Shown here piece by piece: positions 1 through 64,000 of a stretch of 64,000 nucleotides of DNA; the stretch's first letter is position 1, and every line of letters starts with the position of its first letter. The notes beneath the pieces were generated by a model, which was given only the letters and a program-made list of their open reading frames with translations, had not been told where the DNA came from and did no database searches. Where the stretch lies: assembly GCF_017302985.1 (NCBI RefSeq), contig NZ_JAFIMU010000007.1:930001-994000 (forward strand). Reading direction: 5' to 3'. This DNA comes from Corallococcus macrosporus. GTDB taxonomy: Bacteria; Myxococcota; Myxococcia; Myxococcales; Myxococcaceae. The position numbers and the translations under genes were made by a program.

Positions 1-984
1 CACGAACAGCGTCTCCCGCAGGCTGCGCCCCACCAGCGGACTGCCAGGGGGAACGCCCACCTCCGCGAGCATCGACTCCGGCCCCTCCAGCTCCGCGTCC
101 GACAGCCGCACGTCCGGCCGCAGCGCCAGCCCCCGCAGATCCTTCACCCGCAGGATGTCCTCGCGCCGGCCCTCCACCAGCAGCCGCTCCTCGCCCGTCA
201 GCACGTATGCCGGCTTCGCGTTGAGCGTCTCGCCGCCCAGCACCACGCCAATCACGCGCAGGCCCAGCCCTTCCGTCAGCTCCGCCAGGGGCTTGCCCAC
301 GTAGCTCGAGTCCCCGGGCACCACGGCCTCCGTGAGGTACTCGCGCAGCGCGAAGCCCTCCGTGCCCGGCTTGCCCTCGCGCGCGGGCAACAGCCGCCGC
401 CCCAGCAGCACCACCACCGCGATGCCGATGAGCACCACCGGCAGCCCCACCGGGGCCAGCTCCGTCACGCCAATGGGCGCCATCCCCTGCCGCTTCAGCG
501 CCGCGGACACCACCAGGTTCGTGGACGTGCCGAACAAGAGCACCGTGCCGCCCAGCATGGACGCGTACGCCAGCGGCAGCAGCACCTTGCTGCGCGGCAC
601 CTTCGCCCGCTGCGCGGCGCCAATGGCCACCGGCAGGAAGGCCGCCGTCGTCACCGTGTTGGAGATGAACGCGGAGAAGAACGCCACCACGCCCATCATC
701 GCCAACACGAACACCTGGGGGCCGAAGCGCGCGAAGAACGCCATCCGCTGCCCCACCACCTGCACCACGCCCGTGGCGGCGAGCCCCTGCGTCATCGCCA
801 GCAGGGTGAAGATGAAGATGACCGTGTCGTTGCTGAAACCCTCGAACGCCTGCGCCGGCGTCAGCACCCCGGACAGCGCCAGGAGGCACACCACCCCCAG
901 CGAGGTGAACTCGATGGGGATTGAATCCAAGGAAAACAGGACCAACGCGACGACAATGACGGCCAGGACGAGGGCAATGGACAT
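1..984 (-). CDS. SLC13-family anion permease with TrkA-C (RCK_C) domains, 3' end cut off
   Basis: This gene reads from an ATG at 984 to the window edge, giving 328 residues without a stop, so the C-terminus is missing. The start MSIALVLAVIVVALVLF is a hydrophobic segment. It is followed by SLC13/DASS-type permease features: FSNDTVIFIFTLLAM, then FISNTVTTAAFLPVAIG, and the GTSTNLVVSAAL loop that resembles the family's sodium/anion-binding SNT-type motifs. After about residue 205 the chain becomes soluble, with a GDSSYVGKPLAEL stretch and a second one near the edge (GSPLVGRSLRE), typical of tandem RCK_C domains between the two permease halves. The family imports di- or tricarboxylates, sulfate or similar anions in symport with sodium; the substrate cannot be read here. 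A GAGAGGG-like ribosome site lies about 13 bases upstream. The gene diverges from pckG across about 270 bases. Confidence 0.85.
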   Translation of the reverse strand, partial: MSIALVLAVIVVALVLFSLDSIPIEFTSLGVVCLLALSGVLTPAQAFEGFSNDTVIFIFTLLAMTQGLAATGVVQVVGQRMAFFARFGPQVFVLAMMGVVAFFSAFISNTVTTAAFLPVAIGAAQRAKVPRSKVLLPLAYASMLGGTVLLFGTSTNLVVSAALKRQGMAPIGVTELAPVGLPVVLIGIAVVVLLGRRLLPAREGKPGTEGFALREYLTEAVVPGDSSYVGKPLAELTEGLGLRVIGVVLGGETLNAKPAYVLTGEERLLVEGRREDILRVKDLRGLALRPDVRLSDAELEGPESMLAEVGVPPGSPLVGRSLRETLFV

Positions 985-1250
985 GGCGTAGGTGCGTCCC
1001 TCTCAAGTTGGGCACGCCATGACGCGTTGACAGTGCGTGCCGCACCGCGCCGTTTACTGATGGGCGACCGGGCGCTGATAAGTGGAATTAGGCCAGAGCG
1101 GTCGAAAGTCCGGTTGACTGCCCGACGTCGGTTGCTTTTGGGGCCCCGGTCCAGAAGGTTTGGTGTTCCTTCCGCTGTAGGGTTTCCCCCCCTCGCACAG
1201 AAGCGGGAACGCGGGACACCCCACGCATGAGACACCCCGAGGAGACCTCC

Positions 1251-3044
1251 ATGGCTTCGACGCAAGCGGCCGCCGCCACCGAGCAGGCGCCCACGAAGAA
1301 CCCCACGCTGCTGGCCTGGGTGGCCAAGATGGCCGCGATGACCCAGCCGGACCGCATCGTCTGGTGTGACGGCTCGGAGGCGGAGAAGCAGCGCCTCACG
1401 GAGCAGGCCGTGAAGGACGGCACGCTCATCCCGCTCAACCCCCAGAAGCGCCCCGGCTGCTATCTGCACCGCTCCAACCCCAACGACGTGGCGCGCGTCG
1501 AGCACCTCACGTTCATCTGTACGCCCAACAAGACGGACGCGGGCCCCACCAACAACTGGATGGAGCCGGAGGCCGCCTACACGAAGCTCTCCCAGTTGTT
1601 CGAGGGCTGCATGAAGGGCCGCACCATGTACGTGGTGCCCTACGCCATGGGCCCGCTGGGTGGCCCGTCCACGAAGATTGGCGTGGAGCTGACGGACAGC
1701 GACTACGTGGTCCTCAACATGCGGATCATGACCCGCATGGGGAAGGCCGCGCTGGACATGCTGGGCGACAGCGACGACTTCAACCGCGGCCTGCACTCCA
1801 CGGGCGACGTGAACCCGGACCGCCGCTACATCTGCCACTTCCCCCAGGACAACACCATCTGGAGCTTCGGCTCCGGCTATGGCGGCAACGTGCTGCTGGG
1901 CAAGAAGTGCCTCGCGCTGCGCATCGGCAGCTACCTGGGCCGTGAGGAGGGCTGGCTCGCGGAGCACATGCTCATCCTGGGCGTCACCTCTCCCAAGGGT
2001 GAGACGACGTACATCGCCGCGGCCTTCCCGTCCGCGTGCGGCAAGACGAACTTCGCCATGATGATCCCGCCCAAGGAGTACGCGGGCTGGAAGATTGAAA
2101 CCGTCGGCGACGACATCGCGTGGATGCGCCCGGGTCCGGATGGCCGCCTGTACGCCATCAACCCGGAGGCCGGCTACTTCGGCGTGGTGCCGGGCACCAA
2201 CTACAAGACCAACCCCAACGCGATGGAGACCATCGCGAAGGACACGCTCTTCACGAACGTGGCGCTCACGCCCGACGGCGACGTCTGGTGGGAGGGCAAG
2301 GACGGCGAGGTCCCGGAAGAGCTCATCGACTGGCAGGGCAAGCCCTGGAAGAAGGGCAGCACGGAGAAGGCGGCGCACCCGAACAGCCGCTTCACCGCGC
2401 CCATGAGCAACAACCCGGTGCTGTCCGGCAAGGCGAACGACCCCCAGGGCGTTCCCATCAGCGCGCTCATCTTCGGCGGCCGCCGCTCCAACACGGTCCC
2501 GCTGGTCATCCAGGCCTTCAACTGGACCCACGGCGTGTTCCTGGGCGCCACCATGGGCTCGGAGACGACGGCGGCGGCCACCGGCAAGGTGGGCGTCGTG
2601 CGCCGCGACCCCATGGCCATGCTGCCCTTCTGCGGCTACCACATGGGTGACTACCTCCAGCACTGGCTGGACATGCAGAAGTCCATCCCGCAGCTGCCGA
2701 AGATCTTCCAGGTCAACTGGTTCCGCCAGGACAAGAACGGCAAGTTCATCTGGCCGGGCTTCGGTGAGAACATGCGCGTCCTCGAGTGGATCGTGAACCG
2801 CGTCCACGGCCGCGTCCCCACGCAGGAGACGCTGCTGGGCTGGGTGCCGCGCCAGGACAACGGCCTGAACCTCAAGGGCCTGGACCTGTCCGAAGAGGCC
2901 ATCCAGGAGGCCACCTCCATCAAGGAGGACGAGTGGAAGTCCGAGCTCAAGAGCCAGGAGGTCTTCTTCGAGCAGCTGGGCACCAAGGCCCCCGAGGCCC
3001 TGATGCTCCAGCGCAAGCTGCTCATCGCGCGCCTGGACGGCTGA
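1251..3044 (+). CDS. pckG: phosphoenolpyruvate carboxykinase (GTP)
   Basis: This cytoplasmic enzyme converts oxaloacetate and GTP to phosphoenolpyruvate, CO2 and GDP, the first step of gluconeogenesis. The 597-residue length fits the GTP-dependent family. The phosphate-binding loop FPSACGKTN is at residues 259-267, followed by the metal-binding GDDIAW segment. The C-terminal [25 protein letters not shown] and FCGYHMGDY blocks are hallmark GTP-PEPCK sequences. I chose the ATG at 1251 because GAGGAG lies 8 bases upstream; an in-frame ATG at 1227 would add eight residues and has no good ribosome site. The gene stands alone, with a terminator directly after it. An amino-acid-eating myxobacterium needs this enzyme to make sugars from TCA intermediates. 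No identifiable operator is visible upstream. Confidence 0.97.
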
Positions 3045-3071
3045 TCGCCGGCTGACGCCTGGGAAGGCCTT

Positions 3072-3130
3072 CCGGGGCCGCTTCCTCCCCTGTCGCTGAC
3101 GGGGGTGGGGGTGGCCCCGGTGCTTTTTTA
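3072..3130 (+). terminator. Rho-independent terminator of pckG
   Basis: An 8-bp perfect outer stem, CCGGGGCC at 3072-3079 with GGCCCCGG at 3113-3120, encloses a second small stem (CCCC-T-GTC with GAC-GGGG). It is followed at once by a run of six or seven T at 3123-3130. It sits 28 bases after the pckG stop and before the next gene. Confidence 0.8.
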
Positions 3131-3182
3131 GGGGGGCCAGCGCTTCGACGGCCGGAATGTTCGGCGCTAGGCTCCCCGCCCC

Positions 3183-4013
3183 ATGAGACTGGTTTTCGTG
3201 TTGTCGCTGGCGCTTGCGTTGTCGCCGGGCTCCGCCCTGGCGCAGCGGGGTGGCTCCAAGGTCAACGTCCAGGCCCTGCTGAAGGAGGGCAAGCGCCTCT
3301 ATGACGCGCGCAAGTACCGCGAGGCGGCGGAGGTGCTGAAGCAGGCCAACGAGGCCCAGCCGCACCCGCGGCTCGTCTACAACATCGCCGTGGCGCTGGA
3401 GTACGCGGGCGAGCCCCGCGAGGCGATGGACTTCTACCGTCAGTACGTCACGTCCAACAGCGAGGACACCGACCCCACCCTGCTGAAGAACAGCACGCGC
3501 GCCATCGACCGGCTGCGCGTGCAGCTGGACCGCGAGGACCAGGCGCAGGCGGCGGCGGACGCGGACCGGAAGCGCCTGGAGGCCGAGGCGGAGGCCGCGC
3601 GGCAGAAGGCGGACGAGGAGCAGGCCGCGGCCCGGCGCGCGCAGGATGAGAGCGAGCGCCAGCGGCAGGCGGAGCTGGACCGCGCCGTGAAGGCCTACCG
3701 CAACCAGCGCATCGCGGCGTTCGCCACGGGCGGCGTGGCGGTGGTGGGCGTGGGCGTGGGCGTGCTCTTCGGGCTGCAGGCGCGCGACCAGCGCGAGCAG
3801 TTCGACAACGCCGCCACGCTCGCGGACAAGCAGCGGCTGTCGGACAGCACCAAGAGCAAGGCGCTGCTGGCGGACATCGGCTTCGGCGTGGGGCTCGCGG
3901 GGGCCATCACCGCCATCATCCTGTATCCCAAAGAGGGCCCTCCCGCGCAGGGCGAGGTCCGCGTGACGCTCGCACCGCGCGGCGCCGGGGTTGGCATGGA
4001 GGGTCGTTTCTGA
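3183..4013 (+). CDS. secreted/envelope TPR and coiled-coil protein of unknown function
   Basis: A 276-residue protein with a signal peptide (MRLVFVLSLALALSPGSALA, cleavage near residue 21). Residues 30-95 look like TPR helices (EGKRLYDARKYREAAEVLKQANEAQ and NIAVALEYAGEPREAM). About 120-175 is a highly charged Ala/Glu/Arg coiled coil. Two hydrophobic segments follow, near 176-198 (FATGGVAVVGVGVGVLFGL) and 228-248 (ADIGFGVGLAGAITAIILY). Similar TPR-plus-terminal-helix proteins are common in myxobacteria, but I cannot assign a function. The stop codon overlaps the start of the next gene by one base (TGATG), so the two are probably translated together, pointing to a shared envelope role. The coiled coil and TPRs suggest a protein-binding role. 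Confidence 0.8.
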   Translation: MRLVFVLSLALALSPGSALAQRGGSKVNVQALLKEGKRLYDARKYREAAEVLKQANEAQPHPRLVYNIAVALEYAGEPREAMDFYRQYVTSNSEDTDPTLLKNSTRAIDRLRVQLDREDQAQAAADADRKRLEAEAEAARQKADEEQAAARRAQDESERQRQAELDRAVKAYRNQRIAAFATGGVAVVGVGVGVLFGLQARDQREQFDNAATLADKQRLSDSTKSKALLADIGFGVGLAGAITAIILYPKEGPPAQGEVRVTLAPRGAGVGMEGRF

Positions 4014-5449
4014 TGCGCGCGCTGGGAATGATGACGTTGGGCATGGCCCTCTTGGCGTCCGGGTGCAGCTTCACCACGGCGGGCGGCCTGTCCGAGTGCA
4101 CGACGAGCAGTGACTGCGGCAGCAACAGCGTCTGCACGTCGGGCTTCTGCCTGCCGCAGCCGGAGGGGTGCGACCAGGTGGTGGGCGCCACGTCCGCGCC
4201 GAACCCCATCGTGCTGGGCGCGCTGCTGCCGCTCACCAACGTGAGCGGCAACGCGGAGATCGAGCAGCAGCGCTTCAACGGCCTGAAGCTGGCGCTGGAC
4301 GAAGTGAACTCGCTGGAGGGCGTGGGCGGCCGGCAGTTCATCATGTACGTCTGCGACACGAAGGCGGACGTGGAGAACGCGAAGACGCAGGCCACGTGGA
4401 TGGTGAACGACAAGGGCGTGGTGGCGGTGTTCAGCGCGGGCAGCGCGCAGACCACCGGCGTCAGCACCGTCACCATCAAGAAGAACGTGCTCCTGATGAG
4501 CCACACGGCCACCAGCGCGACCTTCACCACGCTGGACGACAAGAACGGCGGCCCGGTGGGCCTGGTGTGGCGCACCACCCCGTCGGACCTGCTCCAGAGC
4601 CGCGTCATCGCGGACGTGCTGAGCGGCAAGACGGCCATCAACGACCCCGGGGGCACCTTCACGCCGCCCAACAAGATCGCCGTGGCCTACGTGAACGACC
4701 CCTATGGCCAGGGCCTGTTCTCCCAGCTGCTGGAGCGGCTGACCACGAAGCAGGTGGACGGCACGCAGTACGTGCGCAACGGGGACGTCACCGGCGCGGC
4801 GACCTGGCTGAAGAACTACAAGCCGGAGCTGACGGTGCTCGCGGGCTTCACGGAGGACAACGCGCGCCTGGTGCCCGCGGCGGTGGCGGAGCAGGTCAAG
4901 GTGGCCAACGGCAACCGGTGGTTCCTGACCGACGCCAGCAAGGACCCCACGCTGCTGGCGAACACCGACACGGCCACGGAGCTGGCGGGCACGTACGGCA
5001 CCGCCCCCGCGTCCGCGCGGCCCAACGAGCCCGTCTACCAGCTCTTCAACAGCCGCTTCAAAAGCGCCTACAACAACACGGACCCGGCGCAGTTCTCGTT
5101 CACCGCGCACGCGTACGACGCCATGTACCTGGTGGCGCTCGGCTCGGCGTATGCGATTGGCAACGACCTGGCCAACCCCGGCGCCGTCACCGGGACGCGC
5201 ATCGCGGAGGGGCTCACCAAGCTGACGCCCCCCACGGGCCAGACGGTGAAGAGCTACCAACTGGGCCCGGTGCAGTTCAGCGGCGCGCGCGACGACCTGC
5301 GCGCGGGCAACATCGTCAACGTGCGCGGCGCCAGCGGCGAGCTGGACTTCAACAACGACACCGGCGAGGCCATCTCCCCCTACGAGCTGTTCAAGGTGGA
5401 GGGGAAAACCTTCAAGCAGATCCAGGTGCTCACGCCGTCGGCGGACTGA
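4013..5449 (+). CDS. ABC-transporter-type periplasmic binding lipoprotein (Leu/Ile/Val-binding fold)
   Basis: A 478-residue protein with a lipoprotein signal (lipobox LLASGC, Cys 18). A short Cys-rich segment follows (ECTTSSDC...VCTSGFC), of the kind often placed after the lipid anchor in myxobacterial surface lipoproteins. The rest resembles the type 1 periplasmic binding fold of branched-chain amino acid receptors: IVLGALLPLTNVSGNAEIEQQ, FNGLKLALDEVN, GVVAVFSAGSAQTTGV, LMSHTATSATFT, and AVAYVNDPYGQGLF at the domain hinge. No permease or ATPase gene is next to it, so it may work as an orphan sensor or surface receptor instead of an importer component. It is translationally coupled to the upstream TPR gene and overlaps the convergent aminotransferase gene by 20 bases at its 3' end. 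Confidence 0.85.
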   Translation: MRALGMMTLGMALLASGCSFTTAGGLSECTTSSDCGSNSVCTSGFCLPQPEGCDQVVGATSAPNPIVLGALLPLTNVSGNAEIEQQRFNGLKLALDEVNSLEGVGGRQFIMYVCDTKADVENAKTQATWMVNDKGVVAVFSAGSAQTTGVSTVTIKKNVLLMSHTATSATFTTLDDKNGGPVGLVWRTTPSDLLQSRVIADVLSGKTAINDPGGTFTPPNKIAVAYVNDPYGQGLFSQLLERLTTKQVDGTQYVRNGDVTGAATWLKNYKPELTVLAGFTEDNARLVPAAVAEQVKVANGNRWFLTDASKDPTLLANTDTATELAGTYGTAPASARPNEPVYQLFNSRFKSAYNNTDPAQFSFTAHAYDAMYLVALGSAYAIGNDLANPGAVTGTRIAEGLTKLTPPTGQTVKSYQLGPVQFSGARDDLRAGNIVNVRGASGELDFNNDTGEAISPYELFKVEGKTFKQIQVLTPSAD

Positions 5450-6605
5450 GCACGCGCACCAGCGGCTCCAGGGCGGCGGTGAAGACCTCGGGCGTCGGCA
5501 AGAGCGACAGCACGAGGTACGCACCGCCGCTGAAGTCGAAGAAGTAACCCGGCTGCACGCGCACCCCCTCCTCCACGAGCCGCAGGCAGGTGGCCTCCTC
5601 GCCGGGGTGATGGGGGATGCGCAGCACCGCGCTCCAGCCGCCGTGCGCGGGCACCACGTCCCACGCGGCGCCCGCCGGACGCGCTCGAATCAACCGCTCC
5701 CGGTTGCCCCTCACCCGCTCCAGCAGGACCCGCTGGAAGCGCGGCGCGTGGGCCAGCAGCGCCGGCAGCGCGAGCTGCACGGGCGTGCCCACGGACAGCG
5801 CCGCGTCCGCCACGTCCTCCAGCCGGGCCAGGGCTTCGTCGCGCGCGTGCGCGGGGCCGCCCACGTGCAGCCACGCCAGCTTGAGGCCGGGCAGGCCCGC
5901 CACCTTGGACAGGCCGGAGAGCGAGAACGTCAGGCACGGCAGCGCACGTCCCGCCACCGACGTCACCCTCCCCGCCTCCGTGTCCCAGGCGAAGCCGGAG
6001 AACACCTCGTCGCTGATCAGCGCCAGGCCGTGGCGCGCGCACACGTCCGCGAGCGCGTGCAACTCGTCCTCGTGGAGGAAGTGGCCGGTGGGGTTGCCCG
6101 GGTTCACCACCAGCACCGCGCGGGTGCGCGCGTCGAGGGCGGCCTCCACCTGCCCCGCGTCCAGGCCGAAGCCGTGCACGGCGGGCAGGCGGTAGGAGCG
6201 CGCGTGCACGCCCTCCAGGCGCGCCAGCACGTCCACCAGGGGGTAGCCCGGCGCGGGGAGGAGGACGTTGTCCCCCGGGTCGCACAGCAGCTTCAGCAGC
6301 CACCCGTAGGCCTCGCTGGTGCTGGCGCCGAGCACGACGTGCGCGGCCTCCACGGGCGTGCCCCGCTGGCGCAGGTGCGTGGCCACGGCCTTCCGCGCGG
6401 ACGGCAGGCCGAAGGGCTCTGGCGCGTAGCCGAAGGGCTCGGGGAGGGCCCCGAGGTCCACGTCCGGTGGGGGCAGCCCCACGCGGGTGGGGTTGGTCTC
6501 CGCCAGGTCCAGCAGGGGCAGCCCGCGCGCGTGGCGCTGGGCGACGGCCTGGGACAGCGGGTTGGGCGTGCGCGGGAAGGCGGAGCGGAGCGAGAAGCGG
6601 CTCAC
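5430..6605 (-). CDS. class I/II PLP-dependent aminotransferase
   Basis: A fold-type I aminotransferase of 391 residues. Visible motifs are the PLP-phosphate region GASTSEAYGWLL near 93, NPGNPTG at 168-174, the pyridine-nitrogen Asp in ISDEVF (Asp 199), and the Schiff-base lysine in SLSGLSKVAGLPGLK (Lys 234). The substrate cannot be read; the family includes aspartate, alanine and aromatic aminotransferases. Translation starts at a GTG that shares four bases (GTGA) with the stop of the upstream 92-residue gene, indicating translational coupling and a two-gene operon. The 3' end overlaps the convergent binding-protein gene by 20 bases. Confidence 0.9.
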   Translation of the reverse strand: MSRFSLRSAFPRTPNPLSQAVAQRHARGLPLLDLAETNPTRVGLPPPDVDLGALPEPFGYAPEPFGLPSARKAVATHLRQRGTPVEAAHVVLGASTSEAYGWLLKLLCDPGDNVLLPAPGYPLVDVLARLEGVHARSYRLPAVHGFGLDAGQVEAALDARTRAVLVVNPGNPTGHFLHEDELHALADVCARHGLALISDEVFSGFAWDTEAGRVTSVAGRALPCLTFSLSGLSKVAGLPGLKLAWLHVGGPAHARDEALARLEDVADAALSVGTPVQLALPALLAHAPRFQRVLLERVRGNRERLIRARPAGAAWDVVPAHGGWSAVLRIPHHPGEEATCLRLVEEGVRVQPGYFFDFSGGAYLVLSLLPTPEVFTAALEPLVRVLSPPTA

Positions 6606-6880
6606 AGCCCCGTCTGGAGCATGGCCGTGGCCACGCGGCGGATCAGCTCGCGGCGCAGCTCCAGGCGGCAGTGCTCGATGGCCTTCTCGTGCGGCCTGGG
6701 CAGCTCCGGGTTCCGGGTGCGGATCGCGGTGCGCAGGACCAGCTCGACCTTCGTCGGCTCAATCTGGAACAACCGCGGTCCATCTTTCTGGAGGAAGTAG
6801 GACAGCCCGCGCTGTTCGATGAGCTTCTGGAAGAAGCGTCGGACGTCCGCGAGGAGCGTGATGTCGATGATGTCCGCCAT
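6602..6880 (-). CDS. conserved small hypothetical protein, 92 residues
   Basis: The ATG at 6880 opens a 92-residue soluble protein (MADIIDITLLADVRRFF...) rich in charged helical sequence (LVLRTAIRTRNPE, EHCRLELRRELIRRVATAML). A longer reading upstream is Arg/Trp-rich junk and is ignored. No signal peptide or membrane segment is seen and I do not recognise the family. The 4-bp GTGA overlap with the following aminotransferase start suggests the two are made together. It could be a regulator or partner of that enzyme, but this rests on position only. Confidence 0.65.
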   Translation of the reverse strand: MADIIDITLLADVRRFFQKLIEQRGLSYFLQKDGPRLFQIEPTKVELVLRTAIRTRNPELPRPHEKAIEHCRLELRRELIRRVATAMLQTGL

Positions 6881-6966
6881 TCGTGACGGCTTTCTCGCGC
6901 GGAAAAAACGGGCCGTCCAGATCACGGCCGCCACCACGCGAAAACTTGCGCGACCTGTAGCACGCG

Positions 6967-6991
6967 CCTTTCCGCCGAACGCGGCGGAGGC
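6967..6991 (-). terminator. weak hairpin after the bio operon
   Basis: CCGCCG at 6972-6977 pairs with CGGCGG at 6982-6987 across a 4-base loop, and GCCT/AGGC can extend the stem. It lies just downstream (leftwards) of the bioD stop. No T-run follows on the minus strand, so it may only be a transcript-end structure. Confidence 0.35.
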
Positions 6992-6995
6992 CGAT

Positions 6996-7691
6996 TTATC
7001 GGGCCCGCGCGCGTTCGGGCACCAGCGGCGCCAGCGCGCGCCGGAACGCCAGGCGGCGCTTTCTCGGATCCTCCACATACGGTACCGGCCCCAGCACCTC
7101 CACCCCGTGGCGGGCCTCCAGGTAGCGCCGGTTGTCCCGCTCCGCCAGGTCACGCCCGGGCACCCCGCGCGACAGCACCACCGCGCGCACGGGCACCTTG
7201 CGCGCCGCCAGCGCCTCCAGCGACAGCGCGACGTGGTTGAGCGTGCCCAGCCCCGCGCGCGCCACCAGCACCACGGGCAGGCGGAAGGCCTGGATGAGGT
7301 CCACCACGTCCCGCTTCGAGTCCACCGGGACGAACAGCCCCCCGGCCCCCTCCACCACCACCGTCCCGCGCTTCAGCCCCTTCCACGCCGTGAGCGTCAC
7401 CCCGAAGTCCGGCTCCCTCCCCAGCCGGGCCGCCGCGATGCCGGGGGCCAGCGGCGCCTTGAAGCGGTGCGGGCAGAGGGCGTCCACCGGGAGCGTGCTG
7501 CCCGCGGCCTCGCGCATCGCCAGCGCGTCCGAGGGCGCCTTCAGCGACGCGCAGCCGCTCTCGTAGGGCTTGAAGCCCTGGGGCGCGTAGCCCGCGTCCT
7601 TCAAGAGCGACAGCAGCGCGCACGACACCTGCGTCTTGCCCACGCCGGTGTCCGTGCCGGTGACGAAGAACTGGAGGACTTCAGGGGCCAC
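6996..7691 (-). CDS. bioD: ATP-dependent dethiobiotin synthetase
   Basis: Converts 7,8-diaminopelargonate, CO2 and ATP to dethiobiotin, the penultimate step of biotin synthesis, in the cytoplasm. The 231-residue chain has the family's P-loop near the start ([11 protein letters not shown], residues 10-20). It also has FKPYESGC, the [13 protein letters not shown] motif that contacts the phosphate and carbamate, and [22 protein letters not shown]. The start is a GTG (VAPEVLQFF) overlapping the 3' end of bioF by 11 bases, so it is the third gene of a bioB-bioF-bioD operon. The final step enzyme BioB is encoded first in the operon; no bioA is present in the window. Confidence 0.96.
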
Positions 7692-8850
7692 GGGAGACTC
7701 CCACCCGGCGCAGGGCCTCCAGCGCCAGGTCGATGTGGCCCGTCGAGTGGGCCGCGGAGAGACAGAAGCGCAGGCGGCTGGTGCCGTCCGGCACGGTGGG
7801 CGGACGGATGGCCTTCACCAGCAGGCCCGCCTCGCGCAGGCGCCTGGCCGCGTCCAGCGCGCGCGAGGGCTCGCCCAGGATGACGGGGAAGATGGCGCTC
7901 CGGGGCTCGGCGGACAGCCCCAGGGCGCGCAGCCCGTCGGTGAAGCGGTGGATGTGGCCCCACAGCCGCTCGCGCGAAGCGGGGTCGTGCTCCACCAGGT
8001 CCACCGCGCGCTCGGCGCCCGCGCACAGGGCGGCGGGCAGCGCGGTGGAGTAGACGAACGGCCGCGCGCGGCTCACCAGCAGGTCCGCCACCGCGCGCGA
8101 GGTGGCGACGTACGCCCCCATCCCGCCCAGCGCCTTGCTCAGCGTGCCCATGCGCAGGTCCACCCGGTCCTCCACGCCCAGCGCCTCGCACAGCCCCGCG
8201 CCGCGAGCGCCCAGCACGCCGGTGGCGTGTGCCTCGTCCACCATCAGCGCGGCGCCGTGGGCCTCGCACGCGGCCAGGATGTCGCGCAGCGGCGCCACGT
8301 CCCCGTCCATGGAGAAGACGCTGTCCGTGACCACCAGCTTGCGCCGCGCGGGCGTCTGTTCCAGCGCGCGGGTGAGCGCGGCCACGTCCGCATGCGGGTA
8401 GACGACGACGCGCGCGCGCGACAGCCGGCAGCCGTCCACCAGCGAGGCGTGGTTGAGGGCGTCGGAGAACACCGCGTCGCCGGGGCCCACCAGCGCGGGC
8501 AGGATGCCGGTGTTGGCCGCGTAGCCAGAGTTGAAGAGGCGCACCGCCTCCGCGCGCTCGAAGCGGGCAAGGCGCGCCTCCAGCCGCTGGTGCGGCACCA
8601 TGTCCCCCACCACCAGGCGGCTGGCGCCGGTGCCCACGCCGTAGCGCTCCAGCGCGGACGCCACGGCGGCGCGCACGGCGGGCGACGCCGCGAGCCCCAG
8701 GTAGTCATTGGAGGAGAAGTTGATCAACCGCTCCTCCCCCACGCGCACCTCCGCGCCCTGGGGGGAGTCCAGCGGCTCCAGCGCGCGGCGAAGGCCCCTG
8801 GACGACAGGGCCTCCAGGTCCTCGCGCGCCCACTGCGTGGCGGGCTTCAC
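7681..8850 (-). CDS. bioF: 8-amino-7-oxononanoate synthase
   Basis: PLP enzyme condensing pimeloyl-thioester with L-alanine to give 8-amino-7-oxononanoate, the first step of the biotin ring pathway. The GTG at 8850 shares GTGA with the bioB stop and gives 389 residues, normal for the family; a longer upstream reading is out-of-family sequence. Motifs: [10 protein letters not shown] near 44-53, [23 protein letters not shown], the [12 protein letters not shown] block at 203-214, and the PLP lysine in GTLSKALGG (Lys 239). The overlaps on both sides indicate a translationally coupled operon. Confidence 0.96.
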
Positions 8851-9872
8851 CGGTCCTGCCGGGGCTCCAGGGGACGGATGCCCGCCTTCTCCAGGAGCGC
8901 CATGTCCTGGGTGTACTCGGGGTTGCCGGTGGTGAGCAGCTTCTCCCCGAAGAAGAGCGAGTTGGCGCCCGCCATCATGCACAGCAGCTGCGCCTCTTCA
9001 TTCATCTGCATGCGGCCCGCGGACAGGCGCACCATGGCCTGCGGCATGAGCAGGCGCGCGGTGGCGATGGTGCGCACCATGTCCACCGTCTCCACGCGGT
9101 GCTGATCCGCCAGCGGCGTGCCCTCCACGGGGACGAGCGCGTTGATGGGCACCGACTCCGGGTGGACCTCCTGGTTGGCCAGCGTGCGCAGCAGGTTGCA
9201 GCGGTCGTCCACGGACTCGCCCATGCCGATGATGCCGCCGCAGCACACGGAGATGCCCGCGTCGCGCACCCGGTTGAGCGTCTTCAGCCGGTCGTCGTAG
9301 GTGCGGGTGGAGATGATGTCGCCGTAGTGCTCCGGGGACGTGTCCAGATTGTGGTTGTACGCGGACAGGCCCGCCTCGCGCAGGCGCTTCGCCTGGCTGT
9401 CGGTGAGCATGCCCAGCGTGGCGCACGCCTCCATGCCCAGGGCCCGTACGCCCTTCACCATCTCCAGCACGCTGTCGAACTGCGGACCGTCCTTCACCTC
9501 ACGCCACGCGGCGCCCATGCAGAAGCGGGTGGCCCCGGCCTGGCGCGCCTGGGACGCGGCGGCCAGCACCTCCGGCACCGCCATCAGCTTCTCCGCCTTC
9601 ACGCCCGTCTTGTAGCGCGCCGCCTGCGGGCAGTACGCGCAGTCCTCCGGACACCCGCCCGTCTTGATGGAGAGCAGCGAACACAGCTGCACCTTGTTCT
9701 CCACGAACACCTGCCGGTGCACCGTCTGCGCCTTGTGCACCAGATCCAGGAGCGGCAACTGGTACAGCGCCTTCACCTCCGCGAGCGACCAGTCGTGACG
9801 CACCGCCACCCCTTCCGGGGCGGGGGCGGCGTGGTGGGCGTGGCCGTGGAAGGACTCGGCGGTGTCGGACAT
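8847..9872 (-). CDS. bioB: biotin synthase (radical SAM)
   Basis: Inserts sulfur into dethiobiotin to form biotin, using a [4Fe-4S] radical-SAM cluster and a sacrificial [2Fe-2S] cluster. The CxxxCxxC motif is CPEDCAYC (Cys 74, 78, 81). Other family blocks are [42 protein letters not shown] and GGIIGMGES. Length is 341 residues including a slightly His/Ala-rich N-terminal extension ([15 protein letters not shown]). The ATG at 9872 has an AAGGAG ribosome site about 7 bases upstream. It is the first gene of the bioB-bioF-bioD operon; bioA and pimeloyl-forming genes must lie elsewhere. I see no clear BirA operator. Confidence 0.97.
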
Positions 9873-9972
9873 GCGGGCTCCTTGCCTTGGGCAGGCGTCA
9901 GGAGGCCGACGGTGCGTAACCCGGAGGCCATTGTCAACGCTCTCGCGACCAGGGGTTGACGAGTGCCCGCAA

Positions 9973-10017
9973 AGACAGAAGGGACGTCCGTCTGTGACGG
10001 ACGTCCCCTGGCTGTCT
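9973..10017 (-). terminator. long hairpin between the GlsB-type gene and bioB
   Basis: A perfect 12-bp stem (GGGACGTCCGTC at 9981-9992 with its complement at 9996-10007) closes on a 3-base loop. An outer AGACAG/CTGTCT stem (9973-9978, 10012-10017) extends it. On the minus strand it follows the GlsB-type stop and is followed by TTCTGTCTTTGC, so it most likely ends that transcript before the bio operon. Confidence 0.65.
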
Positions 10018-10047
10018 CCCGCCTCATCGGTCGAGGAGCCCTACGAA

Positions 10048-10317
10048 CTAGACGTGGACGCGACGGCCGCGGCCGGCGAGCCCCACGAGGAACAGCACGA
10101 GCAGTGCGCCCAGGACGGAGAACAGCAGGCCCGTGGGGTGCAGGTCGAAGGCGCGACCGTCACGCGAGAACAGCGAACCCACGAAACCGCCCACGAACGA
10201 GCCCGCGATGCCCAGCAGCGTGGTGGCGATGAGCCCCATCGACTGGTTGCCCGGCATGATGGCTCGAGCAATGAGACCCGCGACCAGACCAATCACCAGA
10301 AACGCGATAATCCCCAT
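10048..10317 (-). CDS. GlsB/YeaQ/YmgE family stress-response membrane protein
   Basis: An 89-residue, very hydrophobic protein with three predicted membrane helices. It opens MGIIAFLVIGLVAGLIARAI, the classic YeaQ/YmgE start, followed by MPGNQSMGLIATTLLGIAGSFVGGFVG and a last helix LLFSVLGALLVLFLVGL. The family (sometimes called transglycosylase-associated) is induced by acid or general stress in enteric bacteria; its molecular function is unknown. The ATG is preceded by AGGGAGAG. It is a single gene with a strong hairpin after its stop and is divergent from radA across about 180 bases. Confidence 0.9.
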   Translation of the reverse strand: MGIIAFLVIGLVAGLIARAIMPGNQSMGLIATTLLGIAGSFVGGFVGSLFSRDGRAFDLHPTGLLFSVLGALLVLFLVGLAGRGRRVHV

Positions 10318-10497
10318 GGCACTCTCCCTGTGTGGGGGGCGCGCTATCCCGCGTCGCCCGTGGAGCAGAAACTGGGTTCCCCCTCCCTGTGGGGCAACCC
10401 GCTACCTGATCCACGACAACCTGCCTGCCTGCTCTGCTGGCATGGCGCACGCATGAGGCGGGGAAACGTCAGGGGTCTGGGGTAGACACCTCAACCC

Positions 10498-11859
10498 ATG
10501 GCGAAGGCGAAGACGCACTACACCTGTCAGGCCTGCGGCTACCAGACGGCGAAGTGGCTCGGGAAGTGTCCGGACTGCGGGGCCTGGAGCTCGCTCCTGG
10601 AGGAGACCGAAGCGAAGGTGGACGACAAGCGCCCGGCGTGGGGCGCGTCGGGGGGCGCTTCACGGCCGGTGAAGCTCCAGGACGTGACGGCGGAGACGGA
10701 GGTCCGCCGCCGGACGGGCATCACGGAGTTCGACCGCGTGCTGGGCGGCGGCGTGGTGGGCGGTTCTCTGGTGCTGCTGGGCGGCGACCCCGGCATCGGC
10801 AAGTCCACGCTGCTGCTGGCGGCGCTGGACAAGCTGGCGCGGCACGGGCCGGTGCTCTACGTGTCGGGTGAAGAGAGCCTTCGGCAGACGAAGATGCGCG
10901 CGGAGCGCCTGCGGGTGGAGAGCGAGGCCATCCACCTGTTCGCGGAGACGGACGCGGACCGGGTGCTGCAGGCGGCGGAGGCGCTGAAGCCGCAGGCGCT
11001 GGTGGTGGACTCCATCCAGACCATGTACCTGCCGGAGCTGGGCAACGCGCCGGGCAGCATCACCCAGGTGCGCGAGGTGGCGGGCCGGCTGATGGCGTTC
11101 GCCAAGCGCAGCGGGGTGCCCACGTTCCTGGTGGGGCACGTGACGAAGGAGGGCTCCATCGCGGGTCCCCGGGTGCTGGAGCACATGGTGGACACGGTCC
11201 TCTACTTCGAGGGCGAGCGCGGCCACCCGTTCCGGCTGCTGCGCGCGCACAAGAACCGCTTCGGCAGCACCAACGAGATTGGCGTCTTCGAGATGAAGGG
11301 CGCGGGGCTGGTGGAGGTGGCGGACCCGTCCGCGCTGTTCCTCTCCGAGCGGCCGCAGGGCAAGTCCGGCAGCGTGGTGACGAGCACGCTCAACGGCACC
11401 CGCCCGCTGCTGGTGGAGGTGCAGGCGCTGGTGGCGCCCACGGGCTACGGCACCGCGAGGCGCACGGCGATTGGCGTGGACGGCAACCGCGTGGCGCTCC
11501 TGGCGGCGGTGCTGGAGAAGAAGGAGGAGATTCCGCTGGTGGGCTGCGACCTGTTCGTCAACGTGGCGGGCGGCATGCAGTTGAGCGAACCGGCGTGCGA
11601 CCTGGCGGTGTGCGCGGCGCTGGTGAGCAGCCTGCAGAACCGGCCGCTGGACGCGAAGACGCTGGTGCTGGGAGAGGTGGGGCTCGCGGGCGAGGTGCGC
11701 GCGGTGGGCCAGGTGGACTCGAGGCTCGCGGAGGCCGCGAAGATGGGCTTCCAGCGGGTGGTGCTGCCGGCCGGCAGCGCGCGGCGCGTGGAGGAGACGA
11801 AGCTCCAGGTGGTGGGCGTGGAGACCCTGAGCGAAGCGCTGTCCGCGATGTTCGACTGA
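10498..11859 (+). CDS. radA: DNA repair protein RadA/Sms
   Basis: A RecA-like ATPase that drives branch migration during recombination and repair. Domains in order: an N-terminal zinc finger (Cys 10, 13, 24, 27), a RecA core with Walker A GDPGIGKST at about 96-104, the RadA-specific KNRFGSTNEIGVFEM block from residue 252, and a C-terminal Lon-protease-like domain (VNVAGGMQLSEPACDLAV, LGEVGLAGEVRAV). At 453 residues it matches the family. The ATG starts cleanly with family sequence (AKAKTHYTCQACGYQTAKW). It is a single-gene unit divergent from the GlsB-type gene and convergent with the candidate immunity gene. Confidence 0.97.
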   Translation: MAKAKTHYTCQACGYQTAKWLGKCPDCGAWSSLLEETEAKVDDKRPAWGASGGASRPVKLQDVTAETEVRRRTGITEFDRVLGGGVVGGSLVLLGGDPGIGKSTLLLAALDKLARHGPVLYVSGEESLRQTKMRAERLRVESEAIHLFAETDADRVLQAAEALKPQALVVDSIQTMYLPELGNAPGSITQVREVAGRLMAFAKRSGVPTFLVGHVTKEGSIAGPRVLEHMVDTVLYFEGERGHPFRLLRAHKNRFGSTNEIGVFEMKGAGLVEVADPSALFLSERPQGKSGSVVTSTLNGTRPLLVEVQALVAPTGYGTARRTAIGVDGNRVALLAAVLEKKEEIPLVGCDLFVNVAGGMQLSEPACDLAVCAALVSSLQNRPLDAKTLVLGEVGLAGEVRAVGQVDSRLAEAAKMGFQRVVLPAGSARRVEETKLQVVGVETLSEALSAMFD

Positions 11860-11873
11860 CGTCCGGGCGTCAG
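11856..11873. terminator. small hairpin between convergent radA and the immunity gene
   Basis: CTGACG and CGTCAG pair over a 6-base loop directly across the radA stop and the stop of the minus-strand gene. It could serve both transcripts, but it is short and has no T-run. Confidence 0.35.
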
Positions 11874-12649
11874 TGCTTGTGCAGCATCCACGACACGTCC
11901 GGCACGCGCGTGGGCTTGCGCGGGGTGGGCAGGTCGAAGAAGGCGTCAGGTCCCAGGGTGGCGATGAGCTGGCTTTCCGCGGCGGCGCCCTCCGGGGTCA
12001 TGGCCTGGGTGGGCAGCGCATAGGGCTGGACGAGGACGAGGCCGCCGTCGAGTGACTGGCGCTGGGACGCGGGGATGGCGTCCAGGCGCGGTCCGAAGAG
12101 GTCCACGAAGGGGGCGCCGAAGACGTTGCGCCAGTAGAGGCCGGAGAGGCCCTCGCTGTAGTCGCGCACGTTGAAGACCCGCTCGGAGCCGAAGCCGTAC
12201 TCCGTCGGCACCAGGCGCCAGTTCTTGCGCTCGAAGTCGTCATCGAGTCCCGACTGCACGAGGGGGGAACCCAGCAGGTGCATGATTTCGACGACCTGCC
12301 GCAGGTGGGCTTCACGCCAGCCTGCCTTCCGCGCCTCCACGACGGACGTCACCCAGCCGAAGGCTCCGGCGAACGGGTACTTCCCGTGGCGCTCCGGGGA
12401 GAGATAGATGAAGTCCCGATCTGTCTTCGCCCCGATGAAGAAGCTCTTGAATTCGTCGTAGCGGTCCGCGAGCGCATCCGGGACGGATGAACCGGGCTCA
12501 AACCGTTCTCCCATCCCGACGCCTCCGTAGCGCACGGGCTGAAACCAGCGGCCGCCCGTGAAGAACCGATGGACCAGTTCGCGAACAGTGTCCGTGGATG
12601 GAACGCCAGGAGGCAACGCGAAGGTCGTGTCCAGGGTTCGAGGGGCCAT
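11870..12649 (-). CDS. candidate immunity protein for the adjacent lipoprotein nuclease toxin
   Basis: A 259-residue soluble protein with no signal peptide and no family I can name. Recognisable stretches are RFFTGGRWFQPVRYGGVGMGE, FFIGAKTDRDFIYLSPERHGKYPF, a mid-region EIMHLLGSPLVQSG, and a Pro/Val-rich end (LPTPRKPTRVPDVSWML). It begins 9 bases after the stop of the lipoprotein with a nuclease-like C-terminus and is on the same strand. That is the standard order of polymorphic toxin and immunity genes, and the size and cytoplasmic character fit an inhibitor. By eye the gene is less G+C-rich than radA next to it. The immunity role is inferred from position, not homology. Confidence 0.6.
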   Translation of the reverse strand: MAPRTLDTTFALPPGVPSTDTVRELVHRFFTGGRWFQPVRYGGVGMGERFEPGSSVPDALADRYDEFKSFFIGAKTDRDFIYLSPERHGKYPFAGAFGWVTSVVEARKAGWREAHLRQVVEIMHLLGSPLVQSGLDDDFERKNWRLVPTEYGFGSERVFNVRDYSEGLSGLYWRNVFGAPFVDLFGPRLDAIPASQRQSLDGGLVLVQPYALPTQAMTPEGAAAESQLIATLGPDAFFDLPTPRKPTRVPDVSWMLHKH

Positions 12650-12658
12650 GAGGCGTTC

Positions 12659-14377
12659 CTAAGGAAAGGGGACGACCTTCGCACGACCTTGCGCGCCAAG
12701 GAGGCGCAACTCTCTTTTCAACGGCTCTGTGAGTCGCGTTGCGCCCTCGGGGTGTTTGGCGGAGCGAACCCAGAGTTCGATGGATCCACCATACCGCTTC
12801 ACATACTCCAGCATGGCTTCCACATTGCCCGTGAGCGCCAGCTCCTTGCGACCCTTTACTTCGATGAAATCGTAGGCACTGCCCCAGACCAGGTCCCCCT
12901 TGTGCCCCGTCACCGCGTCCGGGACGAAACCCTGGGCCTTGCTTCCCGGCGGTGGCATCAGGAGGTCCGTGTTCTTCGGCAGCCTCCGGCCCTGGAGCAC
13001 GGACTGTTCGAACGCAGTGCCCGCGCCCTTGTTCTTGATGACCGTCTGGTAGAGCCGCTCCCATTCCGGATCCACGGCGTACTTGAAGCTCCGGTACTTC
13101 TCCGGGTGACGGAACTGGTAGTCCACCCACGCCTGCGCCAGGTGCTCCGCGCTGCCCGGCACCAGCCGCGCTCCCTCCGCCGTCGCCCGTGAGCCCACCA
13201 GCGCCACGCGCTTGCCCTGGGCCAACACACGGCCTGCCTCCGCGAGCGGTGCCTCCAGCCGCTTCGCCAGCCCCTGGAGCCGCGCCACGTCCTCCGGAGA
13301 CACGGCATCACCGCGTCCCGCCGCGCGCAGCACCCGGCGAAGCTCCTGTGCTTCCTGCGGCGACAGGTGCTGCACCACGCGCTGCAACACCTGCACCTCG
13401 TGCAGGCTCCGGCCCGTCAGCAGGGCCACCCGCTCCACGCCCTGCGCGCCTTCCGACAGCAACCGCCCCGACACCACCGGCAGCGCCACGCTCACCGCGC
13501 ACAGCAGCCGCTCACCGTCCGTCAGGGGGTACCCCAGGAGGCTCTGGCCCAGCACCACGCCGCTCACGTCCGCCACTTCTCCAGTGACGGGCAGCAGCCC
13601 GAGCGCGATCTCCAGCACCACCTCTTCCGGCGGAATGCCCGGAGGCTCACGGGCCGGATCCCACGCCGGTGGCGCGACGCGGCCCGCCTCCACCGCCGAC
13701 GCGAGGACGCTGTCGCGCGCCAGCAGGTACAGCGCCACCTCACTGGGGCTCTTGCGCGGGAAGTCGGGGTCCTCCATGTGCGTGGAGGCCCAGTCCAGCA
13801 CCGCGTCCAGCAGCGCCAGCTGGGTCTCCTCGTAGAGCGGGCTCTCCGTGAGCAGCCCATCCCCTCCGAGCCCGCGGAAGTGCGCGTCCGCCAAGGCCTG
13901 ACGGCGCGCGTCCGCCCAGCGGTGGAACTCCTCCAGCTTCGCCTCCGCCCGGGCCGAACGCGCCCCCTCCTCGCGCAGGGCCTCCGCGTGCTTCGCCTTC
14001 AGCCGCAGGTACACCTCCAGCGGCTCGTCCTTCGCGAGCTCCTCCTCCGTCCGCGCGGACGCCCAGAGCAGCAGGTCGTTGAGCGCGGCATGACCCACCT
14101 CACGCTCCCCCTCCATCACGGCGGGCTGCTTCAGGGCGGCACGCTTCTCGCGGATGAACGCGAGGTAGCGCCCCAATTCCTCTCCTCCCACGGTGCCGCC
14201 AGAGCCCGCGCGCTTCCACGCGCTGTCCCGCCCGAACGCGGCAGGCGATGCACTGTGATAGCGCCCGTAGCCGTGCAGCCCCACCGGCAGCGTGCGGGAG
14301 CCCGGCGTCCCACAAGCCGTGAGCGACAGGACCAGCACCGACGCCGCGCCGAGTCGTCCCAGCCATCCTGTCAGCAT
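12659..14377 (-). CDS. lipoprotein polymorphic toxin with C-terminal PD-(D/E)xK-like nuclease domain (SitA-like candidate)
   Basis: A 572-residue lipoprotein: signal helix GRLGAASVLVLSL and lipobox LTAC with Cys 22. The middle is charged helical sequence. Near 256-307 a Gly/Val-rich segment (ALGLLPVTGEVADVSGV...LTDGERLL) resembles the pre-toxin regions before toxin tips. The C-terminal about 150 residues carry a restriction-endonuclease-like pattern: Glu 457 in AFEQSVL, Asp 487 in FVPDAV, and E-x-K at Glu 506/Lys 508 in FIEVKGR, followed by a helix NVEAMLEYV. In Myxococcus, SitA lipoprotein toxins pass between kin by outer membrane exchange and are paired with SitI immunity genes. The lipobox, polymorphic C-terminus and downstream partner fit that class, but I cannot name the family. 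The ATG at 14377 has AGGGGG 7 bases upstream. Confidence 0.65.
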   Translation of the reverse strand: MLTGWLGRLGAASVLVLSLTACGTPGSRTLPVGLHGYGRYHSASPAAFGRDSAWKRAGSGGTVGGEELGRYLAFIREKRAALKQPAVMEGEREVGHAALNDLLLWASARTEEELAKDEPLEVYLRLKAKHAEALREEGARSARAEAKLEEFHRWADARRQALADAHFRGLGGDGLLTESPLYEETQLALLDAVLDWASTHMEDPDFPRKSPSEVALYLLARDSVLASAVEAGRVAPPAWDPAREPPGIPPEEVVLEIALGLLPVTGEVADVSGVVLGQSLLGYPLTDGERLLCAVSVALPVVSGRLLSEGAQGVERVALLTGRSLHEVQVLQRVVQHLSPQEAQELRRVLRAAGRGDAVSPEDVARLQGLAKRLEAPLAEAGRVLAQGKRVALVGSRATAEGARLVPGSAEHLAQAWVDYQFRHPEKYRSFKYAVDPEWERLYQTVIKNKGAGTAFEQSVLQGRRLPKNTDLLMPPPGSKAQGFVPDAVTGHKGDLVWGSAYDFIEVKGRKELALTGNVEAMLEYVKRYGGSIELWVRSAKHPEGATRLTEPLKRELRLLGAQGRAKVVPFP

Positions 14378-14668
14378 GACGCGCCCCCTCAATCACTCAC
14401 ATCTACCAGCCGTGTCTGACGTTTTTCGTGAGCCTCTTCCTGACGTGCGTGACGTCCGCGGGGACAAGACACCAGGTGCTGGAAGCCGGTTCCGAAGCGC
14501 GTTTCCCACGGCTCCATCCGTGGCCCATCAACGCCACGCACCGGCGGCCACCGCCATCACCCGTCCGGGGGATTCCGCTCGCAGCGCGCCGCCGTGGAAC
14601 GCGGAACGAGGACTGGCCAGGAACCGGGGCATGCCGTTTGATGCGGGGGTGCGAGGAGCACCGCCCGG

Positions 14669-16147
<1,479 letters not shown>

Positions 16148-16771
16148 GCAGCATGCGGCGCAGCGGCGCTTCGTCCGCGCGCGCCATCGCCTCGTCCCAG
16201 CCCAGCCACTGGATGCCGAACGACTCCGCGGGGTCATGCGCGAGCGACTCCGGGTCCTCCGCCACCACCAGGTAGCGCACGTCCAGATGACGGTGCTCGG
16301 GCTCGTCCTTGCGCGCGGGGATGACGTGCACGTCCACGTCCAGCGGGCGCGGCGCCGTGGGGTGCAGGTGCACGCGGCAGCCCGTCTCCTCACGGGCCTC
16401 GCGCAGCGCGGTGGCCTCCATGTCGCCTCCGTCCCCGGCCTCCGCGTGTCCTCCCGGCTGAAACCAGCGCTTCAGCTTCGCGTGGTGCAGCATCGCCACC
16501 CGTCCGCCCGCCGCGTCCACCACCACCGCGCTGCCGGTGAAGTGCGCCTCCACCTGTGAGCGGGAGAAGGGCTCCTTCAGCGACGTGGCGAAGAGGCGCA
16601 TGCGCGCAAGGTCCTCGCGCTCCTTGTCGTCCGTGGGGACGTGGCGCGCGAGCAGGTCAGCGAGGGCAGCGGAGACGGAGGCCATGCGCCCGGATAGACA
16701 CCCGCCCGGCCCCGGACGCCAGCCCTTTCACGGCCGCCCCCCAGTGCACCCCGGCCGGTCCGGTGTAGGGT

Positions 16772-16787
16772 GGCCTGGCGTGTGCAT
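16772..16787 (+). promoter_or_regulatory. possible sigma-54 (-24/-12) promoter before the response regulator
   Basis: TGGCCTG-N4-GTGCA has GG at 16772-16773 and GC at 16784-16785, the exact spacing for sigma-54, with three mismatches to TGGCACG-N4-TTGCA. A start near 16797 would precede the ATG at 16840 and allow autoregulation. Weak match. Confidence 0.3.
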
Positions 16788-16839
16788 CGCGCCGGACCCC
16801 ATCCCGGCGACACCCCACCCTTCCTTCCCGAGCAGGCGC

Positions 16840-18246
<1,407 letters not shown>

Positions 18247-18435
18247 CCCGGGAACGGAGCCCTCGGAAATCCGTCACCCCCGCCCTGGCCCCATGACTTT
18301 CCACCGGTCCGGCCCACCCACCCCGTCCCACCCGGCCCGTGCAGGTGCCCGGAACCAGGGCGCTTTCCGTCGGGCCCGGGAACGGGGTAGGAGGGAAGGA
18401 CTGGCATCCGCCTTGCTGACGGTGTCCCCCCGATT

Positions 18436-19485
18436 ATGTCGCGTGTCCTCCCCCTCCTCCTGTGCCTGCTCGTGGCCGCTCCCGCCGGGGCGACGTCCGG
18501 CCTGGAGCAGGCGCGCGCGAAGGCCCAGGCGGCGCGCACGGAGGCACGCACCCTGCGCACCCGGCAGCAGGGGCTGCGCGACGAGCTCAACGGGCTGGCC
18601 GCGCGCATCGAAGCCCTCAAGGCCCAGCGCCAGGGGAAGCTCACCGCGGGCGGCGAGCTGGAGTCCGCGCTGCGCCGCTCGCAGGAGCTGAGCGGCGAGC
18701 TGACGGGGCTGGCCCAGTCGGTGTCCGGCGCGGACGGCGAGGTGGAGCGCGCGCACCTGGCGCTGCACGGCGCGCTGTCCCAGGAGCTGACGCGGCTGCG
18801 CGCGGCGTGGGACACGACGACGGACCGGACGGAGCGGGCGCGGCTGGTGGAGCAGATGCGGTCGGTGCGCGGCGAGCGCGAGGCCGTGCGCGCGGCGCTG
18901 CCCGCCTCCCAGGTGCCGGCGCTGGATGGCGCGGCGCGCGGGGACGACCCCGAGGACCTGCTCGCGCAGGCGGACGCGCTGCGCGACACGCAGGACAAGG
19001 TGAAGCAGCGGCTGGCGGCCCTGAAGGCGCGCATCACCGAGGTGCGCGAGGAGCGCGACCTGGACCGCCGCATGAACGACTTCCTGGGCGAGGAGTCCAT
19101 GTTCGACGACCAGGACCGGCGCCTGCGCCTTCGCGCCACGGGCGACCGGGGCCTGCTGGTGGCCCCCACCCAGCGGGGCGGCGGCAACGGCCCGGTGCCC
19201 GTGAATGACTCCCTGGCGGAGTCGCCGAACTACACGGGCGACCCCTCCGTCGGAGAGGGAACGGGGACCGGGACCCCCGCGGGCGGGCAGGCCCCGTCGC
19301 TCGGCGTCACCGCCAGCGACCGGCGGCCCCAGGTGGACCCGGTGCGGGCCCAGGCGCTGGCCGCGGGCGGGCCGGAGGACCTCTCCTCGCTGGAGCAGGA
19401 GGCCGCGCGGCTGGAGTCCCTGGCGCGCGAGCTGGATGGACGCGCGGGCGCGCTGGAGCGCCGCGCGAAGACGCTGGCCCCGTAG
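18436..19485 (+). CDS. secreted coiled-coil protein of unknown function
   Basis: A 349-residue protein with a signal peptide (MSRVLPLLLCLLVAAPAGA). Residues 22-225 are almost entirely charged coiled coil (LEQARAKAQAARTEARTLRTRQQ..., ERARLVEQMRSVRGEREAVRAAL). A Gly/Pro/Thr-rich linker lies near 250-300, and a second short coiled coil closes the chain. No catalytic motif is seen. It is likely periplasmic and structural. Its stop codon abuts the stop of the convergent lipoprotein gene with no bases between (TAGCTA). The preceding 190 bases, 18247-18435, hold no gene I can see. Confidence 0.75.
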   Translation: MSRVLPLLLCLLVAAPAGATSGLEQARAKAQAARTEARTLRTRQQGLRDELNGLAARIEALKAQRQGKLTAGGELESALRRSQELSGELTGLAQSVSGADGEVERAHLALHGALSQELTRLRAAWDTTTDRTERARLVEQMRSVRGEREAVRAALPASQVPALDGAARGDDPEDLLAQADALRDTQDKVKQRLAALKARITEVREERDLDRRMNDFLGEESMFDDQDRRLRLRATGDRGLLVAPTQRGGGNGPVPVNDSLAESPNYTGDPSVGEGTGTGTPAGGQAPSLGVTASDRRPQVDPVRAQALAAGGPEDLSSLEQEAARLESLARELDGRAGALERRAKTLAP

Positions 19486-20028
19486 CTAGAGCAGGCCGCC
19501 CTCCACCTCCAGCACCACCGTGGCCTGCACGCGCACCTCGCGCTCCGGCAGGCGCCCCGTGCCGCGCAGGATGATGGCCATGGTGGGCGCGGCCACGTAG
19601 GGCCGCAGGTCCACGCTCCCGTCCGCCTTCAGCGACAGCGTGGGGTTGGGCGCGCCCAGGCCCAGCCCGGCGATGCCATCGCGCGCCGCGAAGCGCGACT
19701 CGGTGTTGCCCGCGCGGGCCACCGCCTCCAGCGAGTCCAGGAACTCGAAGCCCTGGTCGTTCGGGCTCAGGATCTTGAGGGTCATCGACTGCACCTGCAC
19801 GCGCGACACCTCGTCCTTGGTGACGTCGCGGTTCTTGAAGTCCTGGTTCTCGTTGAAGTCCAGCGCCGAGAAGCTGCTGATGGCGGGGAAGGCGTTGAGG
19901 AGCGTGGGGGTGCCGGCGGGGCTCGCGGGCACCGTCGCCTCGCCCTGGACCTCCGTGATGAAGGACGACGCGGAACAGGCGGAGAGCGACAGGCCGGCCG
20001 CCACCGCGAGGAAGGACGCGTAAGACAT
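19486..20028 (-). CDS. small lipoprotein of unknown function
   Basis: A 180-residue protein starting at the ATG at 20028 (MSYASFLAVAAGLSLSAC, lipobox LSAC, Cys 18). The mature part (FPAISSFSALDFNENQDFKNRDVTKDEV, VQVQSMTLKILSP, VRVQATVVLEVE) looks like a beta-rich domain; I cannot name the family. A much longer in-frame reading upstream is antisense to the next gene and is ignored. It is divergent from the outer-membrane-like protein at 20164 and ends directly against the preceding gene. Confidence 0.75.
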   Translation of the reverse strand: MSYASFLAVAAGLSLSACSASSFITEVQGEATVPASPAGTPTLLNAFPAISSFSALDFNENQDFKNRDVTKDEVSRVQVQSMTLKILSPNDQGFEFLDSLEAVARAGNTESRFAARDGIAGLGLGAPNPTLSLKADGSVDLRPYVAAPTMAIILRGTGRLPEREVRVQATVVLEVEGGLL

Positions 20029-20163
20029 GGCCGCAATGTACCGGGCGGCCGGGTGCGGCGTCACCGACCGCGGGCGCACCCCGGGTGTCCCCGGGACGAC
20101 CCGGCCGGAGGGACGCTTGCGAGGGTGGGGCACGCCCACGGGCCGGAGTATGGTGCGCGCGTC

Positions 20164-21219
20164 TTGGACCGCCGCCTCCTCCCGCTCCTCTTCGCCCTCG
20201 CGTTGCCTTGGGGCGGAGGTGCGCGCGCGGCCGAGTGGCAGGGCTCGCTCCGGGGCACCGGCCGGCTGCTCGTGGACAGCAACGCCCCGCGCGACTTCAC
20301 CGACACCCGCACGCGCGGCCCCGGCACGGACCTGGCGCTGAGCGTGCTGGGCGTGGCGGAAGGCAAGGGCACCGGCGAGCGCGCCCAGGTGGTGGGCCGG
20401 TACGAGCTGGGCGGCCGCAAGTACGTGGACTACGCCAACGAGGACACGCTGGTGCAGGCGGGCGCGCTGGAGGGCTCCCTCGCCCTGGGCACCGAGTGGG
20501 GCGTGGGCGCCGAGGGGCACGCCAAGGACCGGCGGGGCGGCAGCCGCGCGTACTCGGACCTGGGCACCAGCCTCTTCGCCGAGTACGCCCCGGACGTGCG
20601 CCTGGCCCTGCGCATGCGCCTGGGCGCGCGCCGCTTCGTGTACCGCCCGGACCACACGGCCGACTTCGGCGGGCCGGAGGTGGGGGTGCTGGGCCGCTAC
20701 CGGCTGAGCCCGCACCACACGCTGAGTGTCTTTGGCGAATGGGGCTCGCGCCGCTACGGCCCCTTCGCCCGCCCCTTCCCGGGCGTCAGCGCGGCCCCCG
20801 AGCGGCGGCAGGACGGCGCGCTGGTGGCGGGGGCGGGCTACACGTACCGGGGGCCGGTGAAGCTGTCGCTCACGTATGCCTTCCAGGAGGTCAGCTCCAA
20901 CAGCTTCGGTGAGACGGCGCTGCGCCACCGGCTCACCGGCAGCGCGGGCGTGCGGCTGCCCTGGCGGGTGACGCTGCTGGCGCAGGGCACGCTGGGCCTG
21001 GCGCGCTACCCGGACGGCATCTTCCTGTCGCCGGAGATTGTCCTGGTGGAGGAGGACGAGGGACAGAACTCGCTGTCCCTCAAGCTGGCCCGGCCCGTCT
21101 CCGCCCACGTGGACGCGGAGCTGTCCTGGGGCCTCTGGAGCACGCGCCTGCCGCGCAACGGCCTGAGCTACACGCGCCAGGTGTTCGGCGTGGGTTTCAC
21201 CTGGCGTGACCAGGACTGA
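20164..21219 (+). CDS. predicted outer membrane beta-barrel protein
   Basis: I place the start at the TTG at 20164 because it opens a proper signal peptide (LDRRLLPLLFALALPWGGGARAA, mature EWQGSL); in-frame ATG 20053 and GTG 20125 would put Arg/Pro-rich sequence before it. The mature chain (351 residues in total) is a succession of amphipathic beta strands with aromatic ends (AQVVGRYELGGRKYVDYA, LRMRLGARRFVYRP, HTLSVFGEWGSRRYG, GAGYTYRGPVKLSLTYAFQE). It ends with a strand finishing in Phe-Thr-Trp (VFGVGFTWRDQD), like outer membrane barrels. The function is unknown. Confidence 0.65.
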   Translation: MDRRLLPLLFALALPWGGGARAAEWQGSLRGTGRLLVDSNAPRDFTDTRTRGPGTDLALSVLGVAEGKGTGERAQVVGRYELGGRKYVDYANEDTLVQAGALEGSLALGTEWGVGAEGHAKDRRGGSRAYSDLGTSLFAEYAPDVRLALRMRLGARRFVYRPDHTADFGGPEVGVLGRYRLSPHHTLSVFGEWGSRRYGPFARPFPGVSAAPERRQDGALVAGAGYTYRGPVKLSLTYAFQEVSSNSFGETALRHRLTGSAGVRLPWRVTLLAQGTLGLARYPDGIFLSPEIVLVEEDEGQNSLSLKLARPVSAHVDAELSWGLWSTRLPRNGLSYTRQVFGVGFTWRDQD

Positions 21220-21222
21220 GAG

Positions 21223-21537
21223 TCATTCCAGGTCGGCGATGCGCTCGTCGATCTCCTCCGCGAGGCTGGGGTGCTGCTGGGCGAGCGCGTGGTCCCGGGC
21301 GGTGGTGAGCACCGCCTTCGCCTTGTCCGTCTGGCCGGCCCCCGCGTAGGCGTCCCCCAGGGAGACGAGGGCGGCGGCGTACTTCGGGTCCAGGCGGACG
21401 GCGGTTTCCAGACTCTGGATGGCGCTGTCGTATTCCTTGCGCTCCAGGTGGAGCTTCCCCAGGGAGAACCAGGCCATGGGGGCATCCGGGAACTGGGCCG
21501 TCATCTTCTTGAACTGCTCCAGGCGGGCGTCGCTCAT
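21223..21537 (-). CDS. small TPR protein
   Basis: A 104-residue soluble protein with about two tetratricopeptide repeats (PMAWFSLGKLHLERKEYDSAIQSLETAVRLDP and YAAALVSLGDAYAGAGQTDKAKAVL). ATG 21537 (MSDARLEQFKKM) and ATG 21549 (MGSS) are both possible starts. It is cytoplasmic, with no signal, and is likely an adaptor; no partner can be read. The stop lies 3 bases from the convergent barrel gene's stop. Confidence 0.7.
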   Translation of the reverse strand: MSDARLEQFKKMTAQFPDAPMAWFSLGKLHLERKEYDSAIQSLETAVRLDPKYAAALVSLGDAYAGAGQTDKAKAVLTTARDHALAQQHPSLAEEIDERIADLE

Positions 21538-21597
21538 GGACGAACCCATTAGAGGAGCGCTGGAAGCTTGCCAAGGGTGCGATAGGGTATCCGCCAC

Positions 21598-22143
21598 ATG
21601 GCCACGAAGAAGAAGACCCCTGCATCCAAGAAGGCGAAGGCGAAGACCGGCACCCGGGCTCCGGCCCGCAAGAAGACGGCCGCCAAGAAGGCGAAAAGCG
21701 GCGTGCGTCCGCCGCCGCGCAAGAAGACCGCCGCCGCGCGCAAGAAGGCCCCGAAGGCCGCTGCCCCGCCGCCGCCGCCCAAGCCCGCGGACAACCCGAA
21801 GGCGCGCGAGCTGGCGCGCCGCATCGGCAACCTGCTGCTGGACAAGAAGGCCACGGACGTCGTCATCCTCGACATGCGCGGGATGACGTCCTACGCGGAC
21901 TACATCGTCATCGCCTCCGGCGAGAGCGACCGCCAGGTGAGCGCCATGGCGGAGAACGTCCAGGTGCAGCTCAAGCAGGAGCAGCAGCCCCTGCGCCCCA
22001 TCAGCACGGAAGGCCTGGAGACGGGCCAGTGGGTGCTGCTGGATTACGACGACGTCGTGGCCCACCTCTTCAACGGCGAGGTGCGCGCCTTCTACGACCT
22101 GGACGGGCTGTGGGCGGACGCGCCCCGGGAGAAGCTGGCCTAA
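21598..22143 (+). CDS. rsfS: ribosome silencing factor with Lys/Ala/Pro-rich N-terminal tail
   Basis: RsfS (Iojap family) binds ribosomal protein uL14 and blocks joining of the subunits when nutrients fall. The conserved core is about residues 66-175 (KARELARRIGNLLLDKKATDVVILDMRGMTSYADYIVIASGESDRQVSAMAENV, then WVLLDYDDVVAHLFNGEVRAFYDLDGLW, ending ADAP). The first about 65 residues are a basic, histone-H1-like tail of repeated AKK/ARKK blocks and a proline run, absent from typical RsfS. It starts at ATG 21598; rlmH follows after 6 bases, a common rsfS-rlmH pairing. Confidence 0.95.
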   Translation: MATKKKTPASKKAKAKTGTRAPARKKTAAKKAKSGVRPPPRKKTAAARKKAPKAAAPPPPPKPADNPKARELARRIGNLLLDKKATDVVILDMRGMTSYADYIVIASGESDRQVSAMAENVQVQLKQEQQPLRPISTEGLETGQWVLLDYDDVVAHLFNGEVRAFYDLDGLWADAPREKLA

Positions 22144-22149
22144 GCCGCC

Positions 22150-22614
22150 GTGAAGGTCCGCCTCCTCTCCATCGGCAAGGACCGCTCCGGGCTGTTCGAG
22201 CCCGCCGTGCAGGAGTACGCGCGGCGGCTCGAGCACTACACGCGCTTCGAGCTGCTGGAGCTGAACGAAGCCTCGGGCCGCAAGCTCAAGCCCGGCGAGG
22301 CGAAGTCCGCGGAGGCCACCGCCATCCTGGGCAAGCGCAAGCCGCAGGACTGGATTGTCGCGCTGGACGAGCGCGGCACCCTGCTGGATTCCGTGGAGCT
22401 CAGCCGCTACGTCGCCAAGGCGCAGACGGGCTCGAAGGACCTGCTCTTCGTCATCGGCGGCGACGAGGGGCTGGATGACTCGGTGCGCGGCGCGGCGCAT
22501 CAGGTGATGTCACTGTCGCGGATGACGCTGCCCCACCGGCTGGCGCGGGTGGTGCTCATCGAGCAGCTCTACCGCGCGTTCACCATCCTGAAGGGCGAGC
22601 CCTACCACAAGTAG
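22150..22614 (+). CDS. rlmH: 23S rRNA pseudouridine-1915 N3-methyltransferase
   Basis: A SPOUT-class methyltransferase of 154 residues that methylates pseudouridine 1915 in helix 69 of 23S rRNA, using AdoMet on assembled 70S ribosomes. Family blocks: [10 protein letters not shown] at the start, [28 protein letters not shown] (the SPOUT knot/AdoMet loop), and the C-terminal [22 protein letters not shown]. Translation starts at GTG 22150, six bases after the rsfS stop, so the two form an operon. Confidence 0.97.
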
Positions 22615-22693
22615 GCGGCCGGGCAGGCCGGCCCGAGGCGCTGGAGCCCGGGGCGTCAGGGCGCGTGGAGTGCCCGCGTCGGGACCGGCCATC

Positions 22694-23839
22694 ATGAACA
22701 CCCCTTCTCCTGAAACCTCCACGGCCGCCACCGTGCGCATCATCGCCTCGCCCCAGTCCTGGGTGGAGGGCGAGGCCGTCCGCCAGTTGGAGGCGGTGTC
22801 GCGCCTGCCCGGCATGCGGCTCGCGGTGGGACTGCCGGACCTGCATCCCGGCAAGGGCGCCCCGGTGGGCGCGGCCTTCGAGTCCGAGGGCTTCTTGTAT
22901 CCCTACCTCGTGGGCAGCGACATCGGCTGTGGCATGGGGTTGTGGGACGTGGATCTGCTGACGCGCAAGGCGAAGGCGGAGCGCTGGGCGGCGAAGCTGG
23001 ACCTGGAGGGGCCGTGGGAGGGGGACACGAAGTCGGTGCTCACGGAGCACGGCGCGCGCGCCGCGGGCTTCGAGTCGGCGCTGGGCACGGTGGGCGGCGG
23101 CAACCACTTCGCGGAGGTGCAGCGGGTGGAGGAGGTGCACGACACGCGCGTCTTCGAGGCGCTGGGCCTGCGGGAGGAGCGGCTCTTGCTGCTCGTGCAC
23201 TCGGGGTCGCGCGGGCTGGGGGAGGCCATCCTGCGCAAGCATGTCGACCGGCACGCGGCGGGCGGACTGGCGGCGGACTCGGATGAGGCGCGCGAATACC
23301 TCAAGCGGCATGACGGCGCGGTGCTGTGGGCGAAGGCGAACCGGGCGATGGTGGCGCAGCGGGTGTTGGATGGGATTGGGGCGACGGGGCGGCGGGTGCT
23401 GGACGTGTGCCACAACAGCGTGACCGCGAGACATGCGGACGGACGCATGTGGTGGTTGCACCGCAAGGGCGCGGCGCCGTGGGACGAGGGGCCGGTGGTG
23501 ATTCCCGGCAGCCGTGGGGCGCTGAGTTACCTGGTGTTGCCGGTGGGCACGGGCGAGCAGAGCGCCTACAGCCTGGCGCACGGCGCGGGGCGCAAGTGGA
23601 CGCGCACGGCGGCGCGGGAGCGGCTGAAGGAGCGCTTCACGGCGGAGTCGCTGACGCGCACGTCCTTCAAGAGTCACGTCGTGTGCGAGGACCGGGACCT
23701 GCTCTTCGAGGAGGCGCCGCCCGCGTACAAGGCCATCGACCGCGTGGTGACGGACCTGGTGGAGGCGGGGCTGGTGCGGGTGGTGGCGACGCTGGCGCCG
23801 GTGCTCACGTACAAGACGCGGGGCCGCACGGCGGAGTGA
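22694..23839 (+). CDS. RtcB-family RNA ligase-like protein (short type)
   Basis: A 381-residue member of the RtcB family, which joins RNA 3'-phosphate or 2',3'-cyclic phosphate to 5'-OH ends via a GMP-histidine intermediate with Mn2+. Metal and catalytic residues are present: GLPDLHPGKGAPVG, VGSDIGCGMGL (Asp 75, Cys 79), GGGNHF (Asn 137, His 138), VHSGSRGLG (His 169), CHN (His 240) and the GMP-accepting His in AHGAGR (His 296). It is shorter than E. coli RtcB and belongs to the compact branch often paired with release factor PrfH, but no prfH is next to it. I start at ATG 22694; GTG 22670 would add eight residues. The cellular substrate is unknown. Confidence 0.88.
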   Translation: MNTPSPETSTAATVRIIASPQSWVEGEAVRQLEAVSRLPGMRLAVGLPDLHPGKGAPVGAAFESEGFLYPYLVGSDIGCGMGLWDVDLLTRKAKAERWAAKLDLEGPWEGDTKSVLTEHGARAAGFESALGTVGGGNHFAEVQRVEEVHDTRVFEALGLREERLLLLVHSGSRGLGEAILRKHVDRHAAGGLAADSDEAREYLKRHDGAVLWAKANRAMVAQRVLDGIGATGRRVLDVCHNSVTARHADGRMWWLHRKGAAPWDEGPVVIPGSRGALSYLVLPVGTGEQSAYSLAHGAGRKWTRTAARERLKERFTAESLTRTSFKSHVVCEDRDLLFEEAPPAYKAIDRVVTDLVEAGLVRVVATLAPVLTYKTRGRTAE

Positions 23840-23896
23840 GCGGCACGGGGCTGGCACGAGGGGCGCGAGGATGCGCTGCCCCTGGGAGCCCCGGTG

Positions 23897-24598
23897 ATGT
23901 GGAAGGCCCTGCTGGATTTGCTTTATCCGCCCATGTGTCTGGCCTGCGCGAAGGTGCTGCCGGGCATGGGCGCGGTGTTCTGCGAGACGTGTGACACGGC
24001 GCTGGAGCGGCTGCCGCCGGTGTGTTGCCGGACGTGCGCGGAGCCCGGTGCGTTTCCCGGGAGCACCTGTCCCCGCTGCCGGACGGTGCCGCCACCGTTC
24101 AGCCGGGCCTGGGCGCCGTTCGCGCACGAGGGGCCGGTGGCGAGGGCCATCCACCGGTTCAAGTACGAGGACCAGCCGGACCTCGCGGCGCCGCTGGGAG
24201 CGCTGCTCGCGGACGAAGCACGCCGGTTCCTCAGGACCGCGCCCGGCTGCGTGGTGGCGTTGCCGCTGCATGCGAGGCGCTTCCGGAAGCGGCAGTACGA
24301 CCAGGCGCACCTGCTCGCGAGTGAGCTGGCGAAGGCCACGGGGCGGACGGCGCCGGGAGGCTGGCTGACGCGCACGCGGGAGACGCGACGGCAGGTGGGG
24401 CTGAGTGAGGCGGAGCGCGCGGGCAACGTGGCCGGAGCGTTCGTGGCGTCGCGGGAGGTGAAGGGGCAGGAGGTGTTGCTCCTGGACGACGTGTTCACCA
24501 CGGGCTCCACCGCGCGGGCCGCGGGCATCGCGCTACGAGACGCAGGGGCCACACGGGTGGAGGTGCTCACATTGGCGAGGGCGTTCACCCTCACTTGA
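23897..24598 (+). CDS. ComF-family phosphoribosyltransferase-like protein
   Basis: A 233-residue ComF-type protein. The N-terminus carries two cysteine clusters that may bind zinc (CLACAKV..., then CETC, CCRTC and CPRC). The C-terminal phosphoribosyltransferase fold has AIHRFKYE near residue 79, VVALPLHARRFRKRQYDQAHLLA, and the PRPP-binding motif VLLLDDVFTTGSTA. ComF is required for DNA uptake or processing in competent bacteria; the family is widespread also in non-competent species. I start at ATG 23897 (a GTG is just upstream) with a GGGAGC site before it. The 3' end overlaps the convergent Uma2 gene by 8 bases. Confidence 0.9.
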   Translation: MWKALLDLLYPPMCLACAKVLPGMGAVFCETCDTALERLPPVCCRTCAEPGAFPGSTCPRCRTVPPPFSRAWAPFAHEGPVARAIHRFKYEDQPDLAAPLGALLADEARRFLRTAPGCVVALPLHARRFRKRQYDQAHLLASELAKATGRTAPGGWLTRTRETRRQVGLSEAERAGNVAGAFVASREVKGQEVLLLDDVFTTGSTARAAGIALRDAGATRVEVLTLARAFTLT

Positions 24599-25436
24599 GC
24601 CGGGCGAGCTCGGCCTGGACTTCCGCGAGCCGACGCTCCAATTCCTCGCGGCTCTGTGCCTCCAGCTCGCGACGCTGCGCTTCCCTCGCGAGACGCGTCT
24701 CCAATTCCTCGCGACGCCGTGCCTCCTCCGCCAGACGCCTCTCAGCGTCTTCCGCGCGTCGTTGAAGCCCCATCGCCTGGTCTTCCAGCCTGCTGAAGAG
24801 TTCTCTCAACTCCAACAGCGGAGCGTCGTCTGCCCAGAAACGCAGGTGCTCCCCTTCGACCTGAAGCTCAAGTCCCAGCACCGCGGAGACGTAACGGCCT
24901 TGCCGCGGCTCCATGCGCGAGTAGACACGCGCATCACGTGTCGCCAGGTGGTAGCCCTCCAGCGTGAGCCGTCCACCGTCAAAGATGAAGTACTCGGGAA
25001 TTCCCAACCGGGCATAGCGGCTCACGTTGAACTCGGCGTCTTTCTTCCTGTCGCCGCCAACATGCACTTCCATCACCCAATCGAGCCCGTGCCCCTCGTG
25101 GCTGACCACCCACTTGTCTCGGGAATGAGACTCCGCGTCCAGGACAACCAACAGGTCAGGCGCGAAGCGCCGCTCCGCTGGGTAATACACGGGCAACTCC
25201 GAGCCCACGTACACCTTGCGGCCACGGCGCGTGAAGAACCCTTCAAGGACATCCACCACGCTCCGCTTCGGCTTGGAGTGGCGATCCCCCTCGGGCATCG
25301 CCATTTCTTCGTACGTCACCTCACCCGGCAGTGTGGCCACCACCCGGTCCCGCTCCTCCTGCCCCATCCGGTCCCACTCTTCCTGCGAAGGCGCCCGGGG
25401 GAAGGCGTCTCCAACCTTGTCGGTATGACGTCCCAT
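24591..25436 (-). CDS. Uma2-family (DUF820) putative endonuclease-fold protein with C-terminal coiled coil
   Basis: A 281-residue protein. The Uma2 core, a PD-(D/E)xK-related fold of unknown function, covers about 10-200: EEWDRMGQEERDRVVATLPGEVTYEEM, SELPVYYPAERRFAPDLLVVLD, WVMEVHVGGDRKKDAEFNVSRYARLGIPEYFIFDGG. The C-terminal about 70 residues are a heptad-like Arg/Glu coiled coil. I start at ATG 25436; ATG 25466 (MGPTRRRLKV) is an alternative. The family is greatly expanded in some bacteria and its role is unclear. By eye it has lower G+C than neighbouring genes. Confidence 0.8.
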   Translation of the reverse strand: MGRHTDKVGDAFPRAPSQEEWDRMGQEERDRVVATLPGEVTYEEMAMPEGDRHSKPKRSVVDVLEGFFTRRGRKVYVGSELPVYYPAERRFAPDLLVVLDAESHSRDKWVVSHEGHGLDWVMEVHVGGDRKKDAEFNVSRYARLGIPEYFIFDGGRLTLEGYHLATRDARVYSRMEPRQGRYVSAVLGLELQVEGEHLRFWADDAPLLELRELFSRLEDQAMGLQRRAEDAERRLAEEARRREELETRLAREAQRRELEAQSREELERRLAEVQAELARLK

Positions 25437-25556
25437 GACCTTGAGCCTGCGTCGGGTAGGTCCCATGGTCAATCGCCCCCGCGCAGGCCCTGAGCAAGCA
25501 ACACGCCAAGAGACTTCCGCGCAGTGTCTATGCTGCGCGGAGAGAGGAAGCTCACG

Positions 25557-25856
25557 ATGCTGACGCCAGAGGAGCACAAGCGGGCGCGCGGGGGCAGGCT
25601 GCTGGCGCATGGCAGCTGGTGGCTCTACGTCATCGCGGTGCTGATCCAGCGGCTCGCGGATCCCGCGCTGCTCGGCTCACGGCCCCTGGGTTACGTCCTG
25701 GTGCTGCTCTTCGGCTCCGGGTTCGTCATGGGGCTCGTGGCGCTCCTCCGCCACAAGCGCTACCGGCCTGCCCGGGTGTTCGCGCCCGCGGTGGCGGGGA
25801 TCATCCTGAACGGCTTCGTCTTCGCCAGCATCGCCATCGTCATGGCCGGGGAGTAG
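25557..25856 (+). CDS. small integral membrane protein of unknown function
   Basis: A 99-residue protein starting at ATG 25557, with GAGAGGAAG 8 bases upstream. Three hydrophobic segments are visible (WWLYVIAVLIQRLAD, LGYVLVLLFGSGFVMGLVALL, VFAPAVAGIILNGFVFASIAIVM). No family is recognised. Its 3' end overlaps the convergent DUF3817 gene by 17 bases. Confidence 0.7.
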   Translation: MLTPEEHKRARGGRLLAHGSWWLYVIAVLIQRLADPALLGSRPLGYVLVLLFGSGFVMGLVALLRHKRYRPARVFAPAVAGIILNGFVFASIAIVMAGE

Positions 25857-26157
25857 GCGCGCTCAGCGCCTCTTCGCCCCGCAGCTGCGCGTCCAGCCAG
25901 AACGTCCCGCCCGGCACGAGCGAGGCCACGAAGGCCACGGCGATCCGCTTCACGTCCCAGCGGTATTCGATGGCCGCCATCATCAGCGTGTAGAGGTACG
26001 CCATGAACAGCAGGCCGTGCGCCATGCCCACCACGCGCACGCCCAGCGGCATGTGCAGCACGTACTTCAGCGGCATGGCGATGAGCAGCAGCACCAGGAA
26101 GGACAGGCCTTCCCAGAAGGCGACGGCGCGGAAACGGCCCAGGGCGGTCTTCAGCAT
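25840..26157 (-). CDS. DUF3817 family integral membrane protein
   Basis: A 105-residue membrane protein of the DUF3817 family: LGRFRAVAFWEGLSFLVLLLIAMPLKYV, the conserved VVGMAHGLLFMAYLYTLMMA block, then LVPGGTFWLDAQLRGEE. Three helices are predicted and the family function is unknown. The ATG at 26157 has GAGAGAGG just upstream; the longer reading is not family-like. Confidence 0.85.
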   Translation of the reverse strand: MLKTALGRFRAVAFWEGLSFLVLLLIAMPLKYVLHMPLGVRVVGMAHGLLFMAYLYTLMMAAIEYRWDVKRIAVAFVASLVPGGTFWLDAQLRGEEALSAPTPRP

Positions 26158-26323
26158 GACGTCCTCTCTCCTCTGCCCCTCCCCTGCCGTCAAGACTCCC
26201 GCGCCTGCCCGCTCCAGGTCCTGCCTGACGTCATGACGTCCCCGCCGCGCGCCGGATGTCGGGCGCATCACGCCCCCCACCTTCCTCCACCCGTCCACCC
26301 CCGGAGGCTGTTATCCCCTGCGC

Positions 26324-27370
26324 GTGGACCCCACCCAGATGAACCCTTCGCTTCCCGCCCTCGCGCGCGAGGCCGCCGAGGCTCCGGCCGCCGCCCGCCG
26401 CCAGCTCGAGCGCTGCCGCGACACCTTCGCCTACCTGGGGGCTCGCCTGCGGCGCACGCCTCCCCGCTTCGTCGTCACCTGCGCGCGCGGCAGCTCCGAC
26501 CATGCGGCCGTCTACGGCAAGTATCTGATTGAAACCACGCTGGGCCGCGCCGTGGCGTCCATGGGCCCCAGCGTCGCCTCCGTCTACAACACGCGCTCGC
26601 TGGACCTGCGCGACGCGCTCTTCATCGCCGTGTCCCAGTCCGGCCAGAGCCCCGACCTGCTGCGCATGACCGAGGCCGCGCGCGCGGGGGGCGCCGTCGT
26701 GCTGGGCTTCGTCAACGACGAGTCCTCGCCGCTGAGCGCGCTGTGCGACGTGCGCATCCCGCTGTCCGCCGGTCCCGAGCACAGCGTCGCCGCCACCAAG
26801 TCCTATCTGCTCTCCGGCCTCGCCTTCCTCCAGCTCGTCGCGCACTGGTCGGACGCCTCGGAGCTGCACGACGCGGCCCGGCGGCTCCCGGACGCGCTGG
26901 AGGCCGCGGGGAAGCTGGACTGGTGGTCGGCGCTCGCGACGCTCCAGGAGGCCACCAGCCTCTACGTCGTCGGCCGGGGCAGCGGCCTGGGCGCCGCGCT
27001 GGAGATGGCCCTCAAGCTCAAGGAGACCTGCCGCATGCACGCGGAGGCGTTCAGCACGGCGGAGGTCCTTCACGGTCCGCTCGGGCTCGTGCGGCCGGGC
27101 TTCCCCGTGCTCGCGCTGGGCCAGGAGGACAACGCCGCGCAGGGCACGCGCGACGTCGTGCAGCGCATGGTCGAGCTGGGCGCGAGCGTCCACACCGCCC
27201 TGCCCGTCCCCGGCGCGCACTCCCTGCCCACGCTGCCGGACCTGCCCGCGGCGCTCGCGCCGCTCTGCCAGGTGCAGAGCTTCTACTTCGCGGTGCACCA
27301 GCTCGCGACGGCACGCGGACTGGACCCGGACGCGCCCGCGCACCTGCGCAAGGTCACGGAGACCGTGTGA
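26324..27370 (+). CDS. SIS-domain glucosamine-6-phosphate deaminase/isomerase (NagB-II/GlmS-like)
   Basis: Two tandem sugar-isomerase (SIS) domains make up this 348-residue cytoplasmic protein: FVVTCARGSSDHAAVYGKYL and FIAVSQSGQSPDLLRM in the first, SLYVVGRGSGLGAALEMALKLKETCRMHAEAF and HGPLGLV in the second. It lacks the glutamine-amidotransferase half of GlmS and so fits the NagB-II type that converts glucosamine-6-P to fructose-6-P and ammonia. The start is GTG 26324 (GGAGG about 16 bases upstream; ATG 26339 is an alternative). The stop overlaps the nagA start by one base, and a chitinase follows, giving a clear chitin-degradation context. Confidence 0.88.
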   Translation: MDPTQMNPSLPALAREAAEAPAAARRQLERCRDTFAYLGARLRRTPPRFVVTCARGSSDHAAVYGKYLIETTLGRAVASMGPSVASVYNTRSLDLRDALFIAVSQSGQSPDLLRMTEAARAGGAVVLGFVNDESSPLSALCDVRIPLSAGPEHSVAATKSYLLSGLAFLQLVAHWSDASELHDAARRLPDALEAAGKLDWWSALATLQEATSLYVVGRGSGLGAALEMALKLKETCRMHAEAFSTAEVLHGPLGLVRPGFPVLALGQEDNAAQGTRDVVQRMVELGASVHTALPVPGAHSLPTLPDLPAALAPLCQVQSFYFAVHQLATARGLDPDAPAHLRKVTETV

Positions 27371-28542
27371 TGACCACCGTCCTTCAGGGCGCTCGCGTCT
27401 TCACCGGGGACCAGGTCCTCGAAGGTCACGCTGTCGTCCTTGAAGGCGACTCCGTCCACGCCGTCGTCCCCGCCTCCGCAATCCCTCTCAACGCCGCCGT
27501 GCACACGCTGCCCGGTGACACGCTGCTGGCTCCCGGCTTCGTGGACGTGCAGGTCAACGGCGCGGGCGGAGTGCTCTTCAACGACACGCCCACCGTGGAG
27601 GCCGCGCTCGCCATCGCCTCCGCCATGCGCGCGTGCGGCACCACGGGCCTGCTGCCCACCTTCATCACCGACGACGCCGCCCGCATGCGCGACGCCTGCG
27701 AGGCCGCGCTCACCGCGACTTCGCGCCCGGACAGCGGCGTGCTCGGCATCCACCTGGAAGGCCCCTTCATCAGCCGCGAGCGCGCGGGCGTCCACGTGCC
27801 GTCGTTCATCCGCACGCCCGACCCTCGCGACCTGGACTACCTCACCGCCCTGCCCCGCCGCTTCGCCGCGCACGGTGGCCGCGTGCTGATGACGCTCGCG
27901 CCCGAGTGCGTGGATGACGCCACCCTGCGCCGCCTCGCCACCTCCGGCGTGGTGCTCAGCGCGGGCCACACCGCCGCCACCAGCGAGCGCACCACCCAGG
28001 CCCTGCACGCGGGCGTGCGCGGCTTCACCCACCTGTTCAACGCCATGCCGCCGGTGATGAACCGTCAGCCCGGCCCCGTCGTCGCCGCGCTCACCCAGGA
28101 CGACGCGTGGTGCGGCGTCATCGCGGACGGCGTGCACGTGCACGCGGACAACCTGCGCCTGCTCCTCAAGGTCAAACCTCCGGGCAAGGTGTTCCTCGTC
28201 ACGGACGCCATGCCGCCCGTCGGCACGCCCGTCACGTCCTTCACCCTCCAGGGACGCACCATCCTGCGCCGCCACGGCCGGCTGGAGACCGAGGACGGCA
28301 CGCTCGCGGGCGCGGACATCGACCTCACGGCGGCGGTGCGCCACTGCGTCCACTCGCTCGGCGTGCCCCTGGAGGACGCGCTGCGCATGGCCTCGCTCCA
28401 CCCCGCCACGTTCATCGGACTGCACGGCCACCGCGGCCGCATCGCTCCGGGACAGCGCGCGGACCTCGTGCTGCTGAAGCCGGACCTTTCCGTCCACAGC
28501 ACATGGGTGGGCGGACAGACAAAATCCAACGCCAGCCATTAA
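27370..28542 (+). CDS. nagA: N-acetylglucosamine-6-phosphate deacetylase
   Basis: Removes acetate from GlcNAc-6-P; with the preceding gene product it converts the sugar to fructose-6-P. The amidohydrolase fold of 390 residues includes APGFVDVQVNGAGGVLF, the metal Glu in HLEGPF (Glu 130), His 200 in AGHTAAT, His 221 in THLFNAM and the catalytic Asp 279 in VTDAM. The start codon ATG overlaps the upstream stop (TGATG), so the two are coupled. The chitinase gene begins 58 bases later. No NagC- or NagR-like regulator is seen nearby. Confidence 0.95.
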   Translation: MTTVLQGARVFTGDQVLEGHAVVLEGDSVHAVVPASAIPLNAAVHTLPGDTLLAPGFVDVQVNGAGGVLFNDTPTVEAALAIASAMRACGTTGLLPTFITDDAARMRDACEAALTATSRPDSGVLGIHLEGPFISRERAGVHVPSFIRTPDPRDLDYLTALPRRFAAHGGRVLMTLAPECVDDATLRRLATSGVVLSAGHTAATSERTTQALHAGVRGFTHLFNAMPPVMNRQPGPVVAALTQDDAWCGVIADGVHVHADNLRLLLKVKPPGKVFLVTDAMPPVGTPVTSFTLQGRTILRRHGRLETEDGTLAGADIDLTAAVRHCVHSLGVPLEDALRMASLHPATFIGLHGHRGRIAPGQRADLVLLKPDLSVHSTWVGGQTKSNASH

Positions 28543-28599
28543 CCCGGAAAAATGGGGACGTGACTCCTTCCGCGTGTACCGCAGGCGAGGAGAACACGA

Positions 28600-30639
28600 A
28601 TGCGTCGTAGCAAGTGGATGGTGGGCCTGGTGGCGTCCGCGCTGACCGTCGCCGGTTGTGGTCAGGAGTCCTTCGCGCCCGAAGCCGAGGGCCCTGGCAG
28701 CGTGATGAAGGCGCCGCTGGACGCCGCGTGGGCCGTGGGTGTCGCGTACTCCGTGGGCACGCGCGTCACCTATGAAGGCCGCGTCTATCAATGCCGTCAG
28801 GCCCACACGTCCCAGGCGGACTGGACGCCTCCGGCCGTGGCGTCGCTGTGGCTGGACCTGGGCCCCGTCACGGGCGGCGGCGACACCACCGCCCCCGTCG
28901 TCTCCGCGTCGAGCAGCAAGACCAGCGTCACCGCCGCGGGCTCCATCACCGTCTCCGGCAGCGCCACCGACGACACGGGCGTGACGAAGATCGAGATTCT
29001 CGAGAACGGCACGCTCGTCGCCACCGCGTCGTCCTATACGCGCGGGTTCTCCGGCTCCGGGCAGAACGGCACGTACACGTACACCGTGAAGGCCTACGAC
29101 GCCGCGGGCAACGTGGGCTCGAAGACGGTCACCGTCACCGTCGCCATCCCCTCCAACGGCGACGTCACCGCCCCCGTCGTCACCGCCAGCGCCAGCGCGT
29201 CGCGCATCACCGCCGCCGGCTCCTTCACCATCTCCTCGAGCGCCACCGACAACGTGGGCGTGACGAAGGTGGAGATCCTGGAGAACGGCACGCTCGTCGC
29301 CACCGCGACGTCGTTCACCCGGACCATCTCCTCGTCCGCGCAGAACGGCACGTACACGTACACCGTGAACGCGTACGACGCGGCCGGCAACGTGGGCTCG
29401 AAGACCGTCAGCGTCGTGGTGGAGCTGCCCACGACGCCTCCGCCTCCGGGTGGCAAGCGCATCGTCGGGTACTTCACCGCGTGGGGCATCTACGGCCGCA
29501 ACTACCAGGTGTCCAACGTCCCGGCGTCGAAGCTCACGCACATCAACTACGCCTTCTCCAACATCTCCCCGGACGGCAAGTGCATCCTCGGCGACCCGTT
29601 CGCGGACATCGACAAGGGCTTCGGCTACCCCGGCGAGTGGGACCCCGGCGCGCTGCGCGGCAACTTCCGCGCGTTCAAGGAGCTGAAGAAGACGAACCCG
29701 AACCTCAAGCTGCTCATCTCCATTGGCGGCTGGTCCTGGTCCAAGTACTTCTCGCAGGTGGCCGCCACCGCCGCGTCGCGCACCGCGTTCGTGAAGTCCT
29801 GCGTGGACCTGTACGTGAAGGGCCAGTTCCCCGGCGTCACCCCGGCCAACGGCGTGGGCGTGTTCGACGGCATCGACGTGGACTGGGAGTACCCCACCGG
29901 CGGCGGCCTGCCGGACAACATCAGCAGCCCCGCGGACAAGGTGAACTACACGCTGCTCATGCAGGAGTTCCGCACCCAGCTGGCCGCCGTGACGGCGCAG
30001 ACGGGCCAGCCCTACCTGCTCACCATCGCGTCGGGCGCGTCACCGGACCTGCTCGCCAACAAGCAGGAGACCGTGAAGCTGGCCGGCATCCTCGATTGGA
30101 TCAACGTGATGTCCTACGACTACCACGGCGCCTTCGAGAGCACGGTCAACTTCCACTCCGCGCTCAACCGCGTGACGGGCGACCCGGGCGCCAACGACGG
30201 CTTCTACACCGACGGCTCCATCTCCAAGATGCTCCAGCTGGGCGTGCCCGCGTCCAAGATTGTCCTGGGCGTGCCCTTCTACGGCCGCGGCTGGGGCAAC
30301 GTGCCCAACGTGAACAACGGCCTGTTCCAGTCCGGCGTCCCCACCAAGGGCACGTGGGATGACGGCCAGTCCGGGCTCACCGGCGTGTTCGACTACAAGG
30401 ACCTCAAGGCCAACTACGAGCGCGCGGGCTCCGGCTACTCGAAGTTCTTCCACCCGGAGAGCAAGCAGGCCTACGTCTACAGCCCCACGACGAAGGTGTG
30501 GGTGGCCTACGACGACGTGCAGAGCATGAACGCCAAGTCGGACTACATCCTGGCCAAGGGCCTGGGCGGCGCGATGTTCTGGGAACTGAGCGGCGACGAC
30601 GGCAGCCTCGTCAACGCGCTCTACGGCAAGCTCCACTGA
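28600..30639 (+). CDS. GH18 chitinase lipoprotein with chitin-binding and two Ig-like domains
   Basis: A 679-residue secreted endochitinase, lipid-anchored (lipobox VAGC, Cys 20). Domain order: CBM5/12-type chitin-binding module at about 40-92 (AWAVGVAYSVGTRVTYEGRVYQCRQAHTSQADW...LW); two nearly identical bacterial Ig-like domains at about 97-188 and 190-278; a Pro-rich linker; and a GH18 catalytic barrel from about 288. The catalytic motif DGIDVDWE is at 423-430 (acid Glu 430), with the LISIGGWSWSKYF and MSYDYHG signature blocks. The domain repeat is 93 residues apart and visible in the DNA. The start is ATG 28600 with GCGAGGAG upstream; nagA precedes and a strong terminator follows. Confidence 0.95.
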   Translation: MRRSKWMVGLVASALTVAGCGQESFAPEAEGPGSVMKAPLDAAWAVGVAYSVGTRVTYEGRVYQCRQAHTSQADWTPPAVASLWLDLGPVTGGGDTTAPVVSASSSKTSVTAAGSITVSGSATDDTGVTKIEILENGTLVATASSYTRGFSGSGQNGTYTYTVKAYDAAGNVGSKTVTVTVAIPSNGDVTAPVVTASASASRITAAGSFTISSSATDNVGVTKVEILENGTLVATATSFTRTISSSAQNGTYTYTVNAYDAAGNVGSKTVSVVVELPTTPPPPGGKRIVGYFTAWGIYGRNYQVSNVPASKLTHINYAFSNISPDGKCILGDPFADIDKGFGYPGEWDPGALRGNFRAFKELKKTNPNLKLLISIGGWSWSKYFSQVAATAASRTAFVKSCVDLYVKGQFPGVTPANGVGVFDGIDVDWEYPTGGGLPDNISSPADKVNYTLLMQEFRTQLAAVTAQTGQPYLLTIASGASPDLLANKQETVKLAGILDWINVMSYDYHGAFESTVNFHSALNRVTGDPGANDGFYTDGSISKMLQLGVPASKIVLGVPFYGRGWGNVPNVNNGLFQSGVPTKGTWDDGQSGLTGVFDYKDLKANYERAGSGYSKFFHPESKQAYVYSPTTKVWVAYDDVQSMNAKSDYILAKGLGGAMFWELSGDDGSLVNALYGKLH

Positions 30640-30673
30640 CGTCCGTCCCCTGAGAGACGGGGCACCCACACCG

Positions 30674-30719
30674 GGGCCGGCACGGGCATCCAGCGCCCGC
30701 GCCGGCCCTGTGCGTTTTT
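30674..30719 (+). terminator. strong Rho-independent terminator after the chitinase
   Basis: A 14-bp stem with one mismatch (30674-30687 pairs with 30695-30708, GGGCCGGC outer half) closes on a 7-base loop and is followed by TTTTT at 30715-30719. It ends the deaminase-nagA-chitinase unit. Confidence 0.9.
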
Positions 30720-30901
30720 CCGCCGTTGCCTCCACGGGCACACCCCGCCCCACACCGGTCCGGCATAGAGTGGGACGCGAATTGGTTGCCTGCCCGCCGT
30801 CCGGGGCCGCATGCAGGGGAAGGCCGTGACGGGTCCGCCTGTTCACTGGCGTCATCGCCCCCTGCCTGCCCCCGGGCGCCGTCGAACTTCGAGGAGAACG
30901 G

Positions 30902-33900
30902 ATGTCGCGTTTCACATCGCTGGCCGCACTTGTCGTGCTCACCTGCCCCGTGCTGGGGCTCGCGAAGCCGAACGCGGACGACCGGGCCCGCGAGTACGCG
31001 GCCGAGGCCGTCAAGGCCGCCAACTCGCCGCGCGGCGGTGCCGCCCTCCTGCGCATGCACGCGCTGGTGGATGACGTGGAGGACCTCACCCCGCTGGTGA
31101 GCACCTACCAGCAGATTGCCTCCCGCCGCACGTCGGACGTGAACACGCGCACCACCGCTCAAATCCTCCTCATGGACGCGGAGCGCTCGCGCGGCCGGAT
31201 GGTGCGCGCCAACGAGGTCCGCCAGTGGCTGGGCTTCGTCAACGACTACTACGTCGTCGGCGGCTTCGAGAACGAGGGCAAGGCCGGCTGCGACACGGAC
31301 TTCGGTCCGGAGGCCGCCAACCTGGACCTCACCGCGCGCTACCCCGGCGCGAAGGGCCACGAGGCCACCTGGCGCAAGCTGTCCGTCACGTCCGCGGACG
31401 GCTACGTGGACCTGGCCACCGCGGTGCGCCCCAACAAGGAGTCCGTGGCGTACGCGCTCACCTGGCTGGAGGTGCCGCAGGACACGCGCGTGGCGCTGGG
31501 CCTGGGCACCTCCGGCGGCTACCGCCTGTGGGTGAACGGGCAGCTCGCGTCCAAGGAGGACCGCTACAACCTGCCGCGCCCGGACCAGACGCGCGTGTCG
31601 GTGAAGCTCAAGAAGGGTCTCAACCGCGTGCTGGTGAAGGTGTGCCAGGAGTCCGGCCCGCTGGGCTTCTACCTGCGCTCGGAGACGGCCTCCGCCCGCG
31701 CCTCGCTGCCCGCCAAGGCCCCCGCCCTGGACCGCATGCCCGCGCCCGCGCCGCAGCCGCTGCCCACGCTGACGTCCTCCCTGCGCGCGCTGGTGGAGAA
31801 GAACCCGGACGACGCGCAACTGCGCGGTGACTACGCCCAGGTGCTGGCCTTCTTCCGCGCCTATGACGAGCGCGAGCACACCGCCAGCGCCGAGGCCGCG
31901 CTCGCGGCACAGAACGCGCCTGGCGACGCGCGGTTGCAGGTCCTGGCCGCCAACACCCAGACGGACGACCTCAACGAGCGCCGCCGCTTCCTGGAGGCCG
32001 CCGTGAAGGCGGACCCCACCTACGCCCCCGCGCGCCTGGCGCTGGCGGACCACGAGATGGACCGCGGCCACCCGGAGCGCGTGCAGCCGCTGCTCGCCCC
32101 CATCCTGGAGAACGAGGACGGCCGCAACGTGCCGGGCGCGCGCCTGCTGCTCGCCCGCGCGGCGGAAGGCCTGGGCGAGCGCGCCCGGGCGCACGCGCTG
32201 GTGGAGGAGGCCTTCCGTCAGCAGCCGCGCGTGCCCCGCGTGGTGCGCGTGGCCGCCGCCGCGTCCCGTCAGCTGGGCCGCGACCAGGAGGCCATGGACC
32301 GCATGCGCGTGGTGCTGGCGCTGCGCTACGACGACACCAACACCCGCCGCCAGCTGGCCTCCATGCTCGCGGACGCGGGCAAGGTGGACGCCGCCGAGCG
32401 CGAGTACGCCAAGCTCACCGACCTGAACCCCTTCGACAACGGCAGCCGCGTGCGGCTGGCGGAGCTGAAGGCCGCCAACGGCGCCGTGGAGGAGGCCACC
32501 GCCCTCTTCACCGAGGCCAAGGCCCTCTCCCCGGACGAGCCGGAGGTCTACGAGCGCGAGGGCCGCGCGCTGCTCGCCGCCGGTCAGCGCGAGCCCGCCC
32601 TGGCCGCCTTCGAGCGCTCGCTCCAGCTGCGCCCGCAGAACCCCGGCCTCAAGGAGGCGCTGCGCACGCTCAAGGGCGAGTCCGAGAGCGCGGGCACCCA
32701 GTACCTCGTGGACGCGAAGCCGCTGTCCAAGGAGGCCGAGGGCTACATGAACGAGGACGCCCTCTACCTCGTCGACAACACCTACGTGCGCGTGCAGAAG
32801 AGCGGCCTGTCCAGCCGCATGCAGCAGATGGTGGTGCGCGTGTTCAACCAGCGCGGCGTGGACGCGTTCCGCAGCGTGCCGGTGACGTACTCGCCGGACC
32901 GCCAGGAGGTGCGCGTGCTGCGCGCCCGCGTGACGAAGCCGGACGGCTCCGTGGTGGACAGCTACGGCGACGCGGACCGCAACATCAACGAGCCCTGGAC
33001 GGGCATGTACTACGACGCCCGCGCGCGCATCCTGTCGTTCCCGTCGCTGGCCGCCGGTGACACGCTGGAGCTCACCTACCGCCTGGACGACACCGCGCAG
33101 GACAACCTGCTGTCGGACTACTGGGGCGACGTGGAGAGCGTGCAGGGCACCTATCCGAAGGTCCGCTTCCAGTACGTCGTGGACATGCCCAAGGAGCGGC
33201 CGCTGTACTGGAACAAGAGCCGCCTGGCCGGCGTGGAGCAGCAGCAGGAGGCCCCGGAGTCCGGCCGCACCGTGTACCGCTTCGGCGCGAAGCACGTCTC
33301 CAAGGTGGTGCCGGAGCCGGGCATGCCGGGCTGGGCGGAGGTCGCGCAGAACCTGCACATCTCCACGTACAAGACGTGGGACCAGGTGGGCCACTACTGG
33401 TGGGGCCTGGTGCGGGACCAGCTCCAGCCCAACGCGGAGCTGAAGACCACCGTGGATCAGGTGCTCACCGGCGTGGACCGCAAGGACCAGCTCGCCGTCG
33501 TGCGCGCCATCTACTCGTTCGTCGTCACCAACACCCGCTACGTGGCGCTGGAGTTCGGCATCCACGGCTTCAAGCCGTATCGCGTGGACCGCGTGCTCGC
33601 GCGCCGCTTCGGTGACTGCAAGGACAAGGCGAGCCTCATCCACTCCATGCTGAAGGTGGCGGGCGTGGACAGCAAGCTGGTGCTCCTGCGCATGCGCAAC
33701 CTGGGCGCGCTGGACGCGGAGCCCGCGTCGCTGGCGGCCTTCAACCACGCCATCGCGTACGTGCCGAAGTTCGACCTGTACCTGGACGGCACCGCGGAGT
33801 TCCACGGCGCCAAGGAGCTCCCGAGCGCGGACCGCGTCGCCAACGTGCTGGTGGTGGACCCCAACGGCACCAGCAACTTCCTCACCACGCCGGAGGCGAA

Positions 33901-34564
33901 GGCGGACGACAACAAGACGACGCTGGCCATGGACGTGGCGCTGCGTCCGGACGGCGGCGCGGACGTGAAGGGTGTCAGCAGCGTGTCCGGCCAGTCCGCG
34001 CCGGACTACCGCCGCGCCTACCGCCCGGAGTCCACGCGCAAGTCCACCTTCGAGCGCGCGTGGGCGCAGAGCTTCCCCGGCCTCACCGTGCGCGAGGTGA
34101 AGCTCAGCGACACCACCCGCCTGGATGACGACGTGACGCTGGACTTCAACATGGGCATCCCGCGCTACGCGGAGGTGCTGCCCGGCGGCAGCCTGCGCTT
34201 CCTGCCCTTCGGCACGGGGCGCACCTACCAGCAGGCGTACGCGTCGCTCGCCGAGCGCCGCTTCGACCTGGTGATGCAGAGCCCCTGGGTGAACACCTTC
34301 AAGCTGCGCTACACGCTGCCCGGCGGCTACACCGTCGCGGAGATGCCGCAGGCGGTGGAGGAGACCACGAAGTTCGGCCACGTGAAGCTGAGCTACCGCG
34401 TGGAGAACGGCGCGCTCGTCGCCGACGGCGAGGTGGCCCTCTCCGTCGCCCGCATCAAGGCGGACGAGTACCCCCAGTTCCGTGAGTTCCTGGGCCGCGT
34501 GGACCGCGCCTTCGGCCGCCGCATCCTGCTCCAGGGTCCGGGGCAGAAGACGGCTTCGCGGTAA
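30902..34564 (+). CDS. secreted DUF3857/transglutaminase-like protein with TPRs
   Basis: A 1220-residue envelope protein with a signal peptide (LAALVVLTCPVLGLA). Domain order: an N-terminal helical region; a beta-sandwich resembling PA14/sugar-binding domains (VALGLGTSGGYRLWVNGQLASK, KLKKGLNRVLVKVC) at about 190-260; TPR helices at about 300-600; a DUF3857 domain near 620-870; and a transglutaminase-like core with Cys 906 (FGDCKDK), His 949 (FNHAIAY) and Asp 962 (YLDGTAE), a full catalytic triad at the usual spacing. The end is a DUF2569-like beta region. Substrates of such proteins are unknown. A related half-protein lies at 62300 and beyond. Confidence 0.85.
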   Translation: MSRFTSLAALVVLTCPVLGLAKPNADDRAREYAAEAVKAANSPRGGAALLRMHALVDDVEDLTPLVSTYQQIASRRTSDVNTRTTAQILLMDAERSRGRMVRANEVRQWLGFVNDYYVVGGFENEGKAGCDTDFGPEAANLDLTARYPGAKGHEATWRKLSVTSADGYVDLATAVRPNKESVAYALTWLEVPQDTRVALGLGTSGGYRLWVNGQLASKEDRYNLPRPDQTRVSVKLKKGLNRVLVKVCQESGPLGFYLRSETASARASLPAKAPALDRMPAPAPQPLPTLTSSLRALVEKNPDDAQLRGDYAQVLAFFRAYDEREHTASAEAALAAQNAPGDARLQVLAANTQTDDLNERRRFLEAAVKADPTYAPARLALADHEMDRGHPERVQPLLAPILENEDGRNVPGARLLLARAAEGLGERARAHALVEEAFRQQPRVPRVVRVAAAASRQLGRDQEAMDRMRVVLALRYDDTNTRRQLASMLADAGKVDAAEREYAKLTDLNPFDNGSRVRLAELKAANGAVEEATALFTEAKALSPDEPEVYEREGRALLAAGQREPALAAFERSLQLRPQNPGLKEALRTLKGESESAGTQYLVDAKPLSKEAEGYMNEDALYLVDNTYVRVQKSGLSSRMQQMVVRVFNQRGVDAFRSVPVTYSPDRQEVRVLRARVTKPDGSVVDSYGDADRNINEPWTGMYYDARARILSFPSLAAGDTLELTYRLDDTAQDNLLSDYWGDVESVQGTYPKVRFQYVVDMPKERPLYWNKSRLAGVEQQQEAPESGRTVYRFGAKHVSKVVPEPGMPGWAEVAQNLHISTYKTWDQVGHYWWGLVRDQLQPNAELKTTVDQVLTGVDRKDQLAVVRAIYSFVVTNTRYVALEFGIHGFKPYRVDRVLARRFGDCKDKASLIHSMLKVAGVDSKLVLLRMRNLGALDAEPASLAAFNHAIAYVPKFDLYLDGTAEFHGAKELPSADRVANVLVVDPNGTSNFLTTPEAKADDNKTTLAMDVALRPDGGADVKGVSSVSGQSAPDYRRAYRPESTRKSTFERAWAQSFPGLTVREVKLSDTTRLDDDVTLDFNMGIPRYAEVLPGGSLRFLPFGTGRTYQQAYASLAERRFDLVMQSPWVNTFKLRYTLPGGYTVAEMPQAVEETTKFGHVKLSYRVENGALVADGEVALSVARIKADEYPQFREFLGRVDRAFGRRILLQGPGQKTASR

Positions 34565-34600
34565 TCGCGGACACTCGCGGCGCCTGATGGACGCCGCTTC

Positions 34601-34636
34601 GCACGGAGGGCTTGACCCGGACGCGGCCCTCCGTGC
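34601..34636 (+). terminator. perfect 11-bp hairpin between the DUF3857 gene and the next gene
   Basis: GCACGGAGGGC at 34601-34611 pairs with GCCCTCCGTGC at 34626-34636 over a 14-base loop, followed by TTAAG, not a T-run. It lies 37 bases after the stop and 13 before the next ATG. It may terminate or attenuate. Confidence 0.5.
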
Positions 34637-34648
34637 TTAAGCAGGTGC

Positions 34649-36940
34649 ATGCACCGTGCACGCGCGCTCGTCCTTGGCTGCCTGCTGGTGGCGGGGGCCG
34701 CCACCGCCGCTCCCGTCGTCCAGCTCCCCGAAGGCGGCCGGGCGGTGGAGGTCATCCCCAAGGGCGTGCTGTGCGGCCCCGTGCGCGGCGGCTGGGTGCT
34801 GGAGGGCCGCACCCTCAAGCCGCCCACCCGCGCGGAGGAAGCCAGCCGCACGCTGGAGCTGAAGGTCGCCGCGGATGAAGCCGGCTGCGCCACGGCCACC
34901 GACACCGTGGTGGTGGTGGCCACCGCGCCCTTCCCGCGCATCGACAGCGCTTCCACGACCTTCTACCCGGATGACGGGCGGCTGGAGCTCAAGGGCACCG
35001 GCCTGAAGAACGTGGCCATCGCCTGGTCCGGGACGCCCCGGGGCGCGGACCCCAAGACGACGACGCTGGACGGCCAGGACGTCTGCCTGGAGCCCAACGG
35101 CCCCTCCGAGTGCGCCGTCCCGCTGACGCCCGGCCTGCCCACGGACGCGACGCTGTCGTGGGTGCCCGCGTACGGCCGCCGGGGCGCGGACGTGACGACG
35201 TACGACGCCAACGGGCGCTTCCTGGACGACGAGTACTTCCGCCTGCGCCCCGGCCGCACCGTGCTCACGCGGCCCCTGGTGCAGTCCTCCGGCGTGGACC
35301 TGTCCAAGGGCCCCGGCTACGCGGCGGTGACGCACTCGGAGGCCATCGCCTCCGTGGACTGCGGCACCGCGCGGTGCGAGGTGGCCGAGGGCGCCGTGTC
35401 CATCCGCAACGTGCCGGGCCTGAACCCCACGGTGAGCTTGCGCCTGCGGCTGGTGCCGCGCGTGTTCTTCGCGAAGGGCGACGCGCTGGAGACGTCCGTG
35501 GCGGAGACGCTGCCCGTGCTCGCGTGCCCGCTGTCCGCCGTGGAGGGCACGGTGCTGCGCGACGCGGAGGACTCCGGGCTGGTGATGCGCCTGGACGCGG
35601 CCTGCGCGCACGACCCGCGCGGCCTGCTGTGGACGGTGAACGGGGCGCGCGTGCGCGTGGAGCGCGTGGTGAAGGCGCAGGACGGCACCTACGTGCTGTT
35701 GCGCACCAGCGGCACCAACGAGCCGCAGGTCACCGTCACCGCCATCACCTCCCGCGTGGACGGCACGGTGGTGGCGTCGGAGACGGCGGAGACGCGGCCC
35801 GTGCCGGACCCTCGCGCGACGCTGGAGCTGCCCGGCCACGGCACCATCGACTTCGTGCCCACCAACCGCCCGGCGGAGGTGACGGTGGCGTCCAACGGCG
35901 GCCTGGGCCGCTTCGTGCTGCGCCCGCTGGGCGGCGCGTACACCGTGACGACGCGCGAGTCCGCCACGCTCATCCAGGGCGAGGCCACCGCGGGCGGCTT
36001 CGTGTCGCTGCGCTTCGGCTACCGGCTGCCCACGCTGCCGGCGGAGCTGGCCACGTCCGACCTGTTCCTCACCAGCGAGCGCGTGCAGCGCGCGGTGCGC
36101 GAGGCCAGCGTGCCCACCAACGTGGAGAACCTGGTGGAGTTCCTCTGCGCGGACAAGGAGGGCAACGACGAGAAGCTCTCCCCCAGCCGCCCGCACCGGG
36201 TGGACTACGCCATGCGCAACACCTGCCGCGTCATCATCCACCGCGAGCGCCTCACGCCGGAGGAGGGCAACCAGGAGATCACCCTGCGCATCACCGTCAC
36301 GAAGTCGGACGGCTCCGTGCGCGGCGAGAGCAGCGTGGACCAGCGCCTGTTCCTGCGCCCCAAGGGCGAGGTGCGCGTCATCCCCGTGCAGGGCAACCTG
36401 GGCCAGTACGACCGCATCCTCGTGCAGGTGTCGCACGTCGCGGATGAATCCCGCTACGCGCTCTCCACGGTGGACCGCACGGGCCTGCCGTCCGCGCAGT
36501 GGACCGCCATCGTGCGCGGCGGCATGTTCCGCCTCTACACCATGGCCACCATCCCCGCGGGCCTCTACCGCGCGACGCAGCCCTCGGGACAGCTGGCCAT
36601 CAACTTCGGCGTGCTGTCGCGTCTGGCGCTGCTCAACAACGAGGGCCAGGAGCGCCTGCTGGGCATCGAGATGGGCCTGATGGGCCTGGGCCTGGTGCCG
36701 CAGTCCGGCGACATCCAGTTCCCGCCCACGCTCGCGGTCGTCATGGGGCTGGGGTTGCGCGTGCCCATCGGTCCGGGCGCGGCGGTGGGCGCGCAGGCGT
36801 GGATTGCCCGCGAGTTCCGGGGCGACATCACCCGGCGCACCAGCGGCGACCCCAACACCGACACCGTGGTGCCCTCCAGCAAGTGGTCCTTCATCTTCGG
36901 ACCCAGCATCTCCGTGGGCAACGTGGGCTTCAACCTCTGA
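34649..36940 (+). CDS. large secreted protein of unknown function
   Basis: A 763-residue protein with a signal peptide (MHRARALVLGCLLVAGAATA). The mature region is beta-rich and low in recognisable motifs. There are Cys pairs near the start (VIPKGVLCGPV...EAGCATATD) and repeated Ig-like strands (FVPTNRPAEVTVASNGGLGRFVLRP). The end has Gly-rich strands (GLMGLGLVPQSGDIQFPPTLAVVMGLGLRVPIG, FGPSISVGNVGFNL), suggesting an outer-membrane-type C-terminus. I do not recognise the family. The ATG lies in the 10-base palindrome GTGCATGCAC. It closely follows the DUF3857 gene and may act with it. Confidence 0.7.
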   Translation: MHRARALVLGCLLVAGAATAAPVVQLPEGGRAVEVIPKGVLCGPVRGGWVLEGRTLKPPTRAEEASRTLELKVAADEAGCATATDTVVVVATAPFPRIDSASTTFYPDDGRLELKGTGLKNVAIAWSGTPRGADPKTTTLDGQDVCLEPNGPSECAVPLTPGLPTDATLSWVPAYGRRGADVTTYDANGRFLDDEYFRLRPGRTVLTRPLVQSSGVDLSKGPGYAAVTHSEAIASVDCGTARCEVAEGAVSIRNVPGLNPTVSLRLRLVPRVFFAKGDALETSVAETLPVLACPLSAVEGTVLRDAEDSGLVMRLDAACAHDPRGLLWTVNGARVRVERVVKAQDGTYVLLRTSGTNEPQVTVTAITSRVDGTVVASETAETRPVPDPRATLELPGHGTIDFVPTNRPAEVTVASNGGLGRFVLRPLGGAYTVTTRESATLIQGEATAGGFVSLRFGYRLPTLPAELATSDLFLTSERVQRAVREASVPTNVENLVEFLCADKEGNDEKLSPSRPHRVDYAMRNTCRVIIHRERLTPEEGNQEITLRITVTKSDGSVRGESSVDQRLFLRPKGEVRVIPVQGNLGQYDRILVQVSHVADESRYALSTVDRTGLPSAQWTAIVRGGMFRLYTMATIPAGLYRATQPSGQLAINFGVLSRLALLNNEGQERLLGIEMGLMGLGLVPQSGDIQFPPTLAVVMGLGLRVPIGPGAAVGAQAWIAREFRGDITRRTSGDPNTDTVVPSSKWSFIFGPSISVGNVGFNL

Positions 36941-36967
36941 AGCCCACCCGGGACGTGGCGCGGCGGG

Positions 36968-39142
<2,175 letters not shown>

Positions 39143-39155
39143 AGACCCACTAGCT

Positions 39156-40298
39156 CTATTCACCCCCTGCGGAAATGGCTACCACCTCCTGTGCCGGGCG
39201 GACGTTTACCGGCCCCTGGGCCGCCCGTGACCAGCCGAGCCGGACCAGCAGCGCGGGCTCCTTGCCGGCCTTCCAGATGAAGGCGTCCAGCACGTAGTGC
39301 GTGGCCTGCGGCAGTGCAAGCAACGGCACCACGAGCGCCAGCACATCGGCCTCCAGGACAGGTCCCGTGTCGCCGAACAACACCGGGCGGTCGTGCCACA
39401 CGAGCACGTCCCACAGGCCCTCCTCCAGCAGCGCCAGCACGCCGAGGAACAGCAGGAAGCCGGGCAGCCCCGCGCGCAGGAGCCCCCCCAGTCCGCCGAA
39501 GCCCCCTTCCGCGTGGCGGCCGCGCGCGTAGCGGAACAGCAGCGCGAAGTACGGCACGCCGTGCAGCACCACGTTCATCACCGTGAAGGCGAAGTCGTCC
39601 CGCGCGAGCACGATGCCGCCGAACCACGCCACCCACGTGGCCACCACCAGCAGCACCTTGCCGGCCTGCACGCCGTCGCCCCGCGCGATGCGGAAGGACT
39701 GGAAGCCCGCCCACAGGCAGAGCACCGCCGCGTGCGCGCCCAGCGCCACGGTGCCCGCCCACGCGGGGAGCCCGGCGAGGAAGTCGTTCTCCACGAACCA
39801 CCAGAAGGCGCGCGGCAGGTTCGCGTGCCACCAGATGACGGGCCCCAGCGTGGCGGCGTAGACGGCGGCCGCGTCCAGGCGCCGCTCGAAGGAGGACGCG
39901 CGCGCCTTGCGGTCGTAGAGCGCCACCCAGCCGTACTGCTGGCGGATGAAGTGGAACAGCGCCACGTACGCGAACAGGCTCCAGAACACGCCCGGAGACA
40001 CCAGGTACGCGAAGACGCCCACCGCGTACGCCGCGAGCGGCGCGCCCACGTAGAGGCCCGCGCGGCGCGACACCTCCTCGCCGTCCAGGTACGTGCGGAA
40101 CAGCGTGGACCAGACATGCGCCACGTCCACGCCCACCACGAACAGCAGCCACGCCCACGCGGGCGTGTCCCCCACCGCCCCCAGCCACGGCGCGGCCAGC
40201 ACGAAGGCCACCGACGCGAGCGCGCTGCCGGCGAACACGGTGAGGTCCACGCCACGGCCGAACAGCCAGGCCTGCGTGGGAGCGAGGAGACGGGGCAT
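39156..40298 (-). CDS. multi-pass membrane protein of unknown function
   Basis: A 380-residue protein with about nine predicted membrane helices (FGRGVDLTVFAGSALASVAFVLA, AWAWLLFVVGVDVAHVWSTLFRTY, FWSLFAYVALFHFIRQQYGW...). Conserved-looking polar residues within helices (HVWSTLFRTYLD, HFIRQQYGW, HANLPRAFWWFVEND) suggest an enzyme or transporter, but no family is recognised. It is the first gene of a likely operon with the trehalose synthase/phosphatase; this association is positional only. Confidence 0.75.
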   Translation of the reverse strand: MPRLLAPTQAWLFGRGVDLTVFAGSALASVAFVLAAPWLGAVGDTPAWAWLLFVVGVDVAHVWSTLFRTYLDGEEVSRRAGLYVGAPLAAYAVGVFAYLVSPGVFWSLFAYVALFHFIRQQYGWVALYDRKARASSFERRLDAAAVYAATLGPVIWWHANLPRAFWWFVENDFLAGLPAWAGTVALGAHAAVLCLWAGFQSFRIARGDGVQAGKVLLVVATWVAWFGGIVLARDDFAFTVMNVVLHGVPYFALLFRYARGRHAEGGFGGLGGLLRAGLPGFLLFLGVLALLEEGLWDVLVWHDRPVLFGDTGPVLEADVLALVVPLLALPQATHYVLDAFIWKAGKEPALLVRLGWSRAAQGPVNVRPAQEVVAISAGGE

Positions 40299-40349
40299 CG
40301 GGACCGCGAGCCTACCAGCCCGCCCGCGCCGCGCATGGCTTCCGGGCCC

Positions 40350-41387
40350 TCACACCAGCCCTTCGCGCACCAGCCCCTCCGCGCTGGCGAGCACCGCCTC
40401 CGCCGCGGGACGTGCACGCCAGCCCAGCAGCCGCTCGGCCTTGGCGGTGCTGAACTCGCGCCGCACGCCCAGGTCGCCCACGAACTGGCGAAGCTCCGGG
40501 TCGAACAGGGCACCCAGGCGCACCAGGAAGTCCGGCACCGTCCGCGTGGACACCTTCGCGGCACGCGCGCCCAGGTGCTCGCGCAGCAGGTGGGCGACGT
40601 CGGAGAGCCACAGGAAGTCGCTCGTCGCGGCGAAGCGCTGCCCCGCGGCCTCCGGCGCGGTCATGACCTTCAGGTGCAGGTCCACCAGGTCGCGCACGTC
40701 CACCATCGCGAAGCCCAGCCTGGGCAGCCGGGACATCTGCCCGCGCAGCATCCGCGCCAGCAAATCCAGTGACCCGGAGATGTCCTTCCCCATCACCGGC
40801 CCCTGGATGAGGGAGGGCAGCACCGTGCTCAGCGTCATCGCGCCGCCCTGCTGTTTCACGAAGGCCCACGCGTCCTGCTCCGCCAGCGTCTTGGAATGCG
40901 CGTAGTGATTCACGCCCTTCCGGGTGAGGTCCGTCCACACGGTTTCATCCGTGGGCGGGGCCCCGTCGCCAGGAGGCCCGGACGGAAGCGCGGCCATCAG
41001 CGTGGACGTCATCACCACCCGCTTCACGCCCGCCTTCGCGCCCGCCCTCAGCACCCGCAGCGTGCCCTCGCGCGCGGGGCGGATGAGGTCCTGGCCCTTG
41101 AACTCGCCCACCCCCATGGGGGACGCCGTGTGCAGGATGAAGTCCGCCCCGTCCGCCGCCCGGTCCCAGCCCTCGTCCGCCAGCAGGTTCGCGGCGAAGA
41201 CGGAGAGCCGGTCTCCGGGGTCCACCTGCCGGGAGATGCCCGCCCGCAGCGTCCCCTCCCGCGCCAGGCTCCGCACCGTGGTCCGGACCCGGTAGCCCTT
41301 CCGCAGCAGGGCCACCACCGTCCAACCTCCCAGGTAGCCAGAGCCCCCGGTCACCAGTACCGTTTCGGCCTTCGAGTCCTCGCGCAT
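40350..41387 (-). CDS. extended-SDR NAD(P)-dependent reductase (dihydroflavonol-4-reductase-like)
   Basis: A 345-residue oxidoreductase with the Rossmann motif TGGSGYLGG near residues 13-21, SDR catalytic Tyr/Lys in NHYAHSKTLAE, a VMTSTLMAAL serine region, and VDVRDLVDLHLKVM. The family reduces aldehydes or ketones; the substrate is unknown. It is divergently transcribed from an HxlR regulator, so that regulator probably controls it. Confidence 0.88.
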   Translation of the reverse strand: MREDSKAETVLVTGGSGYLGGWTVVALLRKGYRVRTTVRSLAREGTLRAGISRQVDPGDRLSVFAANLLADEGWDRAADGADFILHTASPMGVGEFKGQDLIRPAREGTLRVLRAGAKAGVKRVVMTSTLMAALPSGPPGDGAPPTDETVWTDLTRKGVNHYAHSKTLAEQDAWAFVKQQGGAMTLSTVLPSLIQGPVMGKDISGSLDLLARMLRGQMSRLPRLGFAMVDVRDLVDLHLKVMTAPEAAGQRFAATSDFLWLSDVAHLLREHLGARAAKVSTRTVPDFLVRLGALFDPELRQFVGDLGVRREFSTAKAERLLGWRARPAAEAVLASAEGLVREGLV

Positions 41388-41419
41388 GGTCCAACCCGCC
41401 TCGTCCTGCTCCCGGGGGA

Positions 41420-41456
41420 GTAGGTATCAAAAGGAGAGTGGGTATATGTTGGTAAC
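41420..41456. promoter_or_regulatory. possible regulator-binding repeats between SDR gene and hxlR
   Basis: Three copies of a GTNGGTA(T/A) element (GTAGGTATC at 41420, GTGGGTATA at 41438, GTTGGTAAC at 41448) lie in the shared intergenic gap, in the most A+T-rich stretch here. Spacings are 18 and 10 bases. They may be sites for the HxlR protein; unproven. Confidence 0.35.
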
Positions 41457-41483
41457 TTCGGCGCACTTCAAGAAGGCACCTTC

Positions 41484-41852
41484 ATGAAACTCGGTCACCT
41501 CGACCTCCCCTCGGAGGTCTGCCGCTCCGTCGGGGACGTGCTCGGCCGCGTCGGCGACAAGTGGTCGGTGCTGGTCATCGTGATGCTGGCGGACCAGCCA
41601 CTGCGCTTCAGCGAGCTGCGCCGGTCCATCGGCACCGTGTCGCAGAAGATGCTCACGGCCACGCTGCGCGGACTGGAGCGCGACGGCTACCTCACCCGCA
41701 CCGTCACCCCCACCATCCCACCGCGCGTGGACTACGCGCTCACGGAGATGGGCCGCGACGTGCTGGTGCCGCTCAACGCGTTGGCGCAGTGGGCGCTCGC
41801 ACGCCGCGAGCAGGTGGAGGCCGCGCGCCGCGCCTATGACGCGAAGGCGTGA
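41484..41852 (+). CDS. HxlR-family winged-helix transcriptional regulator
   Basis: A 122-residue HxlR-type DNA-binding protein. The hallmark sequence is [18 protein letters not shown], followed by [34 protein letters not shown] (recognition helix and wing) and [13 protein letters not shown]. Cys 13 is at the position often used for redox or aldehyde sensing in this family. Upstream is AGAAGG, 7 bases before ATG. Likely target: the divergent SDR gene, and itself. Confidence 0.92.
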
Positions 41853-42083
41853 CGCCCGGCGCTGCGGTTTTCCACGGGGGTCCCCGCATACCGGAGCGTG
41901 CTGTCTCGTCAGAAAATGCGACCGGCAGCGGCCCGCATGACAGCCCCCGTGGAATCTTCCTGAAACAAAGTCATGCGTCAAAGACAACAACCCGACACGT
42001 GTGACTAATTTGCAAGGATATTCGTATTGAGCGTTATCATGGATAACGCCACACAGACGCAGGGCCCAAGCGAGGAGGCTGTC

Positions 42084-42515
42084 ATGTCCGGAACGGCGAT
42101 GATGAATGGCCTGGTGCACACCGCGGACCTCGAGTGGAAGCCGCTCGGTCCAGGAACCTCCTACCGCTTGCTGCGCGTGAGCGCGGAGACGGGCGTGTGG
42201 AGCGCCATCCTGAAGATGGAGAAGGGCGCTGTCTTCGCGCCGCACAAGCACCTGGCGGCGGCGGAGATCTTCATCCTCTCCGGCTCGACGCAGGACCGCT
42301 ACGGCACCACGCGCCCGGGTGACTACGAGTTCGAGCCGGTGGGCGCCGAGCACCCCGCCACCACGGCGCTGGAGGAGTCGCTCATCCACTTCACCGCGCA
42401 CGGCCCCATCGCGTTCCACGACGACAAGGGCCGCATCGCGATGCTGCTGGACTGCGAGTTCTTCCTGAAGGAGCAGCAGCAGGAGCCGCAGTACAGCATC
42501 AAGAAGGCGGCCTGA
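42084..42515 (+). CDS. cupin-domain protein (ChrR/DAD-like)
   Basis: A 143-residue single cupin. Candidate metal ligands are His 54, His 56, Glu 61 and His 90 in FAPHKHLAAAEIF and VGAEHPA, as in iron/zinc cupins of the dihydroxyacetophenone dioxygenase/ChrR type. I choose ATG 42084 because GAGGAGG is 7 bases upstream; an in-frame TTG at 42027 and ATG at 42039 lack this. The 230 bases before it contain a relatively A+T-rich stretch without a gene. It is monocistronic, followed by a perfect hairpin. Confidence 0.8.
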   Translation: MSGTAMMNGLVHTADLEWKPLGPGTSYRLLRVSAETGVWSAILKMEKGAVFAPHKHLAAAEIFILSGSTQDRYGTTRPGDYEFEPVGAEHPATTALEESLIHFTAHGPIAFHDDKGRIAMLLDCEFFLKEQQQEPQYSIKKAA

Positions 42516-42535
42516 CGGCCCTGCTGTGTTTCACT

Positions 42536-42564
42536 CGCCGGGTGTCTGACATTGACACCCGGCG
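42536..42564. terminator. perfect 11-bp hairpin between convergent cupin and threonine-aldolase-like genes
   Basis: CGCCGGGTGTC at 42536-42546 pairs with GACACCCGGCG at 42554-42564 over a 7-base loop. No T-run flanks it on either strand. A second stem, GGCGGCC/GGCCGCC at 42572-42593, overlaps the minus-strand stop. Probably bidirectional termination. Confidence 0.6.
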
Positions 42565-42583
42565 CGAGCCAGGCGGCCCTGCT

Positions 42584-43870
42584 TCAGGCCGCCTCCAGCA
42601 GGCGCAGGAAGGCCCGGGCGGCGTCGGCGTCGCTGATGCCCTGGAGCCCCTCGCTGACCTGCAGCTCCGTGGACACGACGCCAGGCACGCGCGTCTGTCC
42701 GAAGCCCCCCGCCACCCAGACGCGGTCCTCGCGCGCGATGCGGTCGCGCTGGCGGTTGTACGCCTGGGGTGAGCCCCGCAGGAACACGTGGAACATGTTC
42801 GTCTGCACCGGCTGCGGCAGCACGGTGACGCGCGAGTCCGCCGCGATGAGCGTGGTGAGCGCCTTCGCGCGCTTCACGTAGCCGGGGATGGCCGCGAGCG
42901 CCGCGTCGAAGCGCATGGCGGCGGAGGCCACCAGGGGAGCCAGGTGGTACAGGTTGCCGCCGTGCCGGTGGCGCCACACGCGCGCCTCCTTGATGAAGTC
43001 GCGGCTGCCCACCAGCATGGCGCCGCCGATGCCGCCCACCATCTTGTAGAAGGACACGTAGACGGAGTCGAAGCCCTTGCAGATGTCCGCGTAGGAGCGG
43101 CCGTAGAAGGGCTGGCTCTCCCACAGCCGCGCGCCGTCCATGTGCAGCTTCACCTTCCGGTCGCGGCAGGTGCGCTTGAGCTCCTGGAGCTGCTCCCACG
43201 TCTGGAGCTGCCCGCCCAGCCAGCGCACCGGCAGCTCCACGCTGACGCTTCCCAGCACGTCGCGGGCGTTGGCCACGTCCTCCGCCAGCAGCGGCCGCGT
43301 CCACGGTCCCAGGTACACGGCGCGCAGCTGGTGCAGCACGGAGTACGCGTCGTCCTCGTGCAGCACGTGGTGCGACGACGGGTGCACGCCCACGGTGCGC
43401 ACGTTGCTCGCGTCCGCGTAGATGCGCAGCGCGATGAGCTGCGCCATGGTGCCCGTGGGCATGAAGCACGCGTCCTCGAAGCCCAGCAGGTCCGCGACCT
43501 TCTTCTCGAAGGCCTGCACGAAGTCGCCGTTGCCGTAGACGTCGCTGGACAACTTCTGGCGCTGCATCCACTCGCCGATGCGCGCGTACTCCGCGCCGTC
43601 GTCGGAGCTGGAGCGCACCGGCAGGGACGCGGTGCAGGACTCCCGCAGCTTCTCGTACTCGGCGGGAGACATCGCCGGTGCGGCCCCCTTGGGCCCCGCG
43701 ACGCCCGCGTCCGACGCGGGGACTCCCACGAGCCCGGGCGACTTCACGGTGCGCAGGGACGGCGTGCCCCCGTCGGCGGCCGCCTCGCCGCGCTTCGGGA
43801 ACAGCGTGAAGCCCGCGAGCAGGCTGGTGAGTGCGAGGAACTCCGCGCGGCTGAAGCGACTGTCCTTCAT
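42584..43870 (-). CDS. threonine-aldolase-like PLP enzyme with N-terminal export-type segment
   Basis: A 428-residue beta-eliminating-lyase/low-specificity threonine aldolase fold. The PLP lysine is Lys 276 (SFYKMVGGIGGAML), the pyridine-nitrogen Asp is Asp 245 (LHMDGARLW), and HPSSHHVLHED near 163-173 fits the family. The N-terminus (DSRFSRAEFLALTSLLAGFTLFP) resembles a Tat-type signal but has only one arginine, followed by a spacer of about 60 residues, so it may be exported or membrane-tethered. It starts at ATG 43870 (GGAAGGG upstream), 26 bases after the FAD gene, last in the operon that begins with the AdoMet decarboxylase. The substrate is unknown. Confidence 0.82.
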   Translation of the reverse strand: MKDSRFSRAEFLALTSLLAGFTLFPKRGEAAADGGTPSLRTVKSPGLVGVPASDAGVAGPKGAAPAMSPAEYEKLRESCTASLPVRSSSDDGAEYARIGEWMQRQKLSSDVYGNGDFVQAFEKKVADLLGFEDACFMPTGTMAQLIALRIYADASNVRTVGVHPSSHHVLHEDDAYSVLHQLRAVYLGPWTRPLLAEDVANARDVLGSVSVELPVRWLGGQLQTWEQLQELKRTCRDRKVKLHMDGARLWESQPFYGRSYADICKGFDSVYVSFYKMVGGIGGAMLVGSRDFIKEARVWRHRHGGNLYHLAPLVASAAMRFDAALAAIPGYVKRAKALTTLIAADSRVTVLPQPVQTNMFHVFLRGSPQAYNRQRDRIAREDRVWVAGGFGQTRVPGVVSTELQVSEGLQGISDADAARAFLRLLEAA

Positions 43871-43896
43871 GTGCCCTTCCCTCCCGCTTCCGGTGG

Positions 43897-45531
43897 CTAC
43901 AACCAACTGGCGCTCGTACGCCCCATTCCCGCCAGGGCCCGCTCCGCGGCCTGGACGCCGAACCAGTTGGCCTCCTCGAAGAGGGCCATGCCGCCCAGGT
44001 CCGTGTGCGCGAAGTGCAGGTGCCGTCCCAGGCTCTGTTGCGCGGCGCGGCGCGCGTCCCCCCAGAGGAAGCCCGGTTGGGGGCGCACCATGGCGTGGCC
44101 CCAGCGCTGCACCTCCAGCCGCTGCGCGAGCGCGCCCACCCCGGGATGCGCCGGCAGCAGGTCCGCCATCACCAGCGCCTCCCAGTCCCCGTACGTCGCC
44201 AAGAGGGCCTTATTGCGCTCCGCCTTCACGTCCGCGCCGGCCATGGGCAGGTACCAGGTGAGCACCGTGGGCCCGCGCTCGTCCTGGCGCAGCGTCTGGT
44301 GCGTGGCCACCACGTAGCCCAGGCTCTGGCTCTCGTAGAAGACGTTGTCCCAGGCCAGCGGGAAGCCGCGCGACGCCGGCGGCGCGGACACCGTCAGGTT
44401 CGCCACCACCCACGGGCTGTAGACGAAGGCATCCAGCCACGCGGGCCGAGCCTCGCGCCACGGCGCCACCACGTGCGCGGCGACGAAGCGCGGGCACGCC
44501 AGCACCACCTGCCGGGCCTGGAAGGCGCGGGGCGCCCCGGTGCGCGCGTCCAGCGCGTGCACGCGGCAACCGTCCTCGCCCGGCTCCACCGTGTGCACCA
44601 GCACCTGCGTCTCCAACTGGCGCGGGCCCAGCGACGACGCCAGCTGCTTCACCAGCCGGCCGTTGCCCTCGGGCCAGGACAGGAAGCCGTCGCTGCGCTC
44701 ACCCTTCCCATTCTGCCGGGCGGCGAAGTACCAGATGCCCGCCCAGGCGGAGACGTGCTCGGACGTGGTGCCGTAGTCGTCGCGGCACGCGTAGTCCACG
44801 AACCACTTGAGCCGGGGCGAGCGGAAGCCCTCCGCCTCCATCCACGCCGCCATGCTCACCCGGTCCAGCGCGGTCCACTCCGCGTCGTCGCTGGAGAGCG
44901 CGCCGGGCACCGCGAAGGCCTTGCGCCCCTTCGCGTCGCGCGCGGCGGCGAAGGCGTTCATCCGCGCGTCGAAGCGCTCCAGCTCCGCCAGGTCCCCGGG
45001 GCTCGCGCCCGCGCGCAGGTACAGCCCCTCGTACCAGTGGCCCTTGTAGAAGACGCGCTCGTCGGGCTCCTGGATGAGCAGCTCCTCCGCGAAGGACGGG
45101 TGCCCTTCCGCGTCCACGCCGGTGACGGCGTCCATCTCGCGCAAGAGGCGCATCACCGGCCCGCGGTCCTCCAGCGGGGACGGCAGGTAGTGCGCGCCCC
45201 ACGGGAACGCGGACACGCCGTTGCGGCCGGAGCGCGACGTGCCCCCGGCCTCCGCCTCCAGCTCCACCACGCGCACGTCCTTCACGCCCGCGGCGGTGAG
45301 GCGCCACGCGGCGGACAGCCCGGCCGCGCCCGCGCCGACAATCAGCACGTCCACCGGCTCGAAGGCCTGCGCGCGCGGCAGCGGCCCCGTGCGCAACTTG
45401 TGACCGGTGTCCACCGCCCGGTCCACGATGGCGCCCGGCACCGGCGCGCGAGGAGCCTGGGACCGCGTACAGGCGCTCGCCACGGAGGCGCCCAGGAACG
45501 CGGCCACCAGCTCGCGCCGCGTCAGTTCCAC
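43897..45531 (-). CDS. Tat-exported lipoprotein FAD-dependent amine-oxidase-like enzyme
   Basis: A 544-residue flavoprotein. The N-terminus VELTRRELVAAFLG has a twin-arginine pattern at residues 5-6, and a lipobox-like ASAC places Cys 21, so it is likely a Tat lipoprotein. The FAD-binding motif is VLIVGAGAAGLSAAWRL (66-71) with Glu 90 for ribose; ARQVVLACPRF and FLSWPEGNGRLVKQLA fit the amine-oxidase/NAD(P)-binding superfamily. It starts at GTG 45531 with GAGGAG 7-8 bases upstream and overlaps the aminopropyltransferase gene by 10 bases. It may oxidise an amine made by its neighbours (inference). Confidence 0.85.
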   Translation of the reverse strand: MELTRRELVAAFLGASVASACTRSQAPRAPVPGAIVDRAVDTGHKLRTGPLPRAQAFEPVDVLIVGAGAAGLSAAWRLTAAGVKDVRVVELEAEAGGTSRSGRNGVSAFPWGAHYLPSPLEDRGPVMRLLREMDAVTGVDAEGHPSFAEELLIQEPDERVFYKGHWYEGLYLRAGASPGDLAELERFDARMNAFAAARDAKGRKAFAVPGALSSDDAEWTALDRVSMAAWMEAEGFRSPRLKWFVDYACRDDYGTTSEHVSAWAGIWYFAARQNGKGERSDGFLSWPEGNGRLVKQLASSLGPRQLETQVLVHTVEPGEDGCRVHALDARTGAPRAFQARQVVLACPRFVAAHVVAPWREARPAWLDAFVYSPWVVANLTVSAPPASRGFPLAWDNVFYESQSLGYVVATHQTLRQDERGPTVLTWYLPMAGADVKAERNKALLATYGDWEALVMADLLPAHPGVGALAQRLEVQRWGHAMVRPQPGFLWGDARRAAQQSLGRHLHFAHTDLGGMALFEEANWFGVQAAERALAGMGRTSASWL

Positions 45532-47018
45532 CGGCGCCACTCCTCTTCGTAGTAGTGCACCAGCACCTGGTTGTTCAGCCGGTTCACCTCCGCGGGCAGC
45601 GGCGCCATGTCCGGCGAGAAGCGCGTGAGCCCCTCCAGCGTGTCCTCGTCCAGGAACGCCAGCCCCTCCGGCAGCGGGCGCTGACGGCCGGCCGCCTCCT
45701 GCGCCACCAGCACGTAGCCCCACTCCCCGAAGGACGGCACCAGCGCGTGGTAAGGCTGCGTCCAGAAGCCCGCCGCCTTGAGCGTGGTCTCCACGCACCA
45801 GAACGAGCGCCGCGCGAACAGGGGGCTGGTGCTCTGGATGACCGCCACCCCGCCCGGCGCCAGGCGCTTCTTCAAAATCTTGTAGAAGCCCGTCGTGTAC
45901 AGCTTCCCCAGCGCGAAGTTGTTGGGGTCCGGGAAGTCCACCACCACCACGTCCCAGTTGTTCGTGCCTTCCGCCAGGAACTGCATCGCGTCCGTGTTGA
46001 TGACGCGCATCTTCGGGTGCGTCATGGAGTGGTGGTTGAGCGCCGCCAGCTCCTTGTAGCCCGTGGCGAGCCCCGTGATGGCGGGGTCCAGGTCCACCAG
46101 CGTGATGGACTTCACCTCCGGATACTTCAGCACCTCGCGCGCCGCGAGCCCGTCCCCGCCGCCCAGAATCAGCACGTGCTCCACCTTCCGCGCGCGCACC
46201 ATGGCCGGGTGCACCAGCGACTCGTGGTAGCGGTACTCGTCGATGCTGGCGAACTGGAGGTTGCCGTTGAGGAACAGCGAGAACCCCCGCTTGCCGCGCG
46301 TGACGATGATGCGCTGGTAGGGGGAGCTCGTGGCGTGGACGACCTCGTCCGCGTAGAGCTGGTCCTCGTAGAACGTGGTGAGCCGGTCCCCCAGCGCGAA
46401 GCACACCAGCAGCCCCGCACACAGCACCACCGCCTTGACGCGCAGGCGCACGGGGTTCGCCAGCACGGGCGCGAGCAGCCACGTGCTCCACAGCCCCACG
46501 CCCGCGTTCAGGAGGCCGAAGAGGAGCGACGTGCGCACCAGGCCCAGCTTGGGCACCAGCAGCAGCGGGAAGGCCACGCTGGCGGCGAGCGCGCCCAGGT
46601 AGTCGAACGTCAGCACCTGGCTGACCAGGTCCTTGAACTTGAGCTGGTCCTGCAGGATGCGCAGCAGGAGGGGAATCTCCAGCCCCACCAGCGTGCCGAT
46701 GGCCAGCACGCTGCCGTACAGCACCACGGGGAACACGCTGGTGAGCGTGAAGGTGAGGAACAGCATCGGCGCGCACAGCCCGCCGAGCAGGGCCACGGCC
46801 AGCTCGATCTCCACGAAGCGCTGGGCCACCCCGCGCTCCACGAAGCGCGACAGGTAGCTGCCGATGCCCATGGCGAAGAGGTAGCCGCCAATGACGGTGG
46901 AGAACTGGGTGATGCTGTCCCCCAGCAGGTAGCTGGCGAGCGTCCCGACGATGAGCTCGTAGATGAGCCCGCACGTCGCGATGACGAGGACGGTGAGAAA
47001 GAGCAGCGTCTTGTTCAA
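45522..47018 (-). CDS. membrane-embedded spermidine-synthase-like aminopropyltransferase
   Basis: A 498-residue protein in two halves. The N-terminal about 1-205 has six or seven membrane helices (LLFLTVLVIATCGLIYELIVG, IGGYLFAMGIGSYLSRF...). The C-terminal about 225-498 is a polyamine aminopropyltransferase/methyltransferase fold: RIIVTRGKRGFSLFLNGNLQFASIDEYRYHESL, GGGDGLAAREVL (286-297), Asp 309 for AdoMet/dcAdoMet, and DFPDPNN (Asp 361, Asp 364) at the usual catalytic position. The start is probably TTG 47018, 13 bases after the DUF350 stop; no upstream ATG opens with family sequence. With the AdoMet decarboxylase four genes upstream, aminopropyl transfer is plausible. Confidence 0.85.
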   Translation of the reverse strand: MNKTLLFLTVLVIATCGLIYELIVGTLASYLLGDSITQFSTVIGGYLFAMGIGSYLSRFVERGVAQRFVEIELAVALLGGLCAPMLFLTFTLTSVFPVVLYGSVLAIGTLVGLEIPLLLRILQDQLKFKDLVSQVLTFDYLGALAASVAFPLLLVPKLGLVRTSLLFGLLNAGVGLWSTWLLAPVLANPVRLRVKAVVLCAGLLVCFALGDRLTTFYEDQLYADEVVHATSSPYQRIIVTRGKRGFSLFLNGNLQFASIDEYRYHESLVHPAMVRARKVEHVLILGGGDGLAAREVLKYPEVKSITLVDLDPAITGLATGYKELAALNHHSMTHPKMRVINTDAMQFLAEGTNNWDVVVVDFPDPNNFALGKLYTTGFYKILKKRLAPGGVAVIQSTSPLFARRSFWCVETTLKAAGFWTQPYHALVPSFGEWGYVLVAQEAAGRQRPLPEGLAFLDEDTLEGLTRFSPDMAPLPAEVNRLNNQVLVHYYEEEWRRWN

Positions 47019-47031
47019 AGCGTCACGTGTT

Positions 47032-47259
47032 TCAGCCGCTGATGGCCGCCGCGATGATGATGGCCAGCCCCAGGATGAAGGAGCCGATGACGATGCCCAG
47101 CGCGACGTTCTGGTCGACTTCAATCTCCTTGTGCACGTCGTACGGCAGGATGAGGCGGATGACGTAGAAGCCGGCCACGAACACCGCCAGGCCGATGAGC
47201 GAATAGATGACGCTCGCCAGCACTCCCTGCAGGGTGACCACCACTCCGAGCAACAGCAT
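47032..47259 (-). CDS. DUF350 (YjfL-like) small membrane protein
   Basis: A 75-residue protein with two hydrophobic helices (LQGVLASVIYSLIGLAVFVAGFYVIRLILP and NVALGIVIGSFILGLAIIIAAAIS) separated by a short polar turn (YDVHKEIEVDQ), typical of DUF350. ATG 47259 has GGAGG upstream and shares one base with the preceding stop. DUF350 proteins such as E. coli YjfL occur beside polyamine-peptide enzymes; function unknown. Confidence 0.85.
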   Translation of the reverse strand: MLLLGVVVTLQGVLASVIYSLIGLAVFVAGFYVIRLILPYDVHKEIEVDQNVALGIVIGSFILGLAIIIAAAISG

Positions 47260-47420
47260 CACTTGCCTCCCATGAATCCACCGGTCCACAAGAGCACGCC
47301 GCCGGGACCGCGCTTCACGTCGCCGGTCACCCGCCCGCGCTCCTCGTCACTGAAGGGGGCCCACCCCGTATAGGTGGCCCACGCGTACGCCACGAGCACC
47401 AGTCCGCCCAGGAATCTCAT
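47259..47420 (-). CDS. 53-residue predicted membrane protein
   Basis: A very short gene between the DUF4178 and DUF350 genes. ATG 47420 lies in an ATGA overlap with the DUF4178 stop, and its own stop overlaps the DUF350 start by one base. Such tight packing argues that it is real. It begins with a hydrophobic stretch (MRFLGGLVLVAYAWATYTGW), then a charged and Gly-rich tail (EERGRVTGDVKRGPGG). No family is known. Confidence 0.65.
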   Translation of the reverse strand: MRFLGGLVLVAYAWATYTGWAPFSDEERGRVTGDVKRGPGGVLLWTGGFMGGK

Positions 47421-49333
47421 AGGTTGCTTTCCTTCCAGCGCTCGGTCTCGAAGCTGTTGGCGCTGAAGAACGACAGCGCCGGGATGATGATGAGCAGCAC
47501 CAGCGCGATGACGAACCAGCTCTCGTTGGGCGTGTCGTGCGTGAGCACCACCTGGTAGCTGACGATGGGACCGATCGTGGTCGCCGTGAGCTGCAGGCTC
47601 GGGTCGAACGACGTGGTCGTCCGCAGCACGTACTTGCCCTTGGGCAGCGAGGACAGGAACACGCTGCCGTCCTGGCCGCCCTCGCTCCAGGAGCCGTCGC
47701 TGTCGCGCCCGTGGTAGTAGCTCACCTCTTCGTAGAAGCTGACGACGTCCTGCGTGTCCTGGTTCACCAGGTCGCCCTGAACGCCCACCCAGGCGTTGTC
47801 GAGCGACTTCGACATGGTGATCTGCGCCCGCACGTTGCCGTCGCGCGAAAGCTCGAAGGGCTCGCTGAAGTGCATGGCGGTGGGCGTGCCGGACGCCGCG
47901 TCCCGGGGCAGCGTCACCCGCATGTCCAGCACCCGCGCGTTGAGCGCCCGCGCATGGAACACGGCCGACAGGGCGAACAGGCCCAAGAGCCACAGCGCGG
48001 ACCAGGCCAGCGTCTTCATCATCGCCGCGCGGCGCGTGTTGGGCTGGCTGGGCGCGATGCCCCGGGGCCTGGGCAGCGGCTCCTTCAGCTTGAACGCGTC
48101 ACGCACCTGCTCCGGCGTGAGGTACTCGCCATGCGTGTAGGTGACTTCGTTGTCGGTGGCGTCCTCGTTCACCGAGTACGGCGGCGCGACGTACTCCGTG
48201 GCGCGCGCCGTCTCGCCCTGGAAGACCTTCCAGTAGAACTCGCCCACCACCGCGTCGGTGACGGCGGTGACGGACTGGAAGGCCTTGTAGCGGCGGCGCT
48301 CGTAGAACGCGGACACCTGCGGCACGACGCTCGCGTCACCGGCCGCCATGGGCTTCAGGAAGACCCAGTGGCCGTTGGACTCCATCAGCCAGGTGAAGCC
48401 GCGCGCCGGGTGGTAGAGCAGGTACTCCATCCACGGGTAGCGCGTGCCCTCCACCACGCACGAGCGCTCCTGGTAGCCGATGCAGATCCACTCCGCGCCG
48501 TCGAGCGTCCCCTTCTGCCCCAGCGAGAGGGCCGCCGGCAGCTCCGGCTTCTGGAGCAGCTTGAGGAAGGCCAGCTTCCCCTGCGCCACGCTCATCAGCG
48601 CGCCGCAGTACGGGCACGCCACGCGCAGCGTCTGGTCCGGCGCGCGCAGCTCCAGGGGACCGTTGCAGTTGGTGCAGCGCGCCTGCTGCAGCTGCGCCTT
48701 GCGCACGCGCGGGCGCATCTCCCCCGCGGGGATGCCCAACTGGGACAGCTCCAGCTTCTGCCCCAGGAACACCTCCGGGTCGCGGTCGCGCGTGCCGAAG
48801 TCCAGGGTGACGAAGAGGCCGCGCGGGCCGGTGGCGTCCACGTAGTGGCTGTCCGCCGTCGGATCCACGTCGCTGGGGAGCTGGCCTTCCGCGGCGGTGA
48901 CGCGCCCGTGGCCGCGCTCCTCCACCACCAGCGGCCGGTTGCGCAGGCGCAGGCGGTCACCGGGATGGAGGCGGTCCAGGTGGATGCCCTCCTCCACGCC
49001 CGCGTCGGAGAGCAGGTGGAAGGCGCCCTCGGACTCGCTGAGCCAGCCGGTGCGGCCGTCGGACATCTCCACGTACCACTCGTCCCAGGGGCCAGCGCCG
49101 TGGTCCTTCTGGAGGTGCCCGACGATTTGAAACGAGGTGTCGTTGACGCGGCCCTCCAGCCCCAGGCGCAGCGGGGAGTCGGTCTCCACGACGCGGGACA
49201 CCTTGCCGTGGGCCTCCAGCTCCGCGCCCACGCGCGCCACCATCGTCTGGCAGTAGGCGCAGACGACCACCTGCGCGGACCCGACGGAGAACTCCACGCT
49301 CGCGCCACACGACGGACACGCCCCCTGCGTCAC
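47417..49333 (-). CDS. large DUF4178 protein with two zinc ribbons and C-terminal membrane helices
   Basis: A 638-residue protein. A zinc ribbon at the start has Cys 6, 9, 25, 28 (CPSCG...CAYC), and a second CTNCNGPL...CPYCG lies near 215-240. Two DUF4178-like beta domains lie at about 50-190 and 255-400 (EWYVEMSDGRTGWLSESEGAFHLL, MEYLLYHPARGFTWLMESNGHWVFL). Two membrane segments follow (MMKTLAWSALWLLGLFAL; FVIALVLLIIIPALSFF) with a beta-rich domain between. GTG 49333 overlaps the speD stop (GTGA), so it is coupled to the AdoMet decarboxylase. The molecular role is unknown; the topology suggests cytoplasmic ribbons and a membrane anchor. Confidence 0.85.
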   Translation of the reverse strand: MTQGACPSCGASVEFSVGSAQVVVCAYCQTMVARVGAELEAHGKVSRVVETDSPLRLGLEGRVNDTSFQIVGHLQKDHGAGPWDEWYVEMSDGRTGWLSESEGAFHLLSDAGVEEGIHLDRLHPGDRLRLRNRPLVVEERGHGRVTAAEGQLPSDVDPTADSHYVDATGPRGLFVTLDFGTRDRDPEVFLGQKLELSQLGIPAGEMRPRVRKAQLQQARCTNCNGPLELRAPDQTLRVACPYCGALMSVAQGKLAFLKLLQKPELPAALSLGQKGTLDGAEWICIGYQERSCVVEGTRYPWMEYLLYHPARGFTWLMESNGHWVFLKPMAAGDASVVPQVSAFYERRRYKAFQSVTAVTDAVVGEFYWKVFQGETARATEYVAPPYSVNEDATDNEVTYTHGEYLTPEQVRDAFKLKEPLPRPRGIAPSQPNTRRAAMMKTLAWSALWLLGLFALSAVFHARALNARVLDMRVTLPRDAASGTPTAMHFSEPFELSRDGNVRAQITMSKSLDNAWVGVQGDLVNQDTQDVVSFYEEVSYYHGRDSDGSWSEGGQDGSVFLSSLPKGKYVLRTTTSFDPSLQLTATTIGPIVSYQVVLTHDTPNESWFVIALVLLIIIPALSFFSANSFETERWKESNL

Positions 49334-49680
49334 GCCTCCACCCCTCTCGACAGCTCGCGCACGCGGCAGGACGTGGCGCCCAGGTGCTTTTGCGCCAGCG
49401 CGTCGAAGTCCGGCCGCGCGCGGGTGCGGCAGCAATACACGTTGAGCGCGGCGAAGCCGTGCTCCGGGAAGGTGTGGATGGTCAGGTGGCTTTCAGCCAG
49501 GAGCGCCAGGCCGGTGACGCCGCCGGGCTCCGGGAAGACGTGCCACTGCGGCTGGCCCACGACCTTCAGGTCCATCAAGACGACCAGCTCCTCGAAGAGC
49601 GCCGCCAGCGCGGCCGCGTCCTTGAGCCGCTCCGGCGCGCAGCCGCTCGCGTCAACCAGCCATTCCTGTCCGGTTGTCAC
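49330..49680 (-). CDS. prokaryotic-type S-adenosylmethionine decarboxylase
   Basis: A 116-residue pyruvoyl-dependent decarboxylase of the short bacterial/archaeal type. It cleaves itself at Glu 63-Ser 64 in LAESHLTIHTFPEHG; His 69 and Cys 83 match the catalytic residues. It supplies decarboxylated AdoMet for aminopropyl transfer. The start is GTG 49680, with GGAGG 8 bases upstream; a longer frame to 49854 is antisense to the cyclophilin gene. It is the first gene of the seven-gene operon, with a 75-base divergent promoter region shared with that gene. Confidence 0.92.
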   Translation of the reverse strand: MTTGQEWLVDASGCAPERLKDAAALAALFEELVVLMDLKVVGQPQWHVFPEPGGVTGLALLAESHLTIHTFPEHGFAALNVYCCRTRARPDFDALAQKHLGATSCRVRELSRGVEA

Positions 49681-49754
49681 AGGGGAAACCTCCGGGGATG
49701 GAGCCCTCTTTAACACGCTGGAGCCCGGTCGAAAGCCGCTAGGATGCCCGCCCC

Positions 49755-50470
<716 letters not shown>

Positions 50471-50474
<4 letters not shown>

Positions 50475-51205
50475 GCCTCCGCCCGCGCCACGTGCGCACG
50501 AAGCTGGGAGAGCTGAACTGCCACGTGGTGGACGCGCTCCCCCCGGGCACGACGCCGGAGCTGGTGGTGGTGTTGAGCCACGGCTTCGGCGCGCCGGGGA
50601 CGGACCTGGTGGCGCTGGCTCCGGAGCTGATGACGGCCGCGCCACGGCTGGCGCAGGCCGTGCGCTTCGTCTTCCCGGAGGCGCTGCTGTCGCTGGAGTC
50701 GCTCGGCATGCCCGGGGGCCGCGCGTGGTTCGAGATCCCCATGGACATCCTCATGGGCCGGGGGCGCGACTGGGAGCAGTACTCCCAGACCGTGCCGCCG
50801 GGGGCACCCGCCGCGCGCCGGGCGCTGATGAGCACGGTGGCGGCGCTCGGGGTGCCCATGAATCGCGTCGTGCTGGGAGGCTTCAGCCAGGGCGCGATGA
50901 TGTCCACGGACGTGGCCCTGCGGCTGGAGGAGCCTCCCGCGGGCCTGTGCCTGCTGTCCGGGGCGATGGTCGCGGGCAAGGAGTGGGAGCCGAAGGCGAA
51001 GGCCCGGCCGTCGCTGCCGGTGTTCCAGGGGCACGGCCGCCAGGACGCGGTGCTCCCCTACCCGGAGGGCGAGCGGCTGCGCGCCATGCTGACGGGCGCG
51101 GGGCTGACGGTGGAGTTCCTACCTTTTGACGGCGGGCACACCATCGTCACCGAGGAGCTGGAGCAGCTGGCGGCGTTCCTCGTGAAGCGGATGGACGGGC
51201 GCTGA
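50471..51205 (+). CDS. alpha/beta-hydrolase, carboxylesterase/phospholipase type
   Basis: A 244-residue esterase with the nucleophile elbow GFSQG (Ser in GGFSQGAMMS), acid in GHGRQDAVLPY and His in DGGHTI, as in the carboxylesterase/acylprotein thioesterase family. GTG 50471 overlaps the cyclophilin stop (GTGA), so they are coupled. The natural substrate is unknown. Confidence 0.88.
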
Positions 51206-51226
51206 CCCGCGGGACGGAGGTTCGGG

Positions 51227-51643
51227 GTGTACCAGGCGAAGGAGCTGACGGTGTCCACGCGGGGCCGGGGCCTGGTGGACATCACCGGTGAGGTGCAGAA
51301 GGCGGTGAAGGGCTCGGGCATCCGCGAGGGCCTGTGCACGCTGTTCCTGCACCACACCAGCGCGTCGCTGCTCATCAGCGAGAACGCGGACCCCGTCGTC
51401 CAGCGCGACCTGGAGGCGTTCTTCTCCCGGCTGGTGAAGGACGGCGATCCGCTGTTCCAGCACGACGCGGAGGGGCCGGACGACATGCCCGCGCACGTGC
51501 GCACGGTGCTGACGCAGGTGTCCCTGAGCGTGCCCGTGAAGGACGGAGCAGCGGACCTGGGCACGTGGCAGGGCGTCTACGTCTGGGAACACCGCACGTC
51601 CCCGCACCGCCGCCGCGTCACGGTGTCCGTGCTGGGCGGCTAG
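51227..51643 (+). CDS. YjbQ-family (UPF0047) protein
   Basis: A 138-residue member of the YjbQ family, some members of which show secondary thiamine-phosphate synthase activity: VDITGEVQKAV, GLCTLFLHHTSASLLISENADP, LGTWQGVYVWEHR. The start is GTG 51227 (GGAGG upstream), 21 bases after the esterase. Its last three bases and the next gene's stop share the palindrome CTAG. Confidence 0.9.
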   Translation: MYQAKELTVSTRGRGLVDITGEVQKAVKGSGIREGLCTLFLHHTSASLLISENADPVVQRDLEAFFSRLVKDGDPLFQHDAEGPDDMPAHVRTVLTQVSLSVPVKDGAADLGTWQGVYVWEHRTSPHRRRVTVSVLGG

Positions 51644-52314
51644 AGCCCTTCGAGCCTCGTCACCCAGGCATCGAAACGAGGACACGCAGCCCGAAGACTT
51701 GCGAGTCCGGTTGATTCGACCGCGAGGGGGCCATGGAGCGTCTTCCCATAGCTCGGAATCCTCGCAAGGAGTCGTTTAGATGGCGCGCTCTTAGGGCCAT
51801 CATTCACGTCCTCCGGTGGATATGCCGCGATCTCGGAGCGAAGCTGCTCGAGTCCCCGCAGATCATCTTCTGCGTCCAGCACTCGCGCCAGCTCGCCAAG
51901 ACTGGCGAGCACCAATGCCTCGAACTCGTGCCGCTGAACATACGGGATGAGTCGGCGGTCCCCGAACTGCTTGGAGATCACATCCTCTACTTCGGACGCA
52001 CGATGACGGGTGTCACCGATCCTGGACAGAGCTTCGAGTTGAGGAAAGTCCTTGGGCAACCCGTAGAGATCAATCAGCGTGGTGAATGCCACGTCGGGGC
52101 CTGAGTTCTCGCCCATGACGCGCCTCAGATCCCTGTCCCAATTCCTCCAGAAGCCCCCGCCCTTGTCGAGTTTGGCGCCCGTGAGTGCATCGCGGCGGGT
52201 CGTCACGATGATGACAGATGTATAGATGGAGCGCGCATTCAGGTGTGGGCATAGGACTCCCTTCACGAACCCTTCCTCAGTCTGCCCTTCCACGACGATG
52301 ATGAGCCGCTTCAC
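51640..52314 (-). CDS. DUF4276 protein (TOPRIM-like), partner of the AAA ATPase
   Basis: A 224-residue DUF4276 protein. The start LIIVVEGQTEEGFVKGVL matches the Glu-containing TOPRIM-like first strand. TTLIDLYGLPKDFP, an acid-containing strand, and VQRHEFEALVLA are typical of the family. GTG 52314 overlaps the AAA ATPase stop (GTGA). AAA ATPase plus TOPRIM nuclease-like pairs are common in phage defence. By eye this pair has lower G+C than its neighbours, e.g. 32 of 60 bases in 52021-52080 by hand count, suggesting transfer. Confidence 0.85.
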   Translation of the reverse strand: MKRLIIVVEGQTEEGFVKGVLCPHLNARSIYTSVIIVTTRRDALTGAKLDKGGGFWRNWDRDLRRVMGENSGPDVAFTTLIDLYGLPKDFPQLEALSRIGDTRHRASEVEDVISKQFGDRRLIPYVQRHEFEALVLASLGELARVLDAEDDLRGLEQLRSEIAAYPPEDVNDGPKSAPSKRLLARIPSYGKTLHGPLAVESTGLASLRAACPRFDAWVTRLEGL

Positions 52315-53447
52315 GGGCGTCCCCCGAGGACGTTCTTCTCGTAGAGCTCGGACAGGCTGTAGTCCTCAAGCCAACCCTTCAGCCGTTCGGGGTCGAGCCG
52401 CCGGAACGTCGTGGCGCCCTGGGCCCTCTCCGTGACAACGACCTCCTGAGGCTCGAACAGGTCGAGCAGCGCTGGCGACTGCGTCGCCAGCAGGATCTGC
52501 GCGTGGGTGCTGGTGGAGCGGACAAGGCTGGCAAGGATGCCGAGCGCGGCTGGGTGAAGCCCGAGCTCCGGCTCATCGATACTGAGGAACGCAGGGAGCG
52601 ATTCCACAGGCTGACCGAGCGCGGTGAACAGTGCGATGCACCGCAGCGTTCCATCCGAGAGATGGTGCGGACCGAAGAGCTGGTCTCGCTCGTCCACCCA
52701 GTCCAGCCGCACGCTCGATGTGTCCGGGTGTGCCGGGTCGACCAGGGTTGGCTGCAGGCTCTTGATGAAGGGGGCCACACGCCTGACGAGCTGGCTGATG
52801 CGGCGCCATGCCGCCTGCTTCGCGGGCTCTTCACTGATCTCAAGCGACCGCAGGTACGCAGCCAGGTTGCTTCCATCAGACCGAAGGAAGCGCACGTCTT
52901 CCTGACGGGAGTTCTGACGCAGCGGAGCGGCGAACGAGGTGTCGTGGAAGTGGAAGAAGTTTGTCTTCGACAGCCACCACCTCACGGTCTTGGCGGTCGG
53001 GCCACCCTGCTCGCCCGCGGCTTCTTCCAGGATGGACTCCTTGTGCCCCGCGCCCAGCGATGTGAGCTTGGTCACGTCGCTTCCGGCACGTCGATGCTCG
53101 ACGGTTTCGTCCAGGAACAGAAGCGTGTCGCCCGCCGCATATCCCAGGCGCGCGACATAGGCATTCGCTCCCGTCTTCTGCTCGAACTCCAGGCGGATGT
53201 TCAGCTCTCTCGTCAGCTTGGGCCCATAGTGCAGGAGTGCGGAGGCGCCACCCGCCTCCCCGACATACCGGCGGAGCGACTGCGTCCGCATCAGTGCGAC
53301 CATCCGCAAGAGGGAGAGCAGGTTCGACTTGCCCGCTCCGTTGGCGCCGATGAGGACCGTCACACGACCGGGTTCCAGGTCGACGTTCTGGAGCGACCTG
53401 TAACCTTCAACGTGGATGCGCGTGATGGCTTTGTTCTCAGCGGACAT
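52311..53447 (-). CDS. AAA/ABC-type (SMC-like) ATPase
   Basis: A 378-residue AAA_21-type ATPase. Walker A is LIGANGAGKSN (34-41), the ABC-signature-like HHLSDGTLRCIAL, Walker B FLSIDEPELGLHP, and the switch His region replaced by LLATQSPALL. A helical insert lies between. It starts at ATG 53447 and is coupled to the DUF4276 gene by a GTGA overlap. Together they form a two-gene module that resembles OLD/PARIS-type ATPase-TOPRIM systems. Confidence 0.88.
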   Translation of the reverse strand: MSAENKAITRIHVEGYRSLQNVDLEPGRVTVLIGANGAGKSNLLSLLRMVALMRTQSLRRYVGEAGGASALLHYGPKLTRELNIRLEFEQKTGANAYVARLGYAAGDTLLFLDETVEHRRAGSDVTKLTSLGAGHKESILEEAAGEQGGPTAKTVRWWLSKTNFFHFHDTSFAAPLRQNSRQEDVRFLRSDGSNLAAYLRSLEISEEPAKQAAWRRISQLVRRVAPFIKSLQPTLVDPAHPDTSSVRLDWVDERDQLFGPHHLSDGTLRCIALFTALGQPVESLPAFLSIDEPELGLHPAALGILASLVRSTSTHAQILLATQSPALLDLFEPQEVVVTERAQGATTFRRLDPERLKGWLEDYSLSELYEKNVLGGRP

Positions 53448-53530
53448 GCGTCGCTCTCCTCCGACATGGCGCGCGGCAAGGTAGCCGCTCCCCTCTCGCG
53501 ACTACAAGGAACGCCCTGTCTCCGCCACTC

Positions 53531-55321
53531 CTAGAGGTCGCGAACGGTGGCGACGACGGGCGCGCTCTTGCGGCGCTTCTTCGGCGCCTCATGGGCCTGA
53601 CCGCGGATGCGCACCCAGGTGCCCGGGTCCGCTGGCGTCGCGTGGGCCATGGACCAGCCGGTGGGCACTTCCGGCGTGGTCCAGCCGTAGAGGGCGCGGG
53701 CGTCCCTGGGGGCCAGGTTGATGCAGCCGTGGCTCACGGGTTCGCCGAAGCGGTCGTGCCAGTAGGCGGTGTGCAGGGCGAAGTCGCCCTCGAAGAACAT
53801 GGTCCACGGCACGGTGGCCACGCGGTAGCTGGCGCTGCCCATGGTGCCCGTCATGTCCGCCTCCGCGAACTTCACCCAGATGCGGAAGAGTCCTTCGGGT
53901 GTGTCGGTGCCGGGTTTGCCGGAGGAGATGAGCGTGGCGTAGACGGGGCGGTCGCCCTCGTAGGCGATGAGCGTCTGGGCCTCCAGGTCCACGTCCAGCC
54001 AGCGCGCGCCGGGTTCCACGATGGACGGTGACGCCAGCGGCCACGCGACGTGCAGGTCGTCGCGCGCCACCCAGTGGTCCTCCGCGATGCGGACCCACTG
54101 GCCATCGGGGGACAGCTCGCGCACGGAGACGAGCGTGCGCGGCGGGAGCACGGTCTCGCGCTCGGCGCTCGCGTCGGGGGCCTTGCGCACCACCACGTCG
54201 GTGCGGGGCGCGGTGCGGGACTGGGCCCAGCCGAAGGGCATCGGCAGGGACGCGAGGGCCTCCGCGTCCAGGCCGCTGAAGTCGGAGGGGCGGTGTTCGC
54301 GCAGCACGCGCGCTTCGAAGTACTGGCCGTCGGAGGTGCGCCAGAAGGTGCGCCGGCCGACCTTCACCTGGCCCAGGAGCTTCACGGTGACGGAGCCCTT
54401 GAGCAGCACGCCCTGCCGCTTCCTCCGGGCCAGCGCGAGGCTCGGGTAGGCGCGCACGCGGTGGCCGACGACGCGCGCGTAGATGCCGGGCGTCAGTGCG
54501 CCCTCTTCCAGGCGAGGCAGCGGGCGGACGCGGGGCTCGCGGAAGTTCTGTTCCAGGTAGCGCTCGCAGACCCAGCCACGGGGCTCGATCTCCACCCACG
54601 TCTCGCAGTCGGGTCCACGCATCGCGCCCTTCCAGCGCACGCGCATGTCCTGGGCCACGGTGCCCAGCGAAGGCGAGTCCTGCCGGGGCTCCGAGCGCAC
54701 CGCGATGGAGCGGCGCACGCGCAGCGAGCCCGCGTCCGGTGCGTAGGGAATGGCGTAGGGCTCCATGCCCGCGTCGACGTCCGTGAGCGGAGCTTCGGCG
54801 ACGACGTCCTCGTCACCGTCCGTGCCCACGACAGCGGGGCTTCCTCCGTCCAGCCCATCCGTATCGGCTTGCGCGAGGGCATCCGTCCCGGTCGCCGGTT
54901 CCTCCGCGTCGATCAACGGCTCACCGTCCGGTCCCAGTTCCAGCACGGGGACCTCGGACTCGGTGATGACCTGCGGTTCCTCTTCGCCGGGCAGGGCTTC
55001 GGTGCTCGCGCCGACGGAGACGGACTGCGACAGCGAGGGCTCCAGCGACAGCGCACTGCCCGCGTCCTCGGAGTTCTCCAAGGCGTCCAGCAGGGCCGGC
55101 GCGGTGGCGTGCATGACGCCGCCATCGTCGGAAGGCTCGGGCGCGGTGGCCTCCCATGCGAAGTGCAGCGCCTGCGCGGACTCCGCGGGCGCAGCATCGG
55201 GCTCGGGCACCTGTGCCGTCACGGTGCCCGCATCCACCGGAGCGATGGGAGCGGGGGGCTCCACCGGAGCGCACGCGAAGAGAATCAGGGGGAGTCCGAG
55301 GGGCAACCAGCGGCGGCGCAT
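53531..55321 (-). CDS. L,D-transpeptidase (YkuD) lipoprotein with long acidic N-terminal region
   Basis: A 596-residue envelope protein. The signal ends in LFAC (lipobox). The first about 215 residues are an acidic, Pro/Ala-rich spacer. Two SH3-like regions follow (SIAVRSEPRQDSPSLGTVAQDMRVRW and VVVRKAPDASAERETVLPPRTLV), then the YkuD domain at about 460-575 with catalytic SHGCINL (His 531, Cys 533) and the conserved upstream His in FALHTAYWHDRFGEP. It cross-links peptidoglycan or attaches proteins to it. I chose ATG 55321 because the signal peptide begins there; it follows the response regulator gene after 142 bases. Confidence 0.9.
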   Translation of the reverse strand: MRRRWLPLGLPLILFACAPVEPPAPIAPVDAGTVTAQVPEPDAAPAESAQALHFAWEATAPEPSDDGGVMHATAPALLDALENSEDAGSALSLEPSLSQSVSVGASTEALPGEEEPQVITESEVPVLELGPDGEPLIDAEEPATGTDALAQADTDGLDGGSPAVVGTDGDEDVVAEAPLTDVDAGMEPYAIPYAPDAGSLRVRRSIAVRSEPRQDSPSLGTVAQDMRVRWKGAMRGPDCETWVEIEPRGWVCERYLEQNFREPRVRPLPRLEEGALTPGIYARVVGHRVRAYPSLALARRKRQGVLLKGSVTVKLLGQVKVGRRTFWRTSDGQYFEARVLREHRPSDFSGLDAEALASLPMPFGWAQSRTAPRTDVVVRKAPDASAERETVLPPRTLVSVRELSPDGQWVRIAEDHWVARDDLHVAWPLASPSIVEPGARWLDVDLEAQTLIAYEGDRPVYATLISSGKPGTDTPEGLFRIWVKFAEADMTGTMGSASYRVATVPWTMFFEGDFALHTAYWHDRFGEPVSHGCINLAPRDARALYGWTTPEVPTGWSMAHATPADPGTWVRIRGQAHEAPKKRRKSAPVVATVRDL

Positions 55322-55463
55322 ACAGGCCGCAACGCTACGGGTCCCCGCTGACATCCTCAACGTCGGCCCAGGTGCGATCTCCTGCGCGCGAAAGCGCCTG
55401 GGTGGGCAGGGCATGCGCCCCGAACGGCGATTGCCACGAACGGCGGAAAGTGCCCGCCGCGGA

Positions 55464-56825
55464 TCAGCCCCGGCCCTCCGCGGGCGGGATGCCCTCGGGG
55501 GCTTCTGGCGCCTCCAGGAGTTTGTAGAGCGTCTTGCGGTCCACGCCCAGCAGGCGCGCGGCTTCGCTCTTGTTGCCGCCCACGTGCTGGAGCACGTGCG
55601 CCGCGTACCGCCGGGACAGCTCCGCGAGGCTGGGCAGGTCTCCCGCGAGCCCCGTCAGCCGCTTGGGCGCGTCACCGATGGGCTCCGGGAAGTCCGGCGG
55701 CCCCAGCACGCCCGTGACGTTCAGCGCGAGCGCCCGCGCCATCACGTTCTCCAACTGCCGCACGTTGCCCGGCCAGTCGTACACCGTCAGCCGCGCCATC
55801 GCGTCCGCCGTCACCACCGGCCGCACCCCGCCCCGCGCATGCAGCGACGCGAAGTGCTCCACCAGCGCCGGGATGTCCTCGCGCCGATCGCGCAGGGGCG
55901 GCAGGTGCAGGTGCACCACGTCCAGCCGGTACAGCAGGTCCTCGCGGAAGGCCCCTTCCGCCACCCTCGCCTTCAGGTCCTTGTTCGTCGCCGCCAGCAC
56001 CCGCACGTCCACCTTCACCGGGACGCTCTCGCCCACGCGGCGGATCTCCCCCTCCTGGAGCACGCGCAGGAGCTGCGACTGGACCTTCATCCCCACGTCG
56101 CCAATCTCGTCCAGGAACAGCGTGCCGCCGTTGGCCTCCTCGAACAGGCCGCGCCGCGCACCCGACGCGCCCGTGAAGCTGCCCTTCGCGTGGCCGAACA
56201 GCTCGCTCTCCATCAGCGACTCGGTGATGGCGCCGCAGTCCACCGGGATGAACGGGCCGGAGGAACGCGCCGAGCGCTTGTGCAGCGCCCGCGCCACCAT
56301 CTCCTTGCCCGTGCCCGTCTCACCGGTGATCAGCACCGGCACGTTGCTCGTCGCCGCGCGGGCGACCTGCTTGTAGACCTCCAGCAGCGCCTGGCTGCGG
56401 CCCACCAGCGACGTGCGCTCCACCTGCTTGCGCAGCGTGCGGTTCTCCTCCACCAGCCGCTTCTGCTCCAGCGCGCGCTTCGCCACCCGCATGATGGCGT
56501 CCACGTCGAACGGCTTGGACAGGTAGTCGAAGGCGCCCTGCTGGATGCTGTCCAGCGCGCCCTCGATGTTGCCGAACGCCGTCACGACAATCACCGGCGT
56601 GTCCGGCAGGTTCGACTTCACCAGTTGGAGCACCTTCAGGCCGTCGCCCGGGTCCGGCATCGCCATGTCCGTGAGGACCAGGTCGAAGGACTGCTCGCCC
56701 ATCCGCTCCGATGCGCCCTTGGGGTCCGGCGCCTGCGTCACCGGCCCCAGCACGCCCAGCAGACGCTGGAGCAGGTCCCGCGCATGCGGATCATCATCGA
56801 CGACGAGGATTCGGGCTGAGCTCAT
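55464..56825 (-). CDS. NtrC-type sigma-54 response regulator with GSFTGA variant
   Basis: A 453-residue activator. Receiver domain about 1-120 (MSSARILVVDDD, phosphoacceptor Asp 53 in LTDMAMPDPGDG); AAA+ domain with GETGTGKE (168-175), GSFTGA at 215-220 in place of the usual GAFTGA, and [10 protein letters not shown]; a Fis-type HTH near the end (GGNKSEAARLLGVDRKTLYKLL). ATG 56825 shares four bases with the stop of the upstream histidine kinase, so the pair is co-translated. Possible targets include the small secreted-protein gene at 59088. Confidence 0.94.
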   Translation of the reverse strand: MSSARILVVDDDPHARDLLQRLLGVLGPVTQAPDPKGASERMGEQSFDLVLTDMAMPDPGDGLKVLQLVKSNLPDTPVIVVTAFGNIEGALDSIQQGAFDYLSKPFDVDAIMRVAKRALEQKRLVEENRTLRKQVERTSLVGRSQALLEVYKQVARAATSNVPVLITGETGTGKEMVARALHKRSARSSGPFIPVDCGAITESLMESELFGHAKGSFTGASGARRGLFEEANGGTLFLDEIGDVGMKVQSQLLRVLQEGEIRRVGESVPVKVDVRVLAATNKDLKARVAEGAFREDLLYRLDVVHLHLPPLRDRREDIPALVEHFASLHARGGVRPVVTADAMARLTVYDWPGNVRQLENVMARALALNVTGVLGPPDFPEPIGDAPKRLTGLAGDLPSLAELSRRYAAHVLQHVGGNKSEAARLLGVDRKTLYKLLEAPEAPEGIPPAEGRG

Positions 56826-58249
56826 GAGGCCTTGCGGATGGAGGGGGCGTCGCGCTGCGGCCCGGACTCCACCACAAGCGGCGCCGGAGTGCGCGCCACA
56901 CGCGCGAACCTCACGCGGATCCGCGTGCCTTTTCCCTCTTCCGAGTGCACCGTGAGCGTCCCGCCGTGCGCCTCCACCACGCGCCGGGTGGTGGCCAGCC
57001 CCAGGCCGTGCCCGGGAATGCCTCGCACCTCCGCGGCCCGGAAGAACGGCTGGAACAGCGACGCCTGCGTCGCCGGGCTCATCCCCAGCCCGTTGTCCGT
57101 CACCTCCACCACCGCGTCCGTGCCTTCCGTCGCCACCCGCACCTTCACGCGCGGATCCGGCCGGCCCGCCGTGTACTTCACCGCGTTGGACAGCAGGTTG
57201 CGCGCCACCACCTGGAGCAGCTGCGCCGGGCAGTCCACCAGCACGCCCGGCTCCAGCTCGCGCTCCAGCGACACGCCCAGCGCCGTGGCCGTCTGGCTCA
57301 CCTCCAGGAGCAGCGTGCTCACCGCCGTGTCCAATTCCCCCATCGTCCCGTCGCCCCGGGTGCCCGCGCGGCAGAAGCGCAGCAGCGCTTCAATGAGCTC
57401 GCCCATGCGCACCGCGCTGGATTCGCACTGGGAGATCATCTCCAGCGCGCCCGGGTCCTTCACCGCGCCCGAGCGCCGGATGAGCGTCAGGTAGCCCTTG
57501 AGCGGGGACAGCGGCCCCATCAGGTCGTGCGCCACGCGGCGGGTGAACGCATCCAGCTCCTGGTTGTGCCGCCCCAGCTCCTCCAGCTGCCCCTGGATGG
57601 TGGCGTCCTGGCGCTTGAGCAGGGAGATGATGTGCCAGCCCACCACCATGGACAGCAGGATGGCCAGCAGCGTGGTGACCGCGCCCAGGGCCGTGTTGCG
57701 CACCCGCAGCGTGCCCAGCCGTCCCACCAGCACGCGCGCGTCGGATGCGTTCTCCGTGGCGAGCTGTCCCGCCAGCTGGTCCACCTCCGCCGCCAGCGGG
57801 CGGATGCTCTCCACCAGGTGGCGCCGGGCGCGCTCCGCGTCGCGCTGGCGTGAGAACACCGCCGCCGCGCGCACCTGATCCGCGAGCCCCTGGCACGCGC
57901 CGTTGAAGCGCAGCCAGACCTCCTTCTCACCCGGCGGCAGGTGGCGCATGTACGCCTCCGAGGACTGGCGGATGCTGCCCAGGATGTCCTCCATCACCGC
58001 GTCGGCTTCCTTGCGCTCGGCGTCTCCGCTGGAGCGCACGTGCGCCTCGATGGCGGACTCCAGCGACATCACGTCCACGCGGATGCGGCCGATGAGGCTC
58101 GCGCGCTCCAGGGCCTCCAGCACCAGCGCGTCCACCTGATGCCCGGTGCGCACCTCCGTCCAGAGCATGAAGCCGGTGACGCCCGACAGCAGCATCACCA
58201 CGAAGAAGAAACCCGCGCGGTAGCCACGGATGGGGGTCCGCGAGTTCAT
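56822..58249 (-). CDS. sensor histidine kinase
   Basis: A 475-residue kinase with two membrane helices (FFFVVMLLSGVTGFMLW near 14-30 and NTALGAVTTLLAILLSMVVGWHI near 185-207) flanking a helical CHASE3-like sensor region. H-box RRVAHDLMGPLSPLKGYL (His 241); ATPase motifs LLQVVARNLLSNAVKYTAG, VTDNGLGM and GHGLGLATTRRVVEAHGG. The start is ATG 58249, GTG 58255 or GTG 58261; AAGGAG best fits 58255. It overlaps the sigma-54 regulator gene by four bases, an obvious two-component pair. Confidence 0.93.
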   Translation of the reverse strand: MNSRTPIRGYRAGFFFVVMLLSGVTGFMLWTEVRTGHQVDALVLEALERASLIGRIRVDVMSLESAIEAHVRSSGDAERKEADAVMEDILGSIRQSSEAYMRHLPPGEKEVWLRFNGACQGLADQVRAAAVFSRQRDAERARRHLVESIRPLAAEVDQLAGQLATENASDARVLVGRLGTLRVRNTALGAVTTLLAILLSMVVGWHIISLLKRQDATIQGQLEELGRHNQELDAFTRRVAHDLMGPLSPLKGYLTLIRRSGAVKDPGALEMISQCESSAVRMGELIEALLRFCRAGTRGDGTMGELDTAVSTLLLEVSQTATALGVSLERELEPGVLVDCPAQLLQVVARNLLSNAVKYTAGRPDPRVKVRVATEGTDAVVEVTDNGLGMSPATQASLFQPFFRAAEVRGIPGHGLGLATTRRVVEAHGGTLTVHSEEGKGTRIRVRFARVARTPAPLVVESGPQRDAPSIRKAS

Positions 58250-58288
58250 CGCCACGGCCACGCTCCTTGGATCATCTATTCGTGAAAC

Positions 58289-58750
58289 TCAGGGCACCGG
58301 GCCCTTGGCCTCGGTGGAGGAGGCACCCGGCAGGGGCGGCTGGGTGCGCCGCCGCGCGCGCTCCAGCGCGGACTCGTACCACACGTCCGACAGCTCCTCG
58401 TGCAGCGCGGACAGCTCCCGCTGACGCGCCAGGAGCTGCGCGTTGTGCTCCTCCAGCGTGTGGCGCTCCGCCTCCAGCCGCGCCAGCTCATCCGTCGCGG
58501 TCGTGCGCGCCTGCTCGGCTTCCGCGCGCGCCTGCTCGGCCTCCGCGCGCTCCTGCGCCAGCTCCTCCAGCGCGGACTCCAGGGCCGCCATCCTCGCCGC
58601 CAGCGCCTCGGTGCGCTCGCGCTCGGCCTGGTACTCGCGCTGCCAGCGCTCCGTCTCCGACACCTGGGCCTGGAGGCGTTCAGGCGGAATGGTCGCGGCG
58701 CATCCCACTCCGAGCCACGCCATACTCCATGCCGCCAGCAGGTGCCGCAT
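58289..58750 (-). CDS. coiled-coil lipoprotein
   Basis: A 153-residue protein starting at ATG 58750 (MRHLLAAWSMAWLGVGC, lipobox GVGC, Cys 17). The mature part is an almost continuous Glu/Arg/Ala coiled coil (LEELAQERAEAEQARAEAEQARTTATDELARLEAE) with a short Pro-rich tail. It lies 39 bases upstream of the histidine kinase on the same strand, likely one operon, so it may be an accessory sensor component. Confidence 0.75.
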   Translation of the reverse strand: MRHLLAAWSMAWLGVGCAATIPPERLQAQVSETERWQREYQAERERTEALAARMAALESALEELAQERAEAEQARAEAEQARTTATDELARLEAERHTLEEHNAQLLARQRELSALHEELSDVWYESALERARRRTQPPLPGASSTEAKGPVP

Positions 58751-59011
58751 ACGCCATCTCTCCCGACACCTGACCGCGCGACATGCACGACGAGGACGAC
58801 CGGGCTTCATGCTCCATCTCGCGGCCCGGCGCGTGGCGCTCGGAACGGAAAGGACGCGGTGCAGCTTGCAGAAGAGCGTCGTTGCCGTCAAAGCAACGTG
58901 CGCCTGCCTGGGGAGCTTGCACCCATTGTTTCAATCACAACTGAGGAGATTCTCCCCATGGTGGATCCGCTCCCACCCGGAGAACCCCGCGAAGTTGCTT
59001 GAAACCGGTCC
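58751..59011. other. gene-free stretch between the lipoprotein and the small secreted protein
   Basis: About 260 bases without a convincing gene. A 58443-59360 frame passes through it but only its 3' end codes. It must hold the promoter of the minus-strand lipoprotein-kinase-regulator operon; no clear -35/-10 could be identified. Confidence 0.4.
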
Positions 59012-59027
59012 TGGCACGCCGGGTGCT
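59012..59027 (+). promoter_or_regulatory. sigma-54 (-24/-12) promoter for the small secreted protein
   Basis: TGGCACG-N4-GTGCT (59012-59027) has GG at 59013-59014 and GC at 59025-59026, the exact sigma-54 spacing, with one mismatch to TGGCACG-N4-TTGCW. A start near 59038 would give about a 50-base leader before the ATG at 59088. An NtrC-type activator is encoded just upstream on the other strand. Confidence 0.65.
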
Positions 59028-59087
59028 CTAGGGCTCTGGCATCAACCGATGCAATCCCGCGTCGGCGTGTCGTCCCCGGAGCCATCC

Positions 59088-59360
59088 ATGAAGACCGTCA
59101 TCGTCGCCGCCCTGTTCGCCGCCTCCGCCGCTTTCGCCAACACCCCGGCCCCCGCCGCGCAGCCGGCTCCCGCCGCCGCCCCTGCCGCGCAGCCGGCCCC
59201 CGCCGCCGAGCCGAAGACCGAGGCCGCCGCCCCCGAGGCGAAGGGTGAGATGAAGGGCGAGATGAAGACCGAGACCAAGACCGAGACCAAGGCCGGCAAG
59301 AAGGGCTCGAAGACCAAGACCGAGAAGAAGACCACCACCGAGACGAAGACCGAGGGCTGA
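59088..59360 (+). CDS. small low-complexity secreted protein, Ala/Pro then Lys/Thr/Glu-rich
   Basis: A 90-residue protein with a signal peptide (MKTVIVAALFAASAAFA). The mature part starts with an Ala/Pro run (NTPAPAAQPAPAAAP...) and ends in repeats of KGEMK, KTETK and KTTTETK. Highly charged, likely disordered and periplasmic. Codon use is limited to a few repeated codons. No family is recognised. It is preceded by a near-consensus sigma-54 promoter and followed by a double hairpin. Confidence 0.75.
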   Translation: MKTVIVAALFAASAAFANTPAPAAQPAPAAAPAAQPAPAAEPKTEAAAPEAKGEMKGEMKTETKTETKAGKKGSKTKTEKKTTTETKTEG

Positions 59361-59376
59361 TCCCTCCCGTCACGCG

Positions 59377-59455
59377 GCGGTCCGTCTCCAAGGGGCGGAC
59401 CGCACGTGGTGCCCGACAGGGGCGCTCTCTTCAGAGGGCGCCCCTGTTGTCGTTT
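59377..59455 (+). terminator. tandem hairpin terminator
   Basis: First stem GCGGTCCG/CGGACCGC (59377-59403). Second CAGGGGCGC/GCGCCCCTG (59417-59446) with inner CTCT/AGAG pairing, followed by TTGTCGTTT. It lies right after the small secreted protein gene. Confidence 0.75.
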
Positions 59456-59553
59456 CCAGGCCCCGGAACGGCCCTTCTCGCCACTTCCAGTGTTTTCAGT
59501 AGAACCACCATTTGACAGGAACAGAGGAATCGCGCATAACAGGACATATGTGG

Positions 59554-60198
59554 ATGGCGGCTCATCCACGACAGGAAGGGGCGTCCCCCTCCCCCCCTTC
59601 AAGCGAGACGGTCATGGTGGAAGCGTTCACGAAGGTGTCCGAAGCGTCGCGGTTGCTCCTGGACAAGGGCCTGTGCCCGGCCACGGGTTCGGATGCGCTG
59701 GGCATGGTGGCCCGCCCGCTGAAGGTGGACCGGGCCTGCATCTTCGAGAACCGGACCACGAACCTGGCGGGCCGGTTCCTCACGGACCTGCGCCACGCGT
59801 GGGCGGAGCCGGGCGTGGTGTCCCCCCTGGCGCACCCGGTGCTGCGCGCGCTGCCCATGCACGACTACGCGATGGCGTGGACGGACATGCTGGAGGCGGG
59901 GATGGTGGTCAACTGCACCTCGCGCGAGGCGCCGCCGATGATGCGCGAGCTGCTGGAGCGCCAGGGCGTGCAGTCCGTGCTGCTGTGCCCCATCGTCCCG
60001 GCCAAGCAGTGGTGGGGCTTCGTGGCGTTCGAGGACTGCCACCAGCCGCGCATCTGGCGCCCGGAAGAGGTGTCGCTGCTCAAGTCGCTGGCGCGGGCCA
60101 TTGGCGCGTCCGTGCGGCACGCGAGCATGCGCTCCTCGCTGTCGCAGGTGCGCTCCAACCTCACCAGCGTGCTGCGCCCCGTCGTCGGGGACACCTGA
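59554..60198 (+). CDS. GAF-domain protein
   Basis: A roughly 214-residue cytoplasmic protein with a GAF-like sensor fold spanning about 25-190: LKVDRACIFENR, MMRELLERQGVQSVLLCPIVPAKQWWGFVAFEDCHQPRIWRPEEVSLLKSLARAIGASVRHA is the typical GAF end. ATG 59548 and 59554 and a TTG at 59512 are possible starts; AGGA lies 9 bases before 59554. No output domain is attached, so it may modulate another signalling protein; the ligand is unknown. Confidence 0.8.
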   Translation: MAAHPRQEGASPSPPSSETVMVEAFTKVSEASRLLLDKGLCPATGSDALGMVARPLKVDRACIFENRTTNLAGRFLTDLRHAWAEPGVVSPLAHPVLRALPMHDYAMAWTDMLEAGMVVNCTSREAPPMMRELLERQGVQSVLLCPIVPAKQWWGFVAFEDCHQPRIWRPEEVSLLKSLARAIGASVRHASMRSSLSQVRSNLTSVLRPVVGDT

Positions 60199-60339
60199 GC
60201 CCACCTCCGGACTCCGGTGGGTCGTACCCGGGTCATGGCCGCCCGCCTTCCGGGCGAGCGGGAGGGGGCCCGAGGGACTGAAGGGGAGCGGTAACGCGGC
60301 GCCCCGTTTCTGCTACCCTCGCCGCCCTGCGCCCCGCCC

Positions 60340-62214
60340 ATGTCCTCGTTTGAGCCAACCGCCATCAGTCGTTCCCGGCCTCCTGACCTCGTCAGCGGCT
60401 ACCGCCTGGAGAAGCTCGTCGGTGCCGGCGGCATGGGAGAGGTCCACAAGGCCACCCAGCTGTCGCTCGGCCGTACGGTCGCGGTGAAGCTGTTGAACCC
60501 GGAGCTGGCCAAGGACCCGTCGTTCATCGCGCGCTTCCAGAAGGAAGCCGCGGCGCTGGCGACCCTGAGCCACCCCCACGTCGTCTCCATCGTCGACAAG
60601 GGGAAGACGGACACCACCTATTACCTGGTGATGGAGTTCGTGGACGGGCCGTCCCTGCGCGAGCTCATGCGCAGCCCGTCCATGGAGACGCCGGTGCTGC
60701 TGCGCCGGATGCTGGAGATCTGCCGGGCCATCGAGTACGCGCACGGCCGGGGCGTCATCCACCGCGACCTGAAGCCGGAGAACATCCTGCTGGATCAGCA
60801 GGCCGGCGGCATCGCGAAGGTGTCCGACTTCGGCCTGGCGTCGTTCCTGGACGACGCGACGGCGGCCTCGCGCTTCGCGCTCACGTCCACGCACGTGTCC
60901 ATGGGCACCATCTCGTACATGGCGCCCGAGCAGCGCGTGGACGCGAAGAGCGCGGACGCGCGGGCGGACATCTTCTCGCTGGGCGTCATCCTCTACGAGA
61001 CCTTCACCGGCGAGGTGCCGCTGGGCACCTTCGATCCGCCGTCGCGCAAGCGCGGAGGGCTGGACCCCCGCGTGGATGCCATCGTGATGCGGTGCCTCAA
61101 GCCGGATCCCGACGACCGCTATCCTTCCGTCACCGCGCTCATCGCGGACCTGGAGCCGCTGGTTCCGGGAAGCCTGCTGTCCATGCCGCCCCTGCGGCTG
61201 ACGCGCTGGCAGCGGGCGAAGCACGCGATGCGCCGCGCGGCGCGGGTGACGGCGCAGACGGCCGCGGGCGTGACGGTGCTGGCCGCCGTGGGAGTGCTGG
61301 GCGTGGCGTACCACCGCAGCGGGCAGGTGCACACGCAGGAGCCGCTGCCGGGCAAGGTCATCATGGACACGCGGCTGCAGGACACGCCCCGCAACGGGCC
61401 GGGCCGGGTGGAGGACGTCACCCCGGACAAGCGCCGCGTGACCATGGGGGACGGCCCGGACCTCCCGCAGATGCTGGTGGCCGGCCGGACGCTGAGCTTC
61501 GAGAACAAGGCCCTCGTCTTCCCTCCCGTGGAGGAAGATGGAGCGTCGCGCGTGGGCCGCGCCCGCGTGGACGTGGTGGGGCTGGTGGGCGGCGTCGCCC
61601 GGCTGACCGCGCGCGTGCGCGCCGAGGCGCCGCCGACCACGTGGAAGCGCCGCCTGAAGGAAGTGCTCAACGGCCCGCCGCCGGAGCCGGTGGCCTCGCT
61701 GGGCCTGATGGGCCGGGAAGGCCGCTACGTCACCATCGTGCATCACGGCGCGGGTGCGCCGCTGTCCGTGGAGTGGTCGCTCGGCGAGCGCAGCGGCGCC
61801 ATGCTGGGCCTCGTCGCCCCGGAGAGCGAGGCGCGGCTGGAGCTGTTCGTCACCGAGGACGGCGTGATGCAGGCCTACGTCGGCCAGGGGAAGGATCAGC
61901 GCCCCATCGCGGAGCCCTTGAACCTGGGCCGCGACTGGCAGGCCCAGTTCGCCGAGGCCCCCGCGCCGGCCGTCGGCTGCATCGAGGGCACCTGCAGCAT
62001 CGACGGGCTCACCTACACGGTGGACCGGCCCGCGCCCGTGACGGAGAGCCCCGCCTCGCCCGTGGTGGTCATCCCCCAGGCGCCGGTGCGCACGGTGGCG
62101 GCCAACACGGTGCCGGCCAAGGCGGTGGTCCAGAAGAAGCCGGCCCCGCCGCCCCCGCCCAAGCGCCCGCCGGCCAAGGCAGCCCCCGTGAAGACCGCCC
62201 CGAAGCGCCGCTAG
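60340..62214 (+). CDS. membrane-anchored Ser/Thr protein kinase
   Basis: A 624-residue Hanks-type kinase. Catalytic domain about 21-280: glycine loop LVGAGGMGEVHKA, ATP lysine Lys 50 (VAVKLL), HRDLKPEN (Asp 143), VSDFGLAS (Asp 163), MGTISYMAPEQ. A membrane helix spans about 304-325. The C-terminal extracytoplasmic part (330-624) is a beta-rich region with a Cys pair (CIEGTC), then a Pro/Lys/Val-rich tail. No PASTA repeats are seen; the ligand is unknown. Confidence 0.93.
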   Translation: MSSFEPTAISRSRPPDLVSGYRLEKLVGAGGMGEVHKATQLSLGRTVAVKLLNPELAKDPSFIARFQKEAAALATLSHPHVVSIVDKGKTDTTYYLVMEFVDGPSLRELMRSPSMETPVLLRRMLEICRAIEYAHGRGVIHRDLKPENILLDQQAGGIAKVSDFGLASFLDDATAASRFALTSTHVSMGTISYMAPEQRVDAKSADARADIFSLGVILYETFTGEVPLGTFDPPSRKRGGLDPRVDAIVMRCLKPDPDDRYPSVTALIADLEPLVPGSLLSMPPLRLTRWQRAKHAMRRAARVTAQTAAGVTVLAAVGVLGVAYHRSGQVHTQEPLPGKVIMDTRLQDTPRNGPGRVEDVTPDKRRVTMGDGPDLPQMLVAGRTLSFENKALVFPPVEEDGASRVGRARVDVVGLVGGVARLTARVRAEAPPTTWKRRLKEVLNGPPPEPVASLGLMGREGRYVTIVHHGAGAPLSVEWSLGERSGAMLGLVAPESEARLELFVTEDGVMQAYVGQGKDQRPIAEPLNLGRDWQAQFAEAPAPAVGCIEGTCSIDGLTYTVDRPAPVTESPASPVVVIPQAPVRTVAANTVPAKAVVQKKPAPPPPPKRPPAKAAPVKTAPKRR

Positions 62215-62299
62215 GGGACCGGGCGGGGCCAGTCCCGGACACGCGCTTCAAGGGGAATATGGCCTCGCCGGAGGGATTGCATTATCCCTCGGCTCCCCT

Positions 62300-64000
62300 A
62301 TGCGCACCTTCCGTCGCGGCCTGACCGCGCTCGCCCTCGTCGCCGGACTCACCGGCTGCCCCCGGCCCTCCTCCGTCGTCGCGCCCCACGTGCTCGAGTC
62401 CGCCGCCGAGCGCGCCGGCCAGGGTGACGCGGAGGCGCGCACGCTCGCGTTCGCGGGCTTCCACGCGTACCTCGTCGCGGGCGACGTGAAGCTCGCGCAG
62501 CAGCGCTTCGACGCCGCCGTGCAGAAGGACCCGGGCGACCCGTACGCCCTGGAAGGCCAGGCGCTGCTGGCCCGGCGCAACGGCCAGTCCGACCGCGCGC
62601 TCGCCGCGTCCCTGGAGCTGGTGAAGCGCGCCCCGCGCCACCCGGTGGCCGTCATCGCCGCCCGCTACGTGCTGGACCGCGTGGGCACCTCGCGCGCGGA
62701 GGACGACACCATCCTCAAGGGCGTGGACGCCGCGCTCACCGCGGGCGCCCGGGGTGAGACGGCCTACCTCTTGCGCGCCGCGCGCCTGGCGGTGGCCAGC
62801 CTCCGCGCGGACTCCGCCACCCAGGCCCAGACGCTCAAGGACCTGGGCAGCGCGAGCGAGGCCTCGCTGGTGGGCCCCTTCTCGCCCTTCCACGTGCTGG
62901 CCATCGACGAGCCCATCGCGCCGGAGAAGGACGGTTCGTTCGCGGGTCCCTTCACGGGCGCGTACGGCCCGCTGGCGGTGCGCACGCTGCGCTCGCCGGA
63001 CGGCCGGCTGGACCTGGGCGGCGAGCCCGGCCACGGGGACATGTACGCGCTGGGCATCGACGCGGAGGTGGCGGAAGCCGGCGTGTACGTGCTGCGCACG
63101 GTGAGCCAGACGTCGCACCGCGTGCTGATGGACGGCGCCCCCGTGCTGGAGCGCCGCGACTGGGCGCGCACCGCGTCCACGGTGAGCGTGCGCGCCATGG
63201 AGCTGCCCGCCGGCAAGCACCGCTTCGTGGTGAAGATGTCCCGCGACAACACCCAGGGCGGCCTCACCTTCGCGCTGATGAAGGCGGACGGAAGCCCCGC
63301 CGGCGTTCGCCTCACCGCCGCCACCGGGCCCGCGCCGCGCTGGAACGCGAGCGCCCCGGACGAGGCGGAGGTCCCGGACCTGTACCCGGGCGCGGAGGAC
63401 CTGGCCCAGGCACTCCAGGGCGAGGCCGGTGAGACGCTGAGCACCTTCCTCGCGGTGCGCGACGGCCTGGCGCGCGACCCGGACGGCACGCAGCGGCTGA
63501 TGGCGAAGCTGGAGGCCACCACGCCCGCGCTGCTCACCCTGCGCGCGGAGCAGGCCGCGCAGGACCGCGGCATCCCGTCCAAGGTGGCGCGCGGCCGGGC
63601 CACGCGCGACCTGGAGGCGGCGCTGGCGAAGGACCCGGGCAACGTGTCCGCGCTGCTCTTGCGCGCGGACCTCTTCCTGGATGACGGCCAGCCGGCCACC
63701 GCGCTGGACACGCTGAAGACGGCGCGCGACGCGGTGAAGCCCGCGGGCTTCCCGGTGCACATCCTCCTGGCCCGCGCCGCGCTGGCGCTGGACGTGGACG
63801 CGCAGGCGGAGGTCGCCCTGGCCGCCGCGCTGGAGGCCCAGCCGGGCCTGTGCGAGGCGCTGGGGTTGCAGTACTCGCTGGCGCGCCGGCGCGACGCGGT
63901 GGCCCGCACGGACGAGCTGGTGAAGGCCCAGGAGGGCTGCCCCGGCGCGGACGCGCGGCGGGTGGACCACCTGCGCACGCGCGGCGACCTGGAGGGCGCG
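62300..64000 (+). CDS. TPR lipoprotein, resembles N-terminal half of the DUF3857 protein, truncated at window end
   Basis: 567 residues are visible from ATG 62300; the frame is open at the window end. Lipobox LTGC (Cys 20). TPR-like helices (AFAGFHAYLVAGDVKLAQQRFDAAVQKDPGDPYALEGQALL) lead into a PA14/sandwich-like domain (VYVLRTVSQTSHRVLMDGAPVLERRDW, LPAGKHRFVVKMSRDNTQGGLTFALM) and then more TPRs. The same order occurs in the 1220-residue protein at 30902-34564, so a DUF3857/transglutaminase half may follow beyond the window. Confidence 0.75.
   Translation, partial: MRTFRRGLTALALVAGLTGCPRPSSVVAPHVLESAAERAGQGDAEARTLAFAGFHAYLVAGDVKLAQQRFDAAVQKDPGDPYALEGQALLARRNGQSDRALAASLELVKRAPRHPVAVIAARYVLDRVGTSRAEDDTILKGVDAALTAGARGETAYLLRAARLAVASLRADSATQAQTLKDLGSASEASLVGPFSPFHVLAIDEPIAPEKDGSFAGPFTGAYGPLAVRTLRSPDGRLDLGGEPGHGDMYALGIDAEVAEAGVYVLRTVSQTSHRVLMDGAPVLERRDWARTASTVSVRAMELPAGKHRFVVKMSRDNTQGGLTFALMKADGSPAGVRLTAATGPAPRWNASAPDEAEVPDLYPGAEDLAQALQGEAGETLSTFLAVRDGLARDPDGTQRLMAKLEATTPALLTLRAEQAAQDRGIPSKVARGRATRDLEAALAKDPGNVSALLLRADLFLDDGQPATALDTLKTARDAVKPAGFPVHILLARAALALDVDAQAEVALAAALEAQPGLCEALGLQYSLARRRDAVARTDELVKAQEGCPGADARRVDHLRTRGDLEGA

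What the first reader, a model, noticed from the sequence alone, without database searches (positions are those of the whole stretch)
42584..49680. Seven-gene envelope polyamine-type operon: AdoMet decarboxylase, DUF4178, DUF350, membrane aminopropyltransferase, Tat-lipoprotein amine oxidase, exported PLP enzyme
Seen: seven minus-strand genes with successive overlaps of 4, 4 and 1 bp, a 13-base gap, a 10-bp overlap and a 26-base gap, which is strong evidence for one co-translated unit. Known: AdoMet decarboxylase makes the aminopropyl donor; spermidine synthases transfer it; DUF350 (YjfL) proteins occur beside a glutathionylspermidine-synthase-like ATP-grasp enzyme in the E. coli yjf genes. 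Here no ATP-grasp is present; instead there are a membrane-fused transferase, an FAD amine-oxidase-like enzyme with Tat and lipobox signals, and a threonine-aldolase-like PLP enzyme with an export-type N-terminus. Inference: the cluster builds and then oxidises or cleaves an aminopropylated compound at the membrane, with zinc-ribbon DUF4178 as scaffold or sensor. It does not look like ordinary cytosolic spermidine synthesis.
Basis: partly seen in the sequence, partly recalled or inferred. Interest (0 to 1): 0.8.

Follow-up and report, generated by a model that had tools for sequence, protein, structure and literature searches.

The report
Membrane aminopropyltransferase with C-terminal-lysine peptide
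A widespread bacterial envelope gene set pairs a membrane-bound polyamine-type enzyme with a tiny membrane protein that nearly always ends in lysine, suggesting the enzyme decorates that peptide's tip outside the cell instead of making ordinary spermidine.

Summary
The seven-gene run is real, with exactly the overlaps and gaps stated. Six genes (SpeD, DUF4178, a 53-aa membrane ORF, DUF350, membrane-fused spermidine-synthase-like enzyme, Tat-exported FAD oxidase) recur together in many phyla; the PLP gene was found beside them only in this genus and is judged not part. Linkage of SpeD, fused SpdSyn, DUF350 and DUF4178 was already described. New here: (1) the overlooked 53-aa ORF. A membrane-tethered, Gly-rich tail ending in Lys (GG[FY]xGGK, GGGxxGK or xHK) was found for 110 of 113 such enzymes examined, even where the genes are dispersed. 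It occurs as a short TM peptide, on DUF4178's C-terminus, or on DUF4247 proteins. (2) The enzyme's membrane part is a six-helix MFS half plus one helix, predicting an intact aminopropyltransferase domain outside the cytoplasm, with the tail and the FAD oxidase. Best explanation: dcAdoMet-dependent aminopropylation of the tail's terminal lysine, with optional later oxidation. The acceptor is inferred, not shown. A suggestive parallel: E. coli YgiC/YjfC, annotated peptide-spermidine ligases, have DUF1190 partners ending in -GG. Verdict: known orphan cluster, new central component, testable mechanism.

The parts
49330..49680 (-). SpeD-like AdoMet decarboxylase, class 1b, 116 aa; the only AdoMet_dc match found in this genome
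   Evidence: Pfam 96.5 bits; TIGR03330 83.8 vs cut-off 75.65; Ser/His/Cys at the spacing of T. maritima S63/H68/C83 (sequence; residues named in a PMC10407285 passage); single hit in own genome
47417..49333 (-). DUF4178 protein, 638 aa: zinc-ribbon-like stretches and two DUF4178 domains, then a TM helix, a soluble stretch and a second TM helix (last part read from the sequence)
   Evidence: Pfam PF13785, 2 stretches; zinc-ribbon models below their cut-offs
47259..47420 (-). 53-aa membrane-tethered tail peptide, predicted N-in/C-out, ending ..WTGGFMGGK: proposed aminopropyl acceptor
47262..47282 (-). codons of the C-terminal motif GGFMGGK; GGAGGCAAG also lies where DUF350's Shine-Dalgarno would be
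47032..47259 (-). DUF350 (YjfL-like) membrane protein, 75 aa
   Evidence: Pfam PF03994, 54.3 bits
45522..47018 (-). Membrane-fused aminopropyltransferase, 498 aa
   Evidence: NF002956 666 bits; AF2 pLDDT 92.8
46458..47018 (-). residues 1-187: six-helix half of the MFS fold
   Evidence: AF2 of residues 1-220, pLDDT 95.3; FLVCR2 8vzo_A Z 19.5, 178 aligned, rmsd 2.2
46395..46454 (-). residues 189-208: extra (seventh) TM helix, predicted to place the catalytic domain outside
   Evidence: hydrophobicity and charge profile of 110 sequences; helix in AF2
45534..46358 (-). residues 221-495: aminopropyltransferase domain
   Evidence: 1uir_A Z 35.8, 268 aligned, rmsd 1.8; Q255 D260 E261 Y264 H265 E266, D289/G290, D311 D343 D361 D364 invariant in 61 sequences
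43897..45531 (-). FAD-dependent amine-oxidase-like enzyme with Tat signal and lipobox, 544 aa; accessory
   Evidence: Pfam PF01593; twin Arg in 51 of 53 aligned sequences; directly downstream of SpdS in 40 of 80 named loci
42584..43870 (-). PLP enzyme (threonine-aldolase/beta-eliminating-lyase type), 428 aa: adjacent but judged NOT part of the system
   Evidence: 3pj0 E 1e-74; not conserved with the system

Best explanation
A conserved extracytoplasmic protein-modification system. SpeD makes decarboxylated AdoMet (dcAdoMet) in the cytoplasm. The membrane enzyme carries dcAdoMet, or receives it through its half-MFS domain (two halves in a dimer could form one 12-helix transporter) and/or DUF350, to an aminopropyltransferase domain on the outer face. 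There it transfers aminopropyl to the epsilon-amine of the C-terminal lysine of a Gly-rich membrane-tethered tail (53-aa ORF here), giving a polyamine-tipped peptide. DUF4178 scaffolds or senses. In many non-Firmicutes a Tat-exported FAD oxidase then oxidises or removes the added amine. Shown: gene content and order, near-universality of the C-terminal Lys, intact catalytic residues. Predicted: folds; catalytic domain, tail and oxidase outside. Inferred: lysine as acceptor, dcAdoMet export, action of the oxidase, roles of DUF350 and DUF4178.
For: Unbiased slot test: the most hydrophobic ORF between DUF4178 and DUF350, whatever its ending, ends in Lys in 65 of 70 loci; in the other 5 the K-ended tail is another ORF or is fused to DUF4178. 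Controls in the same loci end in K in 3/110 SpdS, 1/95 DUF350, 2/52 FAD, 2/57 SpeD. Of 11 SpdS loci with no DUF4178 in the locus, 10 genomes have DUF4178 elsewhere, with a K-ended small TM or DUF4247 protein downstream in 9 of the 9 with enough sequence. Reciprocal: two tail clusters lacking SpdS have it elsewhere at 71% identity; a third genome's SpdS contig starts with a GGGFHGGK tail. Tail fused to DUF4178 in Clostridia and Burkholderiales or carried by DUF4247 proteins. Half-MFS fold plus an extra TM helix and positive-inside charges put the SpdS domain outside. Active-site motifs conserved in 61 sequences; fold match Z 35.8. FAD enzyme has a twin-Arg signal in 51 of 53. Analogue: DUF1190 partners of the annotated peptide-spermidine ligases YgiC/YjfC end in -GG.
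Against: No modified peptide has been seen. No dcAdoMet exporter is known to me; extracytoplasmic dcAdoMet chemistry would be unprecedented as far as I recall. AF2 draws TM5 and TM6 as one 54-residue helix, so the helix count rests on hydrophobicity, charge and the MFS match, and loop 5-6 also carries some K/R. In the window and most Myxococcaceae read, the GGA GGC AAG codons coincide with DUF350's ribosome-binding site (34 of 94 tails are SD-like). The tail could be a regulatory subunit. This SpeD is the only AdoMet_dc match in the genome and nspC has none above its cut-off, so a spermidine role is not excluded. Three SpdS fusions (L099, L111, L156) gave no tail, two of them at contig ends. 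One genome (G026, 75% complete) has a tail but no cognate fusion was found; its contig ends just after DUF350. Only 40 of 80 named loci hold SpeD.
Confidence: 0.5

Rival explanations
1. The enzyme aminopropylates a small amine or an aminolipid in the outer leaflet, and the lysine-ended tail is a non-substrate subunit, for example a plug or activator whose lysine mimics a diamine in the active site.
Against: It does not by itself explain why lysine must be the last residue on three different carriers or why the tail accompanies the enzyme even when the genes are dispersed.
Confidence: 0.22
2. It is an ordinary spermidine (or related polyamine) synthase that happens to be membrane-bound; partners regulate or export the product.
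For: SpdS active-site motifs and fold; only AdoMet_dc match in the genome and no nspC match above cut-off; NCBIfam names it polyamine aminopropyltransferase.
Against: Catalytic domain predicted outside the cytoplasm; recurring DUF4178/DUF350/tail partners; the recalled abstract of Li et al. 2019 says such fusions do not complement a spermidine synthase mutant and spermidine is absent (not read here).
Confidence: 0.12
3. The C-terminal lysine is the substrate of something else, such as the FAD enzyme acting as a lysyl-oxidase-like cross-linker or a carboxypeptidase, and SpdS acts on an unrelated acceptor.
For: A twin-Arg, amine-oxidase-like enzyme lies directly downstream in 40 of 80 named loci.
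Against: No FAD gene in 17 of 17 Firmicutes loci (11 of them hold 1.6 kb or more after SpdS), while 16 of those 17 have a local K-ended tail and the seventeenth a remote one. The tail tracks SpdS, not FAD. FAD genes elsewhere in those genomes were not sought.
Confidence: 0.1
4. The GGK ending is a by-product of DNA constraint: GGAGG-AAG-TGATG is the ribosome-binding site and start overlap of DUF350.
For: True of the DNA in the window and most Myxococcaceae read.
Against: Of 94 tails 34 are SD-like, Lys codons split AAG 46 / AAA 48, 22 lie more than 60 nt before the next conserved domain or have none downstream, and xHK endings have no SD.
Confidence: 0.02

Closest known systems
AdoMetDC + MFS-SpdSyn fusion + DUF350 clusters (Li, Kurihara, Kim, Liang, Michael 2019, doi 10.1042/BCJ20190561; not held, abstract recalled, seen here only as a citation)
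   Same: Same SpeD, membrane-fused SpdSyn and DUF350; the recalled conclusion that it aminopropylates something other than putrescine.
   Different: I recall no lysine-ended tail, half-MFS topology, extracytoplasmic placement or FAD partner there, but could not check.
PspA-CesT/Tir operon groups (Ravi et al. 2024, PMC11237479; passages read)
   Same: One group has DUF4178, DUF350, 7TM-fused SpdSyn and a lipoprotein; [quoted passage not shown] the text suggests aminopropylation of other substrates.
   Different: No PspA or CesT among the seven genes here; that main text has no occurrence of 'lysine'; it lists DUF4247 under a variant of the ATP-grasp group, whereas here DUF4247 lies beside SpdS fusions (L112, L089, L146).
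E. coli ygiBC / yjfIJKLMC: ATP-grasp peptide-spermidine ligases with DUF1190 proteins (Pederick et al. 2023, seen as citations; RefSeq product names)
   Same: DUF350 (yjf operon), Gly-rich tail on a membrane-associated protein, polyamine chemistry proposed at a peptide end.
   Different: ATP-grasp amide ligase and a -GG carboxyl end, against aminopropyltransferase and an encoded -K amine here; no ATP-grasp hit in this operon.
Protein-bound polyamine modifications: hypusine in eIF5A, silaffin lysine polyamines (recalled)
   Same: Polyamine-like extension of a protein lysine.
   Different: Hypusine is internal, cytosolic and uses spermidine as donor; neither, as far as I recall, uses a membrane-fused aminopropyltransferase.
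Soluble spermidine/thermospermine synthases (1uir, 6bq2)
   Same: Catalytic fold and motif residues.
   Different: No half-MFS domain, soluble, small-amine acceptors.

Membership tests
AdoMetDC/MFS-SpdSyn/DUF350 clusters (Li 2019) | class 1b AdoMetDC with catalytic Ser/His/Cys | tested here: met
   residue numbering from the passage
AdoMetDC/MFS-SpdSyn/DUF350 clusters (Li 2019) | SpdSyn domain fused to an N-terminal MFS-type membrane domain | tested here: met
   (six-helix half plus one helix, not a whole 12-helix MFS)
AdoMetDC/MFS-SpdSyn/DUF350 clusters (Li 2019) | DUF350 gene in the cluster | tested here: met
   64 of 80 named loci
AdoMetDC/MFS-SpdSyn/DUF350 clusters (Li 2019) | no spermidine made by the fusion | not testable with these tools
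   needs metabolite analysis
PspA-CesT/Tir SpdSyn operon group (Ravi 2024) | DUF4178 + DUF350 + 7TM-SpdSyn | tested here: met
PspA-CesT/Tir SpdSyn operon group (Ravi 2024) | PspA and CesT/Tir chaperone in the operon | tested here: not met
   none of the seven proteins matches them
PspA-CesT/Tir SpdSyn operon group (Ravi 2024) | Ctha_1186 lipoprotein | tested here: inconclusive
   the 53-aa TM peptide has no family hit; no Ctha_1186 model was on hand
ATP-grasp peptide-spermidine ligase systems (YgiC/YjfC) | ATP-grasp ligase gene | tested here: not met
   no ATP-grasp hit in the seven genes
ATP-grasp peptide-spermidine ligase systems (YgiC/YjfC) | DUF1190 protein | tested here: not met
   no DUF1190 hit among the seven proteins
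Aminopropyltransferases | dcAdoMet-site and catalytic motif residues, aminopropyltransferase fold | tested here: met
   (roles of the residues recalled)
Ordinary cytosolic spermidine synthesis (SpeD + soluble SpeE) | soluble SpeE | tested here: not met
   membrane-fused enzyme

The most novel reading that the evidence does not exclude
Bacteria across many phyla carry an extracytoplasmic aminopropyltransferase: a half-MFS exporter fused to a SpdS domain brings dcAdoMet across the membrane and extends the C-terminal lysine of a membrane-tethered Gly-rich tail, a new protein modification (N6-aminopropyl-lysine at a protein's C-terminus). The ATP-grasp YgiC/YjfC-DUF1190 systems would be a convergent twin that caps a -GG tail with spermidine, so that both families build polyamine-tipped membrane tethers.
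Probability: 0.4. Interest if true: 0.93.

Novelty: new variant of a known kind. Interest (0 to 1): 0.78.

Why it matters
The linkage of AdoMet decarboxylase, membrane-fused spermidine synthase, DUF350 and DUF4178 has been noted before, but its acceptor was unknown in what I could read or recall. A near-universal partner whose last residue is lysine gives a concrete candidate testable by one mass-spectrometry experiment. If right, it would be a new protein modification, a new site for AdoMet-derived chemistry (outside the cytoplasm), a role for several DUF families (4178, 350, 4247, and by analogy 1190), and a warning that SpeD/SpeE-type genes do not always mean spermidine synthesis.

Tried and rejected
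PLP enzyme as a component: rejected. GGK as a ribosome-binding-site artefact: tested and rejected for the family as a whole. Local GGK hit in L097 (328-aa ORF): chance; the real tail is beside the remote DUF4178. A loose K-end pattern also hit one unrelated 51-aa ORF in L076, a locus of a genome without SpdS match. Second DUF4178 loci of genomes that have the fusion elsewhere (L064, L073) and G031's DUF4178 locus (L067) show no tail. Second SpeD or nspC (carboxyspermidine route) in the own genome: not found above cut-off, so the spermidine rival could not be settled that way. Other Spermine_synth genes of the genome (L003-L006) show no tail within 1.5 kb. Literature: phrases such as 'aminopropyl lysine' gave 0 papers; DUF4178/DUF4247 and four phrases gave 3; Li 2019 and one further DOI were not held. 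The library is open-licence papers only, so novelty is bounded by that. Foldseek alone gave no strong PDB hit for the TM domain (best E 0.038); VIA-align then gave Z up to 19.5 over 178 residues (the tool warns that up to about 13 can be chance for helical bundles). Model coordinates are not readable here, so TM5/TM6 geometry was not inspected.


Full report
Observation. The seven minus-strand genes, overlaps and gaps are as described.

Which genes belong together. DUF4178 occurs in 66 of 117 genomes of the phylum. I fetched 40 DUF4178 loci from 38 of those genomes. Of these, 29 hold a full fused SpdS; most show DUF4178 - small ORF - DUF350 - SpdS, 19 of the 29 have the FAD gene, and the PLP gene is in 2 of 40, both of the window's genus. 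In those 80 loci (up to 6 kb each side) DUF4178 is found in 69, DUF350 in 64, SpeD in 40, FAD in 40, PLP in 0; the FAD gene is directly downstream of SpdS on the same strand in 40 of 40. PLP homologues at 64-71% identity lie in six other genomes of the family, far from DUF4178 in G083, G084 and G112, and in G008 and G028 with no DUF4178 match. So I count six genes; PLP is a neighbour seen only in one genus.

The overlooked component. The 53-aa protein has one TM segment and a variable middle but a nearly constant end, GG[FY]xGGK. In other phyla the same slot holds small TM proteins ending GGGxxGK or xHK. I then tested this without using the ending: taking the most hydrophobic ORF of at least 40 aa between DUF4178 and DUF350, 65 of 70 end in Lys. 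The five others: L070 and L103, where another ORF in the slot is the K-ended one; L134 and L145, where the tail is fused to DUF4178; L146, whose K-ended protein was not the ORF picked. In 19 further loci there is no ORF in the slot; 15 have the tail on the C-terminus of DUF4178 and 4 (L072, L074, L101, L141) have a separate K-ended protein. One search skipped the loci lacking SpdS, DUF4178 or DUF350 or with another order or strand; those with SpdS are counted below. In the same loci other operon proteins end in K in 3 of 110 (SpdS), 1 of 95 (DUF350), 2 of 52 (FAD) and 2 of 57 (SpeD).

Tests that could have failed. Eleven SpdS loci have no DUF4178 in the locus (L086, L097, L102, L107, L111, L131, L132, L137, L142, L153, L156). 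Ten of those genomes have DUF4178 elsewhere. A K-ended small TM or DUF4247 protein lies downstream of it in 9 of the 9 with enough sequence; L111's contig ends too soon. Conversely G069 and G109, which have tail, DUF4178 and DUF350 without SpdS beside them, carry SpdS elsewhere at 71% identity; G031, whose DUF4178 is not followed by a tail, has a tail ending GGGFHGGK just before DUF350 and SpdS on another contig. One case stays open: G026 (75% complete) has a tail on a contig that ends just after DUF350 (L065), and no cognate fusion was found. Six genomes have only partial Spermine_synth hits of 21-31% identity (G008, G028, G040, G044, G055, G099); in the four of them with DUF4178 loci (L069, L071, L075, L052) no tail was found. 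Overall the tail was found for 110 of 113 fusions: 94 (window included), 4 more local (L129, L134; L136, L138), 9 remote, and G031, G069, G109. Not found: L099 (contig edge), L111, L156 (no DUF4178 found).

Artefact check. In the window the last codons GGA GGC AAG run into the ATG of DUF350 and look like a Shine-Dalgarno. Among 94 tails (leaving out its two spurious second rows) Lys codons are AAG 46 and AAA 48, 34 are SD-like, and 22 lie over 60 nt before the next conserved domain or have none downstream (distances run to the domain, which starts some tens of bases after the start codon). A DNA by-product does not explain the family.

Topology. Of 23 small tails picked by hand, 21 have a positive N-side net charge, so N-in and C-out. 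In three Bacillota loci and one actinomycete locus the tail is on a DUF4247 protein; a published table lists the M. tuberculosis DUF4247 protein with a signal peptide and predicted extracellular (PMC3726780, passages). The FAD enzyme has a twin Arg in 51 of 53 aligned sequences; a looser scan found a Tat-like motif in 46 of 55 and a lipobox in 29. The SpdS membrane part (61-row alignment, pLDDT 95.3) matches six-helix halves of MFS transporters (8vzo_A Z 19.5, rmsd 2.2, 178 aligned), whose two ends are cytosolic (recalled); a further hydrophobic helix (189-208) then carries the chain out. Loops 2-3, 4-5 and 6-7 are K/R-rich in 110 sequences. So the catalytic domain is predicted outside, with tail and oxidase. 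Weak points: AF2 shows TM5-TM6 as one long helix, loop 5-6 carries some K/R, and I could not read coordinates.

Chemistry. The catalytic domain matches T. thermophilus aminopropyltransferase 1uir_A at Z 35.8, and the motif residues expected for dcAdoMet binding and catalysis are invariant in 61 sequences (their roles are recalled from soluble enzymes). SpeD keeps the Ser/His/Cys set and passes the AdoMetDC equivalog cut-off. It is the only AdoMet_dc match of the genome; nspC has no match above cut-off. A flexible Gly-rich tail ending in lysine presents a cadaverine-like primary amine, so I infer that the tail lysine is the acceptor. SpdS enzymes are dimers (recalled); two half-MFS domains could make one transporter for dcAdoMet (inference). 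No FAD gene is seen in 17 Firmicutes loci (11 of them with 1.6 kb or more after SpdS), against 40 of 63 others (34 of 52 with that much sequence), as one would expect of an O2-dependent accessory (inference).

Comparison. Ravi et al. [quoted passage not shown] 2019, which I could not read. E. coli YgiC and YjfC are annotated peptide-spermidine ligases; their DUF1190 neighbours end in SMGG and HWGG, and 11 of 15 DUF1190 proteins read, those two included, end in GG (14 loci fetched, one not recovered, ligase neighbours of these not checked). One branch may ligate a polyamine to a -GG carboxyl end, the other build on an encoded lysine. This is analogy, not membership.

Verdict. The operon is real and belongs to a described but unexplained kind. 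The lysine-ended tail and the extracytoplasmic placement are the new elements, and make the acceptor question testable.

Noticed in passing
L157-L159 (E. coli K-12) and L189-L202: DUF1190 proteins end in -GG in 11 of 15 read, most with an RGG[FY]G-like motif upstream: possible ligation site of the peptide-spermidine ligases. Ligase neighbourhood seen only for the two E. coli genes.
   Followed up: partly
window 42584-43870: PLP enzyme close to Lmo0305 (3pj0) with an N-terminal hydrophobic stretch and SRAEFL, a Tat-like motif lacking one Arg; homologues dispersed in other genera.
   Followed up: partly
window 47259-47282: Last codons of the tail peptide look like the Shine-Dalgarno of DUF350 (GGAGG..AAG TGATG) here and in most Myxococcaceae read.
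   Followed up: yes
L055, L078, L080-L083, L085, L087, L090-L092, L094, L098 and L129, L134, L145, L147: Tail fused to the C-terminus of DUF4178 in Clostridia, a Dysgonomonas and Burkholderiales among others, suggesting that DUF4178 and tail work together.
   Followed up: partly
L003, L004 (own genome): Two long ORFs (over 900 aa) with MFS-like helices and a Spermine_synth match, without tail within 1.5 kb and away from the only AdoMet_dc gene; function unknown.
   Followed up: no
named loci L077-L156: FAD oxidase not seen in 17 of 17 Firmicutes loci (11 with 1.6 kb or more after SpdS) and present in 40 of 63 others.
   Followed up: partly
L188 (Bacillus salacetis) 19-2423, minus strand: Order DUF4178, PspA-like coiled-coil ORF (named by eye), DUF4247 lipoprotein with the tail, DUF350-like ORF; SpdS lies on another contig.
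   Followed up: no
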